From Limosilactobacillus caviae (GTDB lineage: Bacteria > Bacillota > Bacilli > Lactobacillales > Lactobacillaceae), in assembly GCF_014635905.1 (NCBI RefSeq), contig NZ_BMDS01000001.1, positions 310,001 to 374,000 on the forward strand: 64,000 nucleotides of DNA, written 5' to 3'. Positions 1-64,000 of the stretch are shown piece after piece. The position numbers and the translations under genes were made by a program. The notes below the pieces were generated by a model. It was not told the DNA's origin, made no database searches, and saw only the letters and a list, made by a program, of their open reading frames with translations. Each line of letters opens with the position of its first letter. Position 1 is the first letter of the stretch.

Positions 1-22
1 ATTGCTAAGAGCTTTCAGTAAT

Positions 23-1408
23 TTAGTAGACAATAACTGGTTCATCTTTTTCTAAGTCATGGTAGGCTTGACCAGCAATGCTTGGCTGCATGTTAATACA
101 ACCATGCGAACCATCACTTAAGTAGGCGGTCTTTGACCAATTATGGCGCCAACTTGCATCGTGGAAGCCGCATCCAGTTTCTGTAAATGGTGACCAGTAA
201 TTAACTTTGCTTGCATAACTAGATCCGTCATCATTTTGTCCGCGGAGAACCGATGGACTTTGCTGGTACATAATATACCAAACTCCCTTTGGCGTTTTAT
301 TGCCTTCGTTGTTAGTTCCGCTTACGATATCTGATTCAAGCACGCATTTTCCATCTTTGTAGAAGTAGGCACGTTGGTCAGCTAACGAAACTTCGGCATA
401 AGTGTTACCAATTCCGTGATTAGTGGTAATGTTGTAGCCAAGGCCGGTAGTATTATAGCCGGTACCTTCTATGTCGTTTTTACCGTTAACTTCTTGTTGT
501 CCGTTAATAATTGCCTTTGTTAGTGAGTCCCCGGCTTTTTTCTCACTAATTTTCCAACCATAGGAACCGTTAGCAGTAGTTGTAATTTCAGCACCGGAAT
601 GGGTCCTAAATTTAAACGGCTTGCCAAGAGTAGCCTGCTCGTTATTAATCTTTTTAATTTGCTTATTTAATGCAGCGGTATTAAAGTTATATTTTCCGTT
701 GCGGTACGTAGCTTCGGTAATAATCTGGCTGCTTGCAAAATTATACTTTTTATCTTGAACGAGGTAGGTTACCTTTTTACCCTTTAGTTTTTCTAGTTGT
801 TGTTGCTCATTCTTAACAGTCTTACTATTGGCAGGAAGCGGCTTTTCATTATGCAACGCGATGTTGATTTTAGTACTTCCCGCTTGGTTATTTAACTGAT
901 TAATGGCGTTTTGAAGGTTGTATTTAGTTCCGTTTACAGCTGGAACGATTGAAACTTTATCATTACGATAAATGGCGTACGCATCAACGGGGGCCTTACG
1001 CTTAGCATTGAGTTGTTGAACCTGTTCAGTCACCTTAGATTTAGCGGCGTTTAGTGACGCTTCATCAAAGTTGTCCGGCTTAACTGCCAACTCTATTGCT
1101 TTATGCGATGGAAAGAGCGAGAATTGCTTCTTTAAGGCTTGATTAAATTTTTGCTCATCATCATTTGTGAACTTGGCTTTCATTGGTTTAGATTGGTAAA
1201 CTAATTTATTGTCGACGTATACTTTTGTAGCTCCTGAGGTTCCTTTTACCTTTTCAAAAGCTTGCTTTGCGGTAAGTCCACCAACAGCAATATTATTAAT
1301 TGTCACATTTTTATTAAAATGATTTGCTTGGTGGATATACATACCGGCAATTAGAATGACTAGTAGTGCGACTAATCCAGTTAACCAGTATTTAATATTT
1401 GAACGCAT
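23..1408 (-). CDS. L,D-transpeptidase (YkuD family) with N-terminal substrate-binding region
   Basis: Cell-wall enzyme predicted to form 3-3 cross-links between peptidoglycan stems or attach partners to them. The 461-residue protein has one N-terminal membrane anchor (about residues 7-25), a long extracellular region resembling the repeated peptidoglycan-binding domains of enterococcal Ldt proteins, and a C-terminal YkuD domain from about residue 337. The catalytic motif SHGCINM is visible with Cys437 as nucleophile. The ATG start follows a GAGGAAGG ribosome-binding site. It opens a cluster of related wall genes (a second transpeptidase, a degenerate one and a D,D-carboxypeptidase), which fits a role in wall remodelling. 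Family assignment is firm; the exact cross-link or substrate is not known from sequence. Confidence 0.93.
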   Translation of the reverse strand: MRSNIKYWLTGLVALLVILIAGMYIHQANHFNKNVTINNIAVGGLTAKQAFEKVKGTSGATKVYVDNKLVYQSKPMKAKFTNDDEQKFNQALKKQFSLFPSHKAIELAVKPDNFDEASLNAAKSKVTEQVQQLNAKRKAPVDAYAIYRNDKVSIVPAVNGTKYNLQNAINQLNNQAGSTKINIALHNEKPLPANSKTVKNEQQQLEKLKGKKVTYLVQDKKYNFASSQIITEATYRNGKYNFNTAALNKQIKKINNEQATLGKPFKFRTHSGAEITTTANGSYGWKISEKKAGDSLTKAIINGQQEVNGKNDIEGTGYNTTGLGYNITTNHGIGNTYAEVSLADQRAYFYKDGKCVLESDIVSGTNNEGNKTPKGVWYIMYQQSPSVLRGQNDDGSSYASKVNYWSPFTETGCGFHDASWRHNWSKTAYLSDGSHGCINMQPSIAGQAYHDLEKDEPVIVY

Positions 1409-1487
1409 TATACCTTCCTCAAATTAAAAATAGTCACGTTTTTATCTTAGCACGTCTACCTAAATACTCAATAAAAAGATCATAAAA

Positions 1488-1730
1488 TTAACGGGCTTTT
1501 AAATAACGGTCAATTCCATCAAGAAAGAACTTAAAGAATAGACAAATGTTTAGTAGGAGAAATACTTTAAAGAATATTCGCCAACCAATTGCTTTTAAGG
1601 AAAGATGAAAAAGGTCATAGGCAATCACGAGAAAAATAAAAAGCAAATTAGCTCGTAAAATGTCTTTTGACCATTTATGATTGATAATATAGAACCAGAT
1701 AGTCGATAATTTTGAAAGAAATGATGTCAT
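1488..1730 (-). CDS. Small two-helix membrane protein
   Basis: Unrecognised 80-residue protein with two hydrophobic stretches (about residues 27-48 and 52-70) and basic ends, so probably a two-span membrane protein. The stretch NLLFIFLVIAYDL resembles NLILLILIFLYDL in the small protein at 2563-2763, so the two look like diverged paralogues. Each lies next to a YkuD-type gene, suggesting a partner or accessory role for the transpeptidases. That role is inference; no enzymatic motif is visible. Confidence 0.6.
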   Translation of the reverse strand: MTSFLSKLSTIWFYIINHKWSKDILRANLLFIFLVIAYDLFHLSLKAIGWRIFFKVFLLLNICLFFKFFLDGIDRYLKAR

Positions 1731-1750
1731 ATTGAAATCCCCGTCAGAAC

Positions 1751-1831
1751 TTATGAAAAGTTTGCGTAAATTATAGCAACAATAAAGAAAAAGATAGCAG
1801 TTAGATATGAAACCTTAAGATTATCCCGCAT
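1751..1831 (-). CDS. 26-residue single-span membrane peptide
   Basis: A short open frame, ATG at 1831 and stop at 1751, preceded at good spacing by AGAAAGGTG. It encodes a peptide starting MRDNLKVSYLTAIFF with one hydrophobic helix and a short tail. It lies just upstream of the 80-residue membrane protein on the same strand and could be co-transcribed. Reality as a gene rests on the ribosome-binding site and the membrane-helix composition only. Confidence 0.4.
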   Translation of the reverse strand: MRDNLKVSYLTAIFFFIVAIIYANFS

Positions 1832-1921
1832 TTTAAACACCTTTCTAAAATGAAGATTGAATAAAAAATTCCCTATAATATAATAGTGATGTTTTGAATT
1901 ATCTGTAAAGGAGAAATTAAC

Positions 1922-2566
1922 TTGAACTTACGAGTAAAGCATTGGATTTATGGAATATTTTGCTTGTTAGTAGCAATAATTGCAATTGGTCCAGAATTAC
2001 ATGCTGCTTCGAATACCCATCCAGAAAAAGCAACAGTTGAATCGCAAGTAAAGGAAAAGAAATCAAACAATAATAATGCAAGTCATATGCGAACACCGAT
2101 TGATTGGCATAAGTCTTCAGAAACAATCCCTTATCCAGATTTAAGCAAAGTAAAAGATTTTTGGATTAAAGTTGATCTTAAAAATAACCGGACATACTTA
2201 TATGATGGTTCAAAAATTATTTACACGATGTATAGCACCGGTGGAATCTATAAGAAGGATCCCAAGACAGGAGAAATGAAGAGTGCGACCCCAACAGGAA
2301 CATTCTATGCTCAGCAAGAACGCGGTGATAGTTTCTTCAACCAATCTTTGAAAGAAGGGGCTAATTACTATGTTTCATGGAAGAATCATGGTGAATATTT
2401 ATTCCATAGTGTCCCTACTAAAGCGGATGGTAAGTATAATGAAGAAGAAGCTGCAAAGCTCGGCAAAACACAAGGTTCACATGGTTGTATAAGGCTTTCA
2501 ATTCCAGACGCTCAATGGATGGAACAAAATCTGCCAGTTGGAACTAAGATTGAGATTGTCGGTTAA
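1922..2566 (+). CDS. L,D-transpeptidase (YkuD family), short form
   Basis: A 214-residue exported L,D-transpeptidase. It starts at TTG 1922 behind GGAG, has an N-terminal hydrophobic signal or anchor (about residues 8-27, ending ...ELHAAS), a short linker, and a YkuD domain from about residue 80. The catalytic signature SHGCIRL places the nucleophile at Cys189, followed by the conserved PDAQW segment. It lacks the long N-terminal domains of the first transpeptidase at 23-1408. It converges with the small membrane gene at 2563-2763, their stops overlapping by 4 nt. Predicted to act on peptidoglycan outside the membrane. Confidence 0.93.
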   Translation: MNLRVKHWIYGIFCLLVAIIAIGPELHAASNTHPEKATVESQVKEKKSNNNNASHMRTPIDWHKSSETIPYPDLSKVKDFWIKVDLKNNRTYLYDGSKIIYTMYSTGGIYKKDPKTGEMKSATPTGTFYAQQERGDSFFNQSLKEGANYYVSWKNHGEYLFHSVPTKADGKYNEEEAAKLGKTQGSHGCIRLSIPDAQWMEQNLPVGTKIEIVG

Positions 2567-2763
2567 TCGTGTAAGGAGATAATTTTAAGACCAATTAAAA
2601 TTAGATCAATTATAAAGAAGATCAGAACGATTTGAATGATAGCGAGCTTAGCCAGGGGGACAAAGTAGGCAAGTAGGTCATAAAGAAATATCAGAATTAA
2701 TAAGATGAGGTTGCTGCCAAGTAAATGGTTAAAAAAGCGACTTTGCTTTAATCTTAAAAACAT
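2563..2763 (-). CDS. Small two-helix membrane protein (paralogue of 1488-1730)
   Basis: A 66-residue hydrophobic protein with two predicted membrane helices separated by a short YDLLAYFVPL segment. It resembles the 80-residue protein at 1488-1730 over the first helix and the following YDL motif. It begins 1 nt after the stop of the degenerate YkuD-like gene on the same strand, so the two are almost certainly co-transcribed. The function is unknown; repeated pairing with YkuD-type genes suggests an accessory role in the same process. Confidence 0.6.
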   Translation of the reverse strand: MFLRLKQSRFFNHLLGSNLILLILIFLYDLLAYFVPLAKLAIIQIVLIFFIIDLILIGLKIISLHD

Positions 2764-2764
2764 T

Positions 2765-3346
2765 TTAATAGCCCTCCTTAACTAATAAGGGTGTGTTTTC
2801 TGGCAATGCTTGAAGCCATTTGGCATCGGGACGCGATACTTGAATAGTATTTTCAACTTTCGGCACTTTTCTCAGATTGTGCGGGACACGGTGGTTGTTC
2901 ATATCCGTAACTGGAGTTTCAATATAATTCCCATTACTGATTCCTAGCCAATTCTTGGATACAGCTTGCCGCGAACCGTTGATATGATATATTTGTTGTC
3001 CGCGGGCGTGAAGGATATGAAGAGGCCTTTTTTGTGCCGGTAAATTGATTTGGGCATGCACAATATAAATGACGCGATGATTGCTAGAATTAATGACTAA
3101 AACTTGTTGCGGTTTTTTTAATGCGATTAATTCAATGTGTGCGTTATTAACATTAGGATACGTCCACTTTTCCGAAGGACGGTTAATATTGGGAGAACGG
3201 AGCCGAGTTTGGTTAATAATTTGACTTGCTTTACTTGCTTGTGAGACAAAATTGGTAGCGTGATATGTGTAGATATTAAAGATAAAAATAAAGATGAGGA
3301 ATAGAGTGACCGAGATCAAAAGCAAATGTTTAATTTCTTTATTCAT
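2765..3346 (-). CDS. Degenerate YkuD-like membrane-anchored protein lacking the catalytic motif
   Basis: A 193-residue protein with an N-terminal membrane helix (about residues 8-26). Its C-terminal part follows the YkuD layout: the segment QVSRPDAKWLQALPENTPLL matches the end of the neighbouring enzyme (RLSIPDAQWMEQNLPVGTKI), and the strand QVLVINSSNHRVIY matches the domain start. The nucleophile motif HGC is replaced by ENTIQV and no cysteine is present there, so transpeptidase activity is not expected. It may bind wall substrate or regulate the active paralogues; that is inference. It is encoded divergently from the D,D-carboxypeptidase gene. Confidence 0.7.
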   Translation of the reverse strand: MNKEIKHLLLISVTLFLIFIFIFNIYTYHATNFVSQASKASQIINQTRLRSPNINRPSEKWTYPNVNNAHIELIALKKPQQVLVINSSNHRVIYIVHAQINLPAQKRPLHILHARGQQIYHINGSRQAVSKNWLGISNGNYIETPVTDMNNHRVPHNLRKVPKVENTIQVSRPDAKWLQALPENTPLLVKEGY

Positions 3347-3416
3347 GATGGATTCCTTTATTATTTATTGCTAAGTTTATCTTACCGTACTTGGAGGAAA
3401 TAGGAGAATAGATTTC

Positions 3417-4628
3417 ATGAAAAAAATGATAGTTTTTATTTTATCTCTATTCGTGGTGATGGCGGTAGGGAGTCAACCAGTTTTAGCCAGCAGTCGAATT
3501 GATGCAACGGCAGCGATAATGGTTGATGCATCTACCGGCCAGATTATTTATAAGCAAAATATTGAAAAAGCACTTCCGGTGGCTTCAATTACAAAGCTTT
3601 TGACAATTTTGGTAATTGAAGACGAAATTCAGCAAAAACAACTTTCATGGGATACTCAAGTAAAAATAACTCCCGAAATTGCGGCAATTTCAAACGATGG
3701 TGCCTACTCATCGATTGGGTTAAAAGCAGGTCAATCTTACTCTGTCCGCACATTGATAAATGCAGCACTTGTAAAATCAGCTGACGGAGCGACCGTCGCT
3801 CTTGCAACTGCTACAGGGGATGGGACCGATGAGTTTAACCTTAAGATGATGCAAAAGGCTAAAAAGATTGGAATGACTCATACCAACATCGTTAATTCGG
3901 TTGGCTTAGATAATGGTGATATGAAAAGTTTCAAGTTAGCCGATCTTCCTAATAATGCCGCAAATACTATGAGTGCCCGTGATGTGGCGATCTTATCGCA
4001 ATATCTTATAAAACATTATCCTGAGCTTCTCCAAATCACCGCTCAAAAAGAAGTGAAATTTCAAATAGCAAAGGACCAAGTTAAGACAGAGAAAAACTTA
4101 AATAAAATGCTTCCCGGTGAGCAGTACACTGTAAAAGGAGTAACTATTGACGGCTTAAAGACGGGAACCTCTGATAGTGCTGGTGCTTGTTTTGCTAGTA
4201 CCGGTAAATATCGCGGTCATCGAATTATTACCGTTATTTTGCACTCTAAAGGTGATAATAAAGATAACCGATTTAAGGCAACGCAAGACTTATATGATAT
4301 TCTTAAAAATGAATACCACCTTCAAAAAATAAAAGTTCCGTCTTCAGTAACAACACGTAAAGTGGCTAATGGAGCTGAAAAAACAATGAAACTAGGTCCG
4401 CAACAGGTAACAATCTGGAGCCCCTATGACACAAAAACCGACTATACAATTGGAACACAATATAAAAATAGTCAATTAGAAGCGCCTATTTGGAAAGGCG
4501 AGCACGTTGGTAACTTAAGGATAACGAGTGACCAATTAGAAACGTTGACTGGCGAACCTTTGACGTATTCCTTATATAGCGTTAATGATGTGCGGCGCGG
4601 AAACTTTTGGCAGCGATTATGGCACTGA
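3417..4628 (+). CDS. D-alanyl-D-alanine carboxypeptidase (S11, low-molecular-mass PBP)
   Basis: A 403-residue exported serine carboxypeptidase that trims the terminal D-Ala of peptidoglycan pentapeptides. A signal peptide ends near VLASS (residue 25). The catalytic SxxK motif is Ser57-Ile-Thr-Lys60 and the KTG triad is Lys247-Thr-Gly. The usual SxN motif appears as Ser121-Ala-Asp123, so Asn is replaced by Asp. A C-terminal PBP5-like beta domain follows from about residue 290. Tetrapeptides made by such enzymes are donor substrates for L,D-transpeptidases, which fits its place beside two of them. A dacA-type name is plausible, but more than one paralogue may exist. Confidence 0.93.
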   Translation: MKKMIVFILSLFVVMAVGSQPVLASSRIDATAAIMVDASTGQIIYKQNIEKALPVASITKLLTILVIEDEIQQKQLSWDTQVKITPEIAAISNDGAYSSIGLKAGQSYSVRTLINAALVKSADGATVALATATGDGTDEFNLKMMQKAKKIGMTHTNIVNSVGLDNGDMKSFKLADLPNNAANTMSARDVAILSQYLIKHYPELLQITAQKEVKFQIAKDQVKTEKNLNKMLPGEQYTVKGVTIDGLKTGTSDSAGACFASTGKYRGHRIITVILHSKGDNKDNRFKATQDLYDILKNEYHLQKIKVPSSVTTRKVANGAEKTMKLGPQQVTIWSPYDTKTDYTIGTQYKNSQLEAPIWKGEHVGNLRITSDQLETLTGEPLTYSLYSVNDVRRGNFWQRLWH

Positions 4629-4666
4629 TAAATTAAAGAAAGGTTATAAGGAAAGGCAGAAAAACG

Positions 4667-5521
4667 ATGAAAAAAAGTCATATCGGAATTACCGCAACAG
4701 TAATAGTTATTATTATCGCAATAATTGGTGGTGCAATTTGGCATCAGCAAAAGCATAGTAAGTATGTGCAATCGACAACCCCTACTCTTTTCTTTCATGG
4801 TGGCGGGAGCAGTTATCACGCTGAAGAGCATATGGTAAATGCTGCTAAAAAGGCGGGAGTTACTAGTACCGTAATTCGTGCTAATGTTAGTAATGATGGC
4901 AAGGTAACGCTTCACGGGTCAATGCATAAAGGGGCAATTAACCCAATTGTTGAAGTGAATTATGAAAATAATCGTCAGTTAGATTTCAATAAGCATGGTG
5001 AATATGCTACAAACGTTGTAAAGGCACTGCAGAAGCGATACCGCATTACTAAAATTAATATGGTTGGTCATTCCTTGGGAAATATTTCAATTATTTATTA
5101 CATGCTTAGAAATGGGCAGAATCAAAATATGCCGCAATTACAAAAACAGGTGGATATTGCCGGACATTTTGCTGGATTGACTTTCAAACAAGTCCCCGTT
5201 GCGATTCAGCAACCAGCTGGCATGAAAATAGATAAAAATGGCAAACCAAATAAAATGAATGCAACATATCAGCAAATGACAAAAGCACGGCAAATGTATC
5301 CTAAGGGTCAAGTAGCTGTCTTAAATATTGTTGGGGATGTAGGAGATAAGACTGATGGTCGGGTTGATAATGCATCGACCTTATCTCTTAAGTACCTAGT
5401 AGGGTCACGAGCAAAATCGTATCGTGTCCTTAAGATAACTGGAAAAGACGCTCAACATTCAAAACTCCATGATAATGCTCAGGTCGATAAGGCTATAATT
5501 AACTTTTTATGGGGAAAATAG
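4667..5521 (+). CDS. Membrane-anchored alpha/beta hydrolase (DUF915-type cell-surface hydrolase)
   Basis: A 284-residue protein with one N-terminal membrane helix (residues 7-24) and an alpha/beta-hydrolase fold outside the membrane. The HGGG oxyanion segment (residues 44-47) and the nucleophile elbow GHSLG with Ser136 are visible; a candidate catalytic His lies near the C-terminus in the HSKLHDN segment. This matches the lactobacillar DUF915 lipase/esterase-like surface hydrolases. It follows the carboxypeptidase by 38 nt and is followed by a strong terminator, so the two probably form one transcript. The natural substrate is unknown. Confidence 0.85.
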   Translation: MKKSHIGITATVIVIIIAIIGGAIWHQQKHSKYVQSTTPTLFFHGGGSSYHAEEHMVNAAKKAGVTSTVIRANVSNDGKVTLHGSMHKGAINPIVEVNYENNRQLDFNKHGEYATNVVKALQKRYRITKINMVGHSLGNISIIYYMLRNGQNQNMPQLQKQVDIAGHFAGLTFKQVPVAIQQPAGMKIDKNGKPNKMNATYQQMTKARQMYPKGQVAVLNIVGDVGDKTDGRVDNASTLSLKYLVGSRAKSYRVLKITGKDAQHSKLHDNAQVDKAIINFLWGK

Positions 5522-5532
5522 GAAACACAAAT

Positions 5533-5575
5533 AGGCCTCTAAAGTTCGGTTTTACCGCGCTTTAGAGGCCTTTTA
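5533..5575. terminator. Bidirectional intrinsic terminator
   Basis: A 12-bp perfect stem (AGGCCTCTAAAG at 5533-5544 with its complement at 5560-5571), with an inner CGG/CCG extension and a T-rich tail. It separates the surface hydrolase (plus strand) from glycerol dehydrogenase (minus strand), two convergent genes. Confidence 0.85.
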
Positions 5576-5624
5576 TTTACTGTACTATTTGCTTTTTGTA
5601 TCGATAATAGGGGGCAAATATTGA

Positions 5625-6746
5625 TTACATTCGACTGTGGTGACAGCGGTGCTTGCTTAGATATTGCTTACTATAAGCATCGACGGCACGGAATGCTTGG
5701 GCTACATCATCAGGGGTAACTGTAAATGGTAAGCGGGCCATTGTGTCTTGCTCAGAACAAGCAGCTTCTCCAGCCTTGAGTAACTTCTCATCAGAAACAT
5801 TCTCAAGATGAAGGTCGGCAAGAGTTGTTGGCAAACCTAGTGACAAGATAAATTGGAAGTACTTGTCATAACGTTCCTTATTAGCCCCTTCAAGCATTAG
5901 TTGAGTCAACGTTCCATAGGCAACCTTTTCACCATGCGTTAGGTCATGGGTTTCTTCAAGGATCGTTAAGCCATCATGAATTGCGTGAGCACCGGATAAA
6001 CCACCGCTTTCAAAACCGAGACCGCTCATAAGGGTATTAGCTTCAACAATCTTAGCGAGCGCTGGTGTAACAACATGATCCTGGGCAGCAGCAACGGCGA
6101 GGTGTGAGTAGTTAAATAATGTCTCCTCACATTTTTGTGCAATTGCATTACCAACTAAGGTTTGCTTTTCGCCAAGCATCGTATCACTGTTAGCTTTAGC
6201 AACTGCTTGTGCTTCAACATTTGTAGCAAGAGCGTCTGCAATTCCGGAGATCAACATGCGAACGGGGCCACCGGTAATAACCTGGGTATCGACTAATACT
6301 AAGTCAGGATTTTGGTTATAGAACCGGTAGTGATCGAAGCCACCGTCATCAGTGTAGATAACCGAAAGGCGTGAACAAGGGGCGTCATTAGAGGCAAGTG
6401 TTGGCATAATAACTACTGGCAGGTGCAAGTTATCAGCGATAGCCTTAGCGGTGTCAACAGTCTTACCGCCACCGAGACCATAAATTACCGAGACGTTATT
6501 TTCTTTACCAATAGCAGTTACACGGTCAACCTCATTAGTTGATGATTCGCCGTTAAATTGGACGCGGGTAACATCGTAGCCATTATCTTGTAAATATTCT
6601 TCAAATTTTTGGCCAACGATCTTGTAAACCGTACTGCCTGCTAATAATAGGGGCTTTTTACCGAAACTCTGTAAATACTTATTACTTTCGAAAAGTACAC
6701 CCTTACCTTGAATATAAGACGATGGTGAACCAAATTCTTCAACCAT
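5625..6746 (-). CDS. gldA: Glycerol dehydrogenase (iron-containing alcohol dehydrogenase family)
   Basis: A 373-residue NAD-dependent glycerol dehydrogenase converting glycerol to dihydroxyacetone. The start is ATG 6746, placed by a GGAGGG site; the frame stays open upstream but that extension has no signal. The dinucleotide-binding GLGGGKTVDTAKA and substrate/metal segments such as NDAPCSRLSV, GAHAIHDG and LTHGEKV (metal-binding histidines) are intact. Length and motifs match GldA. It is transcribed divergently from the aromatic operon and has no linked dihydroxyacetone kinase here. Confidence 0.95.
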   Translation of the reverse strand: MVEEFGSPSSYIQGKGVLFESNKYLQSFGKKPLLLAGSTVYKIVGQKFEEYLQDNGYDVTRVQFNGESSTNEVDRVTAIGKENNVSVIYGLGGGKTVDTAKAIADNLHLPVVIMPTLASNDAPCSRLSVIYTDDGGFDHYRFYNQNPDLVLVDTQVITGGPVRMLISGIADALATNVEAQAVAKANSDTMLGEKQTLVGNAIAQKCEETLFNYSHLAVAAAQDHVVTPALAKIVEANTLMSGLGFESGGLSGAHAIHDGLTILEETHDLTHGEKVAYGTLTQLMLEGANKERYDKYFQFILSLGLPTTLADLHLENVSDEKLLKAGEAACSEQDTMARLPFTVTPDDVAQAFRAVDAYSKQYLSKHRCHHSRM

Positions 6747-6844
6747 AAAAATCCCTCCAATTATACTTTGTGTACTACATAACAATATCACTTTTGGAGA
6801 ACTGTGGAAAGCTTAGTTGCTTTTAATTGATTTAAAATTAAGTG

Positions 6845-6873
6845 TTGACTTTAAATTATTAGAATGTTTTAAT
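6845..6873 (+). promoter_or_regulatory. Promoter of the aromatic amino-acid operon
   Basis: TTGACT at 6845-6850 lies 17-18 bp upstream of a TTTAAT/TTAATA-like -10 around 6868-6874. Transcription would begin near 6880, just ahead of the leader peptide. Inferred from consensus similarity and position. Confidence 0.6.
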
Positions 6874-6908
6874 AATAGACAATAATTAAACGGAAAGGAA
6901 GATTCTTG

Positions 6909-6968
6909 ATGACCTCATTATCATTAACTACTAAGAAATATTATTTCGGCTTTGCTTACTTTATGTAG
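6909..6968 (+). CDS. Tyr/Phe-rich leader peptide of the aromatic operon
   Basis: A 19-codon open frame (ATG 6909, TAG 6966-6968) with a GGAAAGGAAG ribosome-binding site. It encodes a peptide ending KKYYFGFAYFM: Tyr and Phe occupy six of the last nine codons (TAT TAT TTC . TTT . TAC TTT). Its stop codon lies inside the 5' arm of the first hairpin of the downstream attenuator. This is the classic arrangement of ribosome-mediated attenuation sensing charged Tyr and Phe tRNA, and the operon encodes precursors of exactly those amino acids. Function is inferred from composition and position. Confidence 0.8.
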   Translation: MTSLSLTTKKYYFGFAYFM

Positions 6969-7153
6969 GTCCGTGCTGTTTAGGTGCGGACTGGGACGTT
7001 CGGACCTAAGCAGAGTTGAGTTAATGATGCTTTGCTAGGTGTTGGTCTAGTAGAGCGAGATATTCAGGATTCCTGTATATAATTTCGGCAGATTGTCGTT
7101 TCCTAAAGCGCTAACTAGATTGACTAAGTCTCAGATCTAGTTAGCGCTTTTTT
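6966..7153 (+). promoter_or_regulatory. Transcription attenuator (leader hairpins plus terminator) of the aromatic operon
   Basis: The structures readable by eye are as follows. Hairpin 1 pairs 6966-6973 with 7001-7008 (8 bp). Hairpin 2 pairs 7029-7038 with 7047-7056 (10 bp, two wobbles). The terminator pairs 7105-7119 with 7136-7150 (15 bp, perfect) and is followed by TTTTTT. Two competing pairings exist: 7004-7012 with 7028-7040, which breaks hairpin 2, and 7046-7057 with 7109-7119, which breaks the terminator. A ribosome stalled on the Tyr/Phe codons would mask hairpin 1 and, through this relay, lead to antitermination. The logic is inference; the complementarity is seen directly. Confidence 0.75.
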
Positions 7154-7176
7154 ACGATTATTAAAGGAGAAGAGAT

Positions 7177-8394
7177 ATGGAAATGCCTATTGCAGAATCA
7201 CAGATTAATAAACGACGCCTGTCATTAAGCCTTTACATGAACTACCTGATTCATGGCTTTGGAATCATTATCTTAGCGCAAAATATGGTTGCTCTTGGTG
7301 GCACCTGGCAAGTACCGATTAAAACAGTATCCTTTGTTATTTCAGGGATTGGAATTGGCCGTTTAGTAGCCTACCTAATAACAGGAACACTAGCAGATAT
7401 GCTTAGTCGGAAATTATTTGTTTTTATCGGGATGGCTTGTTACCTAATTTTTGCGTTGGGAATGGTAACAACGCATAGTATTCCAGTTGCTTATGGTCTG
7501 GCAATTCTAGCAGGGATTGCTAATTCGGCTTTAGATGCAGGAACATACACGACGCTAGTAGAAATGAATGATGGTAAAGGCTACGATACGATTTTAATTA
7601 AAGGTTTTGTTTCTATTGGTGAATTTATCTTACCGTTAATCGTTGCAGCCTTATCCGCCAATAATCTATGGTTCGGTTGGTCTTTTATCGTAATGGCCGT
7701 GTTAACAATTGCAAATATGGTTAACATGAGTACGGTTAAGTTTCCTAAAATTCAACGGGTAACGCTCCGTCACCATCAGCAAACGATTAGCCAATCAAAA
7801 AAGTCACTCAGGAAAATATTTGCGACGATCCTTTTATTAGGATACGGCTACACCTCAATGGCCGTGATGATTTGGTTTACTCAATGGATTACTCTCTTTG
7901 CTCAAAAGTCACTGGGGTACGGTAACCTTACTGCCCATACCCTCCTATCGCTTTACAGTGTTGGGTCAATTATTGGGGTAATTACTCTATTCATCTTATT
8001 GAAGCGGAATATTAATGAAATGACTTTATTAATTAGTTTGAATTTAGTTGCAGTTATTGCGTTATTAATTATTTTAATCGAAGGAAATAATATTAACCTT
8101 GTTAGTATTGCAAGCCTAGTATTTGGGTTTAGCGCTGCCGGAGGAATTATGCAAACAGGGTTAACAGTTTTCATGAACCTCTACCCTCATCATCGGGGAA
8201 TGGTAACCGGGGCATTTTACTTCTTCGGTAGTATTGCATCGTTCACGGTTCCGCTAATTACAGGAGTTTTATCAACCCACAGTATTCAATTAGCATTTGC
8301 TGGGGACTTAGCAGTTGCCTTGAGCGGCACAGTTTTAATGGTTGTTTTAGCTTTATTAAATGTAAAGGAGAAGATTAACAATGGAACGAATTGA
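7177..8394 (+). CDS. MFS transporter, first gene of the aromatic operon
   Basis: A 405-residue major facilitator with about 12 membrane helices and an MFS loop motif (GTLADMLSRKLFVFIG) after the second helix. It starts at ATG 7177 behind AAAGGAGAAG, directly after the attenuator, and overlaps aroE by 14 nt. Because the operon enters the shikimate pathway at the aroD/aroE steps, import of quinate, shikimate or a related precursor is a reasonable hypothesis. An aromatic amino acid or drug substrate cannot be excluded. The family is secure; the substrate is inference from context. Confidence 0.88.
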   Translation: MEMPIAESQINKRRLSLSLYMNYLIHGFGIIILAQNMVALGGTWQVPIKTVSFVISGIGIGRLVAYLITGTLADMLSRKLFVFIGMACYLIFALGMVTTHSIPVAYGLAILAGIANSALDAGTYTTLVEMNDGKGYDTILIKGFVSIGEFILPLIVAALSANNLWFGWSFIVMAVLTIANMVNMSTVKFPKIQRVTLRHHQQTISQSKKSLRKIFATILLLGYGYTSMAVMIWFTQWITLFAQKSLGYGNLTAHTLLSLYSVGSIIGVITLFILLKRNINEMTLLISLNLVAVIALLIILIEGNNINLVSIASLVFGFSAAGGIMQTGLTVFMNLYPHHRGMVTGAFYFFGSIASFTVPLITGVLSTHSIQLAFAGDLAVALSGTVLMVVLALLNVKEKINNGTN

Positions 8395-9253
8395 TGGACA
8401 CACAATTTTAATTGGACTAATGGCAACACCAATCAGACACTCAATGTCACCAACAATGCACAACAATGCTTTTGCCAAACTTGGCTTAAATTACGCTTAT
8501 CTTGCTTTTGAAGTCGGTAATGATCAATTAGCAGATGCAGTTCAGGCTATTCGGACACTTGATATGCGTGGCTCAAATGTTTCAATGCCAAATAAGCAAA
8601 AGATTTTACCGTTGTTAGATAAACTATCACCAGCAGCTAAGATGGCAGGAGCAGTAAATACTGTTGTAAACGATAACGGGGTATTAACCGGCTACACTAC
8701 TGATGGAACCGGATTTATGAAATCATTAGCAGATGAAGGATTGGATATTCGGGGAAAGAAAATGGTATTAACTGGAGCTGGTGGCGCGGGAACGCCGATT
8801 GCTATCCAGGCAGCATTAGATGGAGTAAAAGAAATTGCAATATTTAACCGTCAAGATGCCCAGTGGAAGCAGGCAGAAAAGAATGTTGAGATGATTAATG
8901 CACAGACAAAATGTCAGGCTAGTCTGCACCACCTAGAAGACCGTGCTGATTTTAAACATGAGTTAGCAACTGCTGATATTTATTGTGATTCAACCGGGGT
9001 AGGGATGAAGCCGCTTGAAGACATGACCTTAGTTGAAGACCCAACATGGTTCCACAAAGATATGATTGTTTTTGATACTGTTTATGCACCACGAGAAACA
9101 AAGCTGATGAAAGTTGCTAAGGAAGCTGGTGTTAAACATGTTCTCAATGGCCTCGGGATGATGCTTGAGCAGGGCGCGGAAGCTTTCAAACTCTGGACGG
9201 GGAAAGAGATGCCTGTTGAATACATTCACCAGTTATTGTTTAACGAGGAGTGA
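8381..9253 (+). CDS. aroE: Shikimate (or quinate/shikimate) 5-dehydrogenase
   Basis: A 290-residue enzyme reducing 3-dehydroshikimate to shikimate. The substrate site SMSPTMHN and the catalytic lysine segment NVSMPNKQ (Lys72) are present, with the NAD(P)-binding loop GAGGAGTPIA and the NTVVNDNG..GYTTDG segment. Its ATG lies within the end of the permease gene and has GGAGAAG upstream, so translation is likely coupled. Length and motifs match AroE; some lactobacillar homologues may also oxidise quinate, which sequence alone does not settle. Confidence 0.94.
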   Translation: MERIDGHTILIGLMATPIRHSMSPTMHNNAFAKLGLNYAYLAFEVGNDQLADAVQAIRTLDMRGSNVSMPNKQKILPLLDKLSPAAKMAGAVNTVVNDNGVLTGYTTDGTGFMKSLADEGLDIRGKKMVLTGAGGAGTPIAIQAALDGVKEIAIFNRQDAQWKQAEKNVEMINAQTKCQASLHHLEDRADFKHELATADIYCDSTGVGMKPLEDMTLVEDPTWFHKDMIVFDTVYAPRETKLMKVAKEAGVKHVLNGLGMMLEQGAEAFKLWTGKEMPVEYIHQLLFNEE

Positions 9254-9259
9254 AGCTAG

Positions 9260-10015
9260 ATGCGAACGGTTAGAGTAAATGGACTTGAAATTGGGTCGGG
9301 CAAGCCTAAAATCGCAGTTCCTTTAGTAGAGACAACAACACCAGCATTAGTTGATGCAGCAAAACGGGCATGTCAAGAACCGATTGATATGGTCGAATGG
9401 CGGTTGGACTTTTTTGATAATATTCATAGCAATGCAGCAATTCTCGAAACAGCTCGTAAGTTACGCCAAGTCTTAGGTGGTCACCCATTGTTGGTTACCC
9501 TGCGCACAAAAGAAGAAGGCGGTAATTATCACTTTCAGCTTACTGAGTATTTGCGCATTTACCAGGAGTTAATTAAGAGTCATTTAGTTGATTTAATTGA
9601 TATCGAAGTTTTGCGCCCGACAACAGTAATATTGCCTTTGGTTCGGTTAGCGCATGAAGAACAAGTGAAAGTCATTATGAGTAACCATGATTTTTGCAGA
9701 ACACCGCCTGCAGCTGTTTTACAAGCGCGGATTGAACAAATGACGAATCTTGGTGCCGACATTGCAAAGTTTGCAGTTATGCCACGATCACGCGAAGATT
9801 TATTAACGATTTTGAGTACCAGTCTCCACCATGCGGATTTAGCAGATGGAATTCCTCTAGTGGCGATTGGAATGGGACAACAAGGAAAAATAATTCGGAT
9901 CGGTGGCGAAATTTTTGGCTCATGCATTAGCTTTGGTACAGTTGGCAAAGCATCTGCTCCCGGCCAATTGGCAGTGACCGAATTAAGTAAAATTTTTGAT
10001 GTACTACATGAATAG
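9260..10015 (+). CDS. aroD: Type I 3-dehydroquinate dehydratase
   Basis: A 251-residue type I dehydroquinase converting 3-dehydroquinate to 3-dehydroshikimate through a Schiff base. The EWRLDFF motif, the catalytic histidine in SNHDF and the Schiff-base lysine in IAKFAVMP are all present. Length is typical. It starts 6 nt after aroE and is followed within 12 nt by the chorismate mutase gene, so it belongs to the same polycistron. Confidence 0.95.
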   Translation: MRTVRVNGLEIGSGKPKIAVPLVETTTPALVDAAKRACQEPIDMVEWRLDFFDNIHSNAAILETARKLRQVLGGHPLLVTLRTKEEGGNYHFQLTEYLRIYQELIKSHLVDLIDIEVLRPTTVILPLVRLAHEEQVKVIMSNHDFCRTPPAAVLQARIEQMTNLGADIAKFAVMPRSREDLLTILSTSLHHADLADGIPLVAIGMGQQGKIIRIGGEIFGSCISFGTVGKASAPGQLAVTELSKIFDVLHE

Positions 10016-10026
10016 GGAGGGATAAT

Positions 10027-10299
10027 ATGGAAGATTTATCAACAAGTCGAAAGAAAATTAATGAACTTGACCAACAGCTGGTAAAGCTTCTTGAAGAGCG
10101 TTTTAATGTTGTAACAGAGGTAAACGATTATAAGCTCAAACATGACTTACCGGTTCTTGATGCCAAACGTGAGCAACAGGTGTTAACCAAAGTAGCAGGA
10201 TTAACTAATCGCTCTGACCTTCTACCATATCTCCAAGAAATTTATCAGGAAATCATGCATCGCTCACGAGAATACCAAAAAAGCCAACGAAAGGATTGA
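10027..10299 (+). CDS. Chorismate mutase, AroQ class, monofunctional
   Basis: A 90-residue all-helical AroQ-type mutase catalysing chorismate to prephenate. The family pattern is visible: R in TSRKKINELDQQLVKLLEER, then VNDYKLKH and LDAKREQQVL. It is not fused to another domain, unlike many Gram-positive AroA-linked or PheA-linked forms. A GGAGGG site precedes ATG 10027. Its position between aroD and aroC fits supply of prephenate to the tyrA product encoded downstream. Confidence 0.9.
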   Translation: MEDLSTSRKKINELDQQLVKLLEERFNVVTEVNDYKLKHDLPVLDAKREQQVLTKVAGLTNRSDLLPYLQEIYQEIMHRSREYQKSQRKD

Positions 10300-10304
10300 A
10301 TCAC

Positions 10305-11477
10305 ATGCATTACATTACAGCAGGAGAATCACACGGTCCGCAGTTAACGGGAATTATTGAGGGAATTCCGGCTGGTTTAACCATTGATGTTGAGAAAATT
10401 AATCAGGCGCTTGCAAGCAGACAGGGAGGTTACGGGCGCGGAAATCGGCAAAAGATTGAACATGATCAGGTCGAAATAGTTGGTGGTTTACGCCATGGGG
10501 TAACACTTGGCTCGCCGCTTGCATTAGTTGTAAAAAATCGCGACCATGCGCACTGGTCTGAGATTATGGACCCAACTACTCCGGCAACGCCAGCTAATAC
10601 TGTTCGGCGGGTTGAACATCCCCGTCCTGGTCATGCGGACCTAGTTGGTGGAATGAAGTATCGTCACCGCGATTTAAGAAATGTTCTGGAGCGTTCTTCT
10701 GCGCGGGAAACGGCAATCCGAGTTGCGATTGGGAATATTTGTGAACAGCTGTTGGCAGCACTTGGAATTCAGATGATCGGCTATGTTCAGCAAGTAGGAT
10801 CAGTGAAAGCAGATGATGGCATTTCTTCAGCGCTTAATGTTACGCAGATAAAAGAACAAGTGGAAGCCAATGATTTGCGAATCCTTGACCAAGATAAGGT
10901 CGTATTAATTCATGACTTGATTGACCGAACGAAACGTGCAGGTGATACCCTGGGCGGCGTTATCAGAGTAGTAGCTGAAAATGTTCCTGCTGGATTAGGC
11001 AGCTATGTTAGCTGGGACACTAAACTAGATGCTAAGTTAGCTGGTGCTGTTATGGGAGTGAATGCGATTAAAGGGGTTAGCTTTGGTGATGGTTTTAAGG
11101 ACGCTACCAATTTGGGTAGTCAGGTAATGGATGAAATAAGCTATGATCCAGCGAACGGCTTTTCTCGACTCACTAATCATCTCGGCGGCTTTGAAGGCGG
11201 GATGACTAATGGGATGCCAATCATTATTAACGCGGCAATGAAGCCAATCCCGACCCTTTACAAGCCATTGCAGACGGTAGATGTAAACACCAAGGAACCG
11301 TTAAAAGCAAACGTTGAACGCTCGGATACGACGGCGATTGTTCCAGCATCAATTGTTGTTGAAAATGTTGTGGCGATTGAATTGGCTAAAGCGGTGACGG
11401 ACGCATTTGAATCTTCAAATATTGAACGGCTCAAAGGTGAGATTGATCGTTACCGACAAGAGTTGGTGGAATATTAA
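10305..11477 (+). CDS. aroC: Chorismate synthase
   Basis: A 390-residue FMN-dependent enzyme making chorismate from EPSP. Signature segments are intact: MHYITAGESHGPQ at the N-terminus, RPGHADLVGGMKY and ERSSARETA. I chose ATG 10305, preceded by AAAGGA at 10290-10295, because homologues begin at this residue; an in-frame TTG at 10296 is possible. The stop overlaps the next start by 1 nt (TAATG), indicating translational coupling. Confidence 0.95.
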   Translation: MHYITAGESHGPQLTGIIEGIPAGLTIDVEKINQALASRQGGYGRGNRQKIEHDQVEIVGGLRHGVTLGSPLALVVKNRDHAHWSEIMDPTTPATPANTVRRVEHPRPGHADLVGGMKYRHRDLRNVLERSSARETAIRVAIGNICEQLLAALGIQMIGYVQQVGSVKADDGISSALNVTQIKEQVEANDLRILDQDKVVLIHDLIDRTKRAGDTLGGVIRVVAENVPAGLGSYVSWDTKLDAKLAGAVMGVNAIKGVSFGDGFKDATNLGSQVMDEISYDPANGFSRLTNHLGGFEGGMTNGMPIIINAAMKPIPTLYKPLQTVDVNTKEPLKANVERSDTTAIVPASIVVENVVAIELAKAVTDAFESSNIERLKGEIDRYRQELVEY

Positions 11478-12031
11478 TGATTATTCACACACTGGGGCCA
11501 GCAGCGACGGATAGTTATCAGGCGGCCGTGACTTATATTCGTAAACAGCATCTCGCCGCTAAGATCAAATTGCATCCTAGCTTTGAAGACATATATCAGC
11601 ACCTTGACCAGTTAACCGATAATTATTTGATTGTTCCCGCAGCGTTCCGAAATCAGCAGGGGGATAGCTGGGGTGATTTACATTACCGATATATTAAACA
11701 ACTGCAATTAGTTGATAGTTTAGTAACCGAGCTGGCCTCCCTGGTGTTATTACAACGTACAGATACTAGCTCATCAGTTGCTTATACTCATGCAGCCACG
11801 CTAGAGCTGTTACGGGAAAGCGTTAATGAAAAAGTAACAATCGTGACGGTTCCCAGTAAATATGAGGCTTATCAACGATTCATAAATGACGGCCGGTACG
11901 CTTTAACAAGTAAAAAATTTGCCCGCTTGACGCCTGAAATACAGATTAAAGAAGAATATACTGCCAAGATGCTTTGGGGTATTTATCGAATACGAGGAGG
12001 AATAAGAGATGAAAAGATTGCAGCCGGCTAA
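11477..12031 (+). CDS. Prephenate dehydratase-like protein (PheA/BacA-type fold)
   Basis: A 184-residue protein opening with HTLGPAATDSYQAA, which resembles the LGPxGTFS start of prephenate dehydratases. The dehydratase TRF motif is not apparent, and the protein is shorter than PheA with no C-terminal ACT domain. It is closer in size to BacA-type prephenate decarboxylases. Placed between aroC and aroA in an operon with chorismate mutase and tyrA, it plausibly acts on prephenate or senses it. Whether it makes phenylpyruvate is uncertain. It overlaps aroC by 1 nt and aroA by 23 nt. Confidence 0.6.
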   Translation: MIIHTLGPAATDSYQAAVTYIRKQHLAAKIKLHPSFEDIYQHLDQLTDNYLIVPAAFRNQQGDSWGDLHYRYIKQLQLVDSLVTELASLVLLQRTDTSSSVAYTHAATLELLRESVNEKVTIVTVPSKYEAYQRFINDGRYALTSKKFARLTPEIQIKEEYTAKMLWGIYRIRGGIRDEKIAAG

Positions 12032-13301
12032 AAATGGTTTACATGGTATTTTGATAGTCCCAGGAGATAAGAGTATCTCCCACCGCGCAATTATGTTGGG
12101 GGCAATCAGCCATGGCGATACGACGATTCATCACTTCCTAGATGGTGAAGATTGCCGCTCAACAATGCAGGCGTTCAGAGACCTTGGCATTAAAATCGAA
12201 CAAGCCGGAACCGATGTGTTGGTTCATGGGCAAGGATTTGAGGGATTAAAGCAATCCGTAAACCCATTAGATATGGGAAACTCTGGAACAACGACCCGGT
12301 TGATGATGGGTATTTTGGCAGGAACAGACTTCACAACTACTTTAACTGGCGATTCATCGCTTCAAAAACGACCGATGAAACGGGTTAGTCAACCTTTGAG
12401 TGTCTTTGGCGGGGAAGTTGAGCTGACGCAAAATGGAACGTTGCCAGCCAAAGTTATTGGTCATCCTTTACACCATGCTGAATACCAAATGACGGTTGCT
12501 AGTGCGCAAGTAAAAAGTGCTTTGATTTTTGCGGCTTTACAGGCAGATGGAGTATCAACGATTATTGAAAAACTGCCAACTCGTAATCATACCGAAATTA
12601 TGCTCCAACAATTCGGTGCCGAGATTATGACGAGGGATAATCGAATTATTTCAGTAGTACCGCATCCGCATTTAACGGGGCAAGTAGTCGAAGTGCCAGG
12701 GGATATTTCCTCAGCGGCCTTTTTCCTTGTTGCCGGTACGATTGTTCCTAATTCAGAGATAACTTTACAGCGTGTTAACTTAAACCCAACCCGAACTGGA
12801 ATCATTCGGGTCCTTCTAAAAATGGGTGCTGATTTATCAATTGAAGAATTACCAACGAAAGGCGAACCGTTGGGAAATATCACCGTTAAGACTAGTAAAC
12901 TCCGCCCTATTGACATTGGAGCAGAAATGATCCCAAGTTTAATTGATGAACTACCGCTCGTTGCTTTGTTAGCGGCTTGTGCAAATGGGCGCAGTGTGAT
13001 TACTGGTGCGGAAGAATTACGGGTAAAAGAAACGGATCGGATTAAGACCGTTGTTGAAGAATTACGAAAATTAGGGGTTCATGTAGAGGAATTACCAGAT
13101 GGCATGATTATTGATGGTCAGCCAGCGTGGCAGATTCGTAATCCGCAATTAACAAGTCACGGTGACCACCGCATTGGAATGATGGATGCAATCGCGGTCT
13201 TGAAAGCAAGTGATGAATTAACGATGACTAATGAAGAAGCAATTAATATTTCATATCCTGACTTCTTTACCGATTTAGGAACGCTGACAGGGAGGAATTA
13301 A
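12009..13301 (+). CDS. aroA: 5-enolpyruvylshikimate-3-phosphate synthase
   Basis: A 430-residue EPSP synthase joining PEP and shikimate-3-phosphate. Visible motifs are GDKSISHRA, GNSGTTTRLM, LRVKETDRIK and HGDHRIGMM, in the expected order across the two inside-out barrel domains. The ATG at 12009 is preceded by GAGGAATAAGAG and lies inside the end of the preceding gene, so translation is probably coupled. The downstream tyrA start is 2 nt past the stop. Confidence 0.96.
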   Translation: MKRLQPAKNGLHGILIVPGDKSISHRAIMLGAISHGDTTIHHFLDGEDCRSTMQAFRDLGIKIEQAGTDVLVHGQGFEGLKQSVNPLDMGNSGTTTRLMMGILAGTDFTTTLTGDSSLQKRPMKRVSQPLSVFGGEVELTQNGTLPAKVIGHPLHHAEYQMTVASAQVKSALIFAALQADGVSTIIEKLPTRNHTEIMLQQFGAEIMTRDNRIISVVPHPHLTGQVVEVPGDISSAAFFLVAGTIVPNSEITLQRVNLNPTRTGIIRVLLKMGADLSIEELPTKGEPLGNITVKTSKLRPIDIGAEMIPSLIDELPLVALLAACANGRSVITGAEELRVKETDRIKTVVEELRKLGVHVEELPDGMIIDGQPAWQIRNPQLTSHGDHRIGMMDAIAVLKASDELTMTNEEAINISYPDFFTDLGTLTGRN

Positions 13302-13303
13302 CG

Positions 13304-14380
13304 GTGGAAACAGTTTTTATTAAGGGGTTAGGATTAATTGGCAGCTCATTAGCCCGTGCAATCAAGCAGGACCACCCCCAAATACAGATTATTGCAAGTG
13401 ATGTCAATGAAGAAACGCTGCAATATGCAAAAGAAAATAACATTGCAGATCAGGTTGTCACTGATATGACCGGAGTTGAACAGGCTGATTACATTATTTT
13501 GGCAAGTCCGGTTTCACAAATCATCAAGGATATTGCCGCACTGGCTAATCTGAAATTAAAATCAGGGGTAATTATCACTGATGTCGGTAGTACCAAACAA
13601 ACGATTATGCAGGCGGCCAAGGTCTTAACGCAACAAAACTTAACTTTTATCGGCGGTCACCCAATGGCAGGATCGCACAAGTCTGGTGTTCGAGCAGGAC
13701 GCGCGGACTTAATTGAGAATGCCTACTACTTTTTATTGCCAGCATCAGAATCAGCTGATACTTCAAAATTAACCTGGTTACTGGCGGGAACAAATGCTAA
13801 ATGGCTTGAATTAACGCCATCTCAGCATGATAAAATTGTGGCCCAAATCAGCCATGTTCCACATATCATTGCTGCCGAATTGGTTAACCAGACCCAGCAA
13901 GCATTTAAAGATGAACCTGTTGGAATGCGAGTAGCCGCGGGAGGATTTAAATCAGTGACGAGAATTGCTGCCTCGGATCCAACGATGTGGAGTGCAATCC
14001 TGCTGAACAATAAGGAATTAATTTTGAAACAGTTAACCAGTTACATTACAGGGTTAGAAAACATTGGCGCTCTGATTGAAAAAGAGGACCGGTCAGCATT
14101 ATTTGATTTCTTCAAGCGGGCTAAGGTAAGCCGTGAGAGTCTGAATACACCAGTCCGTGCACCATTCTACGATTTGTTCCTCAACATTCCGGATAAAAGT
14201 GGTGAAATCGCAAAGGTAACAGGGATGCTAGCAAAACATCAGTTATCAATTATTAATATTCAAATCTTGGAAGTCCGCGAAGATATTAATGGAATCCTGC
14301 AATTAGTTTTCAATACGGAAGAAGCTCGTGACCAAGCTGCTCGTATTTTAGAAAAAGATTATGAAATAGTAACGAGGTGA
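13304..14380 (+). CDS. tyrA: Prephenate dehydrogenase with C-terminal ACT domain
   Basis: A 358-residue NAD-dependent enzyme turning prephenate into 4-hydroxyphenylpyruvate for tyrosine synthesis. The Rossmann motif GLGLIGSSLARA opens the protein and the active-site segment GGHPMAGSHKSG follows. A C-terminal regulatory ACT domain spans about residues 288-358 (LFLNIPDKSGEIAKVTGMLA), implying tyrosine feedback inhibition. Start is GTG 13304 with GGGAGG upstream. It is the only clearly amino-acid-specific branch enzyme in the operon. Confidence 0.94.
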   Translation: METVFIKGLGLIGSSLARAIKQDHPQIQIIASDVNEETLQYAKENNIADQVVTDMTGVEQADYIILASPVSQIIKDIAALANLKLKSGVIITDVGSTKQTIMQAAKVLTQQNLTFIGGHPMAGSHKSGVRAGRADLIENAYYFLLPASESADTSKLTWLLAGTNAKWLELTPSQHDKIVAQISHVPHIIAAELVNQTQQAFKDEPVGMRVAAGGFKSVTRIAASDPTMWSAILLNNKELILKQLTSYITGLENIGALIEKEDRSALFDFFKRAKVSRESLNTPVRAPFYDLFLNIPDKSGEIAKVTGMLAKHQLSIINIQILEVREDINGILQLVFNTEEARDQAARILEKDYEIVTR

Positions 14381-14382
14381 AG

Positions 14383-14886
14383 ATGGTGAAATTAATTTTG
14401 ATTGGTTTTATGGGGAGCGGAAAGACAACGGTAAGTCAGCTTCTTGGTCAGCAACTAAATGAACAGGTTCTTGACTTAGACCGCGAAATTGAACGGCAGA
14501 GTCACCAAACTATTCCCCAAATTTTTGCGCAGAGTGGTGAACAAGGTTTTCGGCAACTTGAACATGATGTATTAAAACAAAGCATGGACTTTGAAGGAAT
14601 CCTTGCAACTGGTGGAGGAACGCCATTGCGAGAAGATAACCTTCAATTACTTCGCCATGCGGGAGTTCCGGTTATCCTTCTTGCTGCAAGTCCAGAAGAG
14701 ACCCACCGCCGGCTTCAACAACAGAATAATCGGCCCCTAGGAAATAAATTAGACGTAGATGGTATTCGTCAATTGCAACATGAACGGCAACCATTTTACG
14801 ATCGTTGTGCTGACTTGCGAATAGTGACGGATCACTTAACCCCAACGGAAATTGCACAACAGATAGTTAAATATCTTCAAAAATAA
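14383..14886 (+). CDS. aroK: Shikimate kinase
   Basis: A 167-residue kinase phosphorylating shikimate with ATP. The P-loop GFMGSGKTT, the DLDREIE shikimate site and the GGGTPLR motif are present. I prefer ATG 14383 behind GAGG; GTG 14377 and GTG 14386 are in-frame alternatives. It overlaps no gene after it and a terminator follows immediately, so it is the last gene of the aromatic operon. Confidence 0.94.
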   Translation: MVKLILIGFMGSGKTTVSQLLGQQLNEQVLDLDREIERQSHQTIPQIFAQSGEQGFRQLEHDVLKQSMDFEGILATGGGTPLREDNLQLLRHAGVPVILLAASPEETHRRLQQQNNRPLGNKLDVDGIRQLQHERQPFYDRCADLRIVTDHLTPTEIAQQIVKYLQK

Positions 14887-14929
14887 AGCTGCTATCCCAA
14901 GGTGTTTGCCATGAGATAACAGCTTTTTA
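14885..14929. terminator. Terminator after the aromatic operon
   Basis: AAAGCTGcTATC at 14885 pairs with GATAaCAGCTTT before a T-run ending near 14928. It lies between convergent aroK and the LtaS-type gene and probably serves aroK. Confidence 0.75.
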
Positions 14930-14930
14930 T

Positions 14931-17060
14931 CTATTTATTATTTGCATCCGGGTTAGTAATCTTAATTCGGTTTGAATCAGTTGATGAATGGTTTTGCTCA
15001 GGGGCATCGGTATCATAATCATCAACAGTTGATCGATCGCCGTTTTCGGAGAAGATGCTTGTTGATTTGATGCCTTTTTCTTTTTCAATCTGTTCAGCAC
15101 GTTTAAGACCATTAGAGTAGTTATAATCAGCAGGATTAACATTCTTGAAGCCCTTTGGATGGTAGAAACGAAGCAGGTTTTTTTCGTTTAGTGAATCAGA
15201 AAGACTTAATTCTTCATTCACAAAATCCTGATCACGTTTTAATTTTTCTTGTTGTTTTTTAGTTAGTTTTGCTTCTTTACCGGTTTTATTATTATAAATT
15301 GTTCCGCCGACACTAGTATAAGTAGGGGTAACAAAATCACGATTACGGAAAGCAACTACCTGGTTATGCTTGCTAGAGAATAAATCAGTTCCAAACTGAA
15401 TGTATCGTTTACTGCTAATTCCCAATAAGTGGAGCAGGGTTGGGAGGATATCAACTTCGCCACCATACGTATGATAAACTTTTCCGTGACCTGTTCCCGG
15501 AATGACGAACATTAGTGGAACTCGTTGAAGCTGAGCATTATCAAAGTCAGTCCAATCGTCCGCATTCTTACCGAGAACGCTGGCTAAGGAAGTATTTTCA
15601 CTATTAGAAATCCCGTAATGGTCACCATAAATCATAATAACGGACTTTTTATCAAGACCGGTTTTTTGAAGGTAATTAAAGAATTCTTGAATTGACTGGT
15701 CGAGATAATGAGCTGTTACAAAGTAATTATCAACGTTGCTATCACCGGTATTAGTTGTTTGGAAGTTTGGATCCTTATCCTCATCATCGAGAGTATAAGG
15801 GAAGTGATTAGTAACTGTGATGTACTTAGCGTAGAAAGGCTGTTGCAAGCTTTGCAAATACTTCACTGAATTCTTGAATAGCAGTTTATCTTTGAGGCCG
15901 TATCCTGTAGCCTTGTCGCCAGACGTATCGTAATAACTGGCGTCAAAGAAGTATTGGTAGCCTAAGTTTTTATAAACGTTATTACGATTCCAGAAACTAG
16001 CAACATTTCCATGGAATACTGCACTAGTATAACCTGCCCGTTGATTTAGGATTGCTGGAGCACCTTGGAATGTATTGTCGCTTCCCAGAGTGGCGAACAA
16101 TGATCCCTGTGGCAAGCCAAACGTACTTGTTTCAAGGAGGTTTTCCGCATCACTGGTTTTTCCTTGACCGACCTGATGGAAGAAGTTGTCAAATGAGTAG
16201 GTATCCTTACCGTTATACAGTGAGTTAAGGAATGGCGTAACTTCTTGCCCGTTGATTTTCTTGTTAATTAAGAACTGTTGGAAACTTTCAAGGTGAATTA
16301 TGATTACATTCCGCCCCTTAGCGATTCCATACATTTGCGGGTTAGCAGGCGCATAATGCTTATCAGTAAATTTCTTCACCTTTAATAATTCAGGCTTAGT
16401 GGCGCTTTGCCGCATATTATTAATATGTTGCGATTTTACTAAATCATAACCGGTAAAAGTATCAATACCGAGATACTTTACGATATAAGAACGGTCAAAC
16501 GTCCGACCCAGTAATTGAGGGCGGCTCATTTCCGCAAAGGATAGGTTAACGCCAAATAAGACGAGACCAACAGAACTAAACGCAAATGCTAGGCGGGTTC
16601 CGATTGCTCGGGGATCAAATTTGATAACCTTGCAGAGCAATAAAATGAGAATTATTACAATGTCTAGCCAGTAAAAGACATCGTGAAAGTTAGTAAGAGC
16701 TAACGAACTACCGCTTAATCCCTGATTCACTTTAGAATAACCAGTCATTGTGGCGATGGTCATAAAATCAGTGAATTCACGGTAATAGATGACATTTAAA
16801 TAGAGCAATAATGTATTAGCAATGTCTAGCCCCATAATAACAGGGTAGAAGAATCGGGAGCGCTTAAAATAGAATGCCAAACTGTAAATAAAGAAAGTCG
16901 TGGCTAACGGATTAAAGATTAAAATAAGGTATTGAAAAATTCCCGTTACGCCAAGCTTAAAATCAGTAAAGTAAGCAAACAGGGTCTTTAACCAAAAAAG
17001 GATAACTAGGAGGGTGAAAAAACCAATCCTAGTATCCACAAATTTGCTTAATTTTTTCAT
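14931..17060 (-). CDS. LTA synthase family membrane sulfatase-fold protein
   Basis: A 709-residue polyglycerolphosphate (lipoteichoic acid) synthase-type protein. About five N-terminal membrane helices (first 200 residues) precede an extracellular sulfatase domain. The metal/nucleophile segments HLESFQQF, GQGKTSDAENL (catalytic Thr) and YGDHYGIS are present. The C-terminus is a charged, Asn/Asp/Ser-rich tail. Start ATG 17060 has GAGGA upstream; a TTG six codons earlier overlaps that site and is unlikely. LtaS itself or an LtaS paralogue or primase cannot be told apart without genome context. Confidence 0.92.
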   Translation of the reverse strand: MKKLSKFVDTRIGFFTLLVILFWLKTLFAYFTDFKLGVTGIFQYLILIFNPLATTFFIYSLAFYFKRSRFFYPVIMGLDIANTLLLYLNVIYYREFTDFMTIATMTGYSKVNQGLSGSSLALTNFHDVFYWLDIVIILILLLCKVIKFDPRAIGTRLAFAFSSVGLVLFGVNLSFAEMSRPQLLGRTFDRSYIVKYLGIDTFTGYDLVKSQHINNMRQSATKPELLKVKKFTDKHYAPANPQMYGIAKGRNVIIIHLESFQQFLINKKINGQEVTPFLNSLYNGKDTYSFDNFFHQVGQGKTSDAENLLETSTFGLPQGSLFATLGSDNTFQGAPAILNQRAGYTSAVFHGNVASFWNRNNVYKNLGYQYFFDASYYDTSGDKATGYGLKDKLLFKNSVKYLQSLQQPFYAKYITVTNHFPYTLDDEDKDPNFQTTNTGDSNVDNYFVTAHYLDQSIQEFFNYLQKTGLDKKSVIMIYGDHYGISNSENTSLASVLGKNADDWTDFDNAQLQRVPLMFVIPGTGHGKVYHTYGGEVDILPTLLHLLGISSKRYIQFGTDLFSSKHNQVVAFRNRDFVTPTYTSVGGTIYNNKTGKEAKLTKKQQEKLKRDQDFVNEELSLSDSLNEKNLLRFYHPKGFKNVNPADYNYSNGLKRAEQIEKEKGIKSTSIFSENGDRSTVDDYDTDAPEQNHSSTDSNRIKITNPDANNK

Positions 17061-17185
17061 TAGGAATGTTCCTCGCAATCAATGTGTTTTGTTCTATATT
17101 ATCGAAGTGAAATTTCGACAAATCAAGAATTATTTTATCACAGATTACCGTAAAACATTCTTTTTCTAGAAATCATTGAAGAAAC

Positions 17186-17455
17186 TTAATTCTTTGCTGG
17201 TACAGTTACTGGAGTAGGGGCAGGTAACCAGTCATAATTGAATATTTTTTTGAGTTTCTTATTTACAGGAATCCAGATACCAGCCTTTAGAATATCAACT
17301 AACGATGCATGTAAGGTTTTATCTTGTCGATATTGTTGGGTTAGCGGAATTCTGAGTAAGTGCCCGTCTTCAGTAATTACCGTAACATTTCTTTTAGTAA
17401 CATTGATAATCTTCGCAGCAACGATATTTGGTTGATTAGTGTCTCTAAGTTTCAT
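17186..17455 (-). CDS. Small hypothetical protein, predicted beta-rich
   Basis: An 89-residue soluble protein of unknown function. The segment AAKIINVTKRNVTVITEDGHLLRIP looks like a small beta-barrel or SH3/OB-like fold; the C-terminus is Pro/Thr-rich. A clear AGGAGG-type site precedes ATG 17455. It is probably its own unit or is co-transcribed with the downstream LtaS-type gene. No family recognised. Confidence 0.6.
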   Translation of the reverse strand: MKLRDTNQPNIVAAKIINVTKRNVTVITEDGHLLRIPLTQQYRQDKTLHASLVDILKAGIWIPVNKKLKKIFNYDWLPAPTPVTVPAKN

Positions 17456-17587
17456 ATATAATGCCTTCCTCCTATATTGCTTAGTCTACGAGAATAATAT
17501 GAAGGAAATATGTTTAAAGCTCAAAGTTAGTTCTTAAATAGTATTAAGAATTTGTAAGCGGTACAATAAACGTATGGAGGGATCGCA

Positions 17588-18241
17588 ATGACTAAATTAA
17601 ATATTTATCTTGTTCGTCACGGGCAAACTTTTTTTAATATCTATAACAAATTACAAGGGTGGAGTAACTCCCCGTTAACAATGAAAGGAAAAGAGGATGC
17701 AAAGATAGCTGGGGAAAAACTCCAGCAAATTCATTTTGACGCTGCCTTTTGCAGTGACCTGCCCCGCGCAATGGAAACAGCGCAAGTAATCTTAAATGTT
17801 AACCAAGCTGACTCAGTGGACCATCCAATAACTGCTCCTTATTTTCGAGAAGAATTTTATGGATCATATGAAGGAACGAATATGGATCTTGCCTGGTATA
17901 ATGCCGGAGCACCGCATGGATTGAAGAACTTCCGCGATATTGTTGAAAAATATTCTATCGGTCAAGCAAAAGACTGGCTAAAAGATGCTGACCCATTCCA
18001 TGATGCTGAAAACAATGAAGAATACTGGCAACGGATGAACAAGGGGTTAGCGCTTATTCGCGATGCCGACTTACCAGATGGCGCGAATGTTTTATGGGTA
18101 AGTCATGGTAATACTTTGTTAAGTTTAGTTGAACGCTTTGGGCATGGTAAATATGACGTAACAGAGCGTCCTGCTAATGGGAGCTTGACACGAGCAACGT
18201 TAACTGATGACGATATGGAAATTGTTGAATACAATAAGTAG
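17588..18241 (+). CDS. Histidine phosphatase (phosphoglycerate mutase) family protein
   Basis: A 217-residue member of the histidine phosphatase superfamily. It has the phospho-acceptor motif VRHGQT near residue 10, an acid/base region around REEFYGSYEG, and the second catalytic histidine in VSHGNTLLSL. Start ATG 17588 follows GGAGGGATC. Lactobacilli carry several such paralogues, some general phosphatases rather than mutases, so the substrate is open. A terminator follows. Confidence 0.88.
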   Translation: MTKLNIYLVRHGQTFFNIYNKLQGWSNSPLTMKGKEDAKIAGEKLQQIHFDAAFCSDLPRAMETAQVILNVNQADSVDHPITAPYFREEFYGSYEGTNMDLAWYNAGAPHGLKNFRDIVEKYSIGQAKDWLKDADPFHDAENNEEYWQRMNKGLALIRDADLPDGANVLWVSHGNTLLSLVERFGHGKYDVTERPANGSLTRATLTDDDMEIVEYNK

Positions 18242-18283
18242 AAGGACCGAAGCTATTCATGGCTCACGTCTCCACAAGCATAA

Positions 18284-18332
18284 ATAAGGGCCTCAGCGTT
18301 CGGCTTAACCGAGCACTGAAGCCCTTATGTTT
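18284..18332. terminator. Bidirectional intrinsic terminator
   Basis: ATAAGGGC at 18284-18291 pairs with GCCCTTAT at 18321-18328, with a further CGG/CCG inner stem. Flanking T/A runs suit both directions. It separates the phosphatase from convergent nhaC. Confidence 0.8.
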
Positions 18333-18354
18333 TATCGGATTGATAGGACTTATA

Positions 18355-19752
18355 TTACACCCTTGCACTAACATCTTTATCTTGCTTTCCCTTTTGCCAC
18401 TTCAAACCGATCCCAGTAATTCCGCTAAGAATAGAGAATACCGGGGAGAAGAGGCTGAAGAAAGCAAATGGGAGGAAGTGAAGAACTGGCACGCCAAGAG
18501 TTGAAGCCGCAAATGAACCGGCAACGCCCCATGGAATCAGGTAGTTAATAACGCTTCCCCCATCTTCGAGAACCCGACTGAGCGCTAGTGGAGAGAGGTT
18601 CATTTTATCAAAGGCGCCCTTAAAAGCTTTACCAGGAAGGATAACAGAGAGGTATTGTTCACCGACAAAAAGGTTAATTCCAATACCAGAAAGAATTGTA
18701 ACCGTAATAAGACTACCAGGCTTATGGAGGTGGTCAACCAATGGCTTCATTGCTGATTGAACAATGTTGAATTTCATTAAGATACCACCAAGCGAGAGGG
18801 TCACGATAATTAACGAAACGGTTCCCATCATACTGCTGACACCACCACGAGTTAGCAGAGTGTTAACAGTTGTGTCGCTAGTATGGGCAACGAAACCATC
18901 ACTGATCAGTTTTGCAAGAGATTGAAGGGATGTTCCAGATTTTTGGAAGAAGATCATGCCAACAGTCACGATAATATTGATAAATAGTGTTGGAATAGCT
19001 GGAATGTGTCGCCAAGCACAGATAAACATTAAGGCAATTGGTAATAAAGCCCACCATGAAATTGAAAAGTGCTGGTTAAGAATAGCGATTGTGTGCGCTA
19101 TTTTACTAGCACTCATGTGTGAACTAGAATTGCCAAGGAACCAGAACAGGATTAAGGAAACGATGAAGGATGGAATCGTTGACCACATCATGTTCTTAAT
19201 ATGGGCAAAAAGGTCGCTACCGGCAATCGCAGAAGCAAGATTAGTTGAATCAGAAAGAGGTGACATTTTATCACCAAAGACGGCACCAGAAATAATTGCA
19301 CCGGCTACTAATGCTGGGTTCGCGTTGAGGGCAACCCCCATTCCAAAGAGAGCAATACCAATCGTTGAAATGGTTGTGAAGCCACTACCAATTGATAGTC
19401 CGACTAAGGAGCAGACGATAAACGTTGATGGTACAAAAAACTGACTGCTGATTAGTTTAAAGCCGACAATCATGATGGTCGGGATAACCCCTGCTTGAAT
19501 CCAAACGGCAATCAGAGCACCGATAAGGATGAAGATAAAGATAGGGATGATTGCGGTGCCGATTCCTTCTTGAATGCCTTGATGGATTTCGTCCCAACTA
19601 GCACCCCGGAATTTAACCCAGAAAATAAGCAAGGCAATGACAAACAATACAGGAATCTGTGGTGATAATCCAAACTTAATCACCGCTGTTCCCAAGATAA
19701 TAAGCATAATTAGTAAGAGGGTTATCGCCTCTTTGAAATGGATATTTTTCAT
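18355..19752 (-). CDS. nhaC: NhaC-family Na+/H+ antiporter-type transporter, T-box regulated
   Basis: A 465-residue polytopic NhaC-family transporter with 10-12 hydrophobic helices; the family segment GDKMSPLSDSTNLASAI is clear. ATG 19752 follows AAGGAGG. A complete T-box leader precedes it, so its expression depends on the charging of a specific tRNA. That indicates amino-acid uptake or exchange rather than plain sodium extrusion, as proposed for YheL/NhaC-type proteins under tyrosine T-boxes. Which amino acid it moves is inference; the family is secure. Confidence 0.9.
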   Translation of the reverse strand: MKNIHFKEAITLLLIMLIILGTAVIKFGLSPQIPVLFVIALLIFWVKFRGASWDEIHQGIQEGIGTAIIPIFIFILIGALIAVWIQAGVIPTIMIVGFKLISSQFFVPSTFIVCSLVGLSIGSGFTTISTIGIALFGMGVALNANPALVAGAIISGAVFGDKMSPLSDSTNLASAIAGSDLFAHIKNMMWSTIPSFIVSLILFWFLGNSSSHMSASKIAHTIAILNQHFSISWWALLPIALMFICAWRHIPAIPTLFINIIVTVGMIFFQKSGTSLQSLAKLISDGFVAHTSDTTVNTLLTRGGVSSMMGTVSLIIVTLSLGGILMKFNIVQSAMKPLVDHLHKPGSLITVTILSGIGINLFVGEQYLSVILPGKAFKGAFDKMNLSPLALSRVLEDGGSVINYLIPWGVAGSFAASTLGVPVLHFLPFAFFSLFSPVFSILSGITGIGLKWQKGKQDKDVSARV

Positions 19753-19772
19753 TAAACTTCCTCCTTAGAAAT

Positions 19773-20000
19773 AAAAAAGCCCCGTTGATATTTACATCAA
19801 CGGGACGGTTAATTTTAAACCGCGGTACCACCCACTTGTGCATACTGATATTATGCACGCTCATATCAGGTGGTAACGGCACTGAATATGGCCGGACAAT
19901 CTAGATCTCGCGATAATTCGAATCACTCCGCCTGACCAGTTCGCACTTAACCACCGGCTCTCTTACCCCTAACGAAGGACCTACTGAAACGATAATTGTT
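19773..20000 (-). promoter_or_regulatory. T-box leader upstream of nhaC
   Basis: On the minus strand the conserved T-box sequence GGGTGGTACCGCGG lies at 19820-19833. It is followed by a terminator stem CCCGTTGAT/ATCAACGGG (19781-19804) with a T-run. Stem I features AGTA, GGTGGTTA and GCGAAC are present. The specifier region reads CGAATTATCGCG. Aligned by distance to the basal stem, the codon would be TAT (Tyr); aligned by the usual purine after the codon, ATT (Ile). Confidence 0.88.
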
Positions 20001-20006
20001 GCAATT

Positions 20007-20035
20007 ATAATATCGTGCTTAGATTTGAATGTCAA
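20007..20035 (-). promoter_or_regulatory. Promoter of the nhaC T-box transcript
   Basis: Consensus TTGACA (20030-20035), 17-bp spacer and TATTAT (20007-20012) on the minus strand, directly upstream of the T-box stem I. Confidence 0.75.
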
Positions 20036-20064
20036 TAACTAAATTAAAGAATAATGAGAAAGGA

Positions 20065-21393
20065 CTAATTAGCGGATGCCCATCGATGATTAAATAATAG
20101 GTTGAGCAACACAGCTGAAATACTGGTAACAACAATTCCGTTACCGAGAATAATTTGAAACTCTGTTGGCATGTGTTGGAATAGTTGTGGATACATGGTA
20201 ATCCCAAGACCAAGCCCGATTGAGACAGATGCAGTTAAAAGATTGGCATTATTTGAAAAGTCAACTTTATGAAGGATTTGAACTCCCTGAACACCGACCA
20301 TTCCAAACATAACAATCATAGCACCGCCAAGCACCGGTTCTGGAATAACCGTGGCTAGTGCGCCGACCTTAGGCAATAGGCCGAGTAGTAGTAATAGAAA
20401 GGCAGCATAGTAAACTGGTTGCCGGCTTTTTACCCCCGACATTTTAAGGACCCCGACATTTTCAGAAAAAGTTGAATAAGGAAACGTATTAAAAAGTCCG
20501 CCTAGAACTGCGGCAATGCCCTCAGCCCGGTAACCACGTTCAAGGTCTTTTGTTGTTAATTGGCGTCCGGTAATATCGCTAAGGGCAAAGAAAACACCCG
20601 TTGATTCAATCATTGTAGTAAGAGAAACAAGGATCATTGTAATCATCGCACTAGTGTCAAAACGGGGGATACCAAAGAAGAAAAGCTGCGGGGCATGGAA
20701 CCACGCGGCTTCGCTAACTGGCTTGAGGGAAACAAAACCCATTGCCCCAGCGATGAATGAAGAAATTAAAATTCCTAATAAAATTGCGATTGATTTCATA
20801 AAGCCTCGTGCAAAAGCATTAAATACCAAAATTATGATAATTGTTAAGAAACCAATGAAAAGGTTGGCAGGCGCACCAAATGAAGCAGCAGTTGGCGTGC
20901 CTCCTCCCAGATCTTGGAAACCAACCGGCACAAGGGTAAAACCGATAATAGTAATTAAAGAACCTGTCACTACCGGCGGGAAGAGTTTTTTAAGTCGGGC
21001 AAAAAAGCCGGCAATTAAGAATACAAAAATTCCGGCAGCAATAATGGCCCCATACATGTAGGTAATTCCAAGCTTACCGCCAATTGTCTCTAAGGGCGTT
21101 ACAGCCTGAACGGCACATCCGAGAACAACTGGTAAACCAATCCCAGTTAATGGTGTTTGTTTTAATTGCAAGAGAGTCGCAATTCCGCACATAAAAATAT
21201 CAATTGAAACAAGGTAGGTCATCTGAAGGGTTGTAAAGTGTAGGTAATGACCTATTAATAGCGGGACAAGAACGTCTCCTGAGTACATAGCGAGTAAATG
21301 CTGAAACCCAAGAATAAAGTTTTGCCATTGACGGGTAAAATCGAGTTTAGTGCGGTGACTAGGTGCTTGAATAGATGAAACAGGTTCTTTCAA
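20065..21393 (-). CDS. NCS2-family purine (xanthine/uracil-type) permease under guanine riboswitch control
   Basis: A 442-residue nucleobase/cation symporter-2 with about 12-14 membrane helices. Family segments such as QHLLAMYSGDVLVPLL near the N-terminus and the NTFPYSTFSENVG motif are visible. The start is TTG 21393, six bases after GAGGAGG; an upstream in-frame TTG lies inside that site and is unlikely. The guanine-class riboswitch just upstream argues for a purine base (xanthine or guanine/hypoxanthine) rather than uracil as substrate, a PbuX/PbuG-like role. Confidence 0.92.
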   Translation of the reverse strand: MKEPVSSIQAPSHRTKLDFTRQWQNFILGFQHLLAMYSGDVLVPLLIGHYLHFTTLQMTYLVSIDIFMCGIATLLQLKQTPLTGIGLPVVLGCAVQAVTPLETIGGKLGITYMYGAIIAAGIFVFLIAGFFARLKKLFPPVVTGSLITIIGFTLVPVGFQDLGGGTPTAASFGAPANLFIGFLTIIIILVFNAFARGFMKSIAILLGILISSFIAGAMGFVSLKPVSEAAWFHAPQLFFFGIPRFDTSAMITMILVSLTTMIESTGVFFALSDITGRQLTTKDLERGYRAEGIAAVLGGLFNTFPYSTFSENVGVLKMSGVKSRQPVYYAAFLLLLLGLLPKVGALATVIPEPVLGGAMIVMFGMVGVQGVQILHKVDFSNNANLLTASVSIGLGLGITMYPQLFQHMPTEFQIILGNGIVVTSISAVLLNLLFNHRWASAN

Positions 21394-21423
21394 AATATAC
21401 CTCCTCAAAAATTAACACGCCTA

Positions 21424-21580
21424 AATAAAAATAAGAGCCTGAAAAATTTTCAGCCTCTCTACCGATTTTTAAAGCTTTAAGTTAAAAACAGACAGTATCA
21501 GTTTTTAAGAAGTGCTTATAGTCTAAAGTTTACGGCTTTAGGTAGAAACTAACCGACCATATTTCGGTATTATATAGGCT
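21424..21580 (-). promoter_or_regulatory. Guanine-class purine riboswitch with terminator
   Basis: On the minus strand the aptamer (about 21514-21580) reads TATAATACCG, ATATGG, GTTTCTACC, CCGTAAA and GACTATAAG in the order of the purine riboswitch. Cytosine in GACTA indicates guanine rather than adenine recognition. An intrinsic terminator (CTGAAAA/TTTTCAG with flanking GAG/CTC) ending in T-rich sequence lies at 21424-21460, before the permease start. Expected behaviour: guanine binding switches the permease off. Confidence 0.93.
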
Positions 21581-21764
21581 ATTTATTTTAATGTTGTTAT
21601 CCTAGCATTAATCGCGGCTATTTTCAATGCTTAGTTCGGAATCTGCCGTTAAAAGTGACGATTGATATTGGCAAATGTTCATTTATTATGCTTTTAAATA
21701 TAATCTTTGATGGAGTGGTATCATTAAGAAGTACATTAACTACCATGGAAGGAAGCGTATTGTG

Positions 21765-23198
21765 ATGAAGAAGCTAATGAGTAGTTGTACTGCAATGCTT
21801 GTCGGAAAAGATGCTACAATTGACGGCTCGACGATTATTGCACGTGATGAAGATGCTGAGGATGGGGTTAACCCGAAAACTTTCAAGGTTTTTCCAGCGA
21901 AGGATTATACTGGAGAACATTATGTATCAAAATATAATGGCTTAACAGTAGAAATGAAAGGACAAGGATGCCGTTACACAGCGACTCCTAATGGTGTTCC
22001 AGATGATGGACGATGGGATGAACAGGGTATTAATGAATACAATGTTGCAATGAGCGCCACTGAAACCGAAATGACAAATGCACGGGTGCTTGGGCATGAC
22101 CCGTTAGTTGAAAACGGGGTTAACGAAGATTCAATGGTTTATCTTGTCTTGCCATTTGTTAAGTCGGCTCGTGAAGGGGTTCAGCGTTTGGGAAGACTTA
22201 TCGAAAAGTATGGCACTGGTGAAAGTAATGGAATTGCCTTTAGTGATAAAGATGAAGTATGGTACTTTGAGACTGGTGGCGGCCATCAATGGGTTGCCCA
22301 GCGAATTCCGGATGATGCCTATGCGATTGCCCCAAACATTATGTGTATTGAAGAGATTGATTTTAATGATCACGATAACTTCATGTATGCACCACAAATT
22401 CAGGATTTTGTTGAAAAGTACCACTTGAATCCTAATCCACAAACTTTTAACTTTCGCAATATTTTTGGAACACAAGATGAAGCTGATGCCTACTATAACA
22501 CGCCACGTTCCTGGTACGGGCAAAAACTCTTTACGCCGTCATTAGAACAAGAACCTACTAGTCAGAATATTCCCTTTATCCAACACGCTGAGAAGAAAAT
22601 TGCAATTGAAGATGTTGAATATTTCTTATCGTCGCACTATAATGGCACGCCATATGATCCAATGGGAACATTCGCATCTGGGGACCTTAAAGAACAACGG
22701 AAATTTCGTTCTATTGCGCTTGATCGTAATCAAAGCTCATGTATTTTACAAATTCGTCATGATGTGCCCGCTCAGTATGCTGCAATTCAATGGATTAATT
22801 TTGGCTTTTACTGCTATAGTCCATATGTTCCGTTCTTTACTAACATTTGTGACACACCTGCCAAATACAAGTATGCAACCAATGATGCGCAACCGGATAA
22901 AAGTGCTTATTGGTTAAACAAGTTGTTAGAAGTAATTGTTGAACCGCGTTACCATGACTTCATCAATGAAGTAAATGACTTTCGTGATCGCTGCCAAAGC
23001 TATGGGGTGAGCCGCGTTGATAAAATTACGGAAATAGCCCAGATTCAGAATTCAGCCAATTTAATTAATTACTTAACTGAACAAAATATGAAAACTGCTA
23101 ACCATGTTTTAAATGAAACTCACGAACTAATTAATCAGCTTTTACATGAAGCATTATTAAATTCTAAGTTCCAGTTTGAACGCGGTGACAATTTATAA
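21765..23198 (+). CDS. C69-family dipeptidase
   Basis: A 477-residue N-terminal-nucleophile dipeptidase of the PepD/C69 family, probably cytoplasmic and acting on peptide breakdown products. The nucleophile segment SSCTAMLVGKDATIDGST lies close to the N-terminus, as in lactobacillar PepDA, where a few leading residues are removed to expose Cys. ATG 21765 and GTG 21762 are both usable starts behind GGAAGGAAG. A terminator follows. Length and motif agree with the family. Confidence 0.92.
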   Translation: MKKLMSSCTAMLVGKDATIDGSTIIARDEDAEDGVNPKTFKVFPAKDYTGEHYVSKYNGLTVEMKGQGCRYTATPNGVPDDGRWDEQGINEYNVAMSATETEMTNARVLGHDPLVENGVNEDSMVYLVLPFVKSAREGVQRLGRLIEKYGTGESNGIAFSDKDEVWYFETGGGHQWVAQRIPDDAYAIAPNIMCIEEIDFNDHDNFMYAPQIQDFVEKYHLNPNPQTFNFRNIFGTQDEADAYYNTPRSWYGQKLFTPSLEQEPTSQNIPFIQHAEKKIAIEDVEYFLSSHYNGTPYDPMGTFASGDLKEQRKFRSIALDRNQSSCILQIRHDVPAQYAAIQWINFGFYCYSPYVPFFTNICDTPAKYKYATNDAQPDKSAYWLNKLLEVIVEPRYHDFINEVNDFRDRCQSYGVSRVDKITEIAQIQNSANLINYLTEQNMKTANHVLNETHELINQLLHEALLNSKFQFERGDNL

Positions 23199-23204
23199 AA
23201 ATAA

Positions 23205-23242
23205 GAAAAGCTAAGAACTTATCGTGTTCTCAGCTTTTTCTA
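23205..23242. terminator. Bidirectional intrinsic terminator
   Basis: AAAGCTaAGAAC pairs with GTTCTcAGCTTT around an 8-nt loop, with A- and T-runs on the flanks. It lies between convergent dipeptidase and CorA genes. Confidence 0.8.
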
Positions 23243-23244
23243 TT

Positions 23245-24162
23245 TTATTTCCACCAATGACGGTTAATCAGGAAGATCACACACGCCAGCATTAAGACTA
23301 AAGTGATAAAAATGGTGAAGACCCATGAGTATGTTCCATTCGCGAGCGGTAACTTTACGTTTTCGCCATAAAAGCCAGAAACAATTGTTGGAATTGAAAG
23401 GACAATTGAATAAATGGTGAGATATTTCATTGTTTGGTTCAAGTCACTATCAAGAACCTTGCTGTAGGCATTGGAAACACGGGCAGAAACGTCTGAAGTC
23501 ATTTGCGCCATTTCCAGGCCTTGTTGGGCTTCAATGATGACATCGTCAAGATCATTATATTGTTTAGTAGTGATATGGTCGCCAAAGCGTCGTTTAAATT
23601 CTTCGAGTAAGGAAACATTTCCTTTGAGTGAGGTAAGAATATAAACTAACCCGGTTTCGATTTCCATAAATTGGGTAATAGCTTGTCGTCCGGTTCGACG
23701 CTGAAGGTTTCGTTGAATTTCTTGTCGTTGTTGGTCTGCACGACGAAGTGGACCGAAATAATCAGTAGAAAGGCGGTAAAGGACTGGGAAAACCAAGTTT
23801 AGCTTGTCTTCATTATTACCATGCTTTTTCAGCAATTGAAGCTGATTGGCAACAATTCCGTTTACAAAATTAGTTTTCGCATTTGTAAAGGTAATAATAT
23901 TATTTGCAGTTAGCATAATCCCGATTGGTGCTGTTTGTGGGGCAGTGACTGCATGAGTTGGTACGTAAACATCGAAAATTAATAATGTGACACCGGCATC
24001 TTGATCAATTTCAACCCGGGCTTTTTCGTATGGGTCAATTGCATAATCAAGTAACTCTTGAGTAACCTCATATTTTTCAATTAAGTCTAGTCGTTCATGG
24101 GGAAGAGGTTCAAATATACTTATCCATTTACTATGATCATTAATTTGCTCGGTTGTTAACAT
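23245..24162 (-). CDS. CorA-family divalent cation (magnesium-type) transporter
   Basis: A 305-residue CorA-like channel: a long cytoplasmic alpha/beta and helical domain followed by two C-terminal membrane helices. The loop signature normally reading YGMN is here YGENVKLP, so Met is replaced by Glu. Such variants occur in Firmicute CorA relatives and may alter ion selectivity. The protein is otherwise full length. It is transcribed alone, convergent with the dipeptidase gene. Confidence 0.88.
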   Translation of the reverse strand: MLTTEQINDHSKWISIFEPLPHERLDLIEKYEVTQELLDYAIDPYEKARVEIDQDAGVTLLIFDVYVPTHAVTAPQTAPIGIMLTANNIITFTNAKTNFVNGIVANQLQLLKKHGNNEDKLNLVFPVLYRLSTDYFGPLRRADQQRQEIQRNLQRRTGRQAITQFMEIETGLVYILTSLKGNVSLLEEFKRRFGDHITTKQYNDLDDVIIEAQQGLEMAQMTSDVSARVSNAYSKVLDSDLNQTMKYLTIYSIVLSIPTIVSGFYGENVKLPLANGTYSWVFTIFITLVLMLACVIFLINRHWWK

Positions 24163-24307
24163 CAGTACTCATCCCCTTAAATTTACTCATATTCTATTCA
24201 ACGCTATTATTGTTAAAAAGTAAACCTGCTTAAAAATATTCTAAATATTTCCTGGGAAATAAAGTAAAATAACTTTATTAAAGTTTCGACTAAAAGAGGT
24301 AAATGAA

Positions 24308-25246
24308 ATGAATTATCAATGGCGGATTATCGAAACATTAAGTGATAATCAGGAAATTAAACCATTGCGTCAACTGCTTCACGATCAATGGCTGCTTCCT
24401 AACCGCTTAATTCACTATCTAAGGGTTAGGCGTTCAGTGCTTGTTAATGGAAAATACATTTCGATGAATAAACATGTCCAAAGTGAAGATGAGATTTTAC
24501 TACAATTCTGTGGTGATGAGGTCCGTACACCGGATGCAAACGACTATGTTCCCTCTGCTCATCCGGGTTTAAAAATCTTGTATGAAAATCGTGACTTATT
24601 AGTGGTGAATAAGCCTCGTGGACAAAAGACCCATCCAAATTATCACGGGGAACCGGGAACTTTAATGAATGATGCTGCTGGTTACTTAGCGGATAGTGAA
24701 AATAATGCGTATATGGTTCACCGAATTGATCTCCAAACAAGTGGCGCTGTCATTATTGCCAAGAATCCGATTGTAGTACCAATCCTTAACCGCTTAATTA
24801 GTGATGGCCGCATTCATCGTCAGTATTTGGCAGTTGTTGAAGGGAAAATGCAAGGGCAGGGGGAAATGAGCTGGCCAATTGGACGCAACCCAGCTAATCC
24901 GCATCTTCATCAGGTCAATGGAGAAAATGCACAACCGGCACTAACATATTATCAGACCATCGCTAGCAACCCAGCACGGTCACTTGTTAAACTTCAATTG
25001 GCGACAGGACGGACGCATCAGTTGCGAGTTCACTTAGCACATTGTGGACATCCGATTGTCGGCGATCCGCTTTATAATCCAAAGTCGGCAGAAGGAATGC
25101 TTTTGCATGGGTGGAAGCAAAAGTTAATATTGCCATTTATAATGAAATCTTTAAACATTACTGCCCCGTTACCGTCCTATTTTCAAAATTATTTGGTAAA
25201 ATATAACTTAGCAAAAGATGCAAATTTGAATAAAGGAGGACATTAA
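24308..25246 (+). CDS. RluA/RluD-family 23S rRNA-type pseudouridine synthase
   Basis: A 312-residue pseudouridine synthase. An N-terminal S4-like region (about residues 25-70) precedes the catalytic domain with HRIDLQTSGAV, whose Asp is the nucleophile, and the GRTHQLRVHLAHCGHPIVGD segment. The RluA subfamily modifies rRNA or tRNA; the exact site is unknown. Its stop is immediately followed by the TTG start of the TerC gene, so the two genes and thioredoxin probably share a transcript. Confidence 0.92.
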   Translation: MNYQWRIIETLSDNQEIKPLRQLLHDQWLLPNRLIHYLRVRRSVLVNGKYISMNKHVQSEDEILLQFCGDEVRTPDANDYVPSAHPGLKILYENRDLLVVNKPRGQKTHPNYHGEPGTLMNDAAGYLADSENNAYMVHRIDLQTSGAVIIAKNPIVVPILNRLISDGRIHRQYLAVVEGKMQGQGEMSWPIGRNPANPHLHQVNGENAQPALTYYQTIASNPARSLVKLQLATGRTHQLRVHLAHCGHPIVGDPLYNPKSAEGMLLHGWKQKLILPFIMKSLNITAPLPSYFQNYLVKYNLAKDANLNKGGH

Positions 25247-26014
25247 TTGTCACTTTTAGAGAAGTTGTATGGACCATTTTTTGATCCACATAACTGGGCA
25301 ACGGTTGTTACATCAGGACAAGATTGGTTGATTATTCTATCGTTAGTTATGATTGAATGTTTACTGTCTGTCGATAACGCTGTTGTATTAGCAGCTCAGA
25401 CTCGAGTATTACCAACGTTAAAAGAGCAAGAAGAATCGCTTTTCTATGGAATTTGGGGTTCTTATCTTTTCCGATTTTTAATTATCGGAATTGGTGTCTA
25501 CCTGATTAACTTTTGGGAAATCAAAGTTATTGGAGCTGCTTATTTAATTTACCTTGTCTATCGTTACTTCCACAATAAGTTTTTTGGTAAACGGGCAATG
25601 CGTAAGGCACGAACAGGTAAGTCCAGACTGTCTGGACGAAAGCTGTTTTGGATGGTTGTCTTGCAAATCGAGTTTATGGATATTATTTTCTCAATTGACT
25701 CGGTACTAGCGTCATTAGCTGTTTCAGAAAATCCAGTGATCGTTTTAATTGGTGGGTTGATTGGGATTGCGTGTATGCGTGGAATAGCGGAAGTGATCAT
25801 GAAGTTAATGCGGAAGGTACCCGAATTGGAACCGATGGCATATATTTTAATCTTTGTGATTGCAATTAAGTTATTCTTGACGATCCCGGCTATTGATATT
25901 GAGATTCCATCAGGGATTTTTGGTAGTTTTATCTTGCTTGTTTTTGCTGTAACGATTATCATACATTTTATGCGCAGATCACGGAAAAAGAAGGTAGGTA
26001 AAAATGGCAATTAA
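25247..26014 (+). CDS. TerC-family integral membrane protein
   Basis: A 255-residue membrane protein with about seven helices. Conserved acidic membrane motifs ECLLSVDNAVVLA and EFMDIIFSIDSVLA are both intact; these repeats are typical of TerC/Alx proteins, linked to manganese homeostasis or metallation of exported proteins. It starts at TTG 25247, eight bases after AAGGAGGA. The stop overlaps the thioredoxin start region by 11 nt. Function in metal handling is inferred from family knowledge. Confidence 0.92.
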   Translation: MSLLEKLYGPFFDPHNWATVVTSGQDWLIILSLVMIECLLSVDNAVVLAAQTRVLPTLKEQEESLFYGIWGSYLFRFLIIGIGVYLINFWEIKVIGAAYLIYLVYRYFHNKFFGKRAMRKARTGKSRLSGRKLFWMVVLQIEFMDIIFSIDSVLASLAVSENPVIVLIGGLIGIACMRGIAEVIMKLMRKVPELEPMAYILIFVIAIKLFLTIPAIDIEIPSGIFGSFILLVFAVTIIIHFMRRSRKKKVGKNGN

Positions 26015-26321
26015 TGCGACACCAGCAGACTTTGATGAAATCATTCAAGGCCCGCTAACAATTGTTGATTTTTGGGCACCATGGTGTGGACCATGTAAGA
26101 TGATGGAACCAGTAATGGAAAAGCTTGAGCAACGATTCGGCGATAAAATAAAATTCGTTAAGTTAAACGTGAATGGTAACCAAAGCATTGCTCAACAATA
26201 TAAGGTGATGAGTGTCCCAAGTTTAGTTCTTTTCCGCAATGGTGAAGCTAAGGAAAAGGTGACGGGTGTTTATCCAGAAGCAAAACTGGCTCATTATTTT
26301 GAACGTAAAATAAGTGAATAA
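26004..26321 (+). CDS. Thioredoxin
   Basis: A 105-residue thioredoxin with the active site FWAPWCGPCKMMEPV and the cis-proline segment MSVPSLVLF. It is a cytoplasmic dithiol reductant. It begins inside the end of the TerC gene, so it is probably translationally coupled. A terminator follows at once. It may be one of several thioredoxins in the cell. Confidence 0.94.
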   Translation: MAINATPADFDEIIQGPLTIVDFWAPWCGPCKMMEPVMEKLEQRFGDKIKFVKLNVNGNQSIAQQYKVMSVPSLVLFRNGEAKEKVTGVYPEAKLAHYFERKISE

Positions 26322-26329
26322 CGGTATAA

Positions 26330-26356
26330 AGGGAAGCTGCAATGGCTTCCTTTTTT
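26330..26356 (+). terminator. Terminator after thioredoxin
   Basis: GGGAAGC at 26331-26337 pairs with GCTTCC at 26345-26350, followed by TTTTTT. Confidence 0.85.
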
Positions 26357-26495
26357 AGTATCTCTTAAACAAATTTAGAATTTGCTTATAAACTTTAGAA
26401 ATAGTTTATAGAAACTCCTAATTTTGACCACCAACTTGTTTCCGCTTTCATCTATACTTAGTGTAGTTACAAATTACACAAAAAGGAGACGACAG

Positions 26496-29400
26496 ATGGA
26501 AACAAAACAACATTACAAGTTATACAAATCGGGGAAATTATGGATGACAGCGTTGATTTCAGCTGGAATTTTATGGGGAGGAAGTCAGCAGATAATTCAC
26601 GCTGATACTACGGAGAACGTAGATAATGTGGGGGGGGGTAGTAGCCTCCACGGTGAGTAACCTAAGCGATACTGATCACCGGCTTCAGCACAAAGCGACA
26701 TTGCTGAAAGCCCTGAAAATCAATTGAGTAAAAGTTCACAATCAGTAGACGAAGCAAGTACGCAAGCTGGACAATTAATAAGTGAACCAGTCGCTGAAAG
26801 CAATGCACCTCAAAGCGAGTCAGCAGCTACTAGTGCTACAACGATGACTCAACCAGCTGAAACAGCAGTTGCTAATCCAGTAGCTGCAGAAAGTACAAGT
26901 GCGGCATCAGCTGTTGCGACTACTTCTACTCAAGCGGTTGACTCAACAATTACAGTAAGCAATCCATCAAATTATCCAACCGATGCGGCTAAATTGGTTG
27001 ATAAAAATGCTCAGGGCGAGCCATACTACATTTATCAAATCGTTAAATTAGATGGATCAACAATTAACGGTAAAGATGCGCACTTAATTTTATCTGTTGA
27101 CACTACTGATCCACAGGGGACTAACTATCTTTATGTGACAGATGCTTCTTATACCAAGAGTTACCAAAAATATATCGTGAGGCCTAATGAATATGTTGAT
27201 ATAACAGTTAGCAGTAATGGTTCAGCAATTAAGAACCCTCAGCAAACGCAGGTATATCGAGTTTCCAATACCGGTGCATATACATTAGAATTTAACGGAA
27301 AAGAAATTAGTATTCCGGCCTCCGTTTCAATTAAATCTTATTTACGGGTTACTCCAGTTTATGGTTTAGGAAACCAAAATAGTATTCACTACACCGATAA
27401 AGTTGATATTTCGCCAGAAAACAATGCACCAGCGATCGAATATATTTATCTGGACAAGGATGGTAACTATACTACTAGCGCAAACCTTCCTGCAAATGTT
27501 CCGGTTAACGGGATTACAGGCCAACAATTTGTAATTACAAATGTTGATAGCTATAAGCAGGTACTAAATGGCTATTACCTTACTAATCAACAAGGGAGTC
27601 TGGCAAATACCGCCAATGGAGCATATGAAGGAACAATATCGCAATTTCAGATTGGTCAATATTACCAAAAGACATTGTATGATTGGGATCGTAATGTTTC
27701 CCAAACACTAATATACGAATTAATTGATCCGCAGGGGACAATGAATATCTCACTCTTAAGACCAGGACAAAAAACAGAAACGGTGACAGTTCCGGTTAAT
27801 GAGTACAAGACTTTTAGTAATGGCACTCTTGCCCGTAACCCTTTTGTTCCGGGAGCTAATTCGGTACAATTAATTTATGCTGACTTGGGAAAGATAATTC
27901 CGGTAGATGAAAATGGCAATCCAATTGCTGGGGCTGACCAACCAATCTACAATAATGATCCTAATGATCCGCACAAAGCAGGAGCAACCCAATCACCAGA
28001 TTTAACAGCGCTAGGTTGGGTACTAGCAGACTCTACTCAAGCAACGATTATTCCTGGAAACCCAGGTGCAGATACCCTGGTCCAATATCGACGCGTTGTT
28101 GTTAATACTGAAGAAAAGGTTATTACCCAAACTGTTGAATATAAATACGCTGATGGAATTACACAAGGACGACCAGTATTACCACAGAATGTTGTACAAA
28201 GTTTGACCTTTGTACATACGGTTATTACAAACCCGGTAACAGGAAAAGTAATCTCAGATACGTGGACGCCAGCAGGACAATTTACAGCGGTAGCGTCACC
28301 GGAGATTGAAGGTTTCTGGGCAGACCAAAAACAAGTTGGCGGAAATGATAATGTTACCCATGAAACACCGAGTATGGTATTTACAGTCTTATATGCCGGA
28401 CCAAATGAATCAACTGAAGAAAAGACAGTCACTCAAACAGTTCGTTATGAGTATCTTGATGGAGTGACAGATGGACGTCCGGAATTACCGAAAGATAATG
28501 TTCAAACGTTAACGTTTACTGCGACTATTCAACGCAATCCCGAAACTGGGGAAATTATAAGTACTACTTGGTCGCCAGCACAAAACTTCACGTTAGTTGA
28601 TACTCCTAAGTTAGACGGCTACTACTACAGTGATGCCAAGGCAGGAAGTATTGAGAGTGTGACGCATGAAAGCGGTAATACTGAATATATTGTTTACTAT
28701 GCAGCACCAACATCGACAACCGAAGATAAGGTGATTACCCAGACTGTTCACTATCAGTATGCAGATGGGAATAGTCAGGGGCGTCCAGAACTGCCAAAAG
28801 ATAATGTCCAGTATATTACATTTACCCAGACAACACTTACAAATCCATTTAACGGTAATGTTGTTGCGTTCTATTGGACCCCGACAAATGATCAGTTTGA
28901 ACTAGTACAAACACCAACGATCAACGGATTCTATGCAGATATTGCAGTGGCAGGAAGCGATAACTATGTAATCCCAGAAGATAGTGATACTTACTATGTC
29001 GTTAATTACGCTGCTCCAGTAAGCACGGTTACTGAAACAAAAGATGTCACTCAAACAATCCGTTATGAATATCTAGATGGTGTTACGGAAAACCGTCCAG
29101 AATTACCACAAACCGATATTCAAAAACTGGTATTTAATCGAGTAGTGGTAACCAATCCATTTACCAATGAGATTATTTCAGATACATGGAGTCCAGCGCA
29201 AAACTTTACGGCCCTCGAAACCCCAGCGCTTGCAGGATTTTACTATGATCTAGCTCAAGCTGGTAGTAATGCTGAGGTAACGCATGAAAGTGGTGATACT
29301 GAGTATGTTGTTAAGTATGCTCCTGCACAGGTTTCCACCACGGATAAGACAGTGACCCAGATAATTAAATATCAATACGCAGATGGGGTTACAACGGGAC

Positions 29401-31553
29401 GGCCAGCATTACCACAAAATAACGTCCAGACGTTAACGTTTACGCAAACGACATTAACGAACCCATTCACAGGTGAGGTGCTTTCAAGTACATGGAGTCC
29501 GGCACAAAACTTTACGCTGGTTACGACCCCAGAACTGGCAGGTCTCTATTACGACTTAGCTCAAGCAGGAAGTACGGTGAATGTAACGCATGAAAGTGGT
29601 GATACTGAGTATGTAGTTAACTATGCTCCAGCGACGGAAACGACTGAGAGTAAAGTGGTGACCCAGACAATTCGATATCATTATGCAAACGGTGTAAGTG
29701 GAAACCCGGCATTATTACCGACCGATAATGTTCAACAGCTAGAATTCACGCGGACGATTTTAACGAATCCATTTACAGGCGAAGTGATCTCGGATACATG
29801 GAGTCCGGCTCAAAGTTTCACTTTGGTAAACAGTCCGCAGCTTGATGGTTACTACTATGATCAAGCGCAGGCCGGAAGTTTGTCTACAATAACCCATGAA
29901 AGCCCGAACCTGGTTTATGACGTATACTATTTAGCACCTGATACTACGACCGAGACTAAAGATATTACGCAAACAATCCGTTATGAATATGCAGATGGTC
30001 AAACAGCAAACCGACCGACATTACCGTCGACAAATACGCAGACATTGACGTTTACGCAGACAATTGTTCGTAACCCAATTACTGGTGAAGTTGAATCAGC
30101 TAGTTGGACCGGACCACAAAACTTTAATATTATCAACACTCCTGAATTAGCAGGGTACTACTATGATGTAGCACAAGCAGGTAGTAACCTTCCTGTGACC
30201 CATGATGGTGCCAATACAGAGTATGTTGTTAAGTATGCACCAGCTAAAGTGGTTACTGAAGAACAACAGGTTACTCAAAATGTTAAATATGAGTACGCTG
30301 ATGGGGTAACCGCGGATCGTCCTGGCCTGCCAGAAAATAATGTCCAGACGCTTACTTTTACTCATACAGTGACTACTAATCCATTTACGGATGAAGTGAT
30401 TTCAGATGAGTGGACACCGGCTCAGAGCTTTAGTTTGGTAGATACGCCAATTTTAGAAGGCTTCTACTATGATATAGCACAAGCCGGAAGCAGCCAGGTG
30501 GTAACTCACGATAGTGCTAATACAGAGTATGTTGTAAAATACGCACCGGCAAGTGTTACTACCGAAGATAAAACGGTGACCCAAACTGTTAAGTATCAAT
30601 ATGCAGATGGAGTAACAACGGGACGGCCAGCATTGCCACAAAATAATGTCCAGACGTTAACGTTCACACAAACGACATTAACAAACCCATTCACAGGTGA
30701 AGTGCTTTCGAGTACGTGGAGTCCAGCACAAAACTTTACGTTGGTTACGACCCCAGAACTAGCAGGCTTTTACTACGACCTTGCACAAGCTGGAAGTACA
30801 GTGAATGTGACGCATGAAAACGGAGATACTGAATATGTTGTTAAATATGCCGCTCCAAATGTTACGACGGAAACCGAGAAGGTAACTCAGAATATCAAAT
30901 ATGAGTATGAAGACGGTGTAACGGAAGGACGACCAAGTCTACCTGATGATAAAACAATTACTGTTGAGTTTACTCATACGGTAGTGACAAATCCTTGGAC
31001 TGGTGAAGTAATTGAAGACAAATGGAGCCCAGATCAAACAATCGAAGCGATTAAGACGCCAGAAATCGAGGGCTTCCATCCAGATCAAGCCGAAATCCCA
31101 GCGATTACAGTTTCTCACACAAATGAAAATATTAACCATGTTGTAAAATACGTGGCAGATGAGAATGAGCAGCCAGTTCAACCAGAACCGGTTACACCTC
31201 AACCAGATGAGGATGATTCAAAAGACCCAACTACTCCTGAACAACCAATCATCTCAGCAGATAATGAGACTCCGGCATCAGATCCGGTAGACCAACCTAA
31301 TACGGAAGTTAATCAAGAAGTAGTTGTTCAACCCGTATCAGTTAAGCCACTTCAAAAGACTCAACCGGTAGCTCAACCAGCCACAATGAGTGTAAGTGAG
31401 AAGGGTGAGACGACAGATAGTCCGGCAAAAGAAAATCAGCAATTGCCACAAACTGGTGGGCAAAACCCAGTTGCAGTTACTGCATTAGGATTGTTAGCTG
31501 GCGTTGTAGGACTATTAGGCCTTGGATTAGGAAAACGGAAGACAAAAAACTAA
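26496..31553 (+). pseudogene. LPXTG surface adhesin with ten Mub B2-like repeats; 5' end frameshifted
   Basis: Cell-wall-anchored protein of the mucus-binding type. ATG 26496 follows AAAGGAG and opens a KHYKLYKSGKLW-type signal peptide ending near IIHAD. The reading frame then breaks: a G9 tract (26630-26638) shifts it, and TAA follows at 26658. The same frame resumes at about 26670 and runs unbroken to 31553. Between the two, the +1 frame encodes VVASTVSNLSDTD, so one extra G plus one missing T near GATCACC would explain the pattern. The body has an N-terminal Ser/Thr/Ala-rich region, a non-repeat domain (to about 28080), ten repeats of about 100 residues (28095-31155), a Pro/Glu linker and LPQTG at 31443. 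As written it is not translated whole; either decayed or affected by base-calling errors. Confidence 0.85.
28095..31155 (+). repeat. Ten tandem Mub B2-like repeat units (~305 bp each)
   Basis: Each unit follows the pattern VTQTxxYxYADGxTxxRPxLP, then LTFTxTxxTNPxTGEV, W(S/T)PAQ, P.L.GYYYD.AQAGS and TEYVVKYA. Units 5 (29343-29630) and 9 (30567-30850) are almost identical in DNA and protein, whereas unit 10 is the most diverged. This matches the Lactobacillus Mub B2-like domain family. Confidence 0.85.
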
Positions 31554-31620
31554 TATGTAATTTAGTAAAGCAAGTTAGGGTTGGTAATTAGACCTGATAA
31601 GTTTGAAAATTACTAGTAAC

Positions 31621-31665
31621 AGAGGCCGAGAAAAAACATTTCGTTTTTTCTCGGCCTCTCGTTGC
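31621..31665. terminator. Strong bidirectional terminator
   Basis: A 17-bp perfect stem (AGAGGCCGAGAAAAAAC at 31621-31637 with its complement ending at 31659), followed by T-rich sequence. It ends the adhesin transcript. The remainder of the 31554-31852 gap contains no gene I can support. Confidence 0.9.
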
Positions 31666-31852
31666 TTTTTGCAATTATTTTATGAGGTGAAGCTTACTAA
31701 AAAGATAAATAAATTCAAGAAAGTTAATAACCATAAAAGAGGATAATAAACCAAGCGTGCTAAAACAAAGCCAATCAGCGACTGTTGCAAACATCCTGAT
31801 TAGGATTCTTGCAGAGTTGATGATTCGGTTATTCGTTTCATAGTGTTCTCCA

Positions 31853-33178
31853 TTAATTCTTGAAATGCGGTCGGTAAAAGTGATAAAAGATTAATGCAAG
31901 GATAAAAGTTAGGCAATCGGAAGCAGCCTGGGCAGCAAGAATTCCAATATAACCAAAGAAGTGACTTAAAATTGCAATTGAAAATGCAAAGATTAATCCT
32001 TGACGGCTAAAGGATAGCCAGAACGCTGGAGTTGCTTTTCCCATTGATTGAAAGGTTGTCGTAAATACTAAAATGATTCCGGCAAGGGTAGTAGAGGATG
32101 ACAGCCAACGTAACATAGCTGCCCCTTCCTTAACAATTATTGGGTCATTCATAAACCACCGAATTATTTCAGGAGCAAAAATTAAAAGTAAAATTGTTAA
32201 GACGATATTTAAGGTTGCCACTACAGCAATATCAAATCTAACAACATCATTAAATCGCTTTTGATCACGAGCTCCATAGGCATAGCCGATTAACGGTTGC
32301 GCTCCGAAAGCAAAGCCAACCATTATCATGATAATAATTGAATTTGCTTTCATTGCAATCCCCATTGCTGCAACACTATTAGCGCCATAGTTAATTAGAT
32401 AACGATTAGTCATTGCCGTTGCAAAAGTAACCATGATGTTGGTAACAGAGGCAGGAATCCCGATTGCGTATATTTGCCATTTTAATTGATTGCTAATCTT
32501 GGTTTCATGAATTGAAGTAGTAAGCTTTTTGCTTTTTGTTCGTAGGTAATAAATCATTAAAATGTCGGCGATTACACTCGAAGTTACTGTTGCAAGTGCT
32601 GAACCGGCAGCGCCTAGACCACAGGTGAAAATAAAAATAGGGTTTAAGATGATATTAATCCCGGTTCCAACCATACTGGCGATCATTGATTGGATAGCTA
32701 ATCCTTCTGTTCGGAGAATATTTGTCGGTGATAAACCGAAAATAATGAATGCAGCACCCCAGGCAATAACAAGGTAGTATTCACGCGCATATTTCCAAGT
32801 TGCCGGTGATGCTCCTAATAAGTGCAAAATAGGGTTCTGAAAGATGAGCATAATGACGGTGATAATTAAGCCGCATACTATTGAATAATAAAAACAATAT
32901 CCGCTAACGTTTCGTGCAATTTTATCCTTCTGCTCGCCAAATAGCCGTGAAATGACTGAACTACCACCGAGGCCAAAAATATCACCAAGCGCAATCATCA
33001 GGGTGAAAATAGGTGCACCTTGTGAAACACCGGCGACTAGGTCTGGATTACCGGTTTTGGCGACAAAGAAAGTATCGACCATGTTATAGATTAACGTGAC
33101 GGCCATCCCTAAAACGACTGGCATTGCTAACGTAAAATAGGCCTTTTTTATTGATGCATGTTCAAATAATTCATCCAC
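31853..33178 (-). CDS. MATE-family multidrug/toxin efflux transporter
   Basis: A 441-residue MATE transporter with 12 predicted membrane helices in two homologous halves and typical segments such as PVVLGMAVTLIYNMVDTFFV. ATG 33178 lies behind AAGGAGGG. It lies on the same strand just after an ArsR-type regulator and a CadD-type exporter, separated from the regulator by a hairpin with a T-run. Co-regulation with the metal genes is possible but partial because of that hairpin. Substrate unknown. Confidence 0.9.
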   Translation of the reverse strand: MDELFEHASIKKAYFTLAMPVVLGMAVTLIYNMVDTFFVAKTGNPDLVAGVSQGAPIFTLMIALGDIFGLGGSSVISRLFGEQKDKIARNVSGYCFYYSIVCGLIITVIMLIFQNPILHLLGASPATWKYAREYYLVIAWGAAFIIFGLSPTNILRTEGLAIQSMIASMVGTGINIILNPIFIFTCGLGAAGSALATVTSSVIADILMIYYLRTKSKKLTTSIHETKISNQLKWQIYAIGIPASVTNIMVTFATAMTNRYLINYGANSVAAMGIAMKANSIIIMIMVGFAFGAQPLIGYAYGARDQKRFNDVVRFDIAVVATLNIVLTILLLIFAPEIIRWFMNDPIIVKEGAAMLRWLSSSTTLAGIILVFTTTFQSMGKATPAFWLSFSRQGLIFAFSIAILSHFFGYIGILAAQAASDCLTFILALIFYHFYRPHFKN

Positions 33179-33195
33179 ATGTGGTCCCTCCTTAA

Positions 33196-33242
33196 AGAAA
33201 ACGGGTGGAAAGAGTGCGCATAATTGCCTCTTCCCACCCGAG
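33196..33242 (-). terminator. Intrinsic terminator or attenuator between the regulator and MATE genes
   Basis: On the minus strand CGGGTGGGAAGAG pairs with CTCTTTCCACCCG (13 bp with one G-U), followed by TTTTCTTT, 12-20 nt before the MATE ribosome-binding site. It either ends the upstream transcript or tunes read-through into the MATE gene. Confidence 0.75.
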
Positions 33243-33290
33243 TAATTTAATTCGTATATTTCGTAAATACTTTATCATATTTATAAATAA

Positions 33291-33620
33291 CTAGTAAAGA
33301 TTTTTTGGATGTGGTTCCCCTTTTATCTCGTGTTGAACGTGTTTTATCATGTCATCAGTTAATTCAACAACATGGGGGTCATCCAGAAGATAGTAAACTC
33401 TTGTGCCAGCTTTCCTTGTGCAAACTAATTGATAGCGCCGTAAAATACCTAGTTGTTTTGAGACAATTGGTTGTGCAAGATCAAGGTCATTAACAATTGT
33501 CTTTACGTCAACTTCGCCATCGTGATGACGTAGGTAATATAATATTCGTAATCGGGTACTATTGCTAAGGACCTTATAGATTTTAGCTGCCTCGTTAATC
33601 AAATCTTGTGATGATGCCAT
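33291..33620 (-). CDS. ArsR/SmtB-family metal-responsive repressor with a CzrA-type zinc site
   Basis: A 109-residue winged-helix repressor. Start ATG 33620 fits GAGGAAG better than an upstream GTG. The helix-turn-helix spans about residues 36-62 (DLAQPIVSKQLGIL). The alpha-3 cysteine box of CadC/ArsR is absent. The C-terminal helix instead carries Asp81-x-His83, then His94 and His97: the D-x-H-x10-H-x2-H spacing of the CzrA/SmtB alpha-5 zinc/cobalt site. The gene follows the CadD-type exporter and probably represses it through the paired palindromes at 34238-34282. Zinc sensing is inferred from this residue pattern. Confidence 0.88.
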   Translation of the reverse strand: MASSQDLINEAAKIYKVLSNSTRLRILYYLRHHDGEVDVKTIVNDLDLAQPIVSKQLGILRRYQLVCTRKAGTRVYYLLDDPHVVELTDDMIKHVQHEIKGEPHPKNLY

Positions 33621-33660
33621 TAACGGTAACACTTCCTCTAGAATAGTCGTTTAGTAAGTA

Positions 33661-34224
33661 TTATACCATTTGAATAAGGTGAGTAATCAGCCCGCTATCC
33701 CAGAACACGTAAATTCCAACACCAATGTAGATTATTTTCATTAAGACTTCACTATATCGTGCCATGGTCTTTTTAATTACCGGTAAATTGCCAATTAACT
33801 TAATAAATAAGACTATCAGGACGGACAGAAAAGCAATAAAAATCAAGGCAAGACCAAATTGACGTAGTGTAAGGCCAGTCAAAATCGGTAAGAAAATTGA
33901 GAGGTTACAACCGGTGCAAACTGCAAGATAGGTTATTAGAGTAGTCACAATCGGGCTATGCTTTTCTAAATGATCAGGATCTTCATCGTTATCATGAAGG
34001 GCCATATAGATCGGCAGAATTCCCAGAATACCTAAAATCCATTCAGGGAGAAAAACAGCAAGGGTCTTTCCGAGTAAAAAACTAATAGTAACGAGGATTA
34101 AAAGGGCACAAAGGTAGCCGACGATTACCTCTCGAAGCCTATAACGGTCAAGTAAAAAAATTAGGATAAAAAAGAAATCAAGGTTTACTGCAAGAAATGT
34201 GATGAAGATAATCCACCAATTCAT
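33661..34224 (-). CDS. cadD: CadD-family heavy-metal (cadmium/zinc) exporter
   Basis: A 187-residue membrane protein with five predicted helices matching the CadD cadmium-resistance transporter family. A cytoplasmic His/Asp/Glu-rich loop (ALHDNDEDPDHLEKHS) and the motif TYLAVCTGCNLSIFLP with two cysteines could bind metal. Start ATG 34224 follows AGGAG by eight bases. It is the first gene of a minus-strand unit with the ArsR-type regulator. Export of cadmium or zinc is the family expectation. Confidence 0.85.
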   Translation of the reverse strand: MNWWIIFITFLAVNLDFFFILIFLLDRYRLREVIVGYLCALLILVTISFLLGKTLAVFLPEWILGILGILPIYMALHDNDEDPDHLEKHSPIVTTLITYLAVCTGCNLSIFLPILTGLTLRQFGLALIFIAFLSVLIVLFIKLIGNLPVIKKTMARYSEVLMKIIYIGVGIYVFWDSGLITHLIQMV

Positions 34225-34237
34225 AAATAACACTCCT

Positions 34238-34288
34238 ATATATCAAAATCGATATATTTAAAATATACCAAAATTGATATATAGTCAA
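34238..34288 (-). promoter_or_regulatory. cadD promoter with two ArsR-type operator palindromes
   Basis: Two 20-bp imperfect palindromes of the form ATATAYCAA-AA-TYGATATAT lie at 34238-34257 and 34263-34282, 25 bp centre to centre. TTGACT (34283-34288, minus strand) abuts the upstream one and a TATATT-like -10 lies inside it. A bound repressor would therefore block polymerase. The arrangement matches ArsR/SmtB autoregulated operators. Confidence 0.78.
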
Positions 34289-34289
34289 C

Positions 34290-35054
34290 CTAACCTTCAA
34301 AGTAGGCGTATAATTTTTCGGCAGTAAGATTTTTCCGTTGGTCGGCATTAAAGTCAGCCTTAATTTCACCATCTTTGAGGACAATTAGCCGATTACCATA
34401 TGTGAGGGCATCTTCAAGATTATGGGTGATCATCAAAGCAGTTAAATGATCTTTAGTGATCCGTTCGTTAGTTGCGTGTAATAAATTTAAACTCGTATGC
34501 GGATCGAGGGCAGCAGTATGTTCATCGAGCAAAATAATATCGGGACGTTTAATTGTTGCCATTAGAAAACTTAATGCTTGTCGCTGTCCCCCCGAAAGAG
34601 CACCGGTTGCAGTGTTCATTCGCTTTTCGAGACCGTTATTCATTGTTGCAGCTAGTTTAGTAAAGCGCTCCATATTGCTTTTTAACTTACGGGGAATAAG
34701 ATGCCGCCGTTCGCCACGTTTTGTTGCTAGTAGCATATTTTCAGCGACTGTCATCCGTGCCGCCGTGCCAAGCTTGGGGTCTTGAAAAACCCGAGATAAA
34801 AAGGCGGTTCGTTGCTCTTCAGTTGTATTGGTAATATCTTGACCATTATGCAAAATCCTTCCTTCATCAGCATGCAGGTTTCCACCAATCACGTTAAAGA
34901 GAGTTGATTTACCGGCACCGTTAGTTCCAACGATGGTGATAAAGTCGCCTTCATTAATTTTTAGGTTAAGGCCTTTGAGAATGGTAGTTTCGTTAGAAGT
35001 GCCTTTGTTGACAATGGTTTTGACACCCTGTAATTCTAAAATAGGTTTACTCAT
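34290..35054 (-). CDS. ABC transporter ATP-binding protein
   Basis: A 254-residue ABC ATPase with Walker A GTNGAGKST, signature LSGGQRQAL and Walker B IILLDEHTAALD. The glutamate after Walker B is present and the Q-loop area reads RVFQDPKLG. It overlaps the permease gene by 8 nt and completes a binding-protein, permease, ATPase trio of the COG2984/4120/1101 type, often associated with tryptophan or related uptake. The substrate here is not determined. Confidence 0.93.
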   Translation of the reverse strand: MSKPILELQGVKTIVNKGTSNETTILKGLNLKINEGDFITIVGTNGAGKSTLFNVIGGNLHADEGRILHNGQDITNTTEEQRTAFLSRVFQDPKLGTAARMTVAENMLLATKRGERRHLIPRKLKSNMERFTKLAATMNNGLEKRMNTATGALSGGQRQALSFLMATIKRPDIILLDEHTAALDPHTSLNLLHATNERITKDHLTALMITHNLEDALTYGNRLIVLKDGEIKADFNADQRKNLTAEKLYAYFEG

Positions 35055-35946
35055 GAGGGCGAACTCCTTTCAAAATTGGCTTTTTAAGATGGATGCGTTC
35101 TTCAAGTTGTGGTAGCATCATGCAGATTGCAAGGACAACGGAGGAAATAAGGTTGAGGTCGTTGGCTGAGAAACCTAACTGTAGTACGGCTAGTAAAATA
35201 ATACGGTAAATGATACTACCGAGAGTAACAGCGACGAGTCGTTGGTTAAGCGTTAATTCTCCAAAGGCAACTTCACCGATAATGATGGAAGCAAGGGCAA
35301 TAACGATTGTTCCAATTCCCATGTTAATATCCGCATAACCATTATTTTGGGCAATCAATGCGCCACAGAGACCAACAATTCCGTTTGAAACCATTAAGCC
35401 GATAATTACCATTATGTCAGTGTGAATACCGAATGATTTTGCCATGGTCGGATTATCACCAGTAGCAATGAAAGCTTGTCCATAATCAGTAGCAAGGAAG
35501 AAGACGAGAATTACTGTAATAATCGCAATTGTGATCATTCCCAGAAAAACACTATCAAAGTACTGGGGAAGACTACGCATGAATGAGCCGCTAAAGAGCG
35601 TTTTTTGACCGAGCAGTGAAACGTTGGATTTACCCATAATTCGGAGGTTAACTGAATAAGCGGCTGTCATGGTCAAAATTCCGGCTAACAAACTAGGAAT
35701 TTTTCCTTTTGTATAAAGCAGGCCGGTGATTAAACCAGCTAGCATTCCTGCTCCAATTGCGATAAGGGTTGCGAGAAAGGGATTAATACCATGAGTAATT
35801 GCGGCGACCGCACTAGCAGCACCTAATGGGAAAGTCCCTTCAACAGTCATGTCAGCAAAATCAAGGATCCTAAAAGTCAGGTAAAGTCCAAGACCGAGTA
35901 AAGCCCATAACAGTCCTTGACCAATTGATGATACGATTAGATTCAT
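35047..35946 (-). CDS. ABC transporter permease
   Basis: A 299-residue permease with eight to nine hydrophobic helices, of the branched-chain-type permease superfamily used by COG4120 transporters. It overlaps the upstream binding-protein gene by 4 nt (ATGA) and the downstream ATPase by 8 nt, a tightly coupled operon. It has a single permease gene, so it presumably works as a homodimer. Confidence 0.92.
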   Translation of the reverse strand: MNLIVSSIGQGLLWALLGLGLYLTFRILDFADMTVEGTFPLGAASAVAAITHGINPFLATLIAIGAGMLAGLITGLLYTKGKIPSLLAGILTMTAAYSVNLRIMGKSNVSLLGQKTLFSGSFMRSLPQYFDSVFLGMITIAIITVILVFFLATDYGQAFIATGDNPTMAKSFGIHTDIMVIIGLMVSNGIVGLCGALIAQNNGYADINMGIGTIVIALASIIIGEVAFGELTLNQRLVAVTLGSIIYRIILLAVLQLGFSANDLNLISSVVLAICMMLPQLEERIHLKKPILKGVRPHE

Positions 35947-36938
35947 TTGTAAACCTCTCCTTTCGTTTTGGCATCTTTTTCAAATTGAGCAGGAATCTGT
36001 AAATTGAGTTTCCATGCTTGTTTAATGTTAAGAACCGGCGTCCCGTGTTTCATATACTCAATTGGCGTGTCTGCTGGTTTTGACTTCCCTTTGAGAATTG
36101 CAACCGTCATTTTAGCACCTTGAACTCCTAATGCCCGTTGGTTAACACTATAAGTTGCAACGCCACCTTGTTTAACCATTGTGTCGGTTGCAGGGAAGAC
36201 TGGTTTGTTCGCTGCATCGGCGTTTTTGACTAGTGTCTGCATTGCACCGGCGATTGTATTATCGGTTGGTACAATCACTGCATCGACTTGACTAAGCATT
36301 TGTTCAGAGACTTGGTTTAAGTCGTTGCTATTTGCGATTGAATAAGATTTTAAGCTGATATGCATTTTACGACACTCGCGTTTGATTTGGTGGTAACCAG
36401 CTACCGCGGAGGCATCGCTTGACGTGTAGATAACGCCAAGTGTTTTCATTCGTGGCATAAATTGTTTAATTAAATTAAGCTGTTCATGAATTGGTGCCTG
36501 GTCAGATACACCAGTGATATTGCCACCAGGATGCTGATTATTTTTAACTAGCCCTGCTGCTCTTGGATCAGTAACAGCCCCCAGAACGATTGGTGTTTTT
36601 GTCGTTGAATTTGCTAGTGCCTGTGCCGCTGGTGTTGTGATCCCAAAAAGGACAGTTGAGTTGTCGTTAACAAGTTTAGAAGCCATTGTTTTAAGATTGC
36701 TTTGATCACCATTTGCATTTTGGTATTCAATCTTAATGTTCTTACCGTTGTGGTAGCCTTCCTTTGCTAGTTCATCGACGTATCCTTTATAAATCTCATC
36801 TAATGCTGGATGATGCATTAAAGTTAAAACCCCGACTTTGGGAATTCGCTGTCTACTTACAAACCCATTATTTTCCTTGAAGAATGCGAAACAAAGGAAA
36901 GCAATAATAATTGCAATTAAACTGTACATTCTTTTCAT
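35943..36938 (-). CDS. ABC transporter substrate-binding protein (PF04392 type)
   Basis: A 331-residue extracellular binding protein with an N-terminal membrane anchor (about residues 4-20) and no lipobox cysteine at the usual position. The mature part begins KVGVLTLMHHPALDEIYKGY, as in COG2984 proteins. Start ATG 36938 is set by GAGGTGAAG; the frame is open into the leader RNA but that extension is not protein-like. Expression is controlled by the structured leader directly upstream. Confidence 0.9.
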   Translation of the reverse strand: MKRMYSLIAIIIAFLCFAFFKENNGFVSRQRIPKVGVLTLMHHPALDEIYKGYVDELAKEGYHNGKNIKIEYQNANGDQSNLKTMASKLVNDNSTVLFGITTPAAQALANSTTKTPIVLGAVTDPRAAGLVKNNQHPGGNITGVSDQAPIHEQLNLIKQFMPRMKTLGVIYTSSDASAVAGYHQIKRECRKMHISLKSYSIANSNDLNQVSEQMLSQVDAVIVPTDNTIAGAMQTLVKNADAANKPVFPATDTMVKQGGVATYSVNQRALGVQGAKMTVAILKGKSKPADTPIEYMKHGTPVLNIKQAWKLNLQIPAQFEKDAKTKGEVYK

Positions 36939-36963
36939 CTGAAACTTCACCTCACAAAATAAT

Positions 36964-37166
36964 AAAAAACGAGAGCCCACACTACGGACTCTCGCTTTTG
37001 AAAGGCAAAATAAAAAGTCCGCATGTGGATCCATGCGGACTGAAATGAACATCAAACTCAGCCGGCACAGATGCAATCTGTCTTTTCAGGTCGCATCCAT
37101 GACGAAACAACCTGAATCACCGGCTTTGCCAACGAGTATTAACGTTGATAGTTTGATATACGTTCA
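36964..37166 (-). promoter_or_regulatory. Unassigned structured leader RNA (candidate riboswitch) with tandem terminators
   Basis: On the minus strand a closing stem P1 (37150-37157 with 37051-37058) encloses P2 (37143-37147/37130-37134), and P3 (37120-37124/37061-37065). P3 itself encloses P4 (37108-37116/37085-37093, 9 bp) and P5 (37076-37081/37067-37072). Two intrinsic terminators follow: 37032-37041/37016-37025 with TTTTT, and 36986-36994/36970-36978 with TTTTTT. Then the binding-protein gene begins. No T-box consensus, and no TPP, SAM, lysine, cobalamin, purine or FMN core, could be recognised. The ligand is unknown. Confidence 0.7.
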
Positions 37167-37200
37167 TTATACTTACTCCCTACATAATTAATTGTTGTTA

Positions 37201-37229
37201 AGTATAGCGAATGTTTATTAAACTGTCAA
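37201..37229 (-). promoter_or_regulatory. Promoter of the ABC transporter leader transcript
   Basis: TTGACA (37224-37229), 17-bp spacer and TATACT (37201-37206) on the minus strand. It places transcription start about 35-40 nt before stem P1 of the leader RNA. Confidence 0.8.
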
Positions 37230-37309
37230 TATAATTATTAAAATCTGCTAAGAAAAAAGCAAGATAGCGGAAATGTTTCTGCTATCTTGCTTAGAATTCT
37301 ATTACGCTC

Positions 37310-38329
37310 TTAGTTCATGCTGATGTAGAAGCTAGGAGTGTAGTAGTTGATGTTACCAGTTTGAACATTTTGACCTGGTGCAGGAGCTTGGATGTAGCCA
37401 CCATTACCAGTAGCAATTGCAACGTGGTAAGGAGCGCTATCTGGGCCCCAGAAGTAAAGGTCACCGCTTTGTGCATTTTGAATATCAGAGTGGTGAGCAC
37501 CAAGGTTTGTTTGTTGGTAAGTAGTCCGGTAGTTTGAGCCAAGACCGTATGAGTATTGAACTAAACCTGAGCAGTCAAAACCACCTGGTTGGTTACCACC
37601 CCAAACGTAAGGTGTGCCGAGTTGTGCTTGGGCAGTAGCAACGGCAGAAGCAGTAGAACCATTGCCTTGACCAGCAGCTGCTTGGGTAGCAGGGGTTGCT
37701 GAAACAGCAGCGGTGCTTTGAACAGTAGTATTGCTTTGTGGAGTTGCAACAGCTTCAGTAGCAGCGTATGTAGTTTGTGTTGGCGTTGCAGTAGCGTTAG
37801 TAGCTAGAGTAGTAACGTTATTGTTTGCAACATTTGCACTGGTTTGAGCAACGTTGATAGTAGCAGAAGCAGCACTTACTTGGGCTGGTGCTTGAGATGC
37901 AACGTTAACTTGAGCAGTAGCATTGTTATCAGATGCAGCTGAAACAACAGTCATTGGTTGTGCTTGATCAGCGACATTGCTTGCGTTTGTAGCAGAAACA
38001 ACGGGGGTAGTTGAAGCAGTTGTTGTTTGTTGTACAGCAGCTTGACTAGCATTTGCGTTATCAGATGCAGTTGGTGTAGCAACAGTTGCAGCAGCAGAAG
38101 CAGTACTGATAGCAGAAGATGGGATAACTAATTGTTGACCAACGTAAATTACGTTAGGGTCAGCTAATTGGTTAGCTGATGAGATTGAATCAATAGTAGT
38201 AGCGTATTGTTGAGCAAATCCCCAAACAGTATCTCCTGATTGTACTTGAACTTGGGTGTCGGCACTTGCCGTGTTAGCAACAGCTAATGCACCAGCAGCA
38301 CCTAAAGCAGCGACAAGAACTTTTGACAT
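37310..38329 (-). CDS. Secreted LysM - NlpC/P60 cell-wall hydrolase
   Basis: A 339-residue secreted peptidoglycan hydrolase. The signal peptide ends at NTASA, and a LysM domain (about residues 27-70, VQSGDTVWGFAQQYATTIDS) binds wall glycan. A long Ala/Thr/Val-rich low-complexity linker follows, then a C-terminal NlpC/P60 endopeptidase with the catalytic Cys in GGFDCSGLVQY and His in YHVAIATGNG. The nearest ATG (38329) is 27 nt from the only AGGAG site. An ATT at 38350, 6 nt from that site, would add seven residues including two lysines, so the true start may be upstream. It is probably monocistronic and AT-rich upstream. Confidence 0.9.
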   Translation of the reverse strand: MSKVLVAALGAAGALAVANTASADTQVQVQSGDTVWGFAQQYATTIDSISSANQLADPNVIYVGQQLVIPSSAISTASAAATVATPTASDNANASQAAVQQTTTASTTPVVSATNASNVADQAQPMTVVSAASDNNATAQVNVASQAPAQVSAASATINVAQTSANVANNNVTTLATNATATPTQTTYAATEAVATPQSNTTVQSTAAVSATPATQAAAGQGNGSTASAVATAQAQLGTPYVWGGNQPGGFDCSGLVQYSYGLGSNYRTTYQQTNLGAHHSDIQNAQSGDLYFWGPDSAPYHVAIATGNGGYIQAPAPGQNVQTGNINYYTPSFYISMN

Positions 38330-38359
38330 TGTTTTTTTATTAGCGATAATAATTCACTC

Positions 38360-38655
38360 CTGAATTTGTTTGTTTTTTATTTCATATGATGCATCTTTTT
38401 GTGCACTCTTTTACTATATGATGATATTGTGAAGAAGATATGAAAAATATCTTAAGGGTGGCGGTTGTTACATAATTGTTAAATTGCTGTAATAATTTGA
38501 AGGGATTGAAGAAAGTATCTTGGACTTCATGGAGAACGTCGGAATATTTGATGGAAAGTACAATTATGTTTCATAGCAGTTAGGTTTACTTTATAAATTG
38601 GCAATAGGTAGGGTAGATAATTGATTTATGATAGCAAACCTGCTTTCATAAATAT
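38360..38655. other. Intergenic region without a supported gene
   Basis: About 300 bp of AT-rich sequence between divergent transcription units. It should hold the promoter of the LysM-NlpC gene (a TATAGT-like -10 lies on the minus strand near 38413-38418) and the start of the toxin-antitoxin transcript. I see no convincing -35, terminator or RNA structure. Confidence 0.4.
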
Positions 38656-39012
38656 ATGAAAGTAATAGAATTTGATTATTATGATTGGGATGAATTTGAG
38701 GAGTATTTAGACAGTTTGTCTGATAAGGATGCTGCTAAATTGTTAGCAGTGATTAATAATATTGAGGAGCAAGGACTAGCGATTGCTGAGCGGTAAAAAT
38801 GGACAAAAAAGTTAGAATCAAATCTTTATGAGATCCGTTCTAAACATTCTTCAAATATTCAACGTGCAATCTACTTCCATTGGGAAAACAATAAGTATGT
38901 TATTACGCAAGGGTTTACTAAGAAAACTCAAAAAACCCCAAGGCGCGAAATCAGAAAAGGATTACGTAGACGCAATATTTATGAAGGGAGCCATCAACAT
39001 GAGCAAAATTGA
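38656..39012 (+). pseudogene. RelE/HigB-type toxin gene interrupted by an in-frame stop
   Basis: ATG 38656 opens a frame encoding MKVIEFDYYDWDEF..., resembling HigB-like toxins of lactobacilli. A TAA at 38794-38796 interrupts it after residue 46 (...IAER*KWTKKLESN). The frame then continues open for 71 codons with toxin-like sequence (LYEIRSKHSS, RAIYFHWENN, TKKTQKTPRREI) to TGA 39010. A single base change, for example CAA to TAA, explains the break. The overlap with the antitoxin gene is preserved. The toxin is probably inactive here. Confidence 0.82.
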
Positions 39013-39286
39013 TGAATACATTGCAAAACGAAGCCAGAGAAGCGCTAATTTTACTAGGGAATATAAAGAAGAAAATCAGCAATTACAGGTCGCTGTTGAA
39101 GTTCATAGTCTCCGGGACAAACTTGGGATGAGTCAGCGCGAGTTTGCAAAGTTAGTAGGAAAGCCACAGTCAACAATTGCTAGAATTGAAAGTGGGAAAA
39201 TGAACGTTTCTATTAACGTTTTAAATGAAATCGCTGATGCAACTAATCAAAAATTGACAGTTCGGTTTGAACCTATAACAGCTTAA
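38999..39286 (+). CDS. HigA-type XRE antitoxin
   Basis: A 95-residue protein with a central helix-turn-helix (about residues 37-70, LRDKLGMSQREFAKLVGKPQ) typical of HigA antitoxins that neutralise RelE/HigB-type toxins and repress their own promoter. AAGGGAG precedes ATG 38999, which overlaps the end of the toxin frame by 14 nt. The antitoxin is intact while the toxin has a nonsense codon, so the module appears to be decaying. Confidence 0.88.
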   Translation: MSKIDEYIAKRSQRSANFTREYKEENQQLQVAVEVHSLRDKLGMSQREFAKLVGKPQSTIARIESGKMNVSINVLNEIADATNQKLTVRFEPITA

Positions 39287-39380
39287 AACATTTTTTAATA
39301 CTATGAGTAATAATTCTCTTTTAGATTTAATGGGGAATTATTTTATTTTAAATAAAAATAACTCCTTAATATGATGAGTG

Positions 39381-39995
39381 CTATTTAACCATATATTTCT
39401 GAAAAATAGCCATTAATCCAATCATTATGAACAATAAAGTTCCTAGGTAGTTGTTAAGATGGTCATTACGAATGATTACCATGATTGCAATTATGGTAAA
39501 TAAAATTCCTAAAACCATTTTACCGGTTAAAGAAAATTTCTGATTAAAATTGGTCCCTTTTTGTTTGTATGCTTGTTTGCTCATTCCTAAAAAGAACGGT
39601 TTTACATGCTCACCATAAAGGATAGCTACTCCGAAAATAATTACAAAAGAAAAAGTACAAAAATTAACGGTCGGAGAATTATAATCTACTAGATAATTTG
39701 TCAGCAAGAAAAACAATCCATACATTATGAAGAACAGTCCCCTAAAAATACAAAAAGCGTTATAGGCCTTTCCTTGATCCAAATACTTTTTCAAATTTTT
39801 GTCTCCCTTAAGTAAGGAGTCGATCGAGACTTTGTATATATCGCTAATTTTAACAAGCGTATCTAAGTCGGGATAACTTTTCCCCTTTTCCCAGTTGGAA
39901 ATTGTTTGCCGAGTGACATGTAATTTCTCGGCAATTTCTGCTTGAGTAAATCCTAAGTTATTACGTTGTTCCTTGATGTAGTTTCCGAATTCCAT
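39381..39995 (-). CDS. XRE-family regulator with C-terminal membrane domain
   Basis: A 204-residue protein with an N-terminal helix-turn-helix (residues 4-60, LGFTQAEIAEKLHVTRQTIS) and four predicted membrane helices in the C-terminal half. This architecture is common in lactobacilli for membrane-tethered regulators that sense envelope or drug stress. It starts at ATG 39995 after AGGAG. No obvious target gene adjoins; the divergent ABC-F gene begins 210 nt away. Confidence 0.88.
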   Translation of the reverse strand: MEFGNYIKEQRNNLGFTQAEIAEKLHVTRQTISNWEKGKSYPDLDTLVKISDIYKVSIDSLLKGDKNLKKYLDQGKAYNAFCIFRGLFFIMYGLFFLLTNYLVDYNSPTVNFCTFSFVIIFGVAILYGEHVKPFFLGMSKQAYKQKGTNFNQKFSLTGKMVLGILFTIIAIMVIIRNDHLNNYLGTLLFIMIGLMAIFQKYMVK

Positions 39996-40205
39996 TATGG
40001 TGCTCCTATGTTTTTGGATAAGTATATGAAATTTATCAAGATAAAACTAGCAAAGGTTTATTGCGTCCTTGATATATCCGCGGTTGTGGGAGGTAATTGA
40101 TGTGCCGGAATCTTTTCAATAAATTGAAGCTACACCCCAAAATATGATAGTATGGATAGCAGTTTTTAGCTCGTAATAAGTAAGAAAAAAGAGGAGAGAA
40201 TATAA

Positions 40206-41747
40206 ATGGCAGTATTAGATGTTGAAGGTCTGACGATGAGCTACGCCGATAAAAAGCTCTATGAAGATGCCAGCTTTCAACTAGAAAAGCACGAACACAT
40301 GGGAATCGTCGGACAAAATGGTGCTGGAAAGAGTACGTTAATTAAGATTCTTATTGGAAAGACCCTCCCAGTAGATGGAAGTATTAAATGGCAAAAGGGG
40401 GTCAAAATTGGTTATTTAGACCAGTATGTTGATATTCCGGCGGGGATGACCCTAATTGATTTCCTTCATACTGCTTTTACGGAACTGTACCAACTCAATG
40501 ATCAAATGAATAAGCTGTATGCCGACTATGCAGAGAAAATGGATGATGAACTCCTCGCTAAAGCTGGTCGTATTCAGGAAAAACTAGATGCGAATAACTT
40601 CTATGAAATCGAAACAGAAGTAGAACGAGTAATGAATGGTTTAGGGCTAACTGACATTGGCAAGGACCATGTTGTTTCTGAGATGAGTGGGGGACAGCGA
40701 TCAAAGATTATTCTTGCTAAGATGTTGCTTGAAAATCCGGATGTTATTTTACTTGATGAACCGACAAACTATCTTGATACTGCCCATATTGAATGGCTAA
40801 TTAGTTATCTTAATGATTTTGACGGTGCAGCAATGATCATTTCACATGATTATGATTTTCTTGAGCAAGTTACGAATACAATTTGTGATGTATCATTTGG
40901 TAAGATTACTAAGTATCGAGGAAGCTTCCAACAAGCAATGCGTCAAAAGGAAGAACGCAAGGAAGCTCAGGAACGTGAATATGAAAAGCAACAGGTCGTT
41001 ATCGAAAAGGCGCAACGTTTTATTAGTAAAAATAAGGCGGGATCAAAATCGACAATGGCTAAGTCCCGAGAAAAGATGCTTGCGCGGATGAAGAAAATTG
41101 ATCCGCCAGAAGATAATTTGAAAGCTACCTTTCATTTTCCATATGAGAATACCGGATCTGCAAATGCATTACGAGTGGAAAAATTATCTGTTGGCTATAA
41201 CCGCCCGTTGCTTGCACCAGTTACTTTCTCAATGACGATGGGTGAAAAATTGTTATTTACCGGATTTAATGGGGTCGGTAAATCAACATTAATTAAGTCA
41301 ATCTTGAAGAAAATTCCAGCGCTAGGCGGAACGGCAACATTCTCGCCATCTGCACGGATTAATTATTTTGATCAGGATCTTGAGTGGGATGACCCGACGC
41401 TTACGCCTTTGCAGACAATTCAGAATATGTTTCCAACAATGCAACCGCGGACGATCCGCACAAAATTAGCACGGGCGGGAATCAATGCTGCCAATACGAT
41501 GAAAGAGATGAATCTTTTGTCGGGGGGCGAACAAACAAAGGTCAAATTAGCGATTCTTGAACTAACGCCATGTAATTTCTTAATTATGGACGAACCGACA
41601 AATCACTTAGATGATGAAACAAAAGAGGGATTAAAGAAAGCTCTTCAAGATTTCCCGGGAAATTTAATTTTGGTTAGTCACGAACAGGGATTCTTTGAAG
41701 GATGGCTTGATAAAATCCTTAATGTTGAAAAACTTAGCTTGAAGTAA
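40206..41747 (+). CDS. ABC-F family ATPase (ribosome-associated type)
   Basis: A 513-residue soluble protein with two ABC domains and no membrane segment. Walker A GQNGAGKST and GFNGVGKST, signatures MSGGQRSKI and LSGGEQTKV, and both Walker B motifs with glutamate (LLDEPTN, IMDEPTN) are intact. The interdomain linker (about residues 235-310) is charged and helical. ABC-F proteins act on ribosomes in translation or antibiotic protection; this one resembles the YkpA/YbiT-like housekeeping group more than resistance types, but that is by impression. Confidence 0.92.
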   Translation: MAVLDVEGLTMSYADKKLYEDASFQLEKHEHMGIVGQNGAGKSTLIKILIGKTLPVDGSIKWQKGVKIGYLDQYVDIPAGMTLIDFLHTAFTELYQLNDQMNKLYADYAEKMDDELLAKAGRIQEKLDANNFYEIETEVERVMNGLGLTDIGKDHVVSEMSGGQRSKIILAKMLLENPDVILLDEPTNYLDTAHIEWLISYLNDFDGAAMIISHDYDFLEQVTNTICDVSFGKITKYRGSFQQAMRQKEERKEAQEREYEKQQVVIEKAQRFISKNKAGSKSTMAKSREKMLARMKKIDPPEDNLKATFHFPYENTGSANALRVEKLSVGYNRPLLAPVTFSMTMGEKLLFTGFNGVGKSTLIKSILKKIPALGGTATFSPSARINYFDQDLEWDDPTLTPLQTIQNMFPTMQPRTIRTKLARAGINAANTMKEMNLLSGGEQTKVKLAILELTPCNFLIMDEPTNHLDDETKEGLKKALQDFPGNLILVSHEQGFFEGWLDKILNVEKLSLK

Positions 41748-41796
41748 GTATATTTTTCATATCTATGAGACAATGAATTCAAAAGGAGGGATAACG

Positions 41797-42576
41797 ATGC
41801 CCTATACACTTTCTGAAATCATTGTCTTATTTTTTACATATTCGTTTATTGGCTGGCTGTGGGAAACGTGTTACTGCTCAATTAAGGACCACCATTTCGC
41901 TTACCGTGGTTTTTTGTTTGGTCCATATTGTCCAGTATATGGATTCGCGGTTACAACGATCTTGATTACGACCTTTCCGTTTCAAGATAATATTTTTTTA
42001 CTATTTGTAGTCGGATTCATTGTTGCTTCGATTTTTGAATACGTTGCTAGCTGGTTTTTGGAGAAAGTGTTCCATATGAAACTATGGGATTATTCACATC
42101 TGAAAGGGAATATTCAAGGACGAGTTGCTCCTCAAATATCATTTTTCTGGGGGATTGGCGTAGTACTATTAGTTAAGTTTATTCAACCAATTGTCCAGCG
42201 GGTGATTAATTGGGAAGAGGCATGGACTCACGGCATGTTAGCTTTAATTATTGTTTTAGTGATGGGGACGGATACTGTTTTGACCATTATCAGTGTAAAG
42301 AAATTCCATGTTACGACCCAGCAATGGGATGAACGAGCAGCAGCATACCGTAGAAAATTACGCGAACGTCTTGAAAGTGCTCAACCAGAAGACCGGGCTG
42401 TCCTTAAACACCGTCTTCATGATTGGCATCACCAATTTGCTCATCATTTAAATAATGAAGGTGCCAGCAAGCAATTGAGTTGGAACCATCGTCGGTTATT
42501 AAAGAGCTTCCCAAAGATGAAAATTACAGATAGCAAGTATTTTAATGAATATAAGAAAGATATTAAGAGTAAATAA
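41797..42576 (+). CDS. CmpB-type putative ABC transporter permease (membrane protein)
   Basis: A 259-residue membrane protein with four to five helices in the first 170 residues and a charged cytoplasmic tail. Motifs such as SFIGWLWETCYCSI and YRGFLFGPYCPVYG match the family annotated as ABC_trans_CmpB. Start ATG 41797 follows AAGGAGG. It lies 49 nt after the ABC-F gene and may share its transcript, but there is no sign that the two proteins form a transporter. Confidence 0.85.
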   Translation: MPYTLSEIIVLFFTYSFIGWLWETCYCSIKDHHFAYRGFLFGPYCPVYGFAVTTILITTFPFQDNIFLLFVVGFIVASIFEYVASWFLEKVFHMKLWDYSHLKGNIQGRVAPQISFFWGIGVVLLVKFIQPIVQRVINWEEAWTHGMLALIIVLVMGTDTVLTIISVKKFHVTTQQWDERAAAYRRKLRERLESAQPEDRAVLKHRLHDWHHQFAHHLNNEGASKQLSWNHRRLLKSFPKMKITDSKYFNEYKKDIKSK

Positions 42577-42651
42577 GGATAGTTTCCAATTCTCGCTTTA
42601 TCAGTAGAAACTAGTTATAATAGCGTCAGATTGGACATAAAGGAAAGATAT

Positions 42652-43248
42652 ATGATGAAAAAGGAAAGTAAAATTATTATTGCAAGTGTGCTTGCATTTC
42701 TAATTGTTTTATTTGGAATTGTAGCGGTTATCATCCATCAATCTCCACAGATTCAACGTGAAACGCACCCCACAGATATAACGGTTAATGAATTTGTTCG
42801 GCAGATTGCACCAGCCGCGCAGCAAGAACAAAAGAAATATCACATTCCGGCAAGTATTACGATTGCGCAAGCCGGCCTTGAATCTAATTGGGGTCGCAGC
42901 CGGTTAGCAAATAAATATAATAACTTATTTGGAATCAAAGCCAATAGTGATGATGAAAAAGTTCAAATGTATACTACCGAGAATATCCGCGGTAAAAATG
43001 TTCAAGTAAAGCAATACTTCACAGTTTATAATAGCTGGGCAGATTCGATTAATGCTCACACATTATTAATCGTTAATGGAACTGCTGATAACCATGCCCG
43101 CTTTCGTGGTGTACAAACTGCACGGAATTATCAACAAGCAGCCTATGAGTTACAAAAGAACGGATATGCAACTGATCCCAACTATGCAAGCAAGTTAATT
43201 TATGCGATTAAGAAGTTTAACCTTGCGCAATACGATAATATAAAGTAA
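42652..43248 (+). CDS. Exported GH73 N-acetylglucosaminidase
   Basis: A 198-residue wall hydrolase with an N-terminal membrane helix and a glucosaminidase (GH73) domain. The catalytic-glutamate segment ASITIAQAGLESNWGRS and the following KYNNLFGIKA are clear. Start ATG 42652 (or the ATG next to it) follows AAAGGAAAG. It lacks LysM or SH3 repeats, so it is probably retained at the membrane. A strong terminator follows. Confidence 0.93.
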   Translation: MMKKESKIIIASVLAFLIVLFGIVAVIIHQSPQIQRETHPTDITVNEFVRQIAPAAQQEQKKYHIPASITIAQAGLESNWGRSRLANKYNNLFGIKANSDDEKVQMYTTENIRGKNVQVKQYFTVYNSWADSINAHTLLIVNGTADNHARFRGVQTARNYQQAAYELQKNGYATDPNYASKLIYAIKKFNLAQYDNIK

Positions 43249-43256
43249 TTAAAAAA

Positions 43257-43314
43257 CAAAAAAAGTGGGAAATAACTCTTTCGATATTGAAAGAAATTAT
43301 TTCCCACTTTTTTA
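43257..43314. terminator. Bidirectional terminator
   Basis: AAAAAGTGGGAAATAA pairs with TTATTTCCCACTTTTT around an inner CTTTC/GAAAG stem, with A- and T-runs on the two flanks. It separates convergent GH73 and brnQ genes. Confidence 0.9.
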
Positions 43315-43330
43315 ACCTATAAGACACTTA

Positions 43331-44716
43331 TTAATCTGCTTCGCTTTGGACATTGGTGGAAGCAACCCGTTGACGACGGAACCAGTGAACTAAGAGACCA
43401 AGGACTAAGCCGGCAAGTGCTGGAACAAGCCAGGATAATCCCATACTTGCAAGTGGCATCATATTGCGGAGTGCAGCTACTGATTGACCAAATGCGCTTT
43501 GGCTAACAACAGCTGGGAAAGCAACAACCATATCACCGAGAGCTGGTACAACGGTGAAGAGGACCACGAAGAAGTAAACAACACCATCACGATTAAAGAG
43601 CGGCGATGCAACTGATAAAAGGATTAGTACCATTGATAATGGGTAAAGGAACATTAACATTGGTGTTGACCAAGCGATGATTTGGTCTAATCCGAAATTA
43701 GCAGTAAGGAATGAGGCAAGACAACTAAGTGCAAGCCATGCATGATAGCTAACCTTTGGGAAGTGCTTGTGGAAGTCTTGGGCAAAGGCAGCGACTAACC
43801 CAACAGCAGTAGTAAGACAAGTAACTGTTAATAAGAATGCAAGGACGATTTGACCAAATGCCCCAGCGTAAGCGTTGACTAATTGGTTAAAGGCAACTCC
43901 ACCATCAGGAGAAACTTTGAAGCGTCCAAGTGACATTGCACCAAGAAGGATTAATAATAAGTAGATAAAAGCAACGGCACCCATTGAAAGTAAACCAGCC
44001 TTAGCAACAACCTTGGAAACTGCCTTTTCAGTACGTTGGCCCATTGAGCGAACCGCAGTAACAACAGTAACCCCGAATGCAAGACCTGCAAGGGCATCCA
44101 TTGTATTGTACCCTTCAAGGAAACCATTAGTTAAGGCATCGTGAACGTACGCGCTGGTTGTTGGTGCAGTAGCAGGGTTACCAAGCGGTTTAGCAAAACC
44201 TACAACGAATACTAAGAATAAAAGCACAAGGAAAACAGGATTTAATACCTTTCCGATGTTAGCTAAGATATCATTTTCACGGTATGAAAAGAAGAATGCA
44301 GCGGCGAAGAATAGTGCTGAGAATAATAGCAGTGCAACTGATTGATATTGCTTGTCAACGAAAGGAGCAAGTCCAACTGTAAATGAAACAGTTGCTGTCC
44401 GTGGTGTACCGAATAATGGACCGATTGTTGCGTGAATAAGAACCATAAAAACTAAAGCAAAGCCAACGCCAAGTGGTCGACCGATGTCAAAGACCCCTTC
44501 TGCACGAGTAACCGCAACGGCGAGAACTGACAGAAGCGGTAAGAGAACTCCGGTGATCAAAAAGCCAACTGCAGCTGGTCCCCAATGACTACCAGCTAAT
44601 TGACCAAGGTGTAATGGGAAAATCAAGTTTCCGGCCCCAAAGAATAAACCGAAAAGCAATGATGCAACGACTAAATAGTTTTTGAATGTTAACTTGCGCG
44701 ATGTTAAATCTTGCAT
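43331..44716 (-). CDS. brnQ: BrnQ branched-chain amino-acid transporter
   Basis: A 461-residue LIVCS-family symporter with 12 predicted helices; segments LLFGLFFGAGNLIFPL and LAGLAFGVTVVTAVRSMG are typical. It imports isoleucine, leucine and valine with sodium or protons. It starts at ATG 44716 after GGAGGAG and is preceded by a complete T-box leader with an isoleucine-type specifier, so uptake rises when tRNA-Ile is uncharged. Confidence 0.95.
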   Translation of the reverse strand: MQDLTSRKLTFKNYLVVASLLFGLFFGAGNLIFPLHLGQLAGSHWGPAAVGFLITGVLLPLLSVLAVAVTRAEGVFDIGRPLGVGFALVFMVLIHATIGPLFGTPRTATVSFTVGLAPFVDKQYQSVALLLFSALFFAAAFFFSYRENDILANIGKVLNPVFLVLLFLVFVVGFAKPLGNPATAPTTSAYVHDALTNGFLEGYNTMDALAGLAFGVTVVTAVRSMGQRTEKAVSKVVAKAGLLSMGAVAFIYLLLILLGAMSLGRFKVSPDGGVAFNQLVNAYAGAFGQIVLAFLLTVTCLTTAVGLVAAFAQDFHKHFPKVSYHAWLALSCLASFLTANFGLDQIIAWSTPMLMFLYPLSMVLILLSVASPLFNRDGVVYFFVVLFTVVPALGDMVVAFPAVVSQSAFGQSVAALRNMMPLASMGLSWLVPALAGLVLGLLVHWFRRQRVASTNVQSEAD

Positions 44717-44742
44717 GTTTTCTCCTCCTAATCTGATCCCAA

Positions 44743-45000
44743 CAAAAAAGTCCCTTAGCCAATATGGCTAAGGGACGCTGAGCGTGGTACCACCCTATCA
44801 TTGTACTGCTATTACTAACAATACCTCACACGTACGGCCATCATGGCGATACGCTGACACGATAATGGGTGTAACCACTACAGCTTACTGGTATTTAAGC
44901 TGTAGACTCGAAAGTGATTTTCAATTAGAGTTAAACTGTCTCCTCACACCACCCGAGACTCGCTGAAGTTATCGGCTAATTTACTCTTCTTTCTCATTGC
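44743..45000 (-). promoter_or_regulatory. Isoleucine-type T-box leader of brnQ
   Basis: On the minus strand the T-box motif GGGTGGTACCACGC is at 44782-44795 and the terminator GTCCCTTAGCC/GGCTAAGGGAC is at 44750-44776 with a T-run. Stem I has AGTA, GGTGGTGTGAG and the specifier loop GAAAATCAC, where ATC (Ile) is followed by A. This agrees with the BrnQ function. Confidence 0.92.
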
Positions 45001-45027
45001 GATCGAATAATTAAATTGTTGTAATTA

Positions 45028-45055
45028 ATATTAACTCGTTTCTCATAAAAGTCAA
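45028..45055 (-). promoter_or_regulatory. Promoter of the brnQ T-box transcript
   Basis: TTGACT (45050-45055), 16-bp spacer and TAATAT (45028-45033) on the minus strand, directly upstream of the T-box stem I. Confidence 0.7.
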
Positions 45056-45069
45056 CAGTAAATTAAAAT

Positions 45070-46305
45070 TTATTTATAGTTTTTTAAATCTTCACTGCTT
45101 TCGGCATATGCTGGGTCCCCATTTAATGCTCGTGCAATTGCTCGCTCAACTGCAGTGTTAGAAGTTACATTTGCAATTGCTAATGGTTTTTCATAACGTT
45201 TAGCGTGATGGTTAGCAAGTTGACTGATTCGGTGGTGGATAGCATCGATGCAGACGATTACAAAGTCAGCGTCACGGATTTCGCGCTTTAACTTGCTGCT
45301 AGAAACTTTTTCTTCAGCAGAAGCATCTAGTCCGCGGAAAAGTCCATGGTGTTTATCAATAACTGGTTTAAGTCCCTTAACCTTGCTCCGAATACCAGTA
45401 ATTACAAGAACCTTACGCTGGTGAAGGTCATAATCCAATTTTTTCTCATAATCATGACGCGGATTAGTAGGCTTTTTGACAACTTTTGGCTTAGCAGGTT
45501 GTTTAGTTGTATCGTAATCCTGCTTTTCATGAATCCAGCGAATAGAGCCGTTTTTAGCATCTGCCAATCCGTTACCGCGATCGTAGTAGGCAAAGTCAAT
45601 AACCATCCCAGCTTTAATGTCGCGACCGGGATACTTGAACGGATCAATGACAATTGTATTTTCTGGTGCTTCGTCGACAATTGAATTACCTTTAATTGTT
45701 TTGTTTAGTTGGAGGATATCCGAACCGGGAACACGCGTTAATTCACCATACTCAACAACATTAATTTTCTCAGGCGTGTATTCACGAAGGTGGTCACCAG
45801 TAATCCGTCGAATGACTGGGAGTCCTCGTACTTTTTGCTCATAGTCTAATTGGGCGATATCGCCATCTTCAACAGGGAAAGGCAGTGCGTGGAGGATTGC
45901 TTCTGGATAATAACGGTGATTAATCTCGGCACCGCTTAGTTTTCGGTGAACGAGATAGCAATTGTCAGCAGCTAGTCGTTCTTCTTCAGTAATTTTCTGT
46001 GGGGCAGAAGTGGCAGGGGAAGGTGCAGCTGCTGTTGAAGCTGTTTGCTCTTTATTAGCAGCGGGTCCAGTTAAGAGTGACTTAAGTGTTTTGCGTGCCT
46101 GTGGCGGGAGATTGCTGGCCACCGGTTGAACTTTTCGCTGAACGAACCGTGGAGTTGCCGGTTTAACAGGGGTGCTATCTTGATAATGGTTTAAGATATT
46201 AAGAATGGTGGTAAGACTCCGCTGTGTTTGTAAGAGGCTTTGGGGATCATCAGTGGTGTTATTTAAAAGGTCAATTAGTTCTTGACGATAATCATAAATT
46301 TCCAT
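45070..46305 (-). CDS. DUF2325-like protein
   Basis: A 411-residue soluble protein. The N-terminal 110 residues are helical and low-complexity (Ala/Thr/Pro-rich). A central beta-rich region (about residues 150-270) is followed by a C-terminal domain (about residues 300-400), where KVLVITGIRSKV, LKREIRDADFVIVCIDAIHH and KPLAIANVTS resemble DUF2325. The function is unknown. It starts at ATG 46305 behind AAAGGAAAG and appears monocistronic, divergent from the DHH phosphoesterase. Confidence 0.75.
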   Translation of the reverse strand: MEIYDYRQELIDLLNNTTDDPQSLLQTQRSLTTILNILNHYQDSTPVKPATPRFVQRKVQPVASNLPPQARKTLKSLLTGPAANKEQTASTAAAPSPATSAPQKITEEERLAADNCYLVHRKLSGAEINHRYYPEAILHALPFPVEDGDIAQLDYEQKVRGLPVIRRITGDHLREYTPEKINVVEYGELTRVPGSDILQLNKTIKGNSIVDEAPENTIVIDPFKYPGRDIKAGMVIDFAYYDRGNGLADAKNGSIRWIHEKQDYDTTKQPAKPKVVKKPTNPRHDYEKKLDYDLHQRKVLVITGIRSKVKGLKPVIDKHHGLFRGLDASAEEKVSSSKLKREIRDADFVIVCIDAIHHRISQLANHHAKRYEKPLAIANVTSNTAVERAIARALNGDPAYAESSEDLKNYK

Positions 46306-46440
46306 ATTGCTTTCCTTTCTTAAAATAAGTTACTAATTTCAATGATAGCAGTTAGTTAGCGCAATGTCAGTAATTAATGTGGTTAGCAGTAGTTTCAAAA
46401 GGTATAATAAGAGACAAAATTAGGATTGCGAGGACAGAAA

Positions 46441-47520
46441 ATGGCACAACGGTTAATAAAATTATTTTCGCACAATGACTTAGATGGATTCGGGGCTCCA
46501 TTGCTATTAAAAACGTTGCAACCGGTAATGTTTGAGAACACTGAGTTCGATATGACAAACTGTGGCGCAGGCCGGATTGATGAAGAGTTAAGCCGGTGGA
46601 TGCAGACAGCAGAAGCGGGGCGCTTTACAGATGTGTATATCATGGACATGACACCGGATAGCGATTACTCATTTAAAATGCTTAATGAACGCTTTGCCAA
46701 TCATTGGTTGGTTTTTGATCATCATGAAAGTGAAGCAGAGTTGCGGCAAAAATACGCAACAAATAGTATTGTGCCTGCTGATCCAGCGGTTAATCCGAGT
46801 GCAACTAGTTTAGTATGGGATTGGTTAAAACAGCAACCAGCTTTTGCTAAGGTTGATGAGCAGCGGCAAAAGGAGCTTGCTTATCTAGTTGAACTAATTC
46901 GTGCTTACGATACGTGGGATTGGCAAAATGATCCTGAAATGGATGAACAGGAACGAGTTGATGCTGACAACTTTGACCAGCTCTTTTGGTTTTATCCCCT
47001 ACAAGATTCCGAGGAGTTTGTTCAAAATGTCTTTAATACTAGCTGGCAAGAGTACCAAGACGCAAATCGTTTGTTGATTCGAACGCTTAATGAACGGCGG
47101 GCTAAGTACCTTAAGAGCCACCTGAAAGACGTTTTAGTAGCGGAACTCGATGGTCATAAATTCGGCGTAGTATATGCGAGTGATTACAAATCGGAAATAG
47201 CTCATGAATTACTAGAACAACATCCAGAAGTTGATGCCGCATTGGTGGTTAGTCCGGTTAGTATATCGCTTCGGAGTAATGGTAAGCTGGACGTGGCTAA
47301 GTTTGCTGAAAAGTACTTTAACGGTGGCGGACATGCTGATGCTGCTGGCGGTCGGTTAACAGTCAACCCAATAGAAGCCGGCGAGCAAGCGGTGATTGAT
47401 GATCTTAAGCAGACAATTGATAATCAGCAGAGTAAACAGAAGTCAAATGAAAGTACCCTTGCCGATAACCTTGATCCGGAAGTTGCGGCTAAGATGGCGG
47501 CATTGTTTGGGAAAAAGTGA
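46441..47520 (+). CDS. DHH-family phosphoesterase
   Basis: A 359-residue manganese-dependent phosphoesterase. Motifs FSHNDLDGFG, DMTPDSD and VFDHHESE (DHH) bind the metals, and the C-terminal DHHA1 motif GGGHADAAGG binds substrate. Family members degrade nano-RNA, cyclic dinucleotides or related oligonucleotides. I chose ATG 46441 behind GAGGA; the upstream TTG overlaps that site. Which substrate it uses is open. Confidence 0.9.
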   Translation: MAQRLIKLFSHNDLDGFGAPLLLKTLQPVMFENTEFDMTNCGAGRIDEELSRWMQTAEAGRFTDVYIMDMTPDSDYSFKMLNERFANHWLVFDHHESEAELRQKYATNSIVPADPAVNPSATSLVWDWLKQQPAFAKVDEQRQKELAYLVELIRAYDTWDWQNDPEMDEQERVDADNFDQLFWFYPLQDSEEFVQNVFNTSWQEYQDANRLLIRTLNERRAKYLKSHLKDVLVAELDGHKFGVVYASDYKSEIAHELLEQHPEVDAALVVSPVSISLRSNGKLDVAKFAEKYFNGGGHADAAGGRLTVNPIEAGEQAVIDDLKQTIDNQQSKQKSNESTLADNLDPEVAAKMAALFGKK

Positions 47521-47564
47521 CTTGTGATAAGTGATTCTGAGAGTTAATAAAAAAGCTAGAAGGT

Positions 47565-47620
47565 ATCCTAGAGCGAGAACAAGAGCTACAAATAATAGTT
47601 CTGTCTTGCTCTTTTTTTGT
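47565..47620 (+). terminator. Probable terminator after the DHH gene
   Basis: An imperfect stem between AGAGCGAGAACAAGA and TCTGTCTTGCTCT is followed by TTTTTTT. It probably ends the DHH transcript. Confidence 0.6.
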
Positions 47621-47667
47621 CTTAATACAAAGTAATCATCATGAAATCTAAGTTAAATTTTAACTAA

Positions 47668-47763
47668 ATTGCTAATGCTGAATATCCACAGGGCTATAAA
47701 GATGGGACTGATTTCTTATTACTTAAAGTTGGAGCTAACAAAAAATTAGTGGTTGCTTTTTAA
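47668..47763 (+). pseudogene. C-terminal protein remnant without a start codon
   Basis: An open frame flanked by stops encodes a protein-like fragment containing YPQGYKDGTDFLLLKVG and ending at TAA 47761. It has no start codon or ribosome-binding site. It looks like the surviving 3' end of a lost gene between the DHH gene and the peptidase; the parent family is not recognised. Confidence 0.35.
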
Positions 47764-47823
47764 TTCTAATCTAAATATAATGATTTTAATTTGTTTTTAA
47801 TATTAGCGAGGGGGGGAATTATT

Positions 47824-48732
47824 ATGTGGGATGGAACACATATTATGACGTTAAATAATGGCTACCATTTATGGACGCATTCAGAAAATACTACGGGTCG
47901 AGAAGATTTGCTGTGCTTGCATGGTGGCCCTGGAGACACGCATGAAGTTTACGAAAGATTTGGACTAGAACTGGAATCTCTTGGTATTACCGTACATACT
48001 TATGATCAGCTTGGTTCTTGGTATTCTGACACGCCTAACTGGAGTGATCCACAAATTCGTAAGCAGTACCTAGATATGGAATACTACATTAGCGAAGTTG
48101 AGGAAGTACGCCAAAAGTTAGGTTTAGAAAAATTCTATTTAGCAGGTCATTCTTGGGGTGGCCTTCTATCAATGGAGTATGCTCTCCGTTATCCGGAACA
48201 TCTGAAGGGTTTAATTATTATTAGTATGATTGATAATATAGCCGATTATGTAACGCACTTGAAAGAAATTCTTAATGATGAATTTGCTTCTTATCAGGTT
48301 GAATATATGAGTGATACGGAATTACGAGGAGAGTATCAGGACTCAGCGTATCGCAAGTATATTGATCACATGTATAAAGAATATGTTAATCGCAAACAGC
48401 CATCCAAGATGAGTCACCAAATTGATATTCAATCTAAGCCGGTTTATAACACATTCCAAGGTGATAATGAATTTATTATTAACGGTGACTTAGACGGATG
48501 GGATCGAAGCAATGACATTCATAATATCAAGGTGCCAACGTTATTAACGTTTGGAGCTCATGAAACAATGCCGCTTGCGACAGCACAAAGGATGCAAAAG
48601 TCAATTCCTAATTCACGACTGGTAATTACGCCAAATGGGGGCCATAACCACATGGTTGATAATCCAGAGGTGTTTTTCACTAATTTACGTCGCTATTTCA
48701 CAGATGTTTTTCAAGGAAAGTTTGGTGAGTAA
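47824..48732 (+). CDS. Proline iminopeptidase-like alpha/beta hydrolase
   Basis: A 302-residue S33-type aminopeptidase predicted to release N-terminal proline from peptides. The oxyanion segment LHGGPGDTHEVYERFG, the nucleophile elbow GHSWGGLLS and a C-terminal NGGHNHMVDNPE histidine region are all present. ATG 47824 is placed by a GAGGGGGG site. It is followed after 2 nt by an amino-acid permease gene, so peptide hydrolysis and amino-acid transport are probably coupled in one operon. Confidence 0.9.
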   Translation: MWDGTHIMTLNNGYHLWTHSENTTGREDLLCLHGGPGDTHEVYERFGLELESLGITVHTYDQLGSWYSDTPNWSDPQIRKQYLDMEYYISEVEEVRQKLGLEKFYLAGHSWGGLLSMEYALRYPEHLKGLIIISMIDNIADYVTHLKEILNDEFASYQVEYMSDTELRGEYQDSAYRKYIDHMYKEYVNRKQPSKMSHQIDIQSKPVYNTFQGDNEFIINGDLDGWDRSNDIHNIKVPTLLTFGAHETMPLATAQRMQKSIPNSRLVITPNGGHNHMVDNPEVFFTNLRRYFTDVFQGKFGE

Positions 48733-48734
48733 TT

Positions 48735-50090
48735 ATGCAACAGCCTGATAATATGTTAGAAAAAATGGGCTATCATCAACAACTTGACCGCCGGCTAACC
48801 CTTAAAGATCTAGTTGTTTATGGATTGGTATTCATGACCCCAATTGCACCATTTGGAATTTACGCTTCAGTAGTTATACCTGCTAAAGGGATGGTTGCGC
48901 TTGCCTATTTAATTGGGGTAATCGCTATGTTCTTTACGGCTTTGAGCTATGGACAAATGTCACAGGCGTTTCCAGTAGCCGGATCAGTTTATGCCTATGC
49001 GCAACGCGGGATTAATAAACACGTTGGATTTTTAGCTGGGTGGATGATTTTATTAGATTATGTATTTGTACCGGCATTACTTTATGTGATTGCCGCCAAC
49101 TCTTTAAGAACATTAGTGCCGGGGATTCCGCCGTATGCATGGGTGGTAGCATTTATCATTATTAATACTGTTATTAATATCCGAGGTATCGAGTTTACCA
49201 ATAGAGCTAATTTTATTTTTCTCGGTCTTGAATTAGTTGTTTTGCTGATATTCTTAGTTTGCGGAACCTATGGCGTTATGCATGGGGTTGGGGATGGTTT
49301 TACCATCAAACCTTTCTACATTGCGAAAAACTTCAATCTTAATTTTGTATTTACAACGGTTTCCGTCTGTGTATTAAATTTCCTTGGATTCGATGCAATT
49401 AGTACTCTTGCTGAGGAAACAAAGGGTGGAAATAAAGTCGTGGGCCGCGGAATAATGTTAGCTTTATTTGTAGTAGGACTATTATTTATTGTACAGACTT
49501 ACATTGCCGCTTTATTGCACCCTGATTACACATCATTTAAGAATGCAGATACCGCATTTTATGAAATTGCTTTTTCGGTTGGTGGTCGCCCGTTAGAAAT
49601 TATGACAATTTTAGCAACAATCTTTTCATGGGGAATTGCTAATTCAATGGTTGCTCAAGCTGCGATTTCGCGGATTTTATTTGGAATGGCTCGTGATCAT
49701 AATTTGCCAACTATTTTAGCTAAAGTACACCCTAAATACAAAACGCCGTATGCTGCTAATATTTTAGTTTGTATAGTTTCATTAGTTGTGGGGGCAATCT
49801 TTGTTAACCAGGCTAATGTTTTGTCCGCGTTGGTTAACTTTGGAGCCTTGGTATCATTTTGTGTAATTCATGTTTCAGTAGTAAATTATTATCTCCGTAT
49901 TCAACATTCAAAGAACTACTTAAAACATCTTGTATCGCCCCTGATTGGTTTTATAATCATTGCTTATGTTCTGCTAAATATGGATACTCTTGCTAAGATA
50001 ATCGGGTGTACATGGTTTGTAATCGGTATATTCTATTACTTAATAATGCTGCATACTAAGGATTCAATTGAACTAAAAGATCTCGAGTAA
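48735..50090 (+). CDS. APC-family amino-acid permease
   Basis: A 451-residue amino acid/polyamine/organocation transporter with 12 predicted helices. The N-terminal segment LKDLVVYGLVFMTPIAPFGI and the helix-6 region NFLGFDAISTLAEETKGG are typical. It begins 2 nt after the proline iminopeptidase-like gene and is followed by a terminator. The substrate is not evident; the operon suggests an amino acid set free by the peptidase or exchanged with it. Confidence 0.9.
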   Translation: MQQPDNMLEKMGYHQQLDRRLTLKDLVVYGLVFMTPIAPFGIYASVVIPAKGMVALAYLIGVIAMFFTALSYGQMSQAFPVAGSVYAYAQRGINKHVGFLAGWMILLDYVFVPALLYVIAANSLRTLVPGIPPYAWVVAFIIINTVINIRGIEFTNRANFIFLGLELVVLLIFLVCGTYGVMHGVGDGFTIKPFYIAKNFNLNFVFTTVSVCVLNFLGFDAISTLAEETKGGNKVVGRGIMLALFVVGLLFIVQTYIAALLHPDYTSFKNADTAFYEIAFSVGGRPLEIMTILATIFSWGIANSMVAQAAISRILFGMARDHNLPTILAKVHPKYKTPYAANILVCIVSLVVGAIFVNQANVLSALVNFGALVSFCVIHVSVVNYYLRIQHSKNYLKHLVSPLIGFIIIAYVLLNMDTLAKIIGCTWFVIGIFYYLIMLHTKDSIELKDLE

Positions 50091-50093
50091 ACT

Positions 50094-50126
50094 AAAAAAA
50101 GCCCCTCAATCTGAGGAGCTTTTTTA
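50094..50126. terminator. Terminator after the permease
   Basis: AAAGCcCCTCA pairs with TGAGGaGCTTTTTT around a 3-nt loop, with A-run and T-run flanks usable from both strands. Confidence 0.85.
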
Positions 50127-50127
50127 G

Positions 50128-50476
50128 TTAACTAATTATCCATGGATTAGGGATGCGGCCAGTTTTAATGAAATATTCAATAAAAAGGTCGATCAGTTGT
50201 GATGATAGGATGGATTTGAAGAGTAATGTCTGGTAGTTGTTCTTCGAGAATTGTTACCTGCCACTTGATGTAATAAACTGTGTCAGTCGGTAAGTTAATA
50301 AGTAGTTGTAGATCGTTAGTAACGATAGCAAGGTCGTGGCAATTATGTTCAAATTGTGCTAGTTGATCTGGCTTAAGATGACCGTGTTCTAGTGGCAGAT
50401 ACTCTTGATGTTTTTTCCATGCAGTTTGTAATAGTTTATCGAGAATAGGGATAATTTGTTTTTGCGATAAAATCAT
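50128..50476 (-). pseudogene. Small hypothetical gene with a 3' frameshift (paralogue of 61290-61670)
   Basis: ATG 50476 opens a 99-codon frame ending at 50177. Its N-terminal ILSQKQIIPILDKLL matches ILTQKEIIPILNQLL of the gene at 61290-61670. Past the stop, the next frame reads SQLIDLFIEYFIKTGRIPNP and continues to TAA 50128, matching the paralogue's C-terminus (QLTTRFTDYFIKTGRIPNP). The coding sequence therefore shifted near HPII, losing the last ~20 residues. No function recognised; a lactobacillar small protein family behind a conserved two-hairpin leader. Confidence 0.75.
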
Positions 50477-50484
50477 ATGAATGA

Positions 50485-50530
50485 CTCCTTTGAATTAATT
50501 TCAAAGGTTTTAATGAGGCGGTTAGCCTCA
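50485..50530 (-). promoter_or_regulatory. Two-hairpin leader that sequesters the ribosome-binding site (copy 1)
   Basis: On the minus strand hairpin A (TGAGGC/GCCTCA, 50514-50530) precedes hairpin B (CCTTTGAA/TTCAAAGG, 50487-50507). The 3' arm of hairpin B overlaps the AAAGGAG ribosome-binding site. The same leader lies at 61679-61724 before the paralogue. It suggests translational control. Confidence 0.65.
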
Positions 50531-50535
50531 GATAT

Positions 50536-50570
50536 CAAAAATCCCAAGTCGTTTTGGCTTGGGATTTTTG
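50536..50570. terminator. Bidirectional terminator
   Basis: AAAAATCCCAAG at 50537-50548 pairs with CTTGGGATTTTT at 50558-50569. It ends the XRE regulator transcript on the minus strand and sits directly ahead of the two-hairpin leader. Confidence 0.85.
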
Positions 50571-50581
50571 CGTTTAAATAA

Positions 50582-50935
50582 TTATTTTGTGTATTTAAGA
50601 ATTCTTAAAAATGAATCAGTTAATTCAATTGCTGTCTTAGGATCTTTTGACTTAAGTTCAAAACAAAGTTGATCAACCTTAGAAAAATTAGTTTGAACTT
50701 CAGAAGGTTCATTGTTATTAAAGTCTGTATTTTCGAGTAGTTGTGTAATTGATATTTGCAAAGCGGCCGCAATTCGTTTTAAGGATTTTAAACTTACATT
50801 TTGGTCGCTTGTTCGTTCAAGACGAGATATAAAATTAACGGATAAGCCGCTTAACTCAGCTAAACGCTCTTGTGTTACCCCGAGATGTTTTCTAATTGCT
50901 CGCATGTTGTCCCCAATATCCGCGATAACAGTCAC
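50582..50935 (-). CDS. XRE-family transcriptional regulator
   Basis: A regulator with an N-terminal helix-turn-helix (DNMRAIRKHLGVTQERLAEL, then GLSVNFISRLER) and a C-terminal helical tail of about 60 residues. The start is uncertain. GTG 50935 begins at the usual position for the family but its AAGAAGG site abuts it. ATG 50905 has a weak GGGGA, and GTG 51001 gives an implausible hydrophobic extension with no ribosome-binding site. Its target is unknown; it is divergent from the lipoprotein/SEC10 pair. Confidence 0.75.
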   Translation of the reverse strand: MTVIADIGDNMRAIRKHLGVTQERLAELSGLSVNFISRLERTSDQNVSLKSLKRIAAALQISITQLLENTDFNNNEPSEVQTNFSKVDQLCFELKSKDPKTAIELTDSFLRILKYTK

Positions 50936-51276
50936 CTTCTTTTTTATTAAAGATAACTGAAAAAATATGCTGATATAACTATATTCGTAAATGTTTTTCA
51001 CTAGTTAAAACTGTTAATAAATGCATATGTTTATATATAAATACTTATCGGTGAAATAACAAATTTGAATAATCATTGCTTTTAAAAATTTTTATCTATC
51101 ACGTATATATCTAAGATAAAAGAATATCTAATGGATGACAAGCGATAAATAAGAAAATGCCACCATTGCAAACTGTTAATATAGTGTTATTTTTAAACGG
51201 AGAATTATATAAATTATCTTATTTTACTCGATAATACTGTATTGATAAGAAGTTTTGTTTTAGGGAGGATTTTGAT

Positions 51277-51702
51277 ATGAAAAAGCTCCTTGCGATAACT
51301 GTTGCAGTAGCTAGTGCACTATCATTAGCTGCTTGTGGGAATTCTACAAATTCGACAAGCAAGAAGAGCAATAGTGTGAGTTCATCAAAAAAAGTAGTTA
51401 AGCGTCATCAAAAAGAAGCATCTAGTAGTTCGACTAGTTCATCACTGGCTGAGTCATCAGCATCTATAAGTGGTGAGCATCTAAATGGAGCATCTTCAAC
51501 TGTACAAGACAATGCACAAAGTAACAGTTCGAATGATAGTTCAGTTAACGCAGAAAGTACATCGGTTGATGATGAGGGAAATACTCATCATATCACAATG
51601 TCAGGGCAAACAGCTGATGGTTACCAATTAGGAACCGATATTGTTACGAGTCCAGATGGCCAATCACGAGTATATGAGTATACCAAAGCTATCGATAATT
51701 AA
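51277..51702 (+). CDS. Ser-rich lipoprotein
   Basis: A 141-residue lipoprotein. The signal MKKLLAITVAVASALSLAAC ends in the lipobox LAAC with Cys20 as acylation site. The mature protein is a long Ser/Asn-rich disordered spacer followed by a short segment (HHITMSGQTADGYQLGTDIV). It precedes the SEC10/PgrA-like gene by 16 nt and probably shares its transcript. GGGAGGA lies before the start. Function unknown. Confidence 0.8.
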   Translation: MKKLLAITVAVASALSLAACGNSTNSTSKKSNSVSSSKKVVKRHQKEASSSSTSSSLAESSASISGEHLNGASSTVQDNAQSNSSNDSSVNAESTSVDDEGNTHHITMSGQTADGYQLGTDIVTSPDGQSRVYEYTKAIDN

Positions 51703-51718
51703 AGTGGGGGATTTTAAG

Positions 51719-54658
51719 ATGGTAAATAAAGAACGTTATAAATTAAATAAAAATGGTAAATTTTTATGCAAGATGGCATTATCAATGGCGAGCGTTGCAG
51801 TTGCTGGGACTACCGCAACCGTTCATGCTGATGCTGCTCAACAAGCACCAGCACAAGAAACAGCCCAAGCTAGTCAAAGCGCTTATCAGCAAAAAGCTAG
51901 TCAAAATGAACAACAATTATCTGACTTGGCGGCTTCTAATGCTGTTAAAGAAGATCATGCAGCAACTTCTTATGCAGCAGCTAATTCTGCTAATGAAGCC
52001 CAAACTAGTCAACAAGTATCTGACCTTAATGATCAATTAACTGCTCAAAAACAGCAGGCTGCTGATCAAATTCAAGCTGCTTCTGCCACTATGACTGATC
52101 AAATTAACGCTCAAAGCAAAACGGTCAATGATTCAGCTGCATTTGCTACTCAACAGCAACAAGCTGCTAATTCGGCCGCTGAATCTCAAATGCAAACAGC
52201 TAATAGCAGTGCAATCGTTCAAGCTCAGCAAGCTGCTAGTCAAGCTGCTCAGCATTCTGCTGCTGCCATTAAGTCAGCGCAAGATCAATACCAATCAACA
52301 GTTAATGAAGCTACTGGTGTTCGCGACGGTTCAATCAAGGCTGCTAACGATTCTTATAACCAAGGAGTAGCCAATGAAAACAATACGTATCAAGCTAATC
52401 AGCAACAATTAGCTAATGAATTGACTACTGCCCAAAACGCAGTTAGCCAGGCTCAACAAGATGTTAAGAGCCATACTACTACTGAGACTGTTAACGTTCC
52501 GGCTCAACAAGCTAAGAATCTCTTACGCATTACTAATGCGATGGAAGATCAAGGCAACGGACGTGCATATGGGTTCGTTGGGATGGGAAATCCTATTTCG
52601 ACGATTGACGCAACATTTCCTAAATCTAATTGGACTAATCCATTGTATCGGAACTTAAATTACGGATTGTACGATAATAGTGTTGTTACCGTTAACGACA
52701 CAAACGTTCCAACGACTGTCGAAGAAATGCCAACTGATTTCATTCCTGGCTTAATTGCTTATAATCCTAAACTAGATAAGTCGCCGGTCGTTTCTGAAAA
52801 CGGCTTAACTGATGCTCAAAAAAACATTGTTGCTAGTTTTATGGTTTCGTGGGCTAATGGTTTCCGTAACTGGATTTACAATAATAATCGCGGCATTTGG
52901 AATGATGCTAATAAATACGCTTTTTATAGAAACTTTACTCCTCGCACATTGAAATATACGATAGGAATGCAGCAAGCAGGCAATGAAATTGCTCAGCAGC
53001 GTACCAATGACCATTTAACTAATAACACTCATACGCATAACTTTACAAATTTGGATTCGTTAAAAAACGTTAAAAATCTTTACGAACAACTTTGCCAATC
53101 AATCAATATTTGGAATGGTAACTATACAGCTGGTAATGTTATTAGTAGTATGGAAAATCTTGAAGGACTTGTTCCATATATTAATGCTAACGGTCAACCA
53201 ACTTTATTAGGCTATTTGGTTGGAGCTTATAATAGTACGCAAGGAATGTGGTATGGCGAAATCTATAATGATCAGGTGGGCCATTATAACCTTGGTGGGC
53301 ATGCTAGTTCAATTTTAAATAACGATCGCGGATATGCCACGGTGGGGTTAGAAAAAGTTCCTGAAACTTTAGCCGGTGACAATAAAACACCTACAAGTTC
53401 ACATATTAAAGGCGCAAAATATGCATTAACAATAGATGCATATGACTGGAGCTTTTATGTCGAAAACACTACAGATACTAGTGCTATTTCCGCTTCAAAA
53501 GCTCCTACTAATCTTGCTAATGTTGTAAACGTAGCTAATGCTAAAATTGCTGCATTGCTTGGCTCAGATGCTAGTGCTCCGGAATTTATTGCTGCTCAAA
53601 ATCATACCAAAGGTCATACTGAAACTCGGACTGTTGTTCCAGCTCAATACACTAACGCCTTGAAGAATGCTCAAAACAATTTAACTGACGTCCAAAAGAA
53701 TCAAACTGTTAAGTCTAATCAATTAACGGCTCATCATCAATCTAATTTACAATCCTTGACTGATCAAAAGAATGCTGCTGTTAAGAAGGCTAACGACGCC
53801 TTTGATGCTACTGTTAAGCACGCAGCTGCTGCTCGTGACAGCAAGATTGCTGAAGCAAAAGGCAGTCACAGCCGCGTTGATCAGTTTAAGCAAGAATTGG
53901 ATCAAAAGTATCAAGACTTAGTTAAGGCCGATCAAGCTAAGATCGCTCAAATTGAGGCTGAACGTCAGCAAAAAATTGCTCAAATTAAGCAGGATGCTAA
54001 GAAAAACTATGATGCTAAAGTTGCTAAGATCAATGCTGATAGTTCAGATATTCAAGCTAAGATCGATGCATTATTGCAATCACATAAGGATTTTGTAAAA
54101 GCTAATGCAGATAAGCTTGCTCAATTAAAAGCTGACGATACTAAAGCTTACAATGACTTGAAAGCTAAGTTAGATGCTGAATTAGCTGCTATGCTTCCTA
54201 AGAATTCTCAAAGTGCAAATGACGATCATGTTATCAATACTAAAGATCATACTGTCGTATTACCTGATAAGAAGTCTGATAGTCAAGCTACTGTTTCAAG
54301 CGATTCTAAGTCAGTTAACGTTGATTCTAAGCATAATGAAGAGGTTCCAGCTACAACTGTTGATACGCCAAACAACGGATTAAAGACTAGTTCAAGCGCT
54401 GAAAAGCATAACAATACATTATTAATTTCAAGTGCTAAGGCCACTACCAATAACGGTACTGAATCTCTAGTTTCACTTGCTGATAAAATTTCCGCTGTTG
54501 TAACTAATTTAGCTGATGCTGATGTTACTGCGCATCAGACTAACAAGCAACGGACGTTGCCAAGCACTGGTAATTATAATAATTGGGGTGTAATTGCCTT
54601 GGGAGCTATAGCAGCTATGTTTGGCTTAGGCTTAACAGGTAAAAAACGTCATGTTTAA
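51719..54658 (+). CDS. LPXTG-anchored SEC10/PgrA-like surface protein
   Basis: A 979-residue wall-anchored protein. The signal is of KERYKLNKNGKF type and ends near VHADA. Two Ala/Gln-rich coiled-coil arms (about residues 50-245 and 630-790) flank a central globular domain (about residues 260-580) with motifs such as GLTDAQKNIVASFMVSW and LVGAYNSTQGMWYGEIYNDQ. The C-terminus has LPSTG and a hydrophobic tail (GVIALGAIAAMFGLGLTG). This layout fits SEC10/PgrA surface-exclusion or adhesion proteins. ATG 51719 lies 10 nt after GGGGG. Codon choice favours GCT/ACT and CAA in the coils. A terminator follows. Confidence 0.82.
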   Translation: MVNKERYKLNKNGKFLCKMALSMASVAVAGTTATVHADAAQQAPAQETAQASQSAYQQKASQNEQQLSDLAASNAVKEDHAATSYAAANSANEAQTSQQVSDLNDQLTAQKQQAADQIQAASATMTDQINAQSKTVNDSAAFATQQQQAANSAAESQMQTANSSAIVQAQQAASQAAQHSAAAIKSAQDQYQSTVNEATGVRDGSIKAANDSYNQGVANENNTYQANQQQLANELTTAQNAVSQAQQDVKSHTTTETVNVPAQQAKNLLRITNAMEDQGNGRAYGFVGMGNPISTIDATFPKSNWTNPLYRNLNYGLYDNSVVTVNDTNVPTTVEEMPTDFIPGLIAYNPKLDKSPVVSENGLTDAQKNIVASFMVSWANGFRNWIYNNNRGIWNDANKYAFYRNFTPRTLKYTIGMQQAGNEIAQQRTNDHLTNNTHTHNFTNLDSLKNVKNLYEQLCQSINIWNGNYTAGNVISSMENLEGLVPYINANGQPTLLGYLVGAYNSTQGMWYGEIYNDQVGHYNLGGHASSILNNDRGYATVGLEKVPETLAGDNKTPTSSHIKGAKYALTIDAYDWSFYVENTTDTSAISASKAPTNLANVVNVANAKIAALLGSDASAPEFIAAQNHTKGHTETRTVVPAQYTNALKNAQNNLTDVQKNQTVKSNQLTAHHQSNLQSLTDQKNAAVKKANDAFDATVKHAAAARDSKIAEAKGSHSRVDQFKQELDQKYQDLVKADQAKIAQIEAERQQKIAQIKQDAKKNYDAKVAKINADSSDIQAKIDALLQSHKDFVKANADKLAQLKADDTKAYNDLKAKLDAELAAMLPKNSQSANDDHVINTKDHTVVLPDKKSDSQATVSSDSKSVNVDSKHNEEVPATTVDTPNNGLKTSSSAEKHNNTLLISSAKATTNNGTESLVSLADKISAVVTNLADADVTAHQTNKQRTLPSTGNYNNWGVIALGAIAAMFGLGLTGKKRHV

Positions 54659-54671
54659 TTGCTTGGCAACG

Positions 54672-54703
54672 AAAAAAGCGCTACGTGAGTGGCGCTTTTT
54701 TCG
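54672..54703 (+). terminator. Terminator after the SEC10/PgrA-like gene
   Basis: AAAAAGCGC at 54673-54681 pairs with GCGCTTTTT at 54692-54700. It separates the surface gene from the AT-rich operon that follows. Confidence 0.85.
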
Positions 54704-54748
54704 TAATGAAAACATATGAAAAAGTGAACATATATTAAGAAAAGGAAA

Positions 54749-55741
54749 ATGAAAAAGAGTAAGTTTATTACAATATTAGCAATAATGATAATAGTTATTG
54801 CTTTGTTTACATGGTTAGAATTCAGGGGCCTTAAAAGTGATGTGTTGAGCAATACAATTGGTACATTAGCTGGAGGAATACTATCAATCCTCTTTGTTTT
54901 CTGGCAATTAAATCTGGATAAACAAAGACAGGCTAAGCAGGATATCGTTAATTTACTTAATTTAATTGACGAATTTCCATCACTGGTTAGTGAAGAATAT
55001 TTAAAGAATTATTTACGAGATATAGTTGATGATCGTAATAGATTTGATGCGGTATATGATATGCTAGATCCTTATTTCAAAGAACTTCATAAAGCAGTTG
55101 ATCAGGCAGAAACAAGTTTGATTTTACTTGGCGATAGCAATCATGATATTAAGGGATTTTTGCAAGATTCAAATATTGTTCAGATTGAATTACGTGAATT
55201 TATTCAAGAAGCTAGTGAATGTAAAAAGGCGATTATTGCTGATAAACCATATCGAATAGATGCAGCTAACCGCCTTGAATATAGAAAAAAACGAGTAATT
55301 ACTAGTATGAAAAACTTGATTAAGACTTTGGAAAATATTGCTAGTCAAGAAAAAAGCTTACAAGAAATTGATTTTAAAGGGATCACTCAGGAAGTTCATT
55401 TGTTTATAAAAGGATATGATCAGGTTTATCAGAAATTAATGGAGTTGGTGGGCAACGGTACTGTTAAACAGCGACAAGTAAATAAAAAAGACTGTTATCG
55501 TCAAAAAGACTTTACTAAACAAGTTCATGAACTAATACCAACTATTAAAAAGTATCATGCGAAATTACCAGAGACTGTTGCACGATATTATAAAAGTGGC
55601 GAGCAGAATGAAGATAAGTATAAAAATGTTATACAACAAGTTTTGCTGTATAAGGCACTTGATAAAAAAGCGGAATTCATTCAATTCAAACGTAAAGATC
55701 AGATTGGCTATTTATTTAAGGATAAACCAGGTGAGGAGTAA
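54749..55741 (+). CDS. Membrane-anchored helical protein, first gene of an uncharacterised operon
   Basis: A 330-residue protein of unknown family. Two N-terminal membrane helices (about residues 7-24 and 37-54) are followed by a long charged, helical cytoplasmic region with coiled-coil character (KQRQAKQDIVNLLNLIDEFP onward). This resembles the anchor-plus-helix layout of some phage-defence or abortive-infection proteins, but no motif confirms it. It overlaps the helicase gene by 1 nt (TAATG), so the two products are probably made together. The gene is AT-rich, unlike the housekeeping genes earlier in the window. Confidence 0.75.
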   Translation: MKKSKFITILAIMIIVIALFTWLEFRGLKSDVLSNTIGTLAGGILSILFVFWQLNLDKQRQAKQDIVNLLNLIDEFPSLVSEEYLKNYLRDIVDDRNRFDAVYDMLDPYFKELHKAVDQAETSLILLGDSNHDIKGFLQDSNIVQIELREFIQEASECKKAIIADKPYRIDAANRLEYRKKRVITSMKNLIKTLENIASQEKSLQEIDFKGITQEVHLFIKGYDQVYQKLMELVGNGTVKQRQVNKKDCYRQKDFTKQVHELIPTIKKYHAKLPETVARYYKSGEQNEDKYKNVIQQVLLYKALDKKAEFIQFKRKDQIGYLFKDKPGEE

Positions 55742-57732
55742 TGAAATTTAACTATAGTGCTTCACAGCGGGAGGCACTCACTGCAATTAAAGCTTTTATT
55801 GAAAGCAACAAAGATATATTTATACTTACAGAGCAAGCAGGAAGTGGAAAAACTGCTTTGATTCCAGAGATTAATACTATGGCTAAGCAAGTAAAAACCT
55901 TATCTGCAACAAATCAAGGGTTGAGTGATCTAATCTTTAATTATGGATTGAATGCGCACACAGTTTATCATGAATTTTATGGTACGCCTGAGAGAAGTAT
56001 ATACGGGACGCAGAATCAAATTCAAAGTATTTCTGTCAATTTTTTATTACAAACTTATTATAGCGAAAATACTATCTTTATTATTGATAATGCTGAATTA
56101 TTACCAAACATTGATAGTGGTAATACAGAGTTACAATATGGCAGCGGTAAAGTACTGGATGATATTTTACATGTTGTTATTGGTCGCCATAATAAATTAA
56201 TTTTTATTGGTGATGAGTGTGGACTAAAGCCAGTAACAGATAATCAATCGCAAGCACTTCAAATAAATTATTTTGAATCAAAAGGTCTGCATGCTGAAAC
56301 CCATATTCTGCGAGATCATCATCGGGTAACGCCCAATATCTCATACTATATTAACAATTTACAAAATACTATAAAAAATGGTGTTGGGGCGGTGTATGAA
56401 ATAACAGATAATCGCCACGATATTTTTAATTTAGACCGAACAAATCATAGTGAGCTTGAAAAAATGAAAGAGATTGCGAAAAAAGTCGCGATTTCTCCAA
56501 TTGGTAGCAGTATGATTGTTGCTAATTCAATGAAAAAAGCGCAAGAGTATAATCGCTTAATTCGTAATTTTCAGCGAAAGCAACGATTTCTTGAAAAAAA
56601 TGACCTACTAATTTTAACTAAGAATATTTATTTTGAACATGGTAACAAAATCCTCCCAACGGGTTCATTTATCTGGATTGAGTCAATTGATGGCGATCTA
56701 ATTACCCATTCTGTTAAGGTACATCATAAAAATATTGAGTTACATTTTTTGCCAGTAACGTATTGGGTAATAGTATCAGGAAAAGCAGTTAAACAGTTAA
56801 AGGGTAATTTATTAACTAATATTTTGTCAACAAACCAATCTGCTTTAGAGAACAATGATTTAGTACTATATATCGACTATTTAGATCGGCATCAAGAAGA
56901 AATTAACGAGTATAAAAAGCAAAATCAAAAAATTGAAACTGATACTGAACATCAAAAACATGATCGTCGAACAAAAGAATATTTAGAGATGTTGAAGAAT
57001 AATTTACAACAAAAGTTGAATCAATCGTTTATTAAGTGTTCAAAGAAAGAATTAAAGAAACTGCTTGTTAAATATCCTGAATGTGATCCAAAGAAACAAT
57101 GTAAACGAATAGATCCATATAAAAAAACTTGGGAACAGATTAATGAGGATCCCTTTTATAACTGTATAGTAGCAAAATACGGGTATGCAACAACGGCATA
57201 TAAAACGATTGGTAACGAATGGGAAAACATCTATGTCGATTTTGAAAATCAGAATGGGGTGAAGTCCTCAGCTATTCGGTGGGCTTATATAGCTCTTTCG
57301 CGATCAACTAAACGTTTGATTGTTTTAAATAAGCGTGGAATTTTCACGGATGGATTTAAAGTTGACAAGAAAATTGCAAGTGAAGCTAAGATAAGACAGT
57401 TGCAACAGCTTAGTAAGTTTGAGAGTGTATCTTTTGGAAGCATTCATGGGAATAAAGTATTGTTAGAACAACTATTTATTCATCTCAAAATGATTTTCCA
57501 AAAAACGGGAATCAAGTATGTAGGTATTGATACAGCAAAAGTTGCTAATAATTTTGTTCGCTATTATTGTCAACTAAAATCAGGAGAAATATTTGAATTA
57601 CAGATGTACTTTAGTCATAAAGGATGGTCAAAAGCTAATATCTATATTAGGTCGGAATATCAGGAGGAAGATTTGAAACAGATAGATCAATTTAAGCAAC
57701 AATTAGAAAAGCTAAACCCATGTAATAACTAA
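55741..57732 (+). CDS. SF1-type helicase (DUF2075/RecD-like) with extra C-terminal domain
   Basis: A 663-residue P-loop helicase-like ATPase. A Q-motif-like segment (YSASQREAL, residues 5-13) and Walker A EQAGSGKTA (Lys37) are present. Walker B reads IFIIDNAELL with Asn117 where a glutamate is usual. A GDE segment (IFIGDECGLKPV) and RVTPNISYYINNL follow. A UvrD_C_2-like motif region (ATTAYKTIGNEW, then YIALSRSTKRLIVLNKRG) spans about residues 475-530. An additional ~100-residue alpha/beta domain closes the protein. It is translationally coupled to the membrane protein upstream. Nucleic-acid unwinding or translocation is inferred. Confidence 0.82.
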   Translation: MKFNYSASQREALTAIKAFIESNKDIFILTEQAGSGKTALIPEINTMAKQVKTLSATNQGLSDLIFNYGLNAHTVYHEFYGTPERSIYGTQNQIQSISVNFLLQTYYSENTIFIIDNAELLPNIDSGNTELQYGSGKVLDDILHVVIGRHNKLIFIGDECGLKPVTDNQSQALQINYFESKGLHAETHILRDHHRVTPNISYYINNLQNTIKNGVGAVYEITDNRHDIFNLDRTNHSELEKMKEIAKKVAISPIGSSMIVANSMKKAQEYNRLIRNFQRKQRFLEKNDLLILTKNIYFEHGNKILPTGSFIWIESIDGDLITHSVKVHHKNIELHFLPVTYWVIVSGKAVKQLKGNLLTNILSTNQSALENNDLVLYIDYLDRHQEEINEYKKQNQKIETDTEHQKHDRRTKEYLEMLKNNLQQKLNQSFIKCSKKELKKLLVKYPECDPKKQCKRIDPYKKTWEQINEDPFYNCIVAKYGYATTAYKTIGNEWENIYVDFENQNGVKSSAIRWAYIALSRSTKRLIVLNKRGIFTDGFKVDKKIASEAKIRQLQQLSKFESVSFGSIHGNKVLLEQLFIHLKMIFQKTGIKYVGIDTAKVANNFVRYYCQLKSGEIFELQMYFSHKGWSKANIYIRSEYQEEDLKQIDQFKQQLEKLNPCNN

Positions 57733-57745
57733 AGCGAGGATAATT

Positions 57746-59938
57746 ATGAATGAGGAGAATACACAAGAAAGGATAAGCAGGATTAAAGAACTGCGTGATA
57801 ATTATAAAGGAAGCAATGATATTAATGAATTGAATCAGGCCTATAAGGAATGTCAAAAAGCTGACGATCAAGGTATTGATGTTAGTTGGCAGTTTCCATG
57901 GGTGATGTATGATTACCTAAAAAGATTAGCTGACGAGAATATTCGGAGCTACCTTCATACTCTAGACGTCATAAAGAATAAAGGCTTTTTTACCAATGGC
58001 AGTATTCCGCTTACAGTGCAGAAAAATTTTATTATTGCCGTTCAGAATAATATTTGTTGGGTGGCATGGAAACTAAAAGAAAAACAAGATTATCCTAATT
58101 TATTTGCGCTTTATGAGCGAGGATTTAAATATTTTGCAGATTTTGATGAGCGTTTGATTGAAAACACCAAATTATTCCATCGTGATAAGTCACAATATTA
58201 TGGTAAACAAGGATTCTTTGAGGCACTAGTAAACACTTTGGTTACTAGTGCAGATCTTCCTAAAAACCAAGCAGATTTAGATGTGTTAATTTCTAGACTC
58301 CAACAAGTAGATGAATATTTTAATAAAAAACATGTGCCATATTATTATTTTTTAGTTACTAAAATAACTAGGACTATTAGTGGGTTAACATGGAATTACT
58401 ATAAATCACAAAACGAAGAATTATTAAATAGTAGTGTGAAAGCTTATCTGAGATTAGGACTTAATTTTCCTGAAGATACTAAAATAGTTAACATTATTTT
58501 GCCGCTCATTCAAAAATATCATGGTAAGGATGATAAATATTGTGATAATTACCCGGGAAATTTTACTAAGGTCATTGATTTGCTTGATTTAGGAAATTTT
58601 TCGACGGAAGACTACGAAAAGTATCAGATTGAAGATGGGAAAAAGTATCCAGGATTAGCTGAAAGAACAGTAACTAGTTATTTAAAAGCACAGAGTAAAA
58701 GCTATTCCCACACTTCACAACAAGTAAAAGAAATTTCTGCAAAAGTTATTCCAATATTGGAAAAGCATAATGATTATACTTGGGCAATATACTTTTATTG
58801 TCAGATTTTAATCCAAGGTGGATTTTATGATAATGCGCGTAAAATTGGACTGCAATTGGTGAAAAATAATATAGCAAATCCTAATATGTGGGGACTCTTA
58901 GCGACTGCATGGCAAGAAAACTTTACCATGAAAATGGCATGTTTATATCAGGCTTGCACACGGGGAACGATGAGCCAAAATGTGCGAAAAAACTTTATTG
59001 ACGGATTAATTGCGCTGAAGGATCCTAACTATTATCCAATTGCTAAACGCGAAATTTCACAATTAAAAAATAAAGAACAAGTACAACAATATAAAAGTTT
59101 TGAATGGTTTAATGACACAAAAGAAGCAAGTAAAAATGATATTATTCCGCAACTTGATGTAGTCGTTTCTAAACTTTTGTATCCAGATGCAGAACCATGT
59201 CGTTTTTATGTTGATTGGCAAAATGAACATAATTATTGGGTAGTTATCCCGAATGCTAAAAGCAAGTTATTTGTTAGACGTAAAATTCGTAAGAAACTAG
59301 TTGATAAAAAACTAAAAACTAATCAAGGCTACAGCGCAGTTTTAATTTCTTATGATGACGACTCAACAAAAGTTAAATATGTTGGTGCTGTTAATGAAGT
59401 AAGAGATGATGAATTTACAAAATTATATATAAAAGAAGACTGTGGAGTATTTTCGGCAGTTCGGGATTTTGGGTTTATTGTTAAAGATAATCAGGCGTTT
59501 GACGAAGATTATTTCTGTAATTCAAAAATTGTCAAAGAAAATAACCTTAGAAATTACGATACGATAAAGTTCCTTGCGAAATATTCATTTGATAAGAAAA
59601 ATGAAAAGTGGAAGTGGGGCTATTATAAAATTTTGGCGGTTAACCATGCGAATCCTGCAGAATTTAAGCGAATATTCCAAGGAACTACAACCATTAAGAA
59701 GAATAGGACAGGGCATGCGTTTGCTTTTGTAGACGATGGAGATGATTCTTGCTATGTTTCTGGAGATTTGTTAACTAAAGCAGGAATTGAGTTTAATAGG
59801 GATTCTTCAACGACAGATTTTAATTCACACGACCAGTTATCACTAAAACTTCTAGCAGAGAAAAAATATAATGACAGGCGTAAGAAGTGGGAATGGGCAG
59901 CAAGCTCTATCCAAGAAGTAAATAAAGGAGTGAAATAA
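57746..59938 (+). CDS. Helical-repeat protein with two C-terminal cold-shock/OB-like modules
   Basis: A 730-residue protein of unrecognised family. The first ~470 residues are all-helical with TPR-like periodicity. The C-terminal third contains two related beta-rich modules (about residues 562-634 and 644-725): each has G-x-F/GFxFVxDxxxxDxY, then a K(N/R)(E/K)KWxW segment. They resemble cold-shock-type nucleic-acid-binding folds. GAGGA precedes ATG 57746, 13 nt after the helicase stop. Its partner in a helicase operon suggests RNA or DNA recognition; this is inference. Confidence 0.72.
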   Translation: MNEENTQERISRIKELRDNYKGSNDINELNQAYKECQKADDQGIDVSWQFPWVMYDYLKRLADENIRSYLHTLDVIKNKGFFTNGSIPLTVQKNFIIAVQNNICWVAWKLKEKQDYPNLFALYERGFKYFADFDERLIENTKLFHRDKSQYYGKQGFFEALVNTLVTSADLPKNQADLDVLISRLQQVDEYFNKKHVPYYYFLVTKITRTISGLTWNYYKSQNEELLNSSVKAYLRLGLNFPEDTKIVNIILPLIQKYHGKDDKYCDNYPGNFTKVIDLLDLGNFSTEDYEKYQIEDGKKYPGLAERTVTSYLKAQSKSYSHTSQQVKEISAKVIPILEKHNDYTWAIYFYCQILIQGGFYDNARKIGLQLVKNNIANPNMWGLLATAWQENFTMKMACLYQACTRGTMSQNVRKNFIDGLIALKDPNYYPIAKREISQLKNKEQVQQYKSFEWFNDTKEASKNDIIPQLDVVVSKLLYPDAEPCRFYVDWQNEHNYWVVIPNAKSKLFVRRKIRKKLVDKKLKTNQGYSAVLISYDDDSTKVKYVGAVNEVRDDEFTKLYIKEDCGVFSAVRDFGFIVKDNQAFDEDYFCNSKIVKENNLRNYDTIKFLAKYSFDKKNEKWKWGYYKILAVNHANPAEFKRIFQGTTTIKKNRTGHAFAFVDDGDDSCYVSGDLLTKAGIEFNRDSSTTDFNSHDQLSLKLLAEKKYNDRRKKWEWAASSIQEVNKGVK

Positions 59939-60096
59939 TGGGTGATACGCAGTACGCAGAGTTAAGAAAATATACAAGAAAGTCAAATAGTCTTGGTATT
60001 CAGGAACGTAAAAATAGTAATTGCTCAATGGACGGGATAAATTATGGCTGTGACTATAGTAATTGTATTGTTAATAGTAATTTATGCTACATATAA
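59938..60096 (+). CDS. 52-residue open frame, probably the N-terminal part of the following membrane protein
   Basis: ATG 59938 overlaps the preceding stop (TAATG) and has the best ribosome-binding site of the operon (AAAGGAGTG). The frame encodes a hydrophilic start (MGDTQYAELRKYTRKSNSLG) and then runs into Cys/Asn-rich sequence that looks like the wrong frame of the transmembrane segment of 60044-60493. A one-base shift near 60040 would join the two into one ~185-residue single-pass membrane protein. Confidence 0.5.
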   Translation: MGDTQYAELRKYTRKSNSLGIQERKNSNCSMDGINYGCDYSNCIVNSNLCYI

Positions 60097-60493
60097 GGAA
60101 AATACTGATTCAAGCTCAACACAACCTACTTCTCGACAACAGTATAAAGTTATAGAGAAAGAAAGCTTACAGAAACAAGATATAGAAAGTAATAATTCAG
60201 AGAAAATACCTCTACATTCTAAAAATAATAGGTATAATTTTACAGGCTACGTTACGGATATTAATTGGCATAATACTAAAGATAGTCAACTCCAGTGTTG
60301 GTTAACAATAGTAAGTGGTGAGCAAGAAAAGGAAATGAGTAAGTATATCAAAAAGGATATGATGGGTACTCTTCAACAATATAAAGCAATTAAAATAAAT
60401 GATTATGTTCATGTAACCTATGCTTTACGAAAAGGATATAAGAATATAAAGACATTACGAGTTTTAAAAACTGGGGAATGGTGGAATCTATAA
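60044..60493 (+). CDS. Single-pass membrane protein with OB-like extracellular or cytoplasmic domain
   Basis: A 149-residue frame with one membrane helix at residues 2-16, a polar linker and a beta-rich domain (YNFTGYVTDINW, LQCWLTIVSG, NDYVHVTYALRKGYKN) suggestive of an OB fold. The nearest upstream signal is a weak GGACGGG; the better start is at 59938 in another frame, so the gene may be frameshifted. It appears to be the last member of the 54.7-60.5 kb operon. Function unknown. Confidence 0.55.
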   Translation: MAVTIVIVLLIVIYATYKENTDSSSTQPTSRQQYKVIEKESLQKQDIESNNSEKIPLHSKNNRYNFTGYVTDINWHNTKDSQLQCWLTIVSGEQEKEMSKYIKKDMMGTLQQYKAIKINDYVHVTYALRKGYKNIKTLRVLKTGEWWNL

Positions 60494-60615
60494 GGGAATC
60501 CTTTTTATCTGAAACCTATTGCTTCGCCTCGTCAAATAGTGATAGCTACTGATAGGGTTAAAATGGAAGAAAACAGCAATTAACTTATTGTCAATAGTCG
60601 TAACGATAGATATGA

Positions 60616-60687
60616 TCGACAGTAGGTGACTTCAAGAACATCAAAATTCCTGATTTAGACAATGGAACAAATACAATGAATCTTTAA
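60616..60687 (+). pseudogene. Short C-terminal protein remnant
   Basis: A stop-bounded open frame encodes STVGDFKNIKIPDLDNGTNT... and ends at TAA 60685. It has no start codon or ribosome-binding site. Together with surrounding non-coding sequence (60494-60720) it looks like gene debris at the end of the accessory operon. Weak evidence. Confidence 0.25.
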
Positions 60688-60720
60688 GTGCACAGAAGAT
60701 TAGTTAATAACAAAATAATA

Positions 60721-60767
60721 GTTTAAAATCCGATGACGGCAGGTTTGCCATCATCGGATTTTTAAAC
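60721..60767. terminator. Bidirectional terminator
   Basis: AAAATCCGATGA-C-GGC pairs with GCC-A-TCATCGGATTTTT, extended by GTTTAAAA/TTTTTAAAC. It separates the accessory operon from the small membrane gene on the minus strand. Confidence 0.85.
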
Positions 60768-60815
60768 AAAAAAAGAACCATGACATAATGCCATAGTTCT
60801 TTCGTGAAAAGTAAA

Positions 60816-61100
60816 TCATGCGGTTGTGTGATTATTGTGGGTAACACTGTTTTCACGATAACCAAAGTAGAATTGAACAGCGGCAACGGCAATGTTTACC
60901 CAGTTCATTGTAAGGAACCAGCCGTTAAGAGCACTTGCATCGTGTGTCATGCCGTAATATACCCAAAAGCCAATTACAATTGCACATACGTTAATCCATG
61001 CGAATGTCTTTTGTAGAACTTGATTGTCAAGAGCAAACCACATCCATACAACGTTTACTACGAACCAGATTGCAAGAATCCAAAAGATAACGTCGAACAT
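60816..61100 (-). CDS. Small membrane protein (three predicted helices)
   Basis: A 94-residue hydrophobic protein with three membrane helices (IFWILAIWFVVNVVWMWFAL, then FAWINVCAIVIGFWVYY and FLTMNWVNIAVAAVQFYFGY). Start ATG 61100 follows AAAGGAG; an in-frame extension upstream lacks one. It ends in a His/Thr-rich tail. No family recognised; it appears monocistronic. Confidence 0.7.
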   Translation of the reverse strand: MFDVIFWILAIWFVVNVVWMWFALDNQVLQKTFAWINVCAIVIGFWVYYGMTHDASALNGWFLTMNWVNIAVAAVQFYFGYRENSVTHNNHTTA

Positions 61101-61289
61101 AGTATTATCTCCTTTCAAATCTGTACCTACACATACGAATAGATATGTCACCCAATAAAGAAGATTTACCTTTCACTCTCTATTATAAACTGGTTTTTAT
61201 AGTTACCAAGAAAAAAGGCTTATAATTATGCAAGAATAGTACACTTATTCCATAATGATTTAAATAAAAACGTATCAAATAGTGTGAAA

Positions 61290-61670
61290 TTAGCTAATTT
61301 TCCATGGGTTTGGTATACGACCAGTCTTAATAAAGTAGTCGGTAAAGCGAGTAGTAAGTTGTGGAGAGATAATCACAGGACGGTGTGATTCAGGGGTAAC
61401 TGGACGAACTGTTAAGTCAATTATTGGCAGCTGTTCTTCATTAATTGAAACTGACCATGAACAGTAATAAATTGTTTTGTTTGGCAAGTGAAGTAATAGC
61501 TGTATTTCTTCACTAATAATTGCTATGTCGTGGCAACTGTGAATAAATTGAGGCAACTTTGTGGTAACTATTTGGCTATTAGTAACTGGAAAAGCTATTT
61601 GGTGGTCATGCCATGCGGTAGTTAGTAGCTGATTAAGAATAGGGATAATTTCCTTTTGCGTTAAAATCAT
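61290..61670 (-). CDS. Small hypothetical protein (intact paralogue of 50128-50476)
   Basis: A 126-residue soluble protein of unknown function: an N-terminal helix pair (TQKEIIPILNQLLTTAW), a beta-rich middle (KTIYYCSWSVSINEEQLP) and a conserved tail YFIKTGRIPNPWKIS. The copy at 50 kb matches throughout but is frameshifted near the end. Both copies share the two-hairpin leader whose second hairpin covers AAAGGAG. Duplication of gene plus leader suggests a mobile or regulated small-gene family. Confidence 0.7.
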   Translation of the reverse strand: MILTQKEIIPILNQLLTTAWHDHQIAFPVTNSQIVTTKLPQFIHSCHDIAIISEEIQLLLHLPNKTIYYCSWSVSINEEQLPIIDLTVRPVTPESHRPVIISPQLTTRFTDYFIKTGRIPNPWKIS

Positions 61671-61678
61671 AATAATCT

Positions 61679-61724
61679 ACTCCTTTGAATTAATTTCAAA
61701 GGTTTTCAAGAGGCGATTAGCCTC
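61679..61724 (-). promoter_or_regulatory. Two-hairpin leader that sequesters the ribosome-binding site (copy 2)
   Basis: On the minus strand hairpin A (GAGGC/GCCTC, 61710-61724) and hairpin B (CCTTTGAA/TTCAAAGG, 61682-61702). Hairpin B is identical to the copy before 50476, while the loop of hairpin A differs by one base. The ribosome-binding site AAAGGAG lies in the 3' arm of hairpin B. Confidence 0.65.
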
Positions 61725-61844
61725 AAATTTTACTGGAATGGAGAAGATTTCAGTAAAATAGGTTTTTTATTTATACAAGTGCATTTTCTATTTTTTTACG
61801 TATATATCTTTATAGAACTACTTAAAGGAGAGTGAACTGTAAAG

Positions 61845-62942
61845 ATGAATGACTTCCTTCGTAAAAAATGGGAGATGGCGGGCTTAGCTGATGATTACAT
61901 TTTTAACAAGGTCATGTTAGATTATGATATCTGTTTAGAAGTTTTACGCCGAATTTTACCTGATTTGCATATTAAAAAGATTGAGTTGCCGAATAACCAG
62001 CAAGAATTCGCCCTGGCTCCCGATGCTAAGGCTGTTCGTTTTGATATTTATACTACGGATGAAGCAGGTAACCACTATGATGTAGAGATGCAGGTTGCGG
62101 ACCATCATAATATTGCTAAACGGATTCGCTACTATCAGACTGCTAGTTCAATGGAGGCTTATGACAAAGGGCAGCCTTATGAGCAGGCTGATGATTCTTA
62201 TGTAATTTTCTTTTGTAATTTTGATCCCTTTCACCTCGACCAGCAACGTTATGTACTGCATAAACATATTGATGGATTACCGAAATATATAGTTGAGGAT
62301 GGGCAAACCGATATTTTATTTAATGTTCCCTCATTGAAACATGATGTTGATCCAAAGATGCAGGCATTTTTAGATGTGATTGCCCAACGGAAAGTTGAAG
62401 AGACCGATCCGCTTGTCGTAAAATTAAAGAAGCGAATGACAGTTGTAAAGCGGAATCGGAAATGGAGGTCGGAATATATGCGACGCTCATTATATGAAAT
62501 GGATCAAGAGGCTCGTGAACGTAGGATCCAAGAGGGGGAACGTAGACTTCAAGAAGGAGAGCGCAAAATCCAAGAAGGGGAGCGCAGACTTCAAGAAGGG
62601 GAGCGCAGACTTCAAGAAGGGGAGCGCAGACTTCAAGAAGGAGAACGTAAAATTAAAGAAGGGGAACGCAGGATTCAAGATGGAGAGCGTAAAATTAAAG
62701 AAAAAGAACAGAAAATTCAAGATGTGCAGGAAAATTTAAAGGAAAAAAACCGTAAAGTTCAGGAAGAAGAACATAAGTTAAGCAGAGAAAAACAAAGATT
62801 ACAAGAAAATCAGCAAAATTTGATTAAAAAGTTTATCGAAGGACTACGTGAATATGGTGTTGATGAAACAGCTATTAAAGAAAAAATAAAAGATAATTTT
62901 AGCCTTTCAGATACTGAAATAAAAGATTATTTTTCTAAATAG
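61845..62942 (+). CDS. Rpn-family PD-(D/E)XK nuclease/transposase-like protein with heptad-repeat tail
   Basis: A 365-residue protein. The N-terminal ~260 residues match the Rpn (recombination-promoting nuclease, transposase_31-like) family: MAGLADDYIFNKVMLDYD, then a PD-(D/E)XK core with RFDIYTTDEAG and YDVEMQ. Residues ~225-295 are about nine heptads of the form (R/K)(R/K)(L/I)QEGE encoded by 21-bp DNA repeats, predicted as a coiled coil. The last 70 residues are charged and helical. The AAGGAG site lies 13 or so nt before ATG. It is likely an accessory element, not a bona fide transposon here. Confidence 0.85.
   Translation: MNDFLRKKWEMAGLADDYIFNKVMLDYDICLEVLRRILPDLHIKKIELPNNQQEFALAPDAKAVRFDIYTTDEAGNHYDVEMQVADHHNIAKRIRYYQTASSMEAYDKGQPYEQADDSYVIFFCNFDPFHLDQQRYVLHKHIDGLPKYIVEDGQTDILFNVPSLKHDVDPKMQAFLDVIAQRKVEETDPLVVKLKKRMTVVKRNRKWRSEYMRRSLYEMDQEARERRIQEGERRLQEGERKIQEGERRLQEGERRLQEGERRLQEGERKIKEGERRIQDGERKIKEKEQKIQDVQENLKEKNRKVQEEEHKLSREKQRLQENQQNLIKKFIEGLREYGVDETAIKEKIKDNFSLSDTEIKDYFSK
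62518..62700 (+). repeat. 21-bp tandem repeats encoding heptads
   Basis: About nine near-identical 21-bp units of the type GAAGGGGAGCGCAGACTTCAA lie inside the Rpn-type gene; the three copies at roughly 62576-62638 are almost exact. Each unit adds one heptad without changing the frame, so copy number can vary by slippage. Confidence 0.85.
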
Positions 62943-62952
62943 AATAAGGGGA

Positions 62953-62975
62953 GTCTCCAGTTTTGGAGGCTTTTT
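62953..62975 (+). terminator. Terminator after the Rpn-type gene
   Basis: GTCTCCA at 62953-62959 pairs with TGGAGGC at 62964-62970, followed by TTTTT. Confidence 0.75.
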
Positions 62976-63061
62976 ATGTTCGATAGTTTCAGAAAGCGCA
63001 GTAAATGAAGAGTAAGGTATAATATGTGTTTAGAATATACGATTTATAGGGGAGTTTCTTT

Positions 63062-64000
63062 ATGAAAAAAATAGCACTAATTATGTCCCTTTCGTTCATT
63101 ATTTTAGTAATGGGTGCTTGCGGAAGAACACATTCTGTTACTAAAACAAGTAGTGATACGACTAGTTCTTTGTCCAGTAGTCAACAAGCAAAAGATGATG
63201 TTTCATTGAACGCCGCGCAGTTAACTCCTGAACAGACAGCGGCCCTTGTTTTATATTATGGGGATGCGCACATGCCAGGGGCTGATAATTATGATTACTC
63301 TGCTAATATGGAAAAACGTGACCAGGGCGCAGTAGTAAAAATATATGATAGAAAAGCGGTCCCACAAGGAGAAGGTCCCACTGATAAATCATACCCTGAA
63401 GGAGCAAAAGAGCTTTATACCGTTAAACTAACTTCTGGTACTAATGAGAATGGACACCGTTTAAATTCAATTTATTATACAATTGTTGGCAAGAAAATTT
63501 ATTATGCAGATAGTCGGGGCAGCATCCGTAAAACAGGGGTAACCTTGAATGAAATGGTGACATATGCCAAAACTCACGGGGAAGTAAATCGTATCTTAAA
63601 TGTAGCTCAAAATACTCAGATTATGGACATGCGGGGCAAAGTTACAATCACCGATAAAGATGGTTTAACGACTCAACAACTAGGAACAATGGTTGCCCTC
63701 TCAAAATACCCTGATTGGTTTAAAGATCATGTTCAGAGTGGTGCGATGTACTATGGCACGCATTATGGTTATGGTGAAGTCTCGGATTATCAATATGTAA
63801 CAACTAATGGCGATCTAACTAGCTATATTTGGTTTAAACGTGATGGCAATAGTGTCACAATCAAAACAATTGAGCCAGATAAGAATCAAAGTATAGCAGA
63901 AACTCCGATGACCACTACCCATACGACAGTCTCAGCCCTAACAAATGAGAATCAACAAAATGAAGTTAATACGCTTGCAGATCAATTAAAGGCAATCGAC
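63062..64000 (+). CDS. Lipoprotein, 3' end beyond the window (partial)
   Basis: ATG 63062 follows AGGGGAG, and TATAAT lies about 45 bp upstream near 63019-63024. A lipoprotein signal (ALIMSLSFIILVMGAC) ends with a lipobox Cys near residue 20. The mature part begins with a Ser/Thr-rich linker, then a globular region with LNAAQLTPEQTAALVLYYGD. The frame stays open for at least 313 codons to the window edge, so the C-terminus is missing. Its family is not recognised; repeated Y/D/G-rich segments suggest an extracellular beta-rich domain. Confidence 0.8.
   Translation, partial: MKKIALIMSLSFIILVMGACGRTHSVTKTSSDTTSSLSSSQQAKDDVSLNAAQLTPEQTAALVLYYGDAHMPGADNYDYSANMEKRDQGAVVKIYDRKAVPQGEGPTDKSYPEGAKELYTVKLTSGTNENGHRLNSIYYTIVGKKIYYADSRGSIRKTGVTLNEMVTYAKTHGEVNRILNVAQNTQIMDMRGKVTITDKDGLTTQQLGTMVALSKYPDWFKDHVQSGAMYYGTHYGYGEVSDYQYVTTNGDLTSYIWFKRDGNSVTIKTIEPDKNQSIAETPMTTTHTTVSALTNENQQNEVNTLADQLKAID

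What the first reader, a model, noticed from the sequence alone, without database searches (positions are those of the whole stretch)
54749..60493. Four-gene AT-rich operon: membrane anchor, SF1-like helicase, helical-repeat protein with cold-shock-like modules, small membrane protein
The genes overlap or nearly touch (1-nt overlap, 13-nt gap, 1-nt overlap), share low-GC composition unlike the flanking housekeeping genes, and sit between terminators in an accessory region. A membrane-tethered helical protein with an NTPase and a putative RNA/DNA-binding repeat protein is a plausible defence or nucleic-acid surveillance module. I recognise no described system with exactly this composition; the functional role is inference.
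Basis: inference. Interest (0 to 1): 0.85.

Follow-up and report, generated by a model that had tools for sequence, protein, structure and literature searches.

The report
Nested membrane-and-sensor gene cluster, candidate phage defence
A lactic-acid bacterium carries a pair of genes from a known class of suspected virus-defence systems tucked inside a separate pair of membrane-protein genes, which suggests such sensors can be slotted into interchangeable membrane parts, although no function has been tested.

Summary
The four genes are real, but the reading changes. Genes 2 and 3 match PDC-M16A and PDC-M16B, a catalogued candidate anti-phage pair. They carry parts of the TOTE conflict systems (TPR, OB, TBP, Effector): a TPR-like solenoid, S1/CSD OB modules and one TBP-like repeat. 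The pair is conserved: 42 of 46 long PDC-M16A-like loci have the partner, 40 of these 42 within 60 nt. Gene 2 has lost otherwise conserved helicase residues, so it is probably an NTP-binding pseudo-helicase. Genes 1 and 4 are a different unit. In another species of the genus their homologues lie 42 nt apart without genes 2-3. In a third the syntenic site holds only a broken gene 4. So a TOTE pair is nested between two membrane genes. Relatives of gene 1 or 4 also lie near a Cap4/Lmu-like pair and a Mokosh-like helicase (one case each). Gene 4 does not start at the 1-nt overlap. I take it as a new variant of a known kind, probably a membrane-tethered nucleic-acid sensor; function is untested.

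The parts
54669..54704 (.). terminator-like inverted repeat between the upstream LPXTG surface-protein gene and gene 1
   Evidence: arms 16 nt, 94%, 4 nt loop; not listed by the scan
54749..55741 (+). gene 1: 330 aa, two hydrophobic (transmembrane) segments then a predicted all-helical part; homologues in 2 of 49 other genus genomes
   Evidence: AF2 single-sequence model pLDDT 49.5, all helix, too poor to search
55741..57732 (+). gene 2: 663 aa, PDC-M16A, SF1 (RecD/Pif1-like) NTPase with decayed motifs II, III, IV and V
   Evidence: (6.2e-70)
57373..57729 (+). gene 2 C-terminus: one TBP-TOTE-like repeat (two in most relatives, one also in the two NERD-type relatives scanned)
   Evidence: hhalign against the relatives' repeat 2: probability 96.7%, E 4e-10; against repeat 1: 50.9%; 15 column-shuffles at most 0.3%, reversed 1.1%; window sequence alone 78.8%. 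Counts of stretches in relatives:
57746..59938 (+). gene 3: 730 aa, PDC-M16B, TPR-like solenoid (1-478), DUF7017 (346-464) and OB modules
59462..59623 (+). S1/CSD-like OB module (S1CSD-TOTE-2, residues 573-626)
   Evidence: 41.9 bits against cut-off 27; 97.7%
59651..59935 (+). second copy of the S1CSD-2 type module (residues 636-730)
   Evidence: 95.3%, E 2.4e-8; low confidence in the structure model
59938..60093 (+). 52-codon ORF with a strong Shine-Dalgarno that overlaps the stop of gene 3; its first part (59939-60027) has no BLAST match in either relative; possible remnant of a donor gene
   Evidence: forced gapped alignments run a little into it; no relative found in plasmids
60044..60493 (+). 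gene 4: 149 aa, one hydrophobic segment and a conserved C-terminal domain (QCWxT...KYI...GYxNI in three sequences)
60722..60765 (.). terminator-like inverted repeat downstream of gene 4
   Evidence: not listed by the scan

Best explanation
The locus is a composite. An inner TOTE-type pair (gene 2, PDC-M16A; gene 3, PDC-M16B) sits between two membrane genes (1 and 4) that also exist as a pair without it. SHOWN by sequence: membership of genes 2-3 in the pair; TPR-like and OB modules; a TBP-like half; loss of catalytic helicase residues with Walker A kept; the gene 1-gene 4 pair without the core in one relative; and a syntenic site with only a broken gene 4 in another. INFERRED: gene 3 binds foreign nucleic acid (RNA, ssDNA or a transcription or replication intermediate) through its OB modules. 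Gene 2 works as an NTP-dependent switch rather than a motor and contacts nucleic acid with its TBP half, perhaps as a dimer. The TPR solenoid relays this to the two membrane proteins. These hold the sensor at the membrane, where injected DNA enters, and on activation they disturb the membrane or stop the infection. Also inferred: the pair was inserted after the stop of gene 1 and brought about 100 nt of a donor gene along.
Confidence: 0.55

Rival explanations
1. The four genes are one inherited system: a TOTE core with its own membrane effector genes. G027 and G039 are relatives that lost the core (or the core plus gene 1) by deletion. Nothing was inserted.
For: Tight spacing of genes 1-2-3, uniform low GC of the four genes (0.29-0.33), gene 4 relic in G039.
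Against: The first part of the 52-codon ORF after gene 3 has no BLAST match in either relative and looks like carried-over donor sequence. L. salivarius has the core with different partners. No second genome with all four genes was found.
Confidence: 0.3
2. The core is a decaying, non-functional import: gene 2 is losing its catalytic motifs and the locus is on its way out, as in G039.
For: Loss of the Walker B Glu and other conserved residues, very long branch, broken gene 4 in G039.
Against: 663- and 730-codon frames are intact, with genes 1 and 2 overlapping; Walker A, R195 and motif VI Arg521 are kept. Three Bacilli relatives of the NERD-nuclease type (Pfam NERD shown for two of them) have also lost motifs IV-VI with open frames, which suggests a second, non-motor mode.
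Confidence: 0.15
3. A housekeeping nucleic-acid or RNA-surveillance operon without a defence role.
For: TPR plus OB plus SF1 NTPase also fits RNA quality control (a Ski complex chain appears among the matches).
Against: Genes 2 and 3 match in 1 of 95 relatives each, the window's own genome. Relatives are scattered over phyla and occur on plasmids (gene 2: 72 records; gene 3: 3 records). Some lie in restriction and BREX loci.
Confidence: 0.08

Closest known systems
PDC-M16 (PADLOC candidate phage-defence pair M16A/M16B)
   Same: Both genes match, in the same order and adjacent.
   Different: Of six M16A relatives scanned, four have two TBP-TOTE stretches and two (NERD type) one; three carry an N-terminal DUF4145, two NERD, one neither; 33 of 34 others keep the motif II Glu. 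Here: one TBP-like repeat, decayed motifs, no N-terminal domain, an extra OB copy, and two membrane genes around it.
TOTE conflict systems (TPR, OB, TBP, Effector), named in PMC12458937 passages that cite Aravind, Iyer and Burroughs 2022 (not read)
   Same: TPR-like, OB (S1CSD-TOTE-2) and TBP-like parts.
   Different: No recognised effector; the candidate effector/anchor pair (genes 1, 4) also occurs as a separate unit.
PDC-M16 operon of Ligilactobacillus salivarius DSM 20555 (L048/L055)
   Same: Nearest relative found, same two-gene core, grouped with the window at 100/98 support although both branches are long; one TBP-like repeat length at the C-terminus.
   Different: About 30% identity; upstream partners are an AAA+ ATPase and two proteins without a fitting Pfam family, downstream two lipoprotein-like genes by eye.
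Mokosh (MkoA/MkoC helicases)
   Same: SF1 helicase; a gene 4 relative in G023 lies downstream of a MkoC-like helicase.
   Different: The window's gene 2 matched no Mko model in PADLOC.

Membership tests
PDC-M16 | M16A-type SF1 NTPase | tested here: met
   E 6.2e-70 (best stretch: model 1-412 of 691; 2 stretches)
PDC-M16 | M16B partner directly downstream | tested here: met
   13-nt gap; E 1.6e-24
TOTE | TPR solenoid | tested here: met
TOTE | OB (S1/CSD) module | tested here: met
   PF22707 41.9 bits over 27
TOTE | TBP-like domain | tested here: met
   by profile comparison only, one repeat (window sequence alone 78.8%); PF22721 not listed by hmmscan for the window but 137-140 bits in relatives L031 and L033
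TOTE | Effector component | not testable with these tools
   genes 1 and 4 match no named domain over its cut-off (relatives)
Active SF1B helicase | motif II Asp-Glu, motif III Gln, motif V Gln-Gly (motif names recalled) | tested here: not met
   DN, G, IG in the window against 33/34, 33/34 and 34/34 conserved
Mokosh | MkoA/MkoC-type helicase | tested here: not met
   no Mko family at E up to 1 for gene 2

The most novel reading that the evidence does not exclude
Genes 1 and 4 are a previously undescribed membrane 'chassis' pair of this genus into which exchangeable nucleic-acid-sensing defence modules are slotted: a TOTE pseudo-helicase pair in the window, with a Cap4/Lmu-like pair beside the gene 1 relative in G011 and a Mokosh-like helicase beside the gene 4 relative in G023. 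The sensor is thereby moved to the membrane and coupled to one common effector.
Probability: 0.2. Interest if true: 0.75.

Novelty: new variant of a known kind. Interest (0 to 1): 0.55.

Why it matters
TOTE systems are predicted from sequence, and I found no experiment on PDC-M16 in the held open-licence library (searches; subscription papers are not covered). This locus gives a compact test. It has a natural comparison (core plus membrane pair here, pair alone in G027, relic in G039), a predicted pseudo-helicase that would show whether the system needs ATP hydrolysis at all, and membrane genes that may be the missing effector. Nesting of one unit inside another would also show how defence modules gain a membrane output.

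Tried and rejected
Fourth gene read from 59938: stops in frame; rejected, gene 4 starts near 60044. Gene 1 structure: single-sequence model pLDDT 49.5; not searched. Gene 1 and 4 in plasmids and phages: no match; their relatives from G027 (gene 1) and G023 (gene 4) in plasmids: no match. Gene 1 and gene 4 in viral contigs: none confirmed; genes 2 and 3 in viral contigs: none confirmed. Whole-locus DNA in plasmids: none. 52-codon ORF in plasmids: none. Solved structures by sequence for genes 2 and 3: nothing below E 0.45. Gene 1 in a family sample: 7 of 251 genomes including its own, the other six weak (E 7e-5 to 0.007). The best of these, L141, is a 195-aa protein which I judge by eye to lie among phage genes, treated as only a generic similarity. 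Gene 4 in a family sample: 5 of 251 including its own, the other four at E 0.004 to 0.01; with the 3-row profile 2 of 59, the second one weak (3.6e-4) and not followed. Gene 4 as OB fold: profile comparison with the TOTE OB and TBP modules gave at most 0.2%, so I do not claim it. First OB of gene 3 (484-552): strands in the model, but profile comparison with the relatives' first OB gave 0.8%, so S1CSD-TOTE-1 is not claimed. Order and phylum scans with PDLC04476: 9 of 395 at E 1e-15 and 1 of 398 at 1e-25. In the order scan seven of the nine genomes match only in frames of 705-864 aa, which I suspect are RecD2-like and did not check. Class scan with PF22860: 25 of 299, 10 over the cut-off; I fetched 6 of the 24 other genomes' regions, of which 3 held an M16A/M16B pair, 1 a weak M16B-like ORF and 2 neither by my models. 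The fold search on gene 3 covers only 3-459; the OB part was barely tested. The motif count used 34 of the 46 long loci (12 cut short, split, or otherwise left out), the gene 3 model 35 of the 42 with a partner. The neighbour listing was cut in output, so I saw only part of the loci.

Papers: PMC12458937 read as passages only; PMC11514479 passages only, no PDC-M16 among the passages shown; the other papers were seen as listings only; Aravind 2022 not read. The picture of Mokosh and of superfamily 1 motifs is recalled.

Full report
WHAT IS THERE. Four + strand genes lie at 54749-55741, 55741-57732, 57746-59938 and 60044-60493, between two terminator-like inverted repeats (not listed by the scan). 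The locus has GC 0.319 against 0.387 for the window, and 1 of 583 windows of the same length is as low or lower. The third junction is different. The ATG at 59938 opens a 52-codon frame, with a good Shine-Dalgarno, that is not the frame of the membrane protein. Gene 4 starts near 60044.

THE PAIR IS CONSERVED. By my models 46 of 80 have a long (580 aa or more, or split) PDC-M16A-like helicase; 42 of these 46 have PDC-M16B, and 40 of the 42 lie within 60 nt of it (one overlaps by 88 nt, one is on the other strand). Of the remaining four, three (L100, L104, L127) have another ORF directly downstream which my model did not recognise, and one ends at the contig end. The other 34 loci have short helicases of 469-546 aa, and in 0 of 34 was the partner found. 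The helicase tree puts the window with L. salivarius (100/98), both on long branches, so the place is unsure. In named records the pair lies among type I restriction genes (Shewanella plasmid) and beside a BREX BrxC-like gene (Herbaspirillum); in L104 an ORF that reads like Cas9 by eye lies downstream. I picked these cases, so they are examples and not a rate.

A PSEUDO-HELICASE. In 34 relatives (of the 46 long loci) motif II is Asp-Glu in 33 (Asp-Asp in L. salivarius), motif III Gln in 33, the residue after R195 Gln in 33, and motif V His and Gln in 34. The window has Asn, Gly, Val, Tyr and Ile at these places, while the Walker A GSGKT, R195 and Arg521 are kept. I infer NTP binding with poor or no unwinding. 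Three Bacilli relatives (NERD nuclease domain shown by Pfam in the two scanned) have lost motifs IV-VI in another way, so non-motor PDC-M16A proteins may have arisen twice.

THE MEMBRANE GENES ARE A SEPARATE UNIT. Gene 1 has homologues in 2 of 49 other genus genomes: G027 (E 1.1e-59) and G011 (E 3.1e-16). Gene 4 has them in 3 of 49: G039, G027 and G023. None of these four genomes has a match to gene 2 or gene 3 (1 of 95 each, the window's own). In G027 the gene 1 homologue (37% over 334 columns) is followed after 42 nt by the gene 4 homologue (38.7% over 106 aa), again downstream of an LPXTG surface-protein gene. In G039 the site is syntenic: DNA matches run from window 50567 into the surface-protein gene, and again at 60028-60103, 60213-60470 and 60759-61196 (76-91%); one further short match (63674-63839) is out of order. 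Genes 1-3 are missing, and gene 4 is broken. So genes 2-3 sit between two genes that occur together without them. The stretch 59939-60027 has no BLAST match in either relative; I read the 52-codon ORF as carried-over donor sequence, which favours insertion, but loss is not excluded.

NEIGHBOURS OF THE MEMBRANE GENES. In G011 the gene 1 relative (frame broken between the two membrane segments) lies about 640 nt after a PDC-M46A/PDC-M46B pair (Cap4 nuclease and LmuB-like ATPase). In G023 the gene 4 relative lies downstream of a helicase that matches MkoC at 9.2e-61, with a 55-aa ORF between. These are two cases, each with gaps that do not prove one operon.

HOW IT MAY WORK. Shown: the domain content, the lost residues, the nesting. 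Inferred: gene 3 senses nucleic acid by its OB modules; gene 2 is an NTP switch with a TBP half; the TPR scaffold passes the signal to the two membrane proteins, which tether the complex at the site of DNA entry and may act on the membrane. I put about 0.55 on the whole picture, with defence as its role. The nesting itself is firmer than the mechanism.

VERDICT. A new variant of a catalogued but, as far as I could find (open-licence papers only), experimentally untested system kind. It is not an unknown system, and not ordinary either.

Noticed in passing
L032, L056 and other Bacteroidota loci (e.g. L057, L058, L091, L122, L125, L128): PDC-M16 pairs are often preceded by genes that start like receiver proteins (by eye; the output was cut). 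Pfam confirmed a Response_reg domain in two genes tested (L032, L056; a third gene, L056 4640-5365, had no family) and a reverse transcriptase in L032. Possibly a TOTE system under receiver control with a reverse transcriptase.
   Followed up: partly
L048 12456-16396: In L. salivarius the pair follows an AAA+ ATPase gene (PF00004) flanked by two genes that resemble proteasome-like Ntn hydrolases by eye only; no Pfam family over its cut-off was found for them.
   Followed up: partly
L049, L050, L051: Bacilli PDC-M16A proteins with an N-terminal NERD nuclease domain (Pfam in L049 and L050; L051 not scanned) and decayed helicase motifs IV-VI.
   Followed up: partly
L150 2335-6302: PDC-M46A (Cap4 nuclease) and PDC-M46B (LmuB-like) pair, then a gene 1 relative whose frame is broken between its two membrane segments.
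   Followed up: partly
L155 9107-12708: MkoC-like helicase gene, a 55-aa membrane ORF and a gene 4 relative in a row on one strand.
   Followed up: partly
window 50177-50476 and 61290-61670: Two similar small - strand genes (both begin MIL.QK.IIPIL) on either side of the region, as if it had been duplicated or had recombined (by eye).
   Followed up: no
window 61845-62942: PDDEXK_2 transposase-family protein with a long run of near-identical coiled-coil repeats (EGERRLQ).
   Followed up: no
34 of the 80 loci (e.g. L060, L074, L092): Short PDC-M16A-like helicases of 469-546 aa; the M16B partner was found in 0 of 34 by my model; many come from Bacteroidales/Dysgonomonas records: perhaps a separate family.
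   Followed up: no
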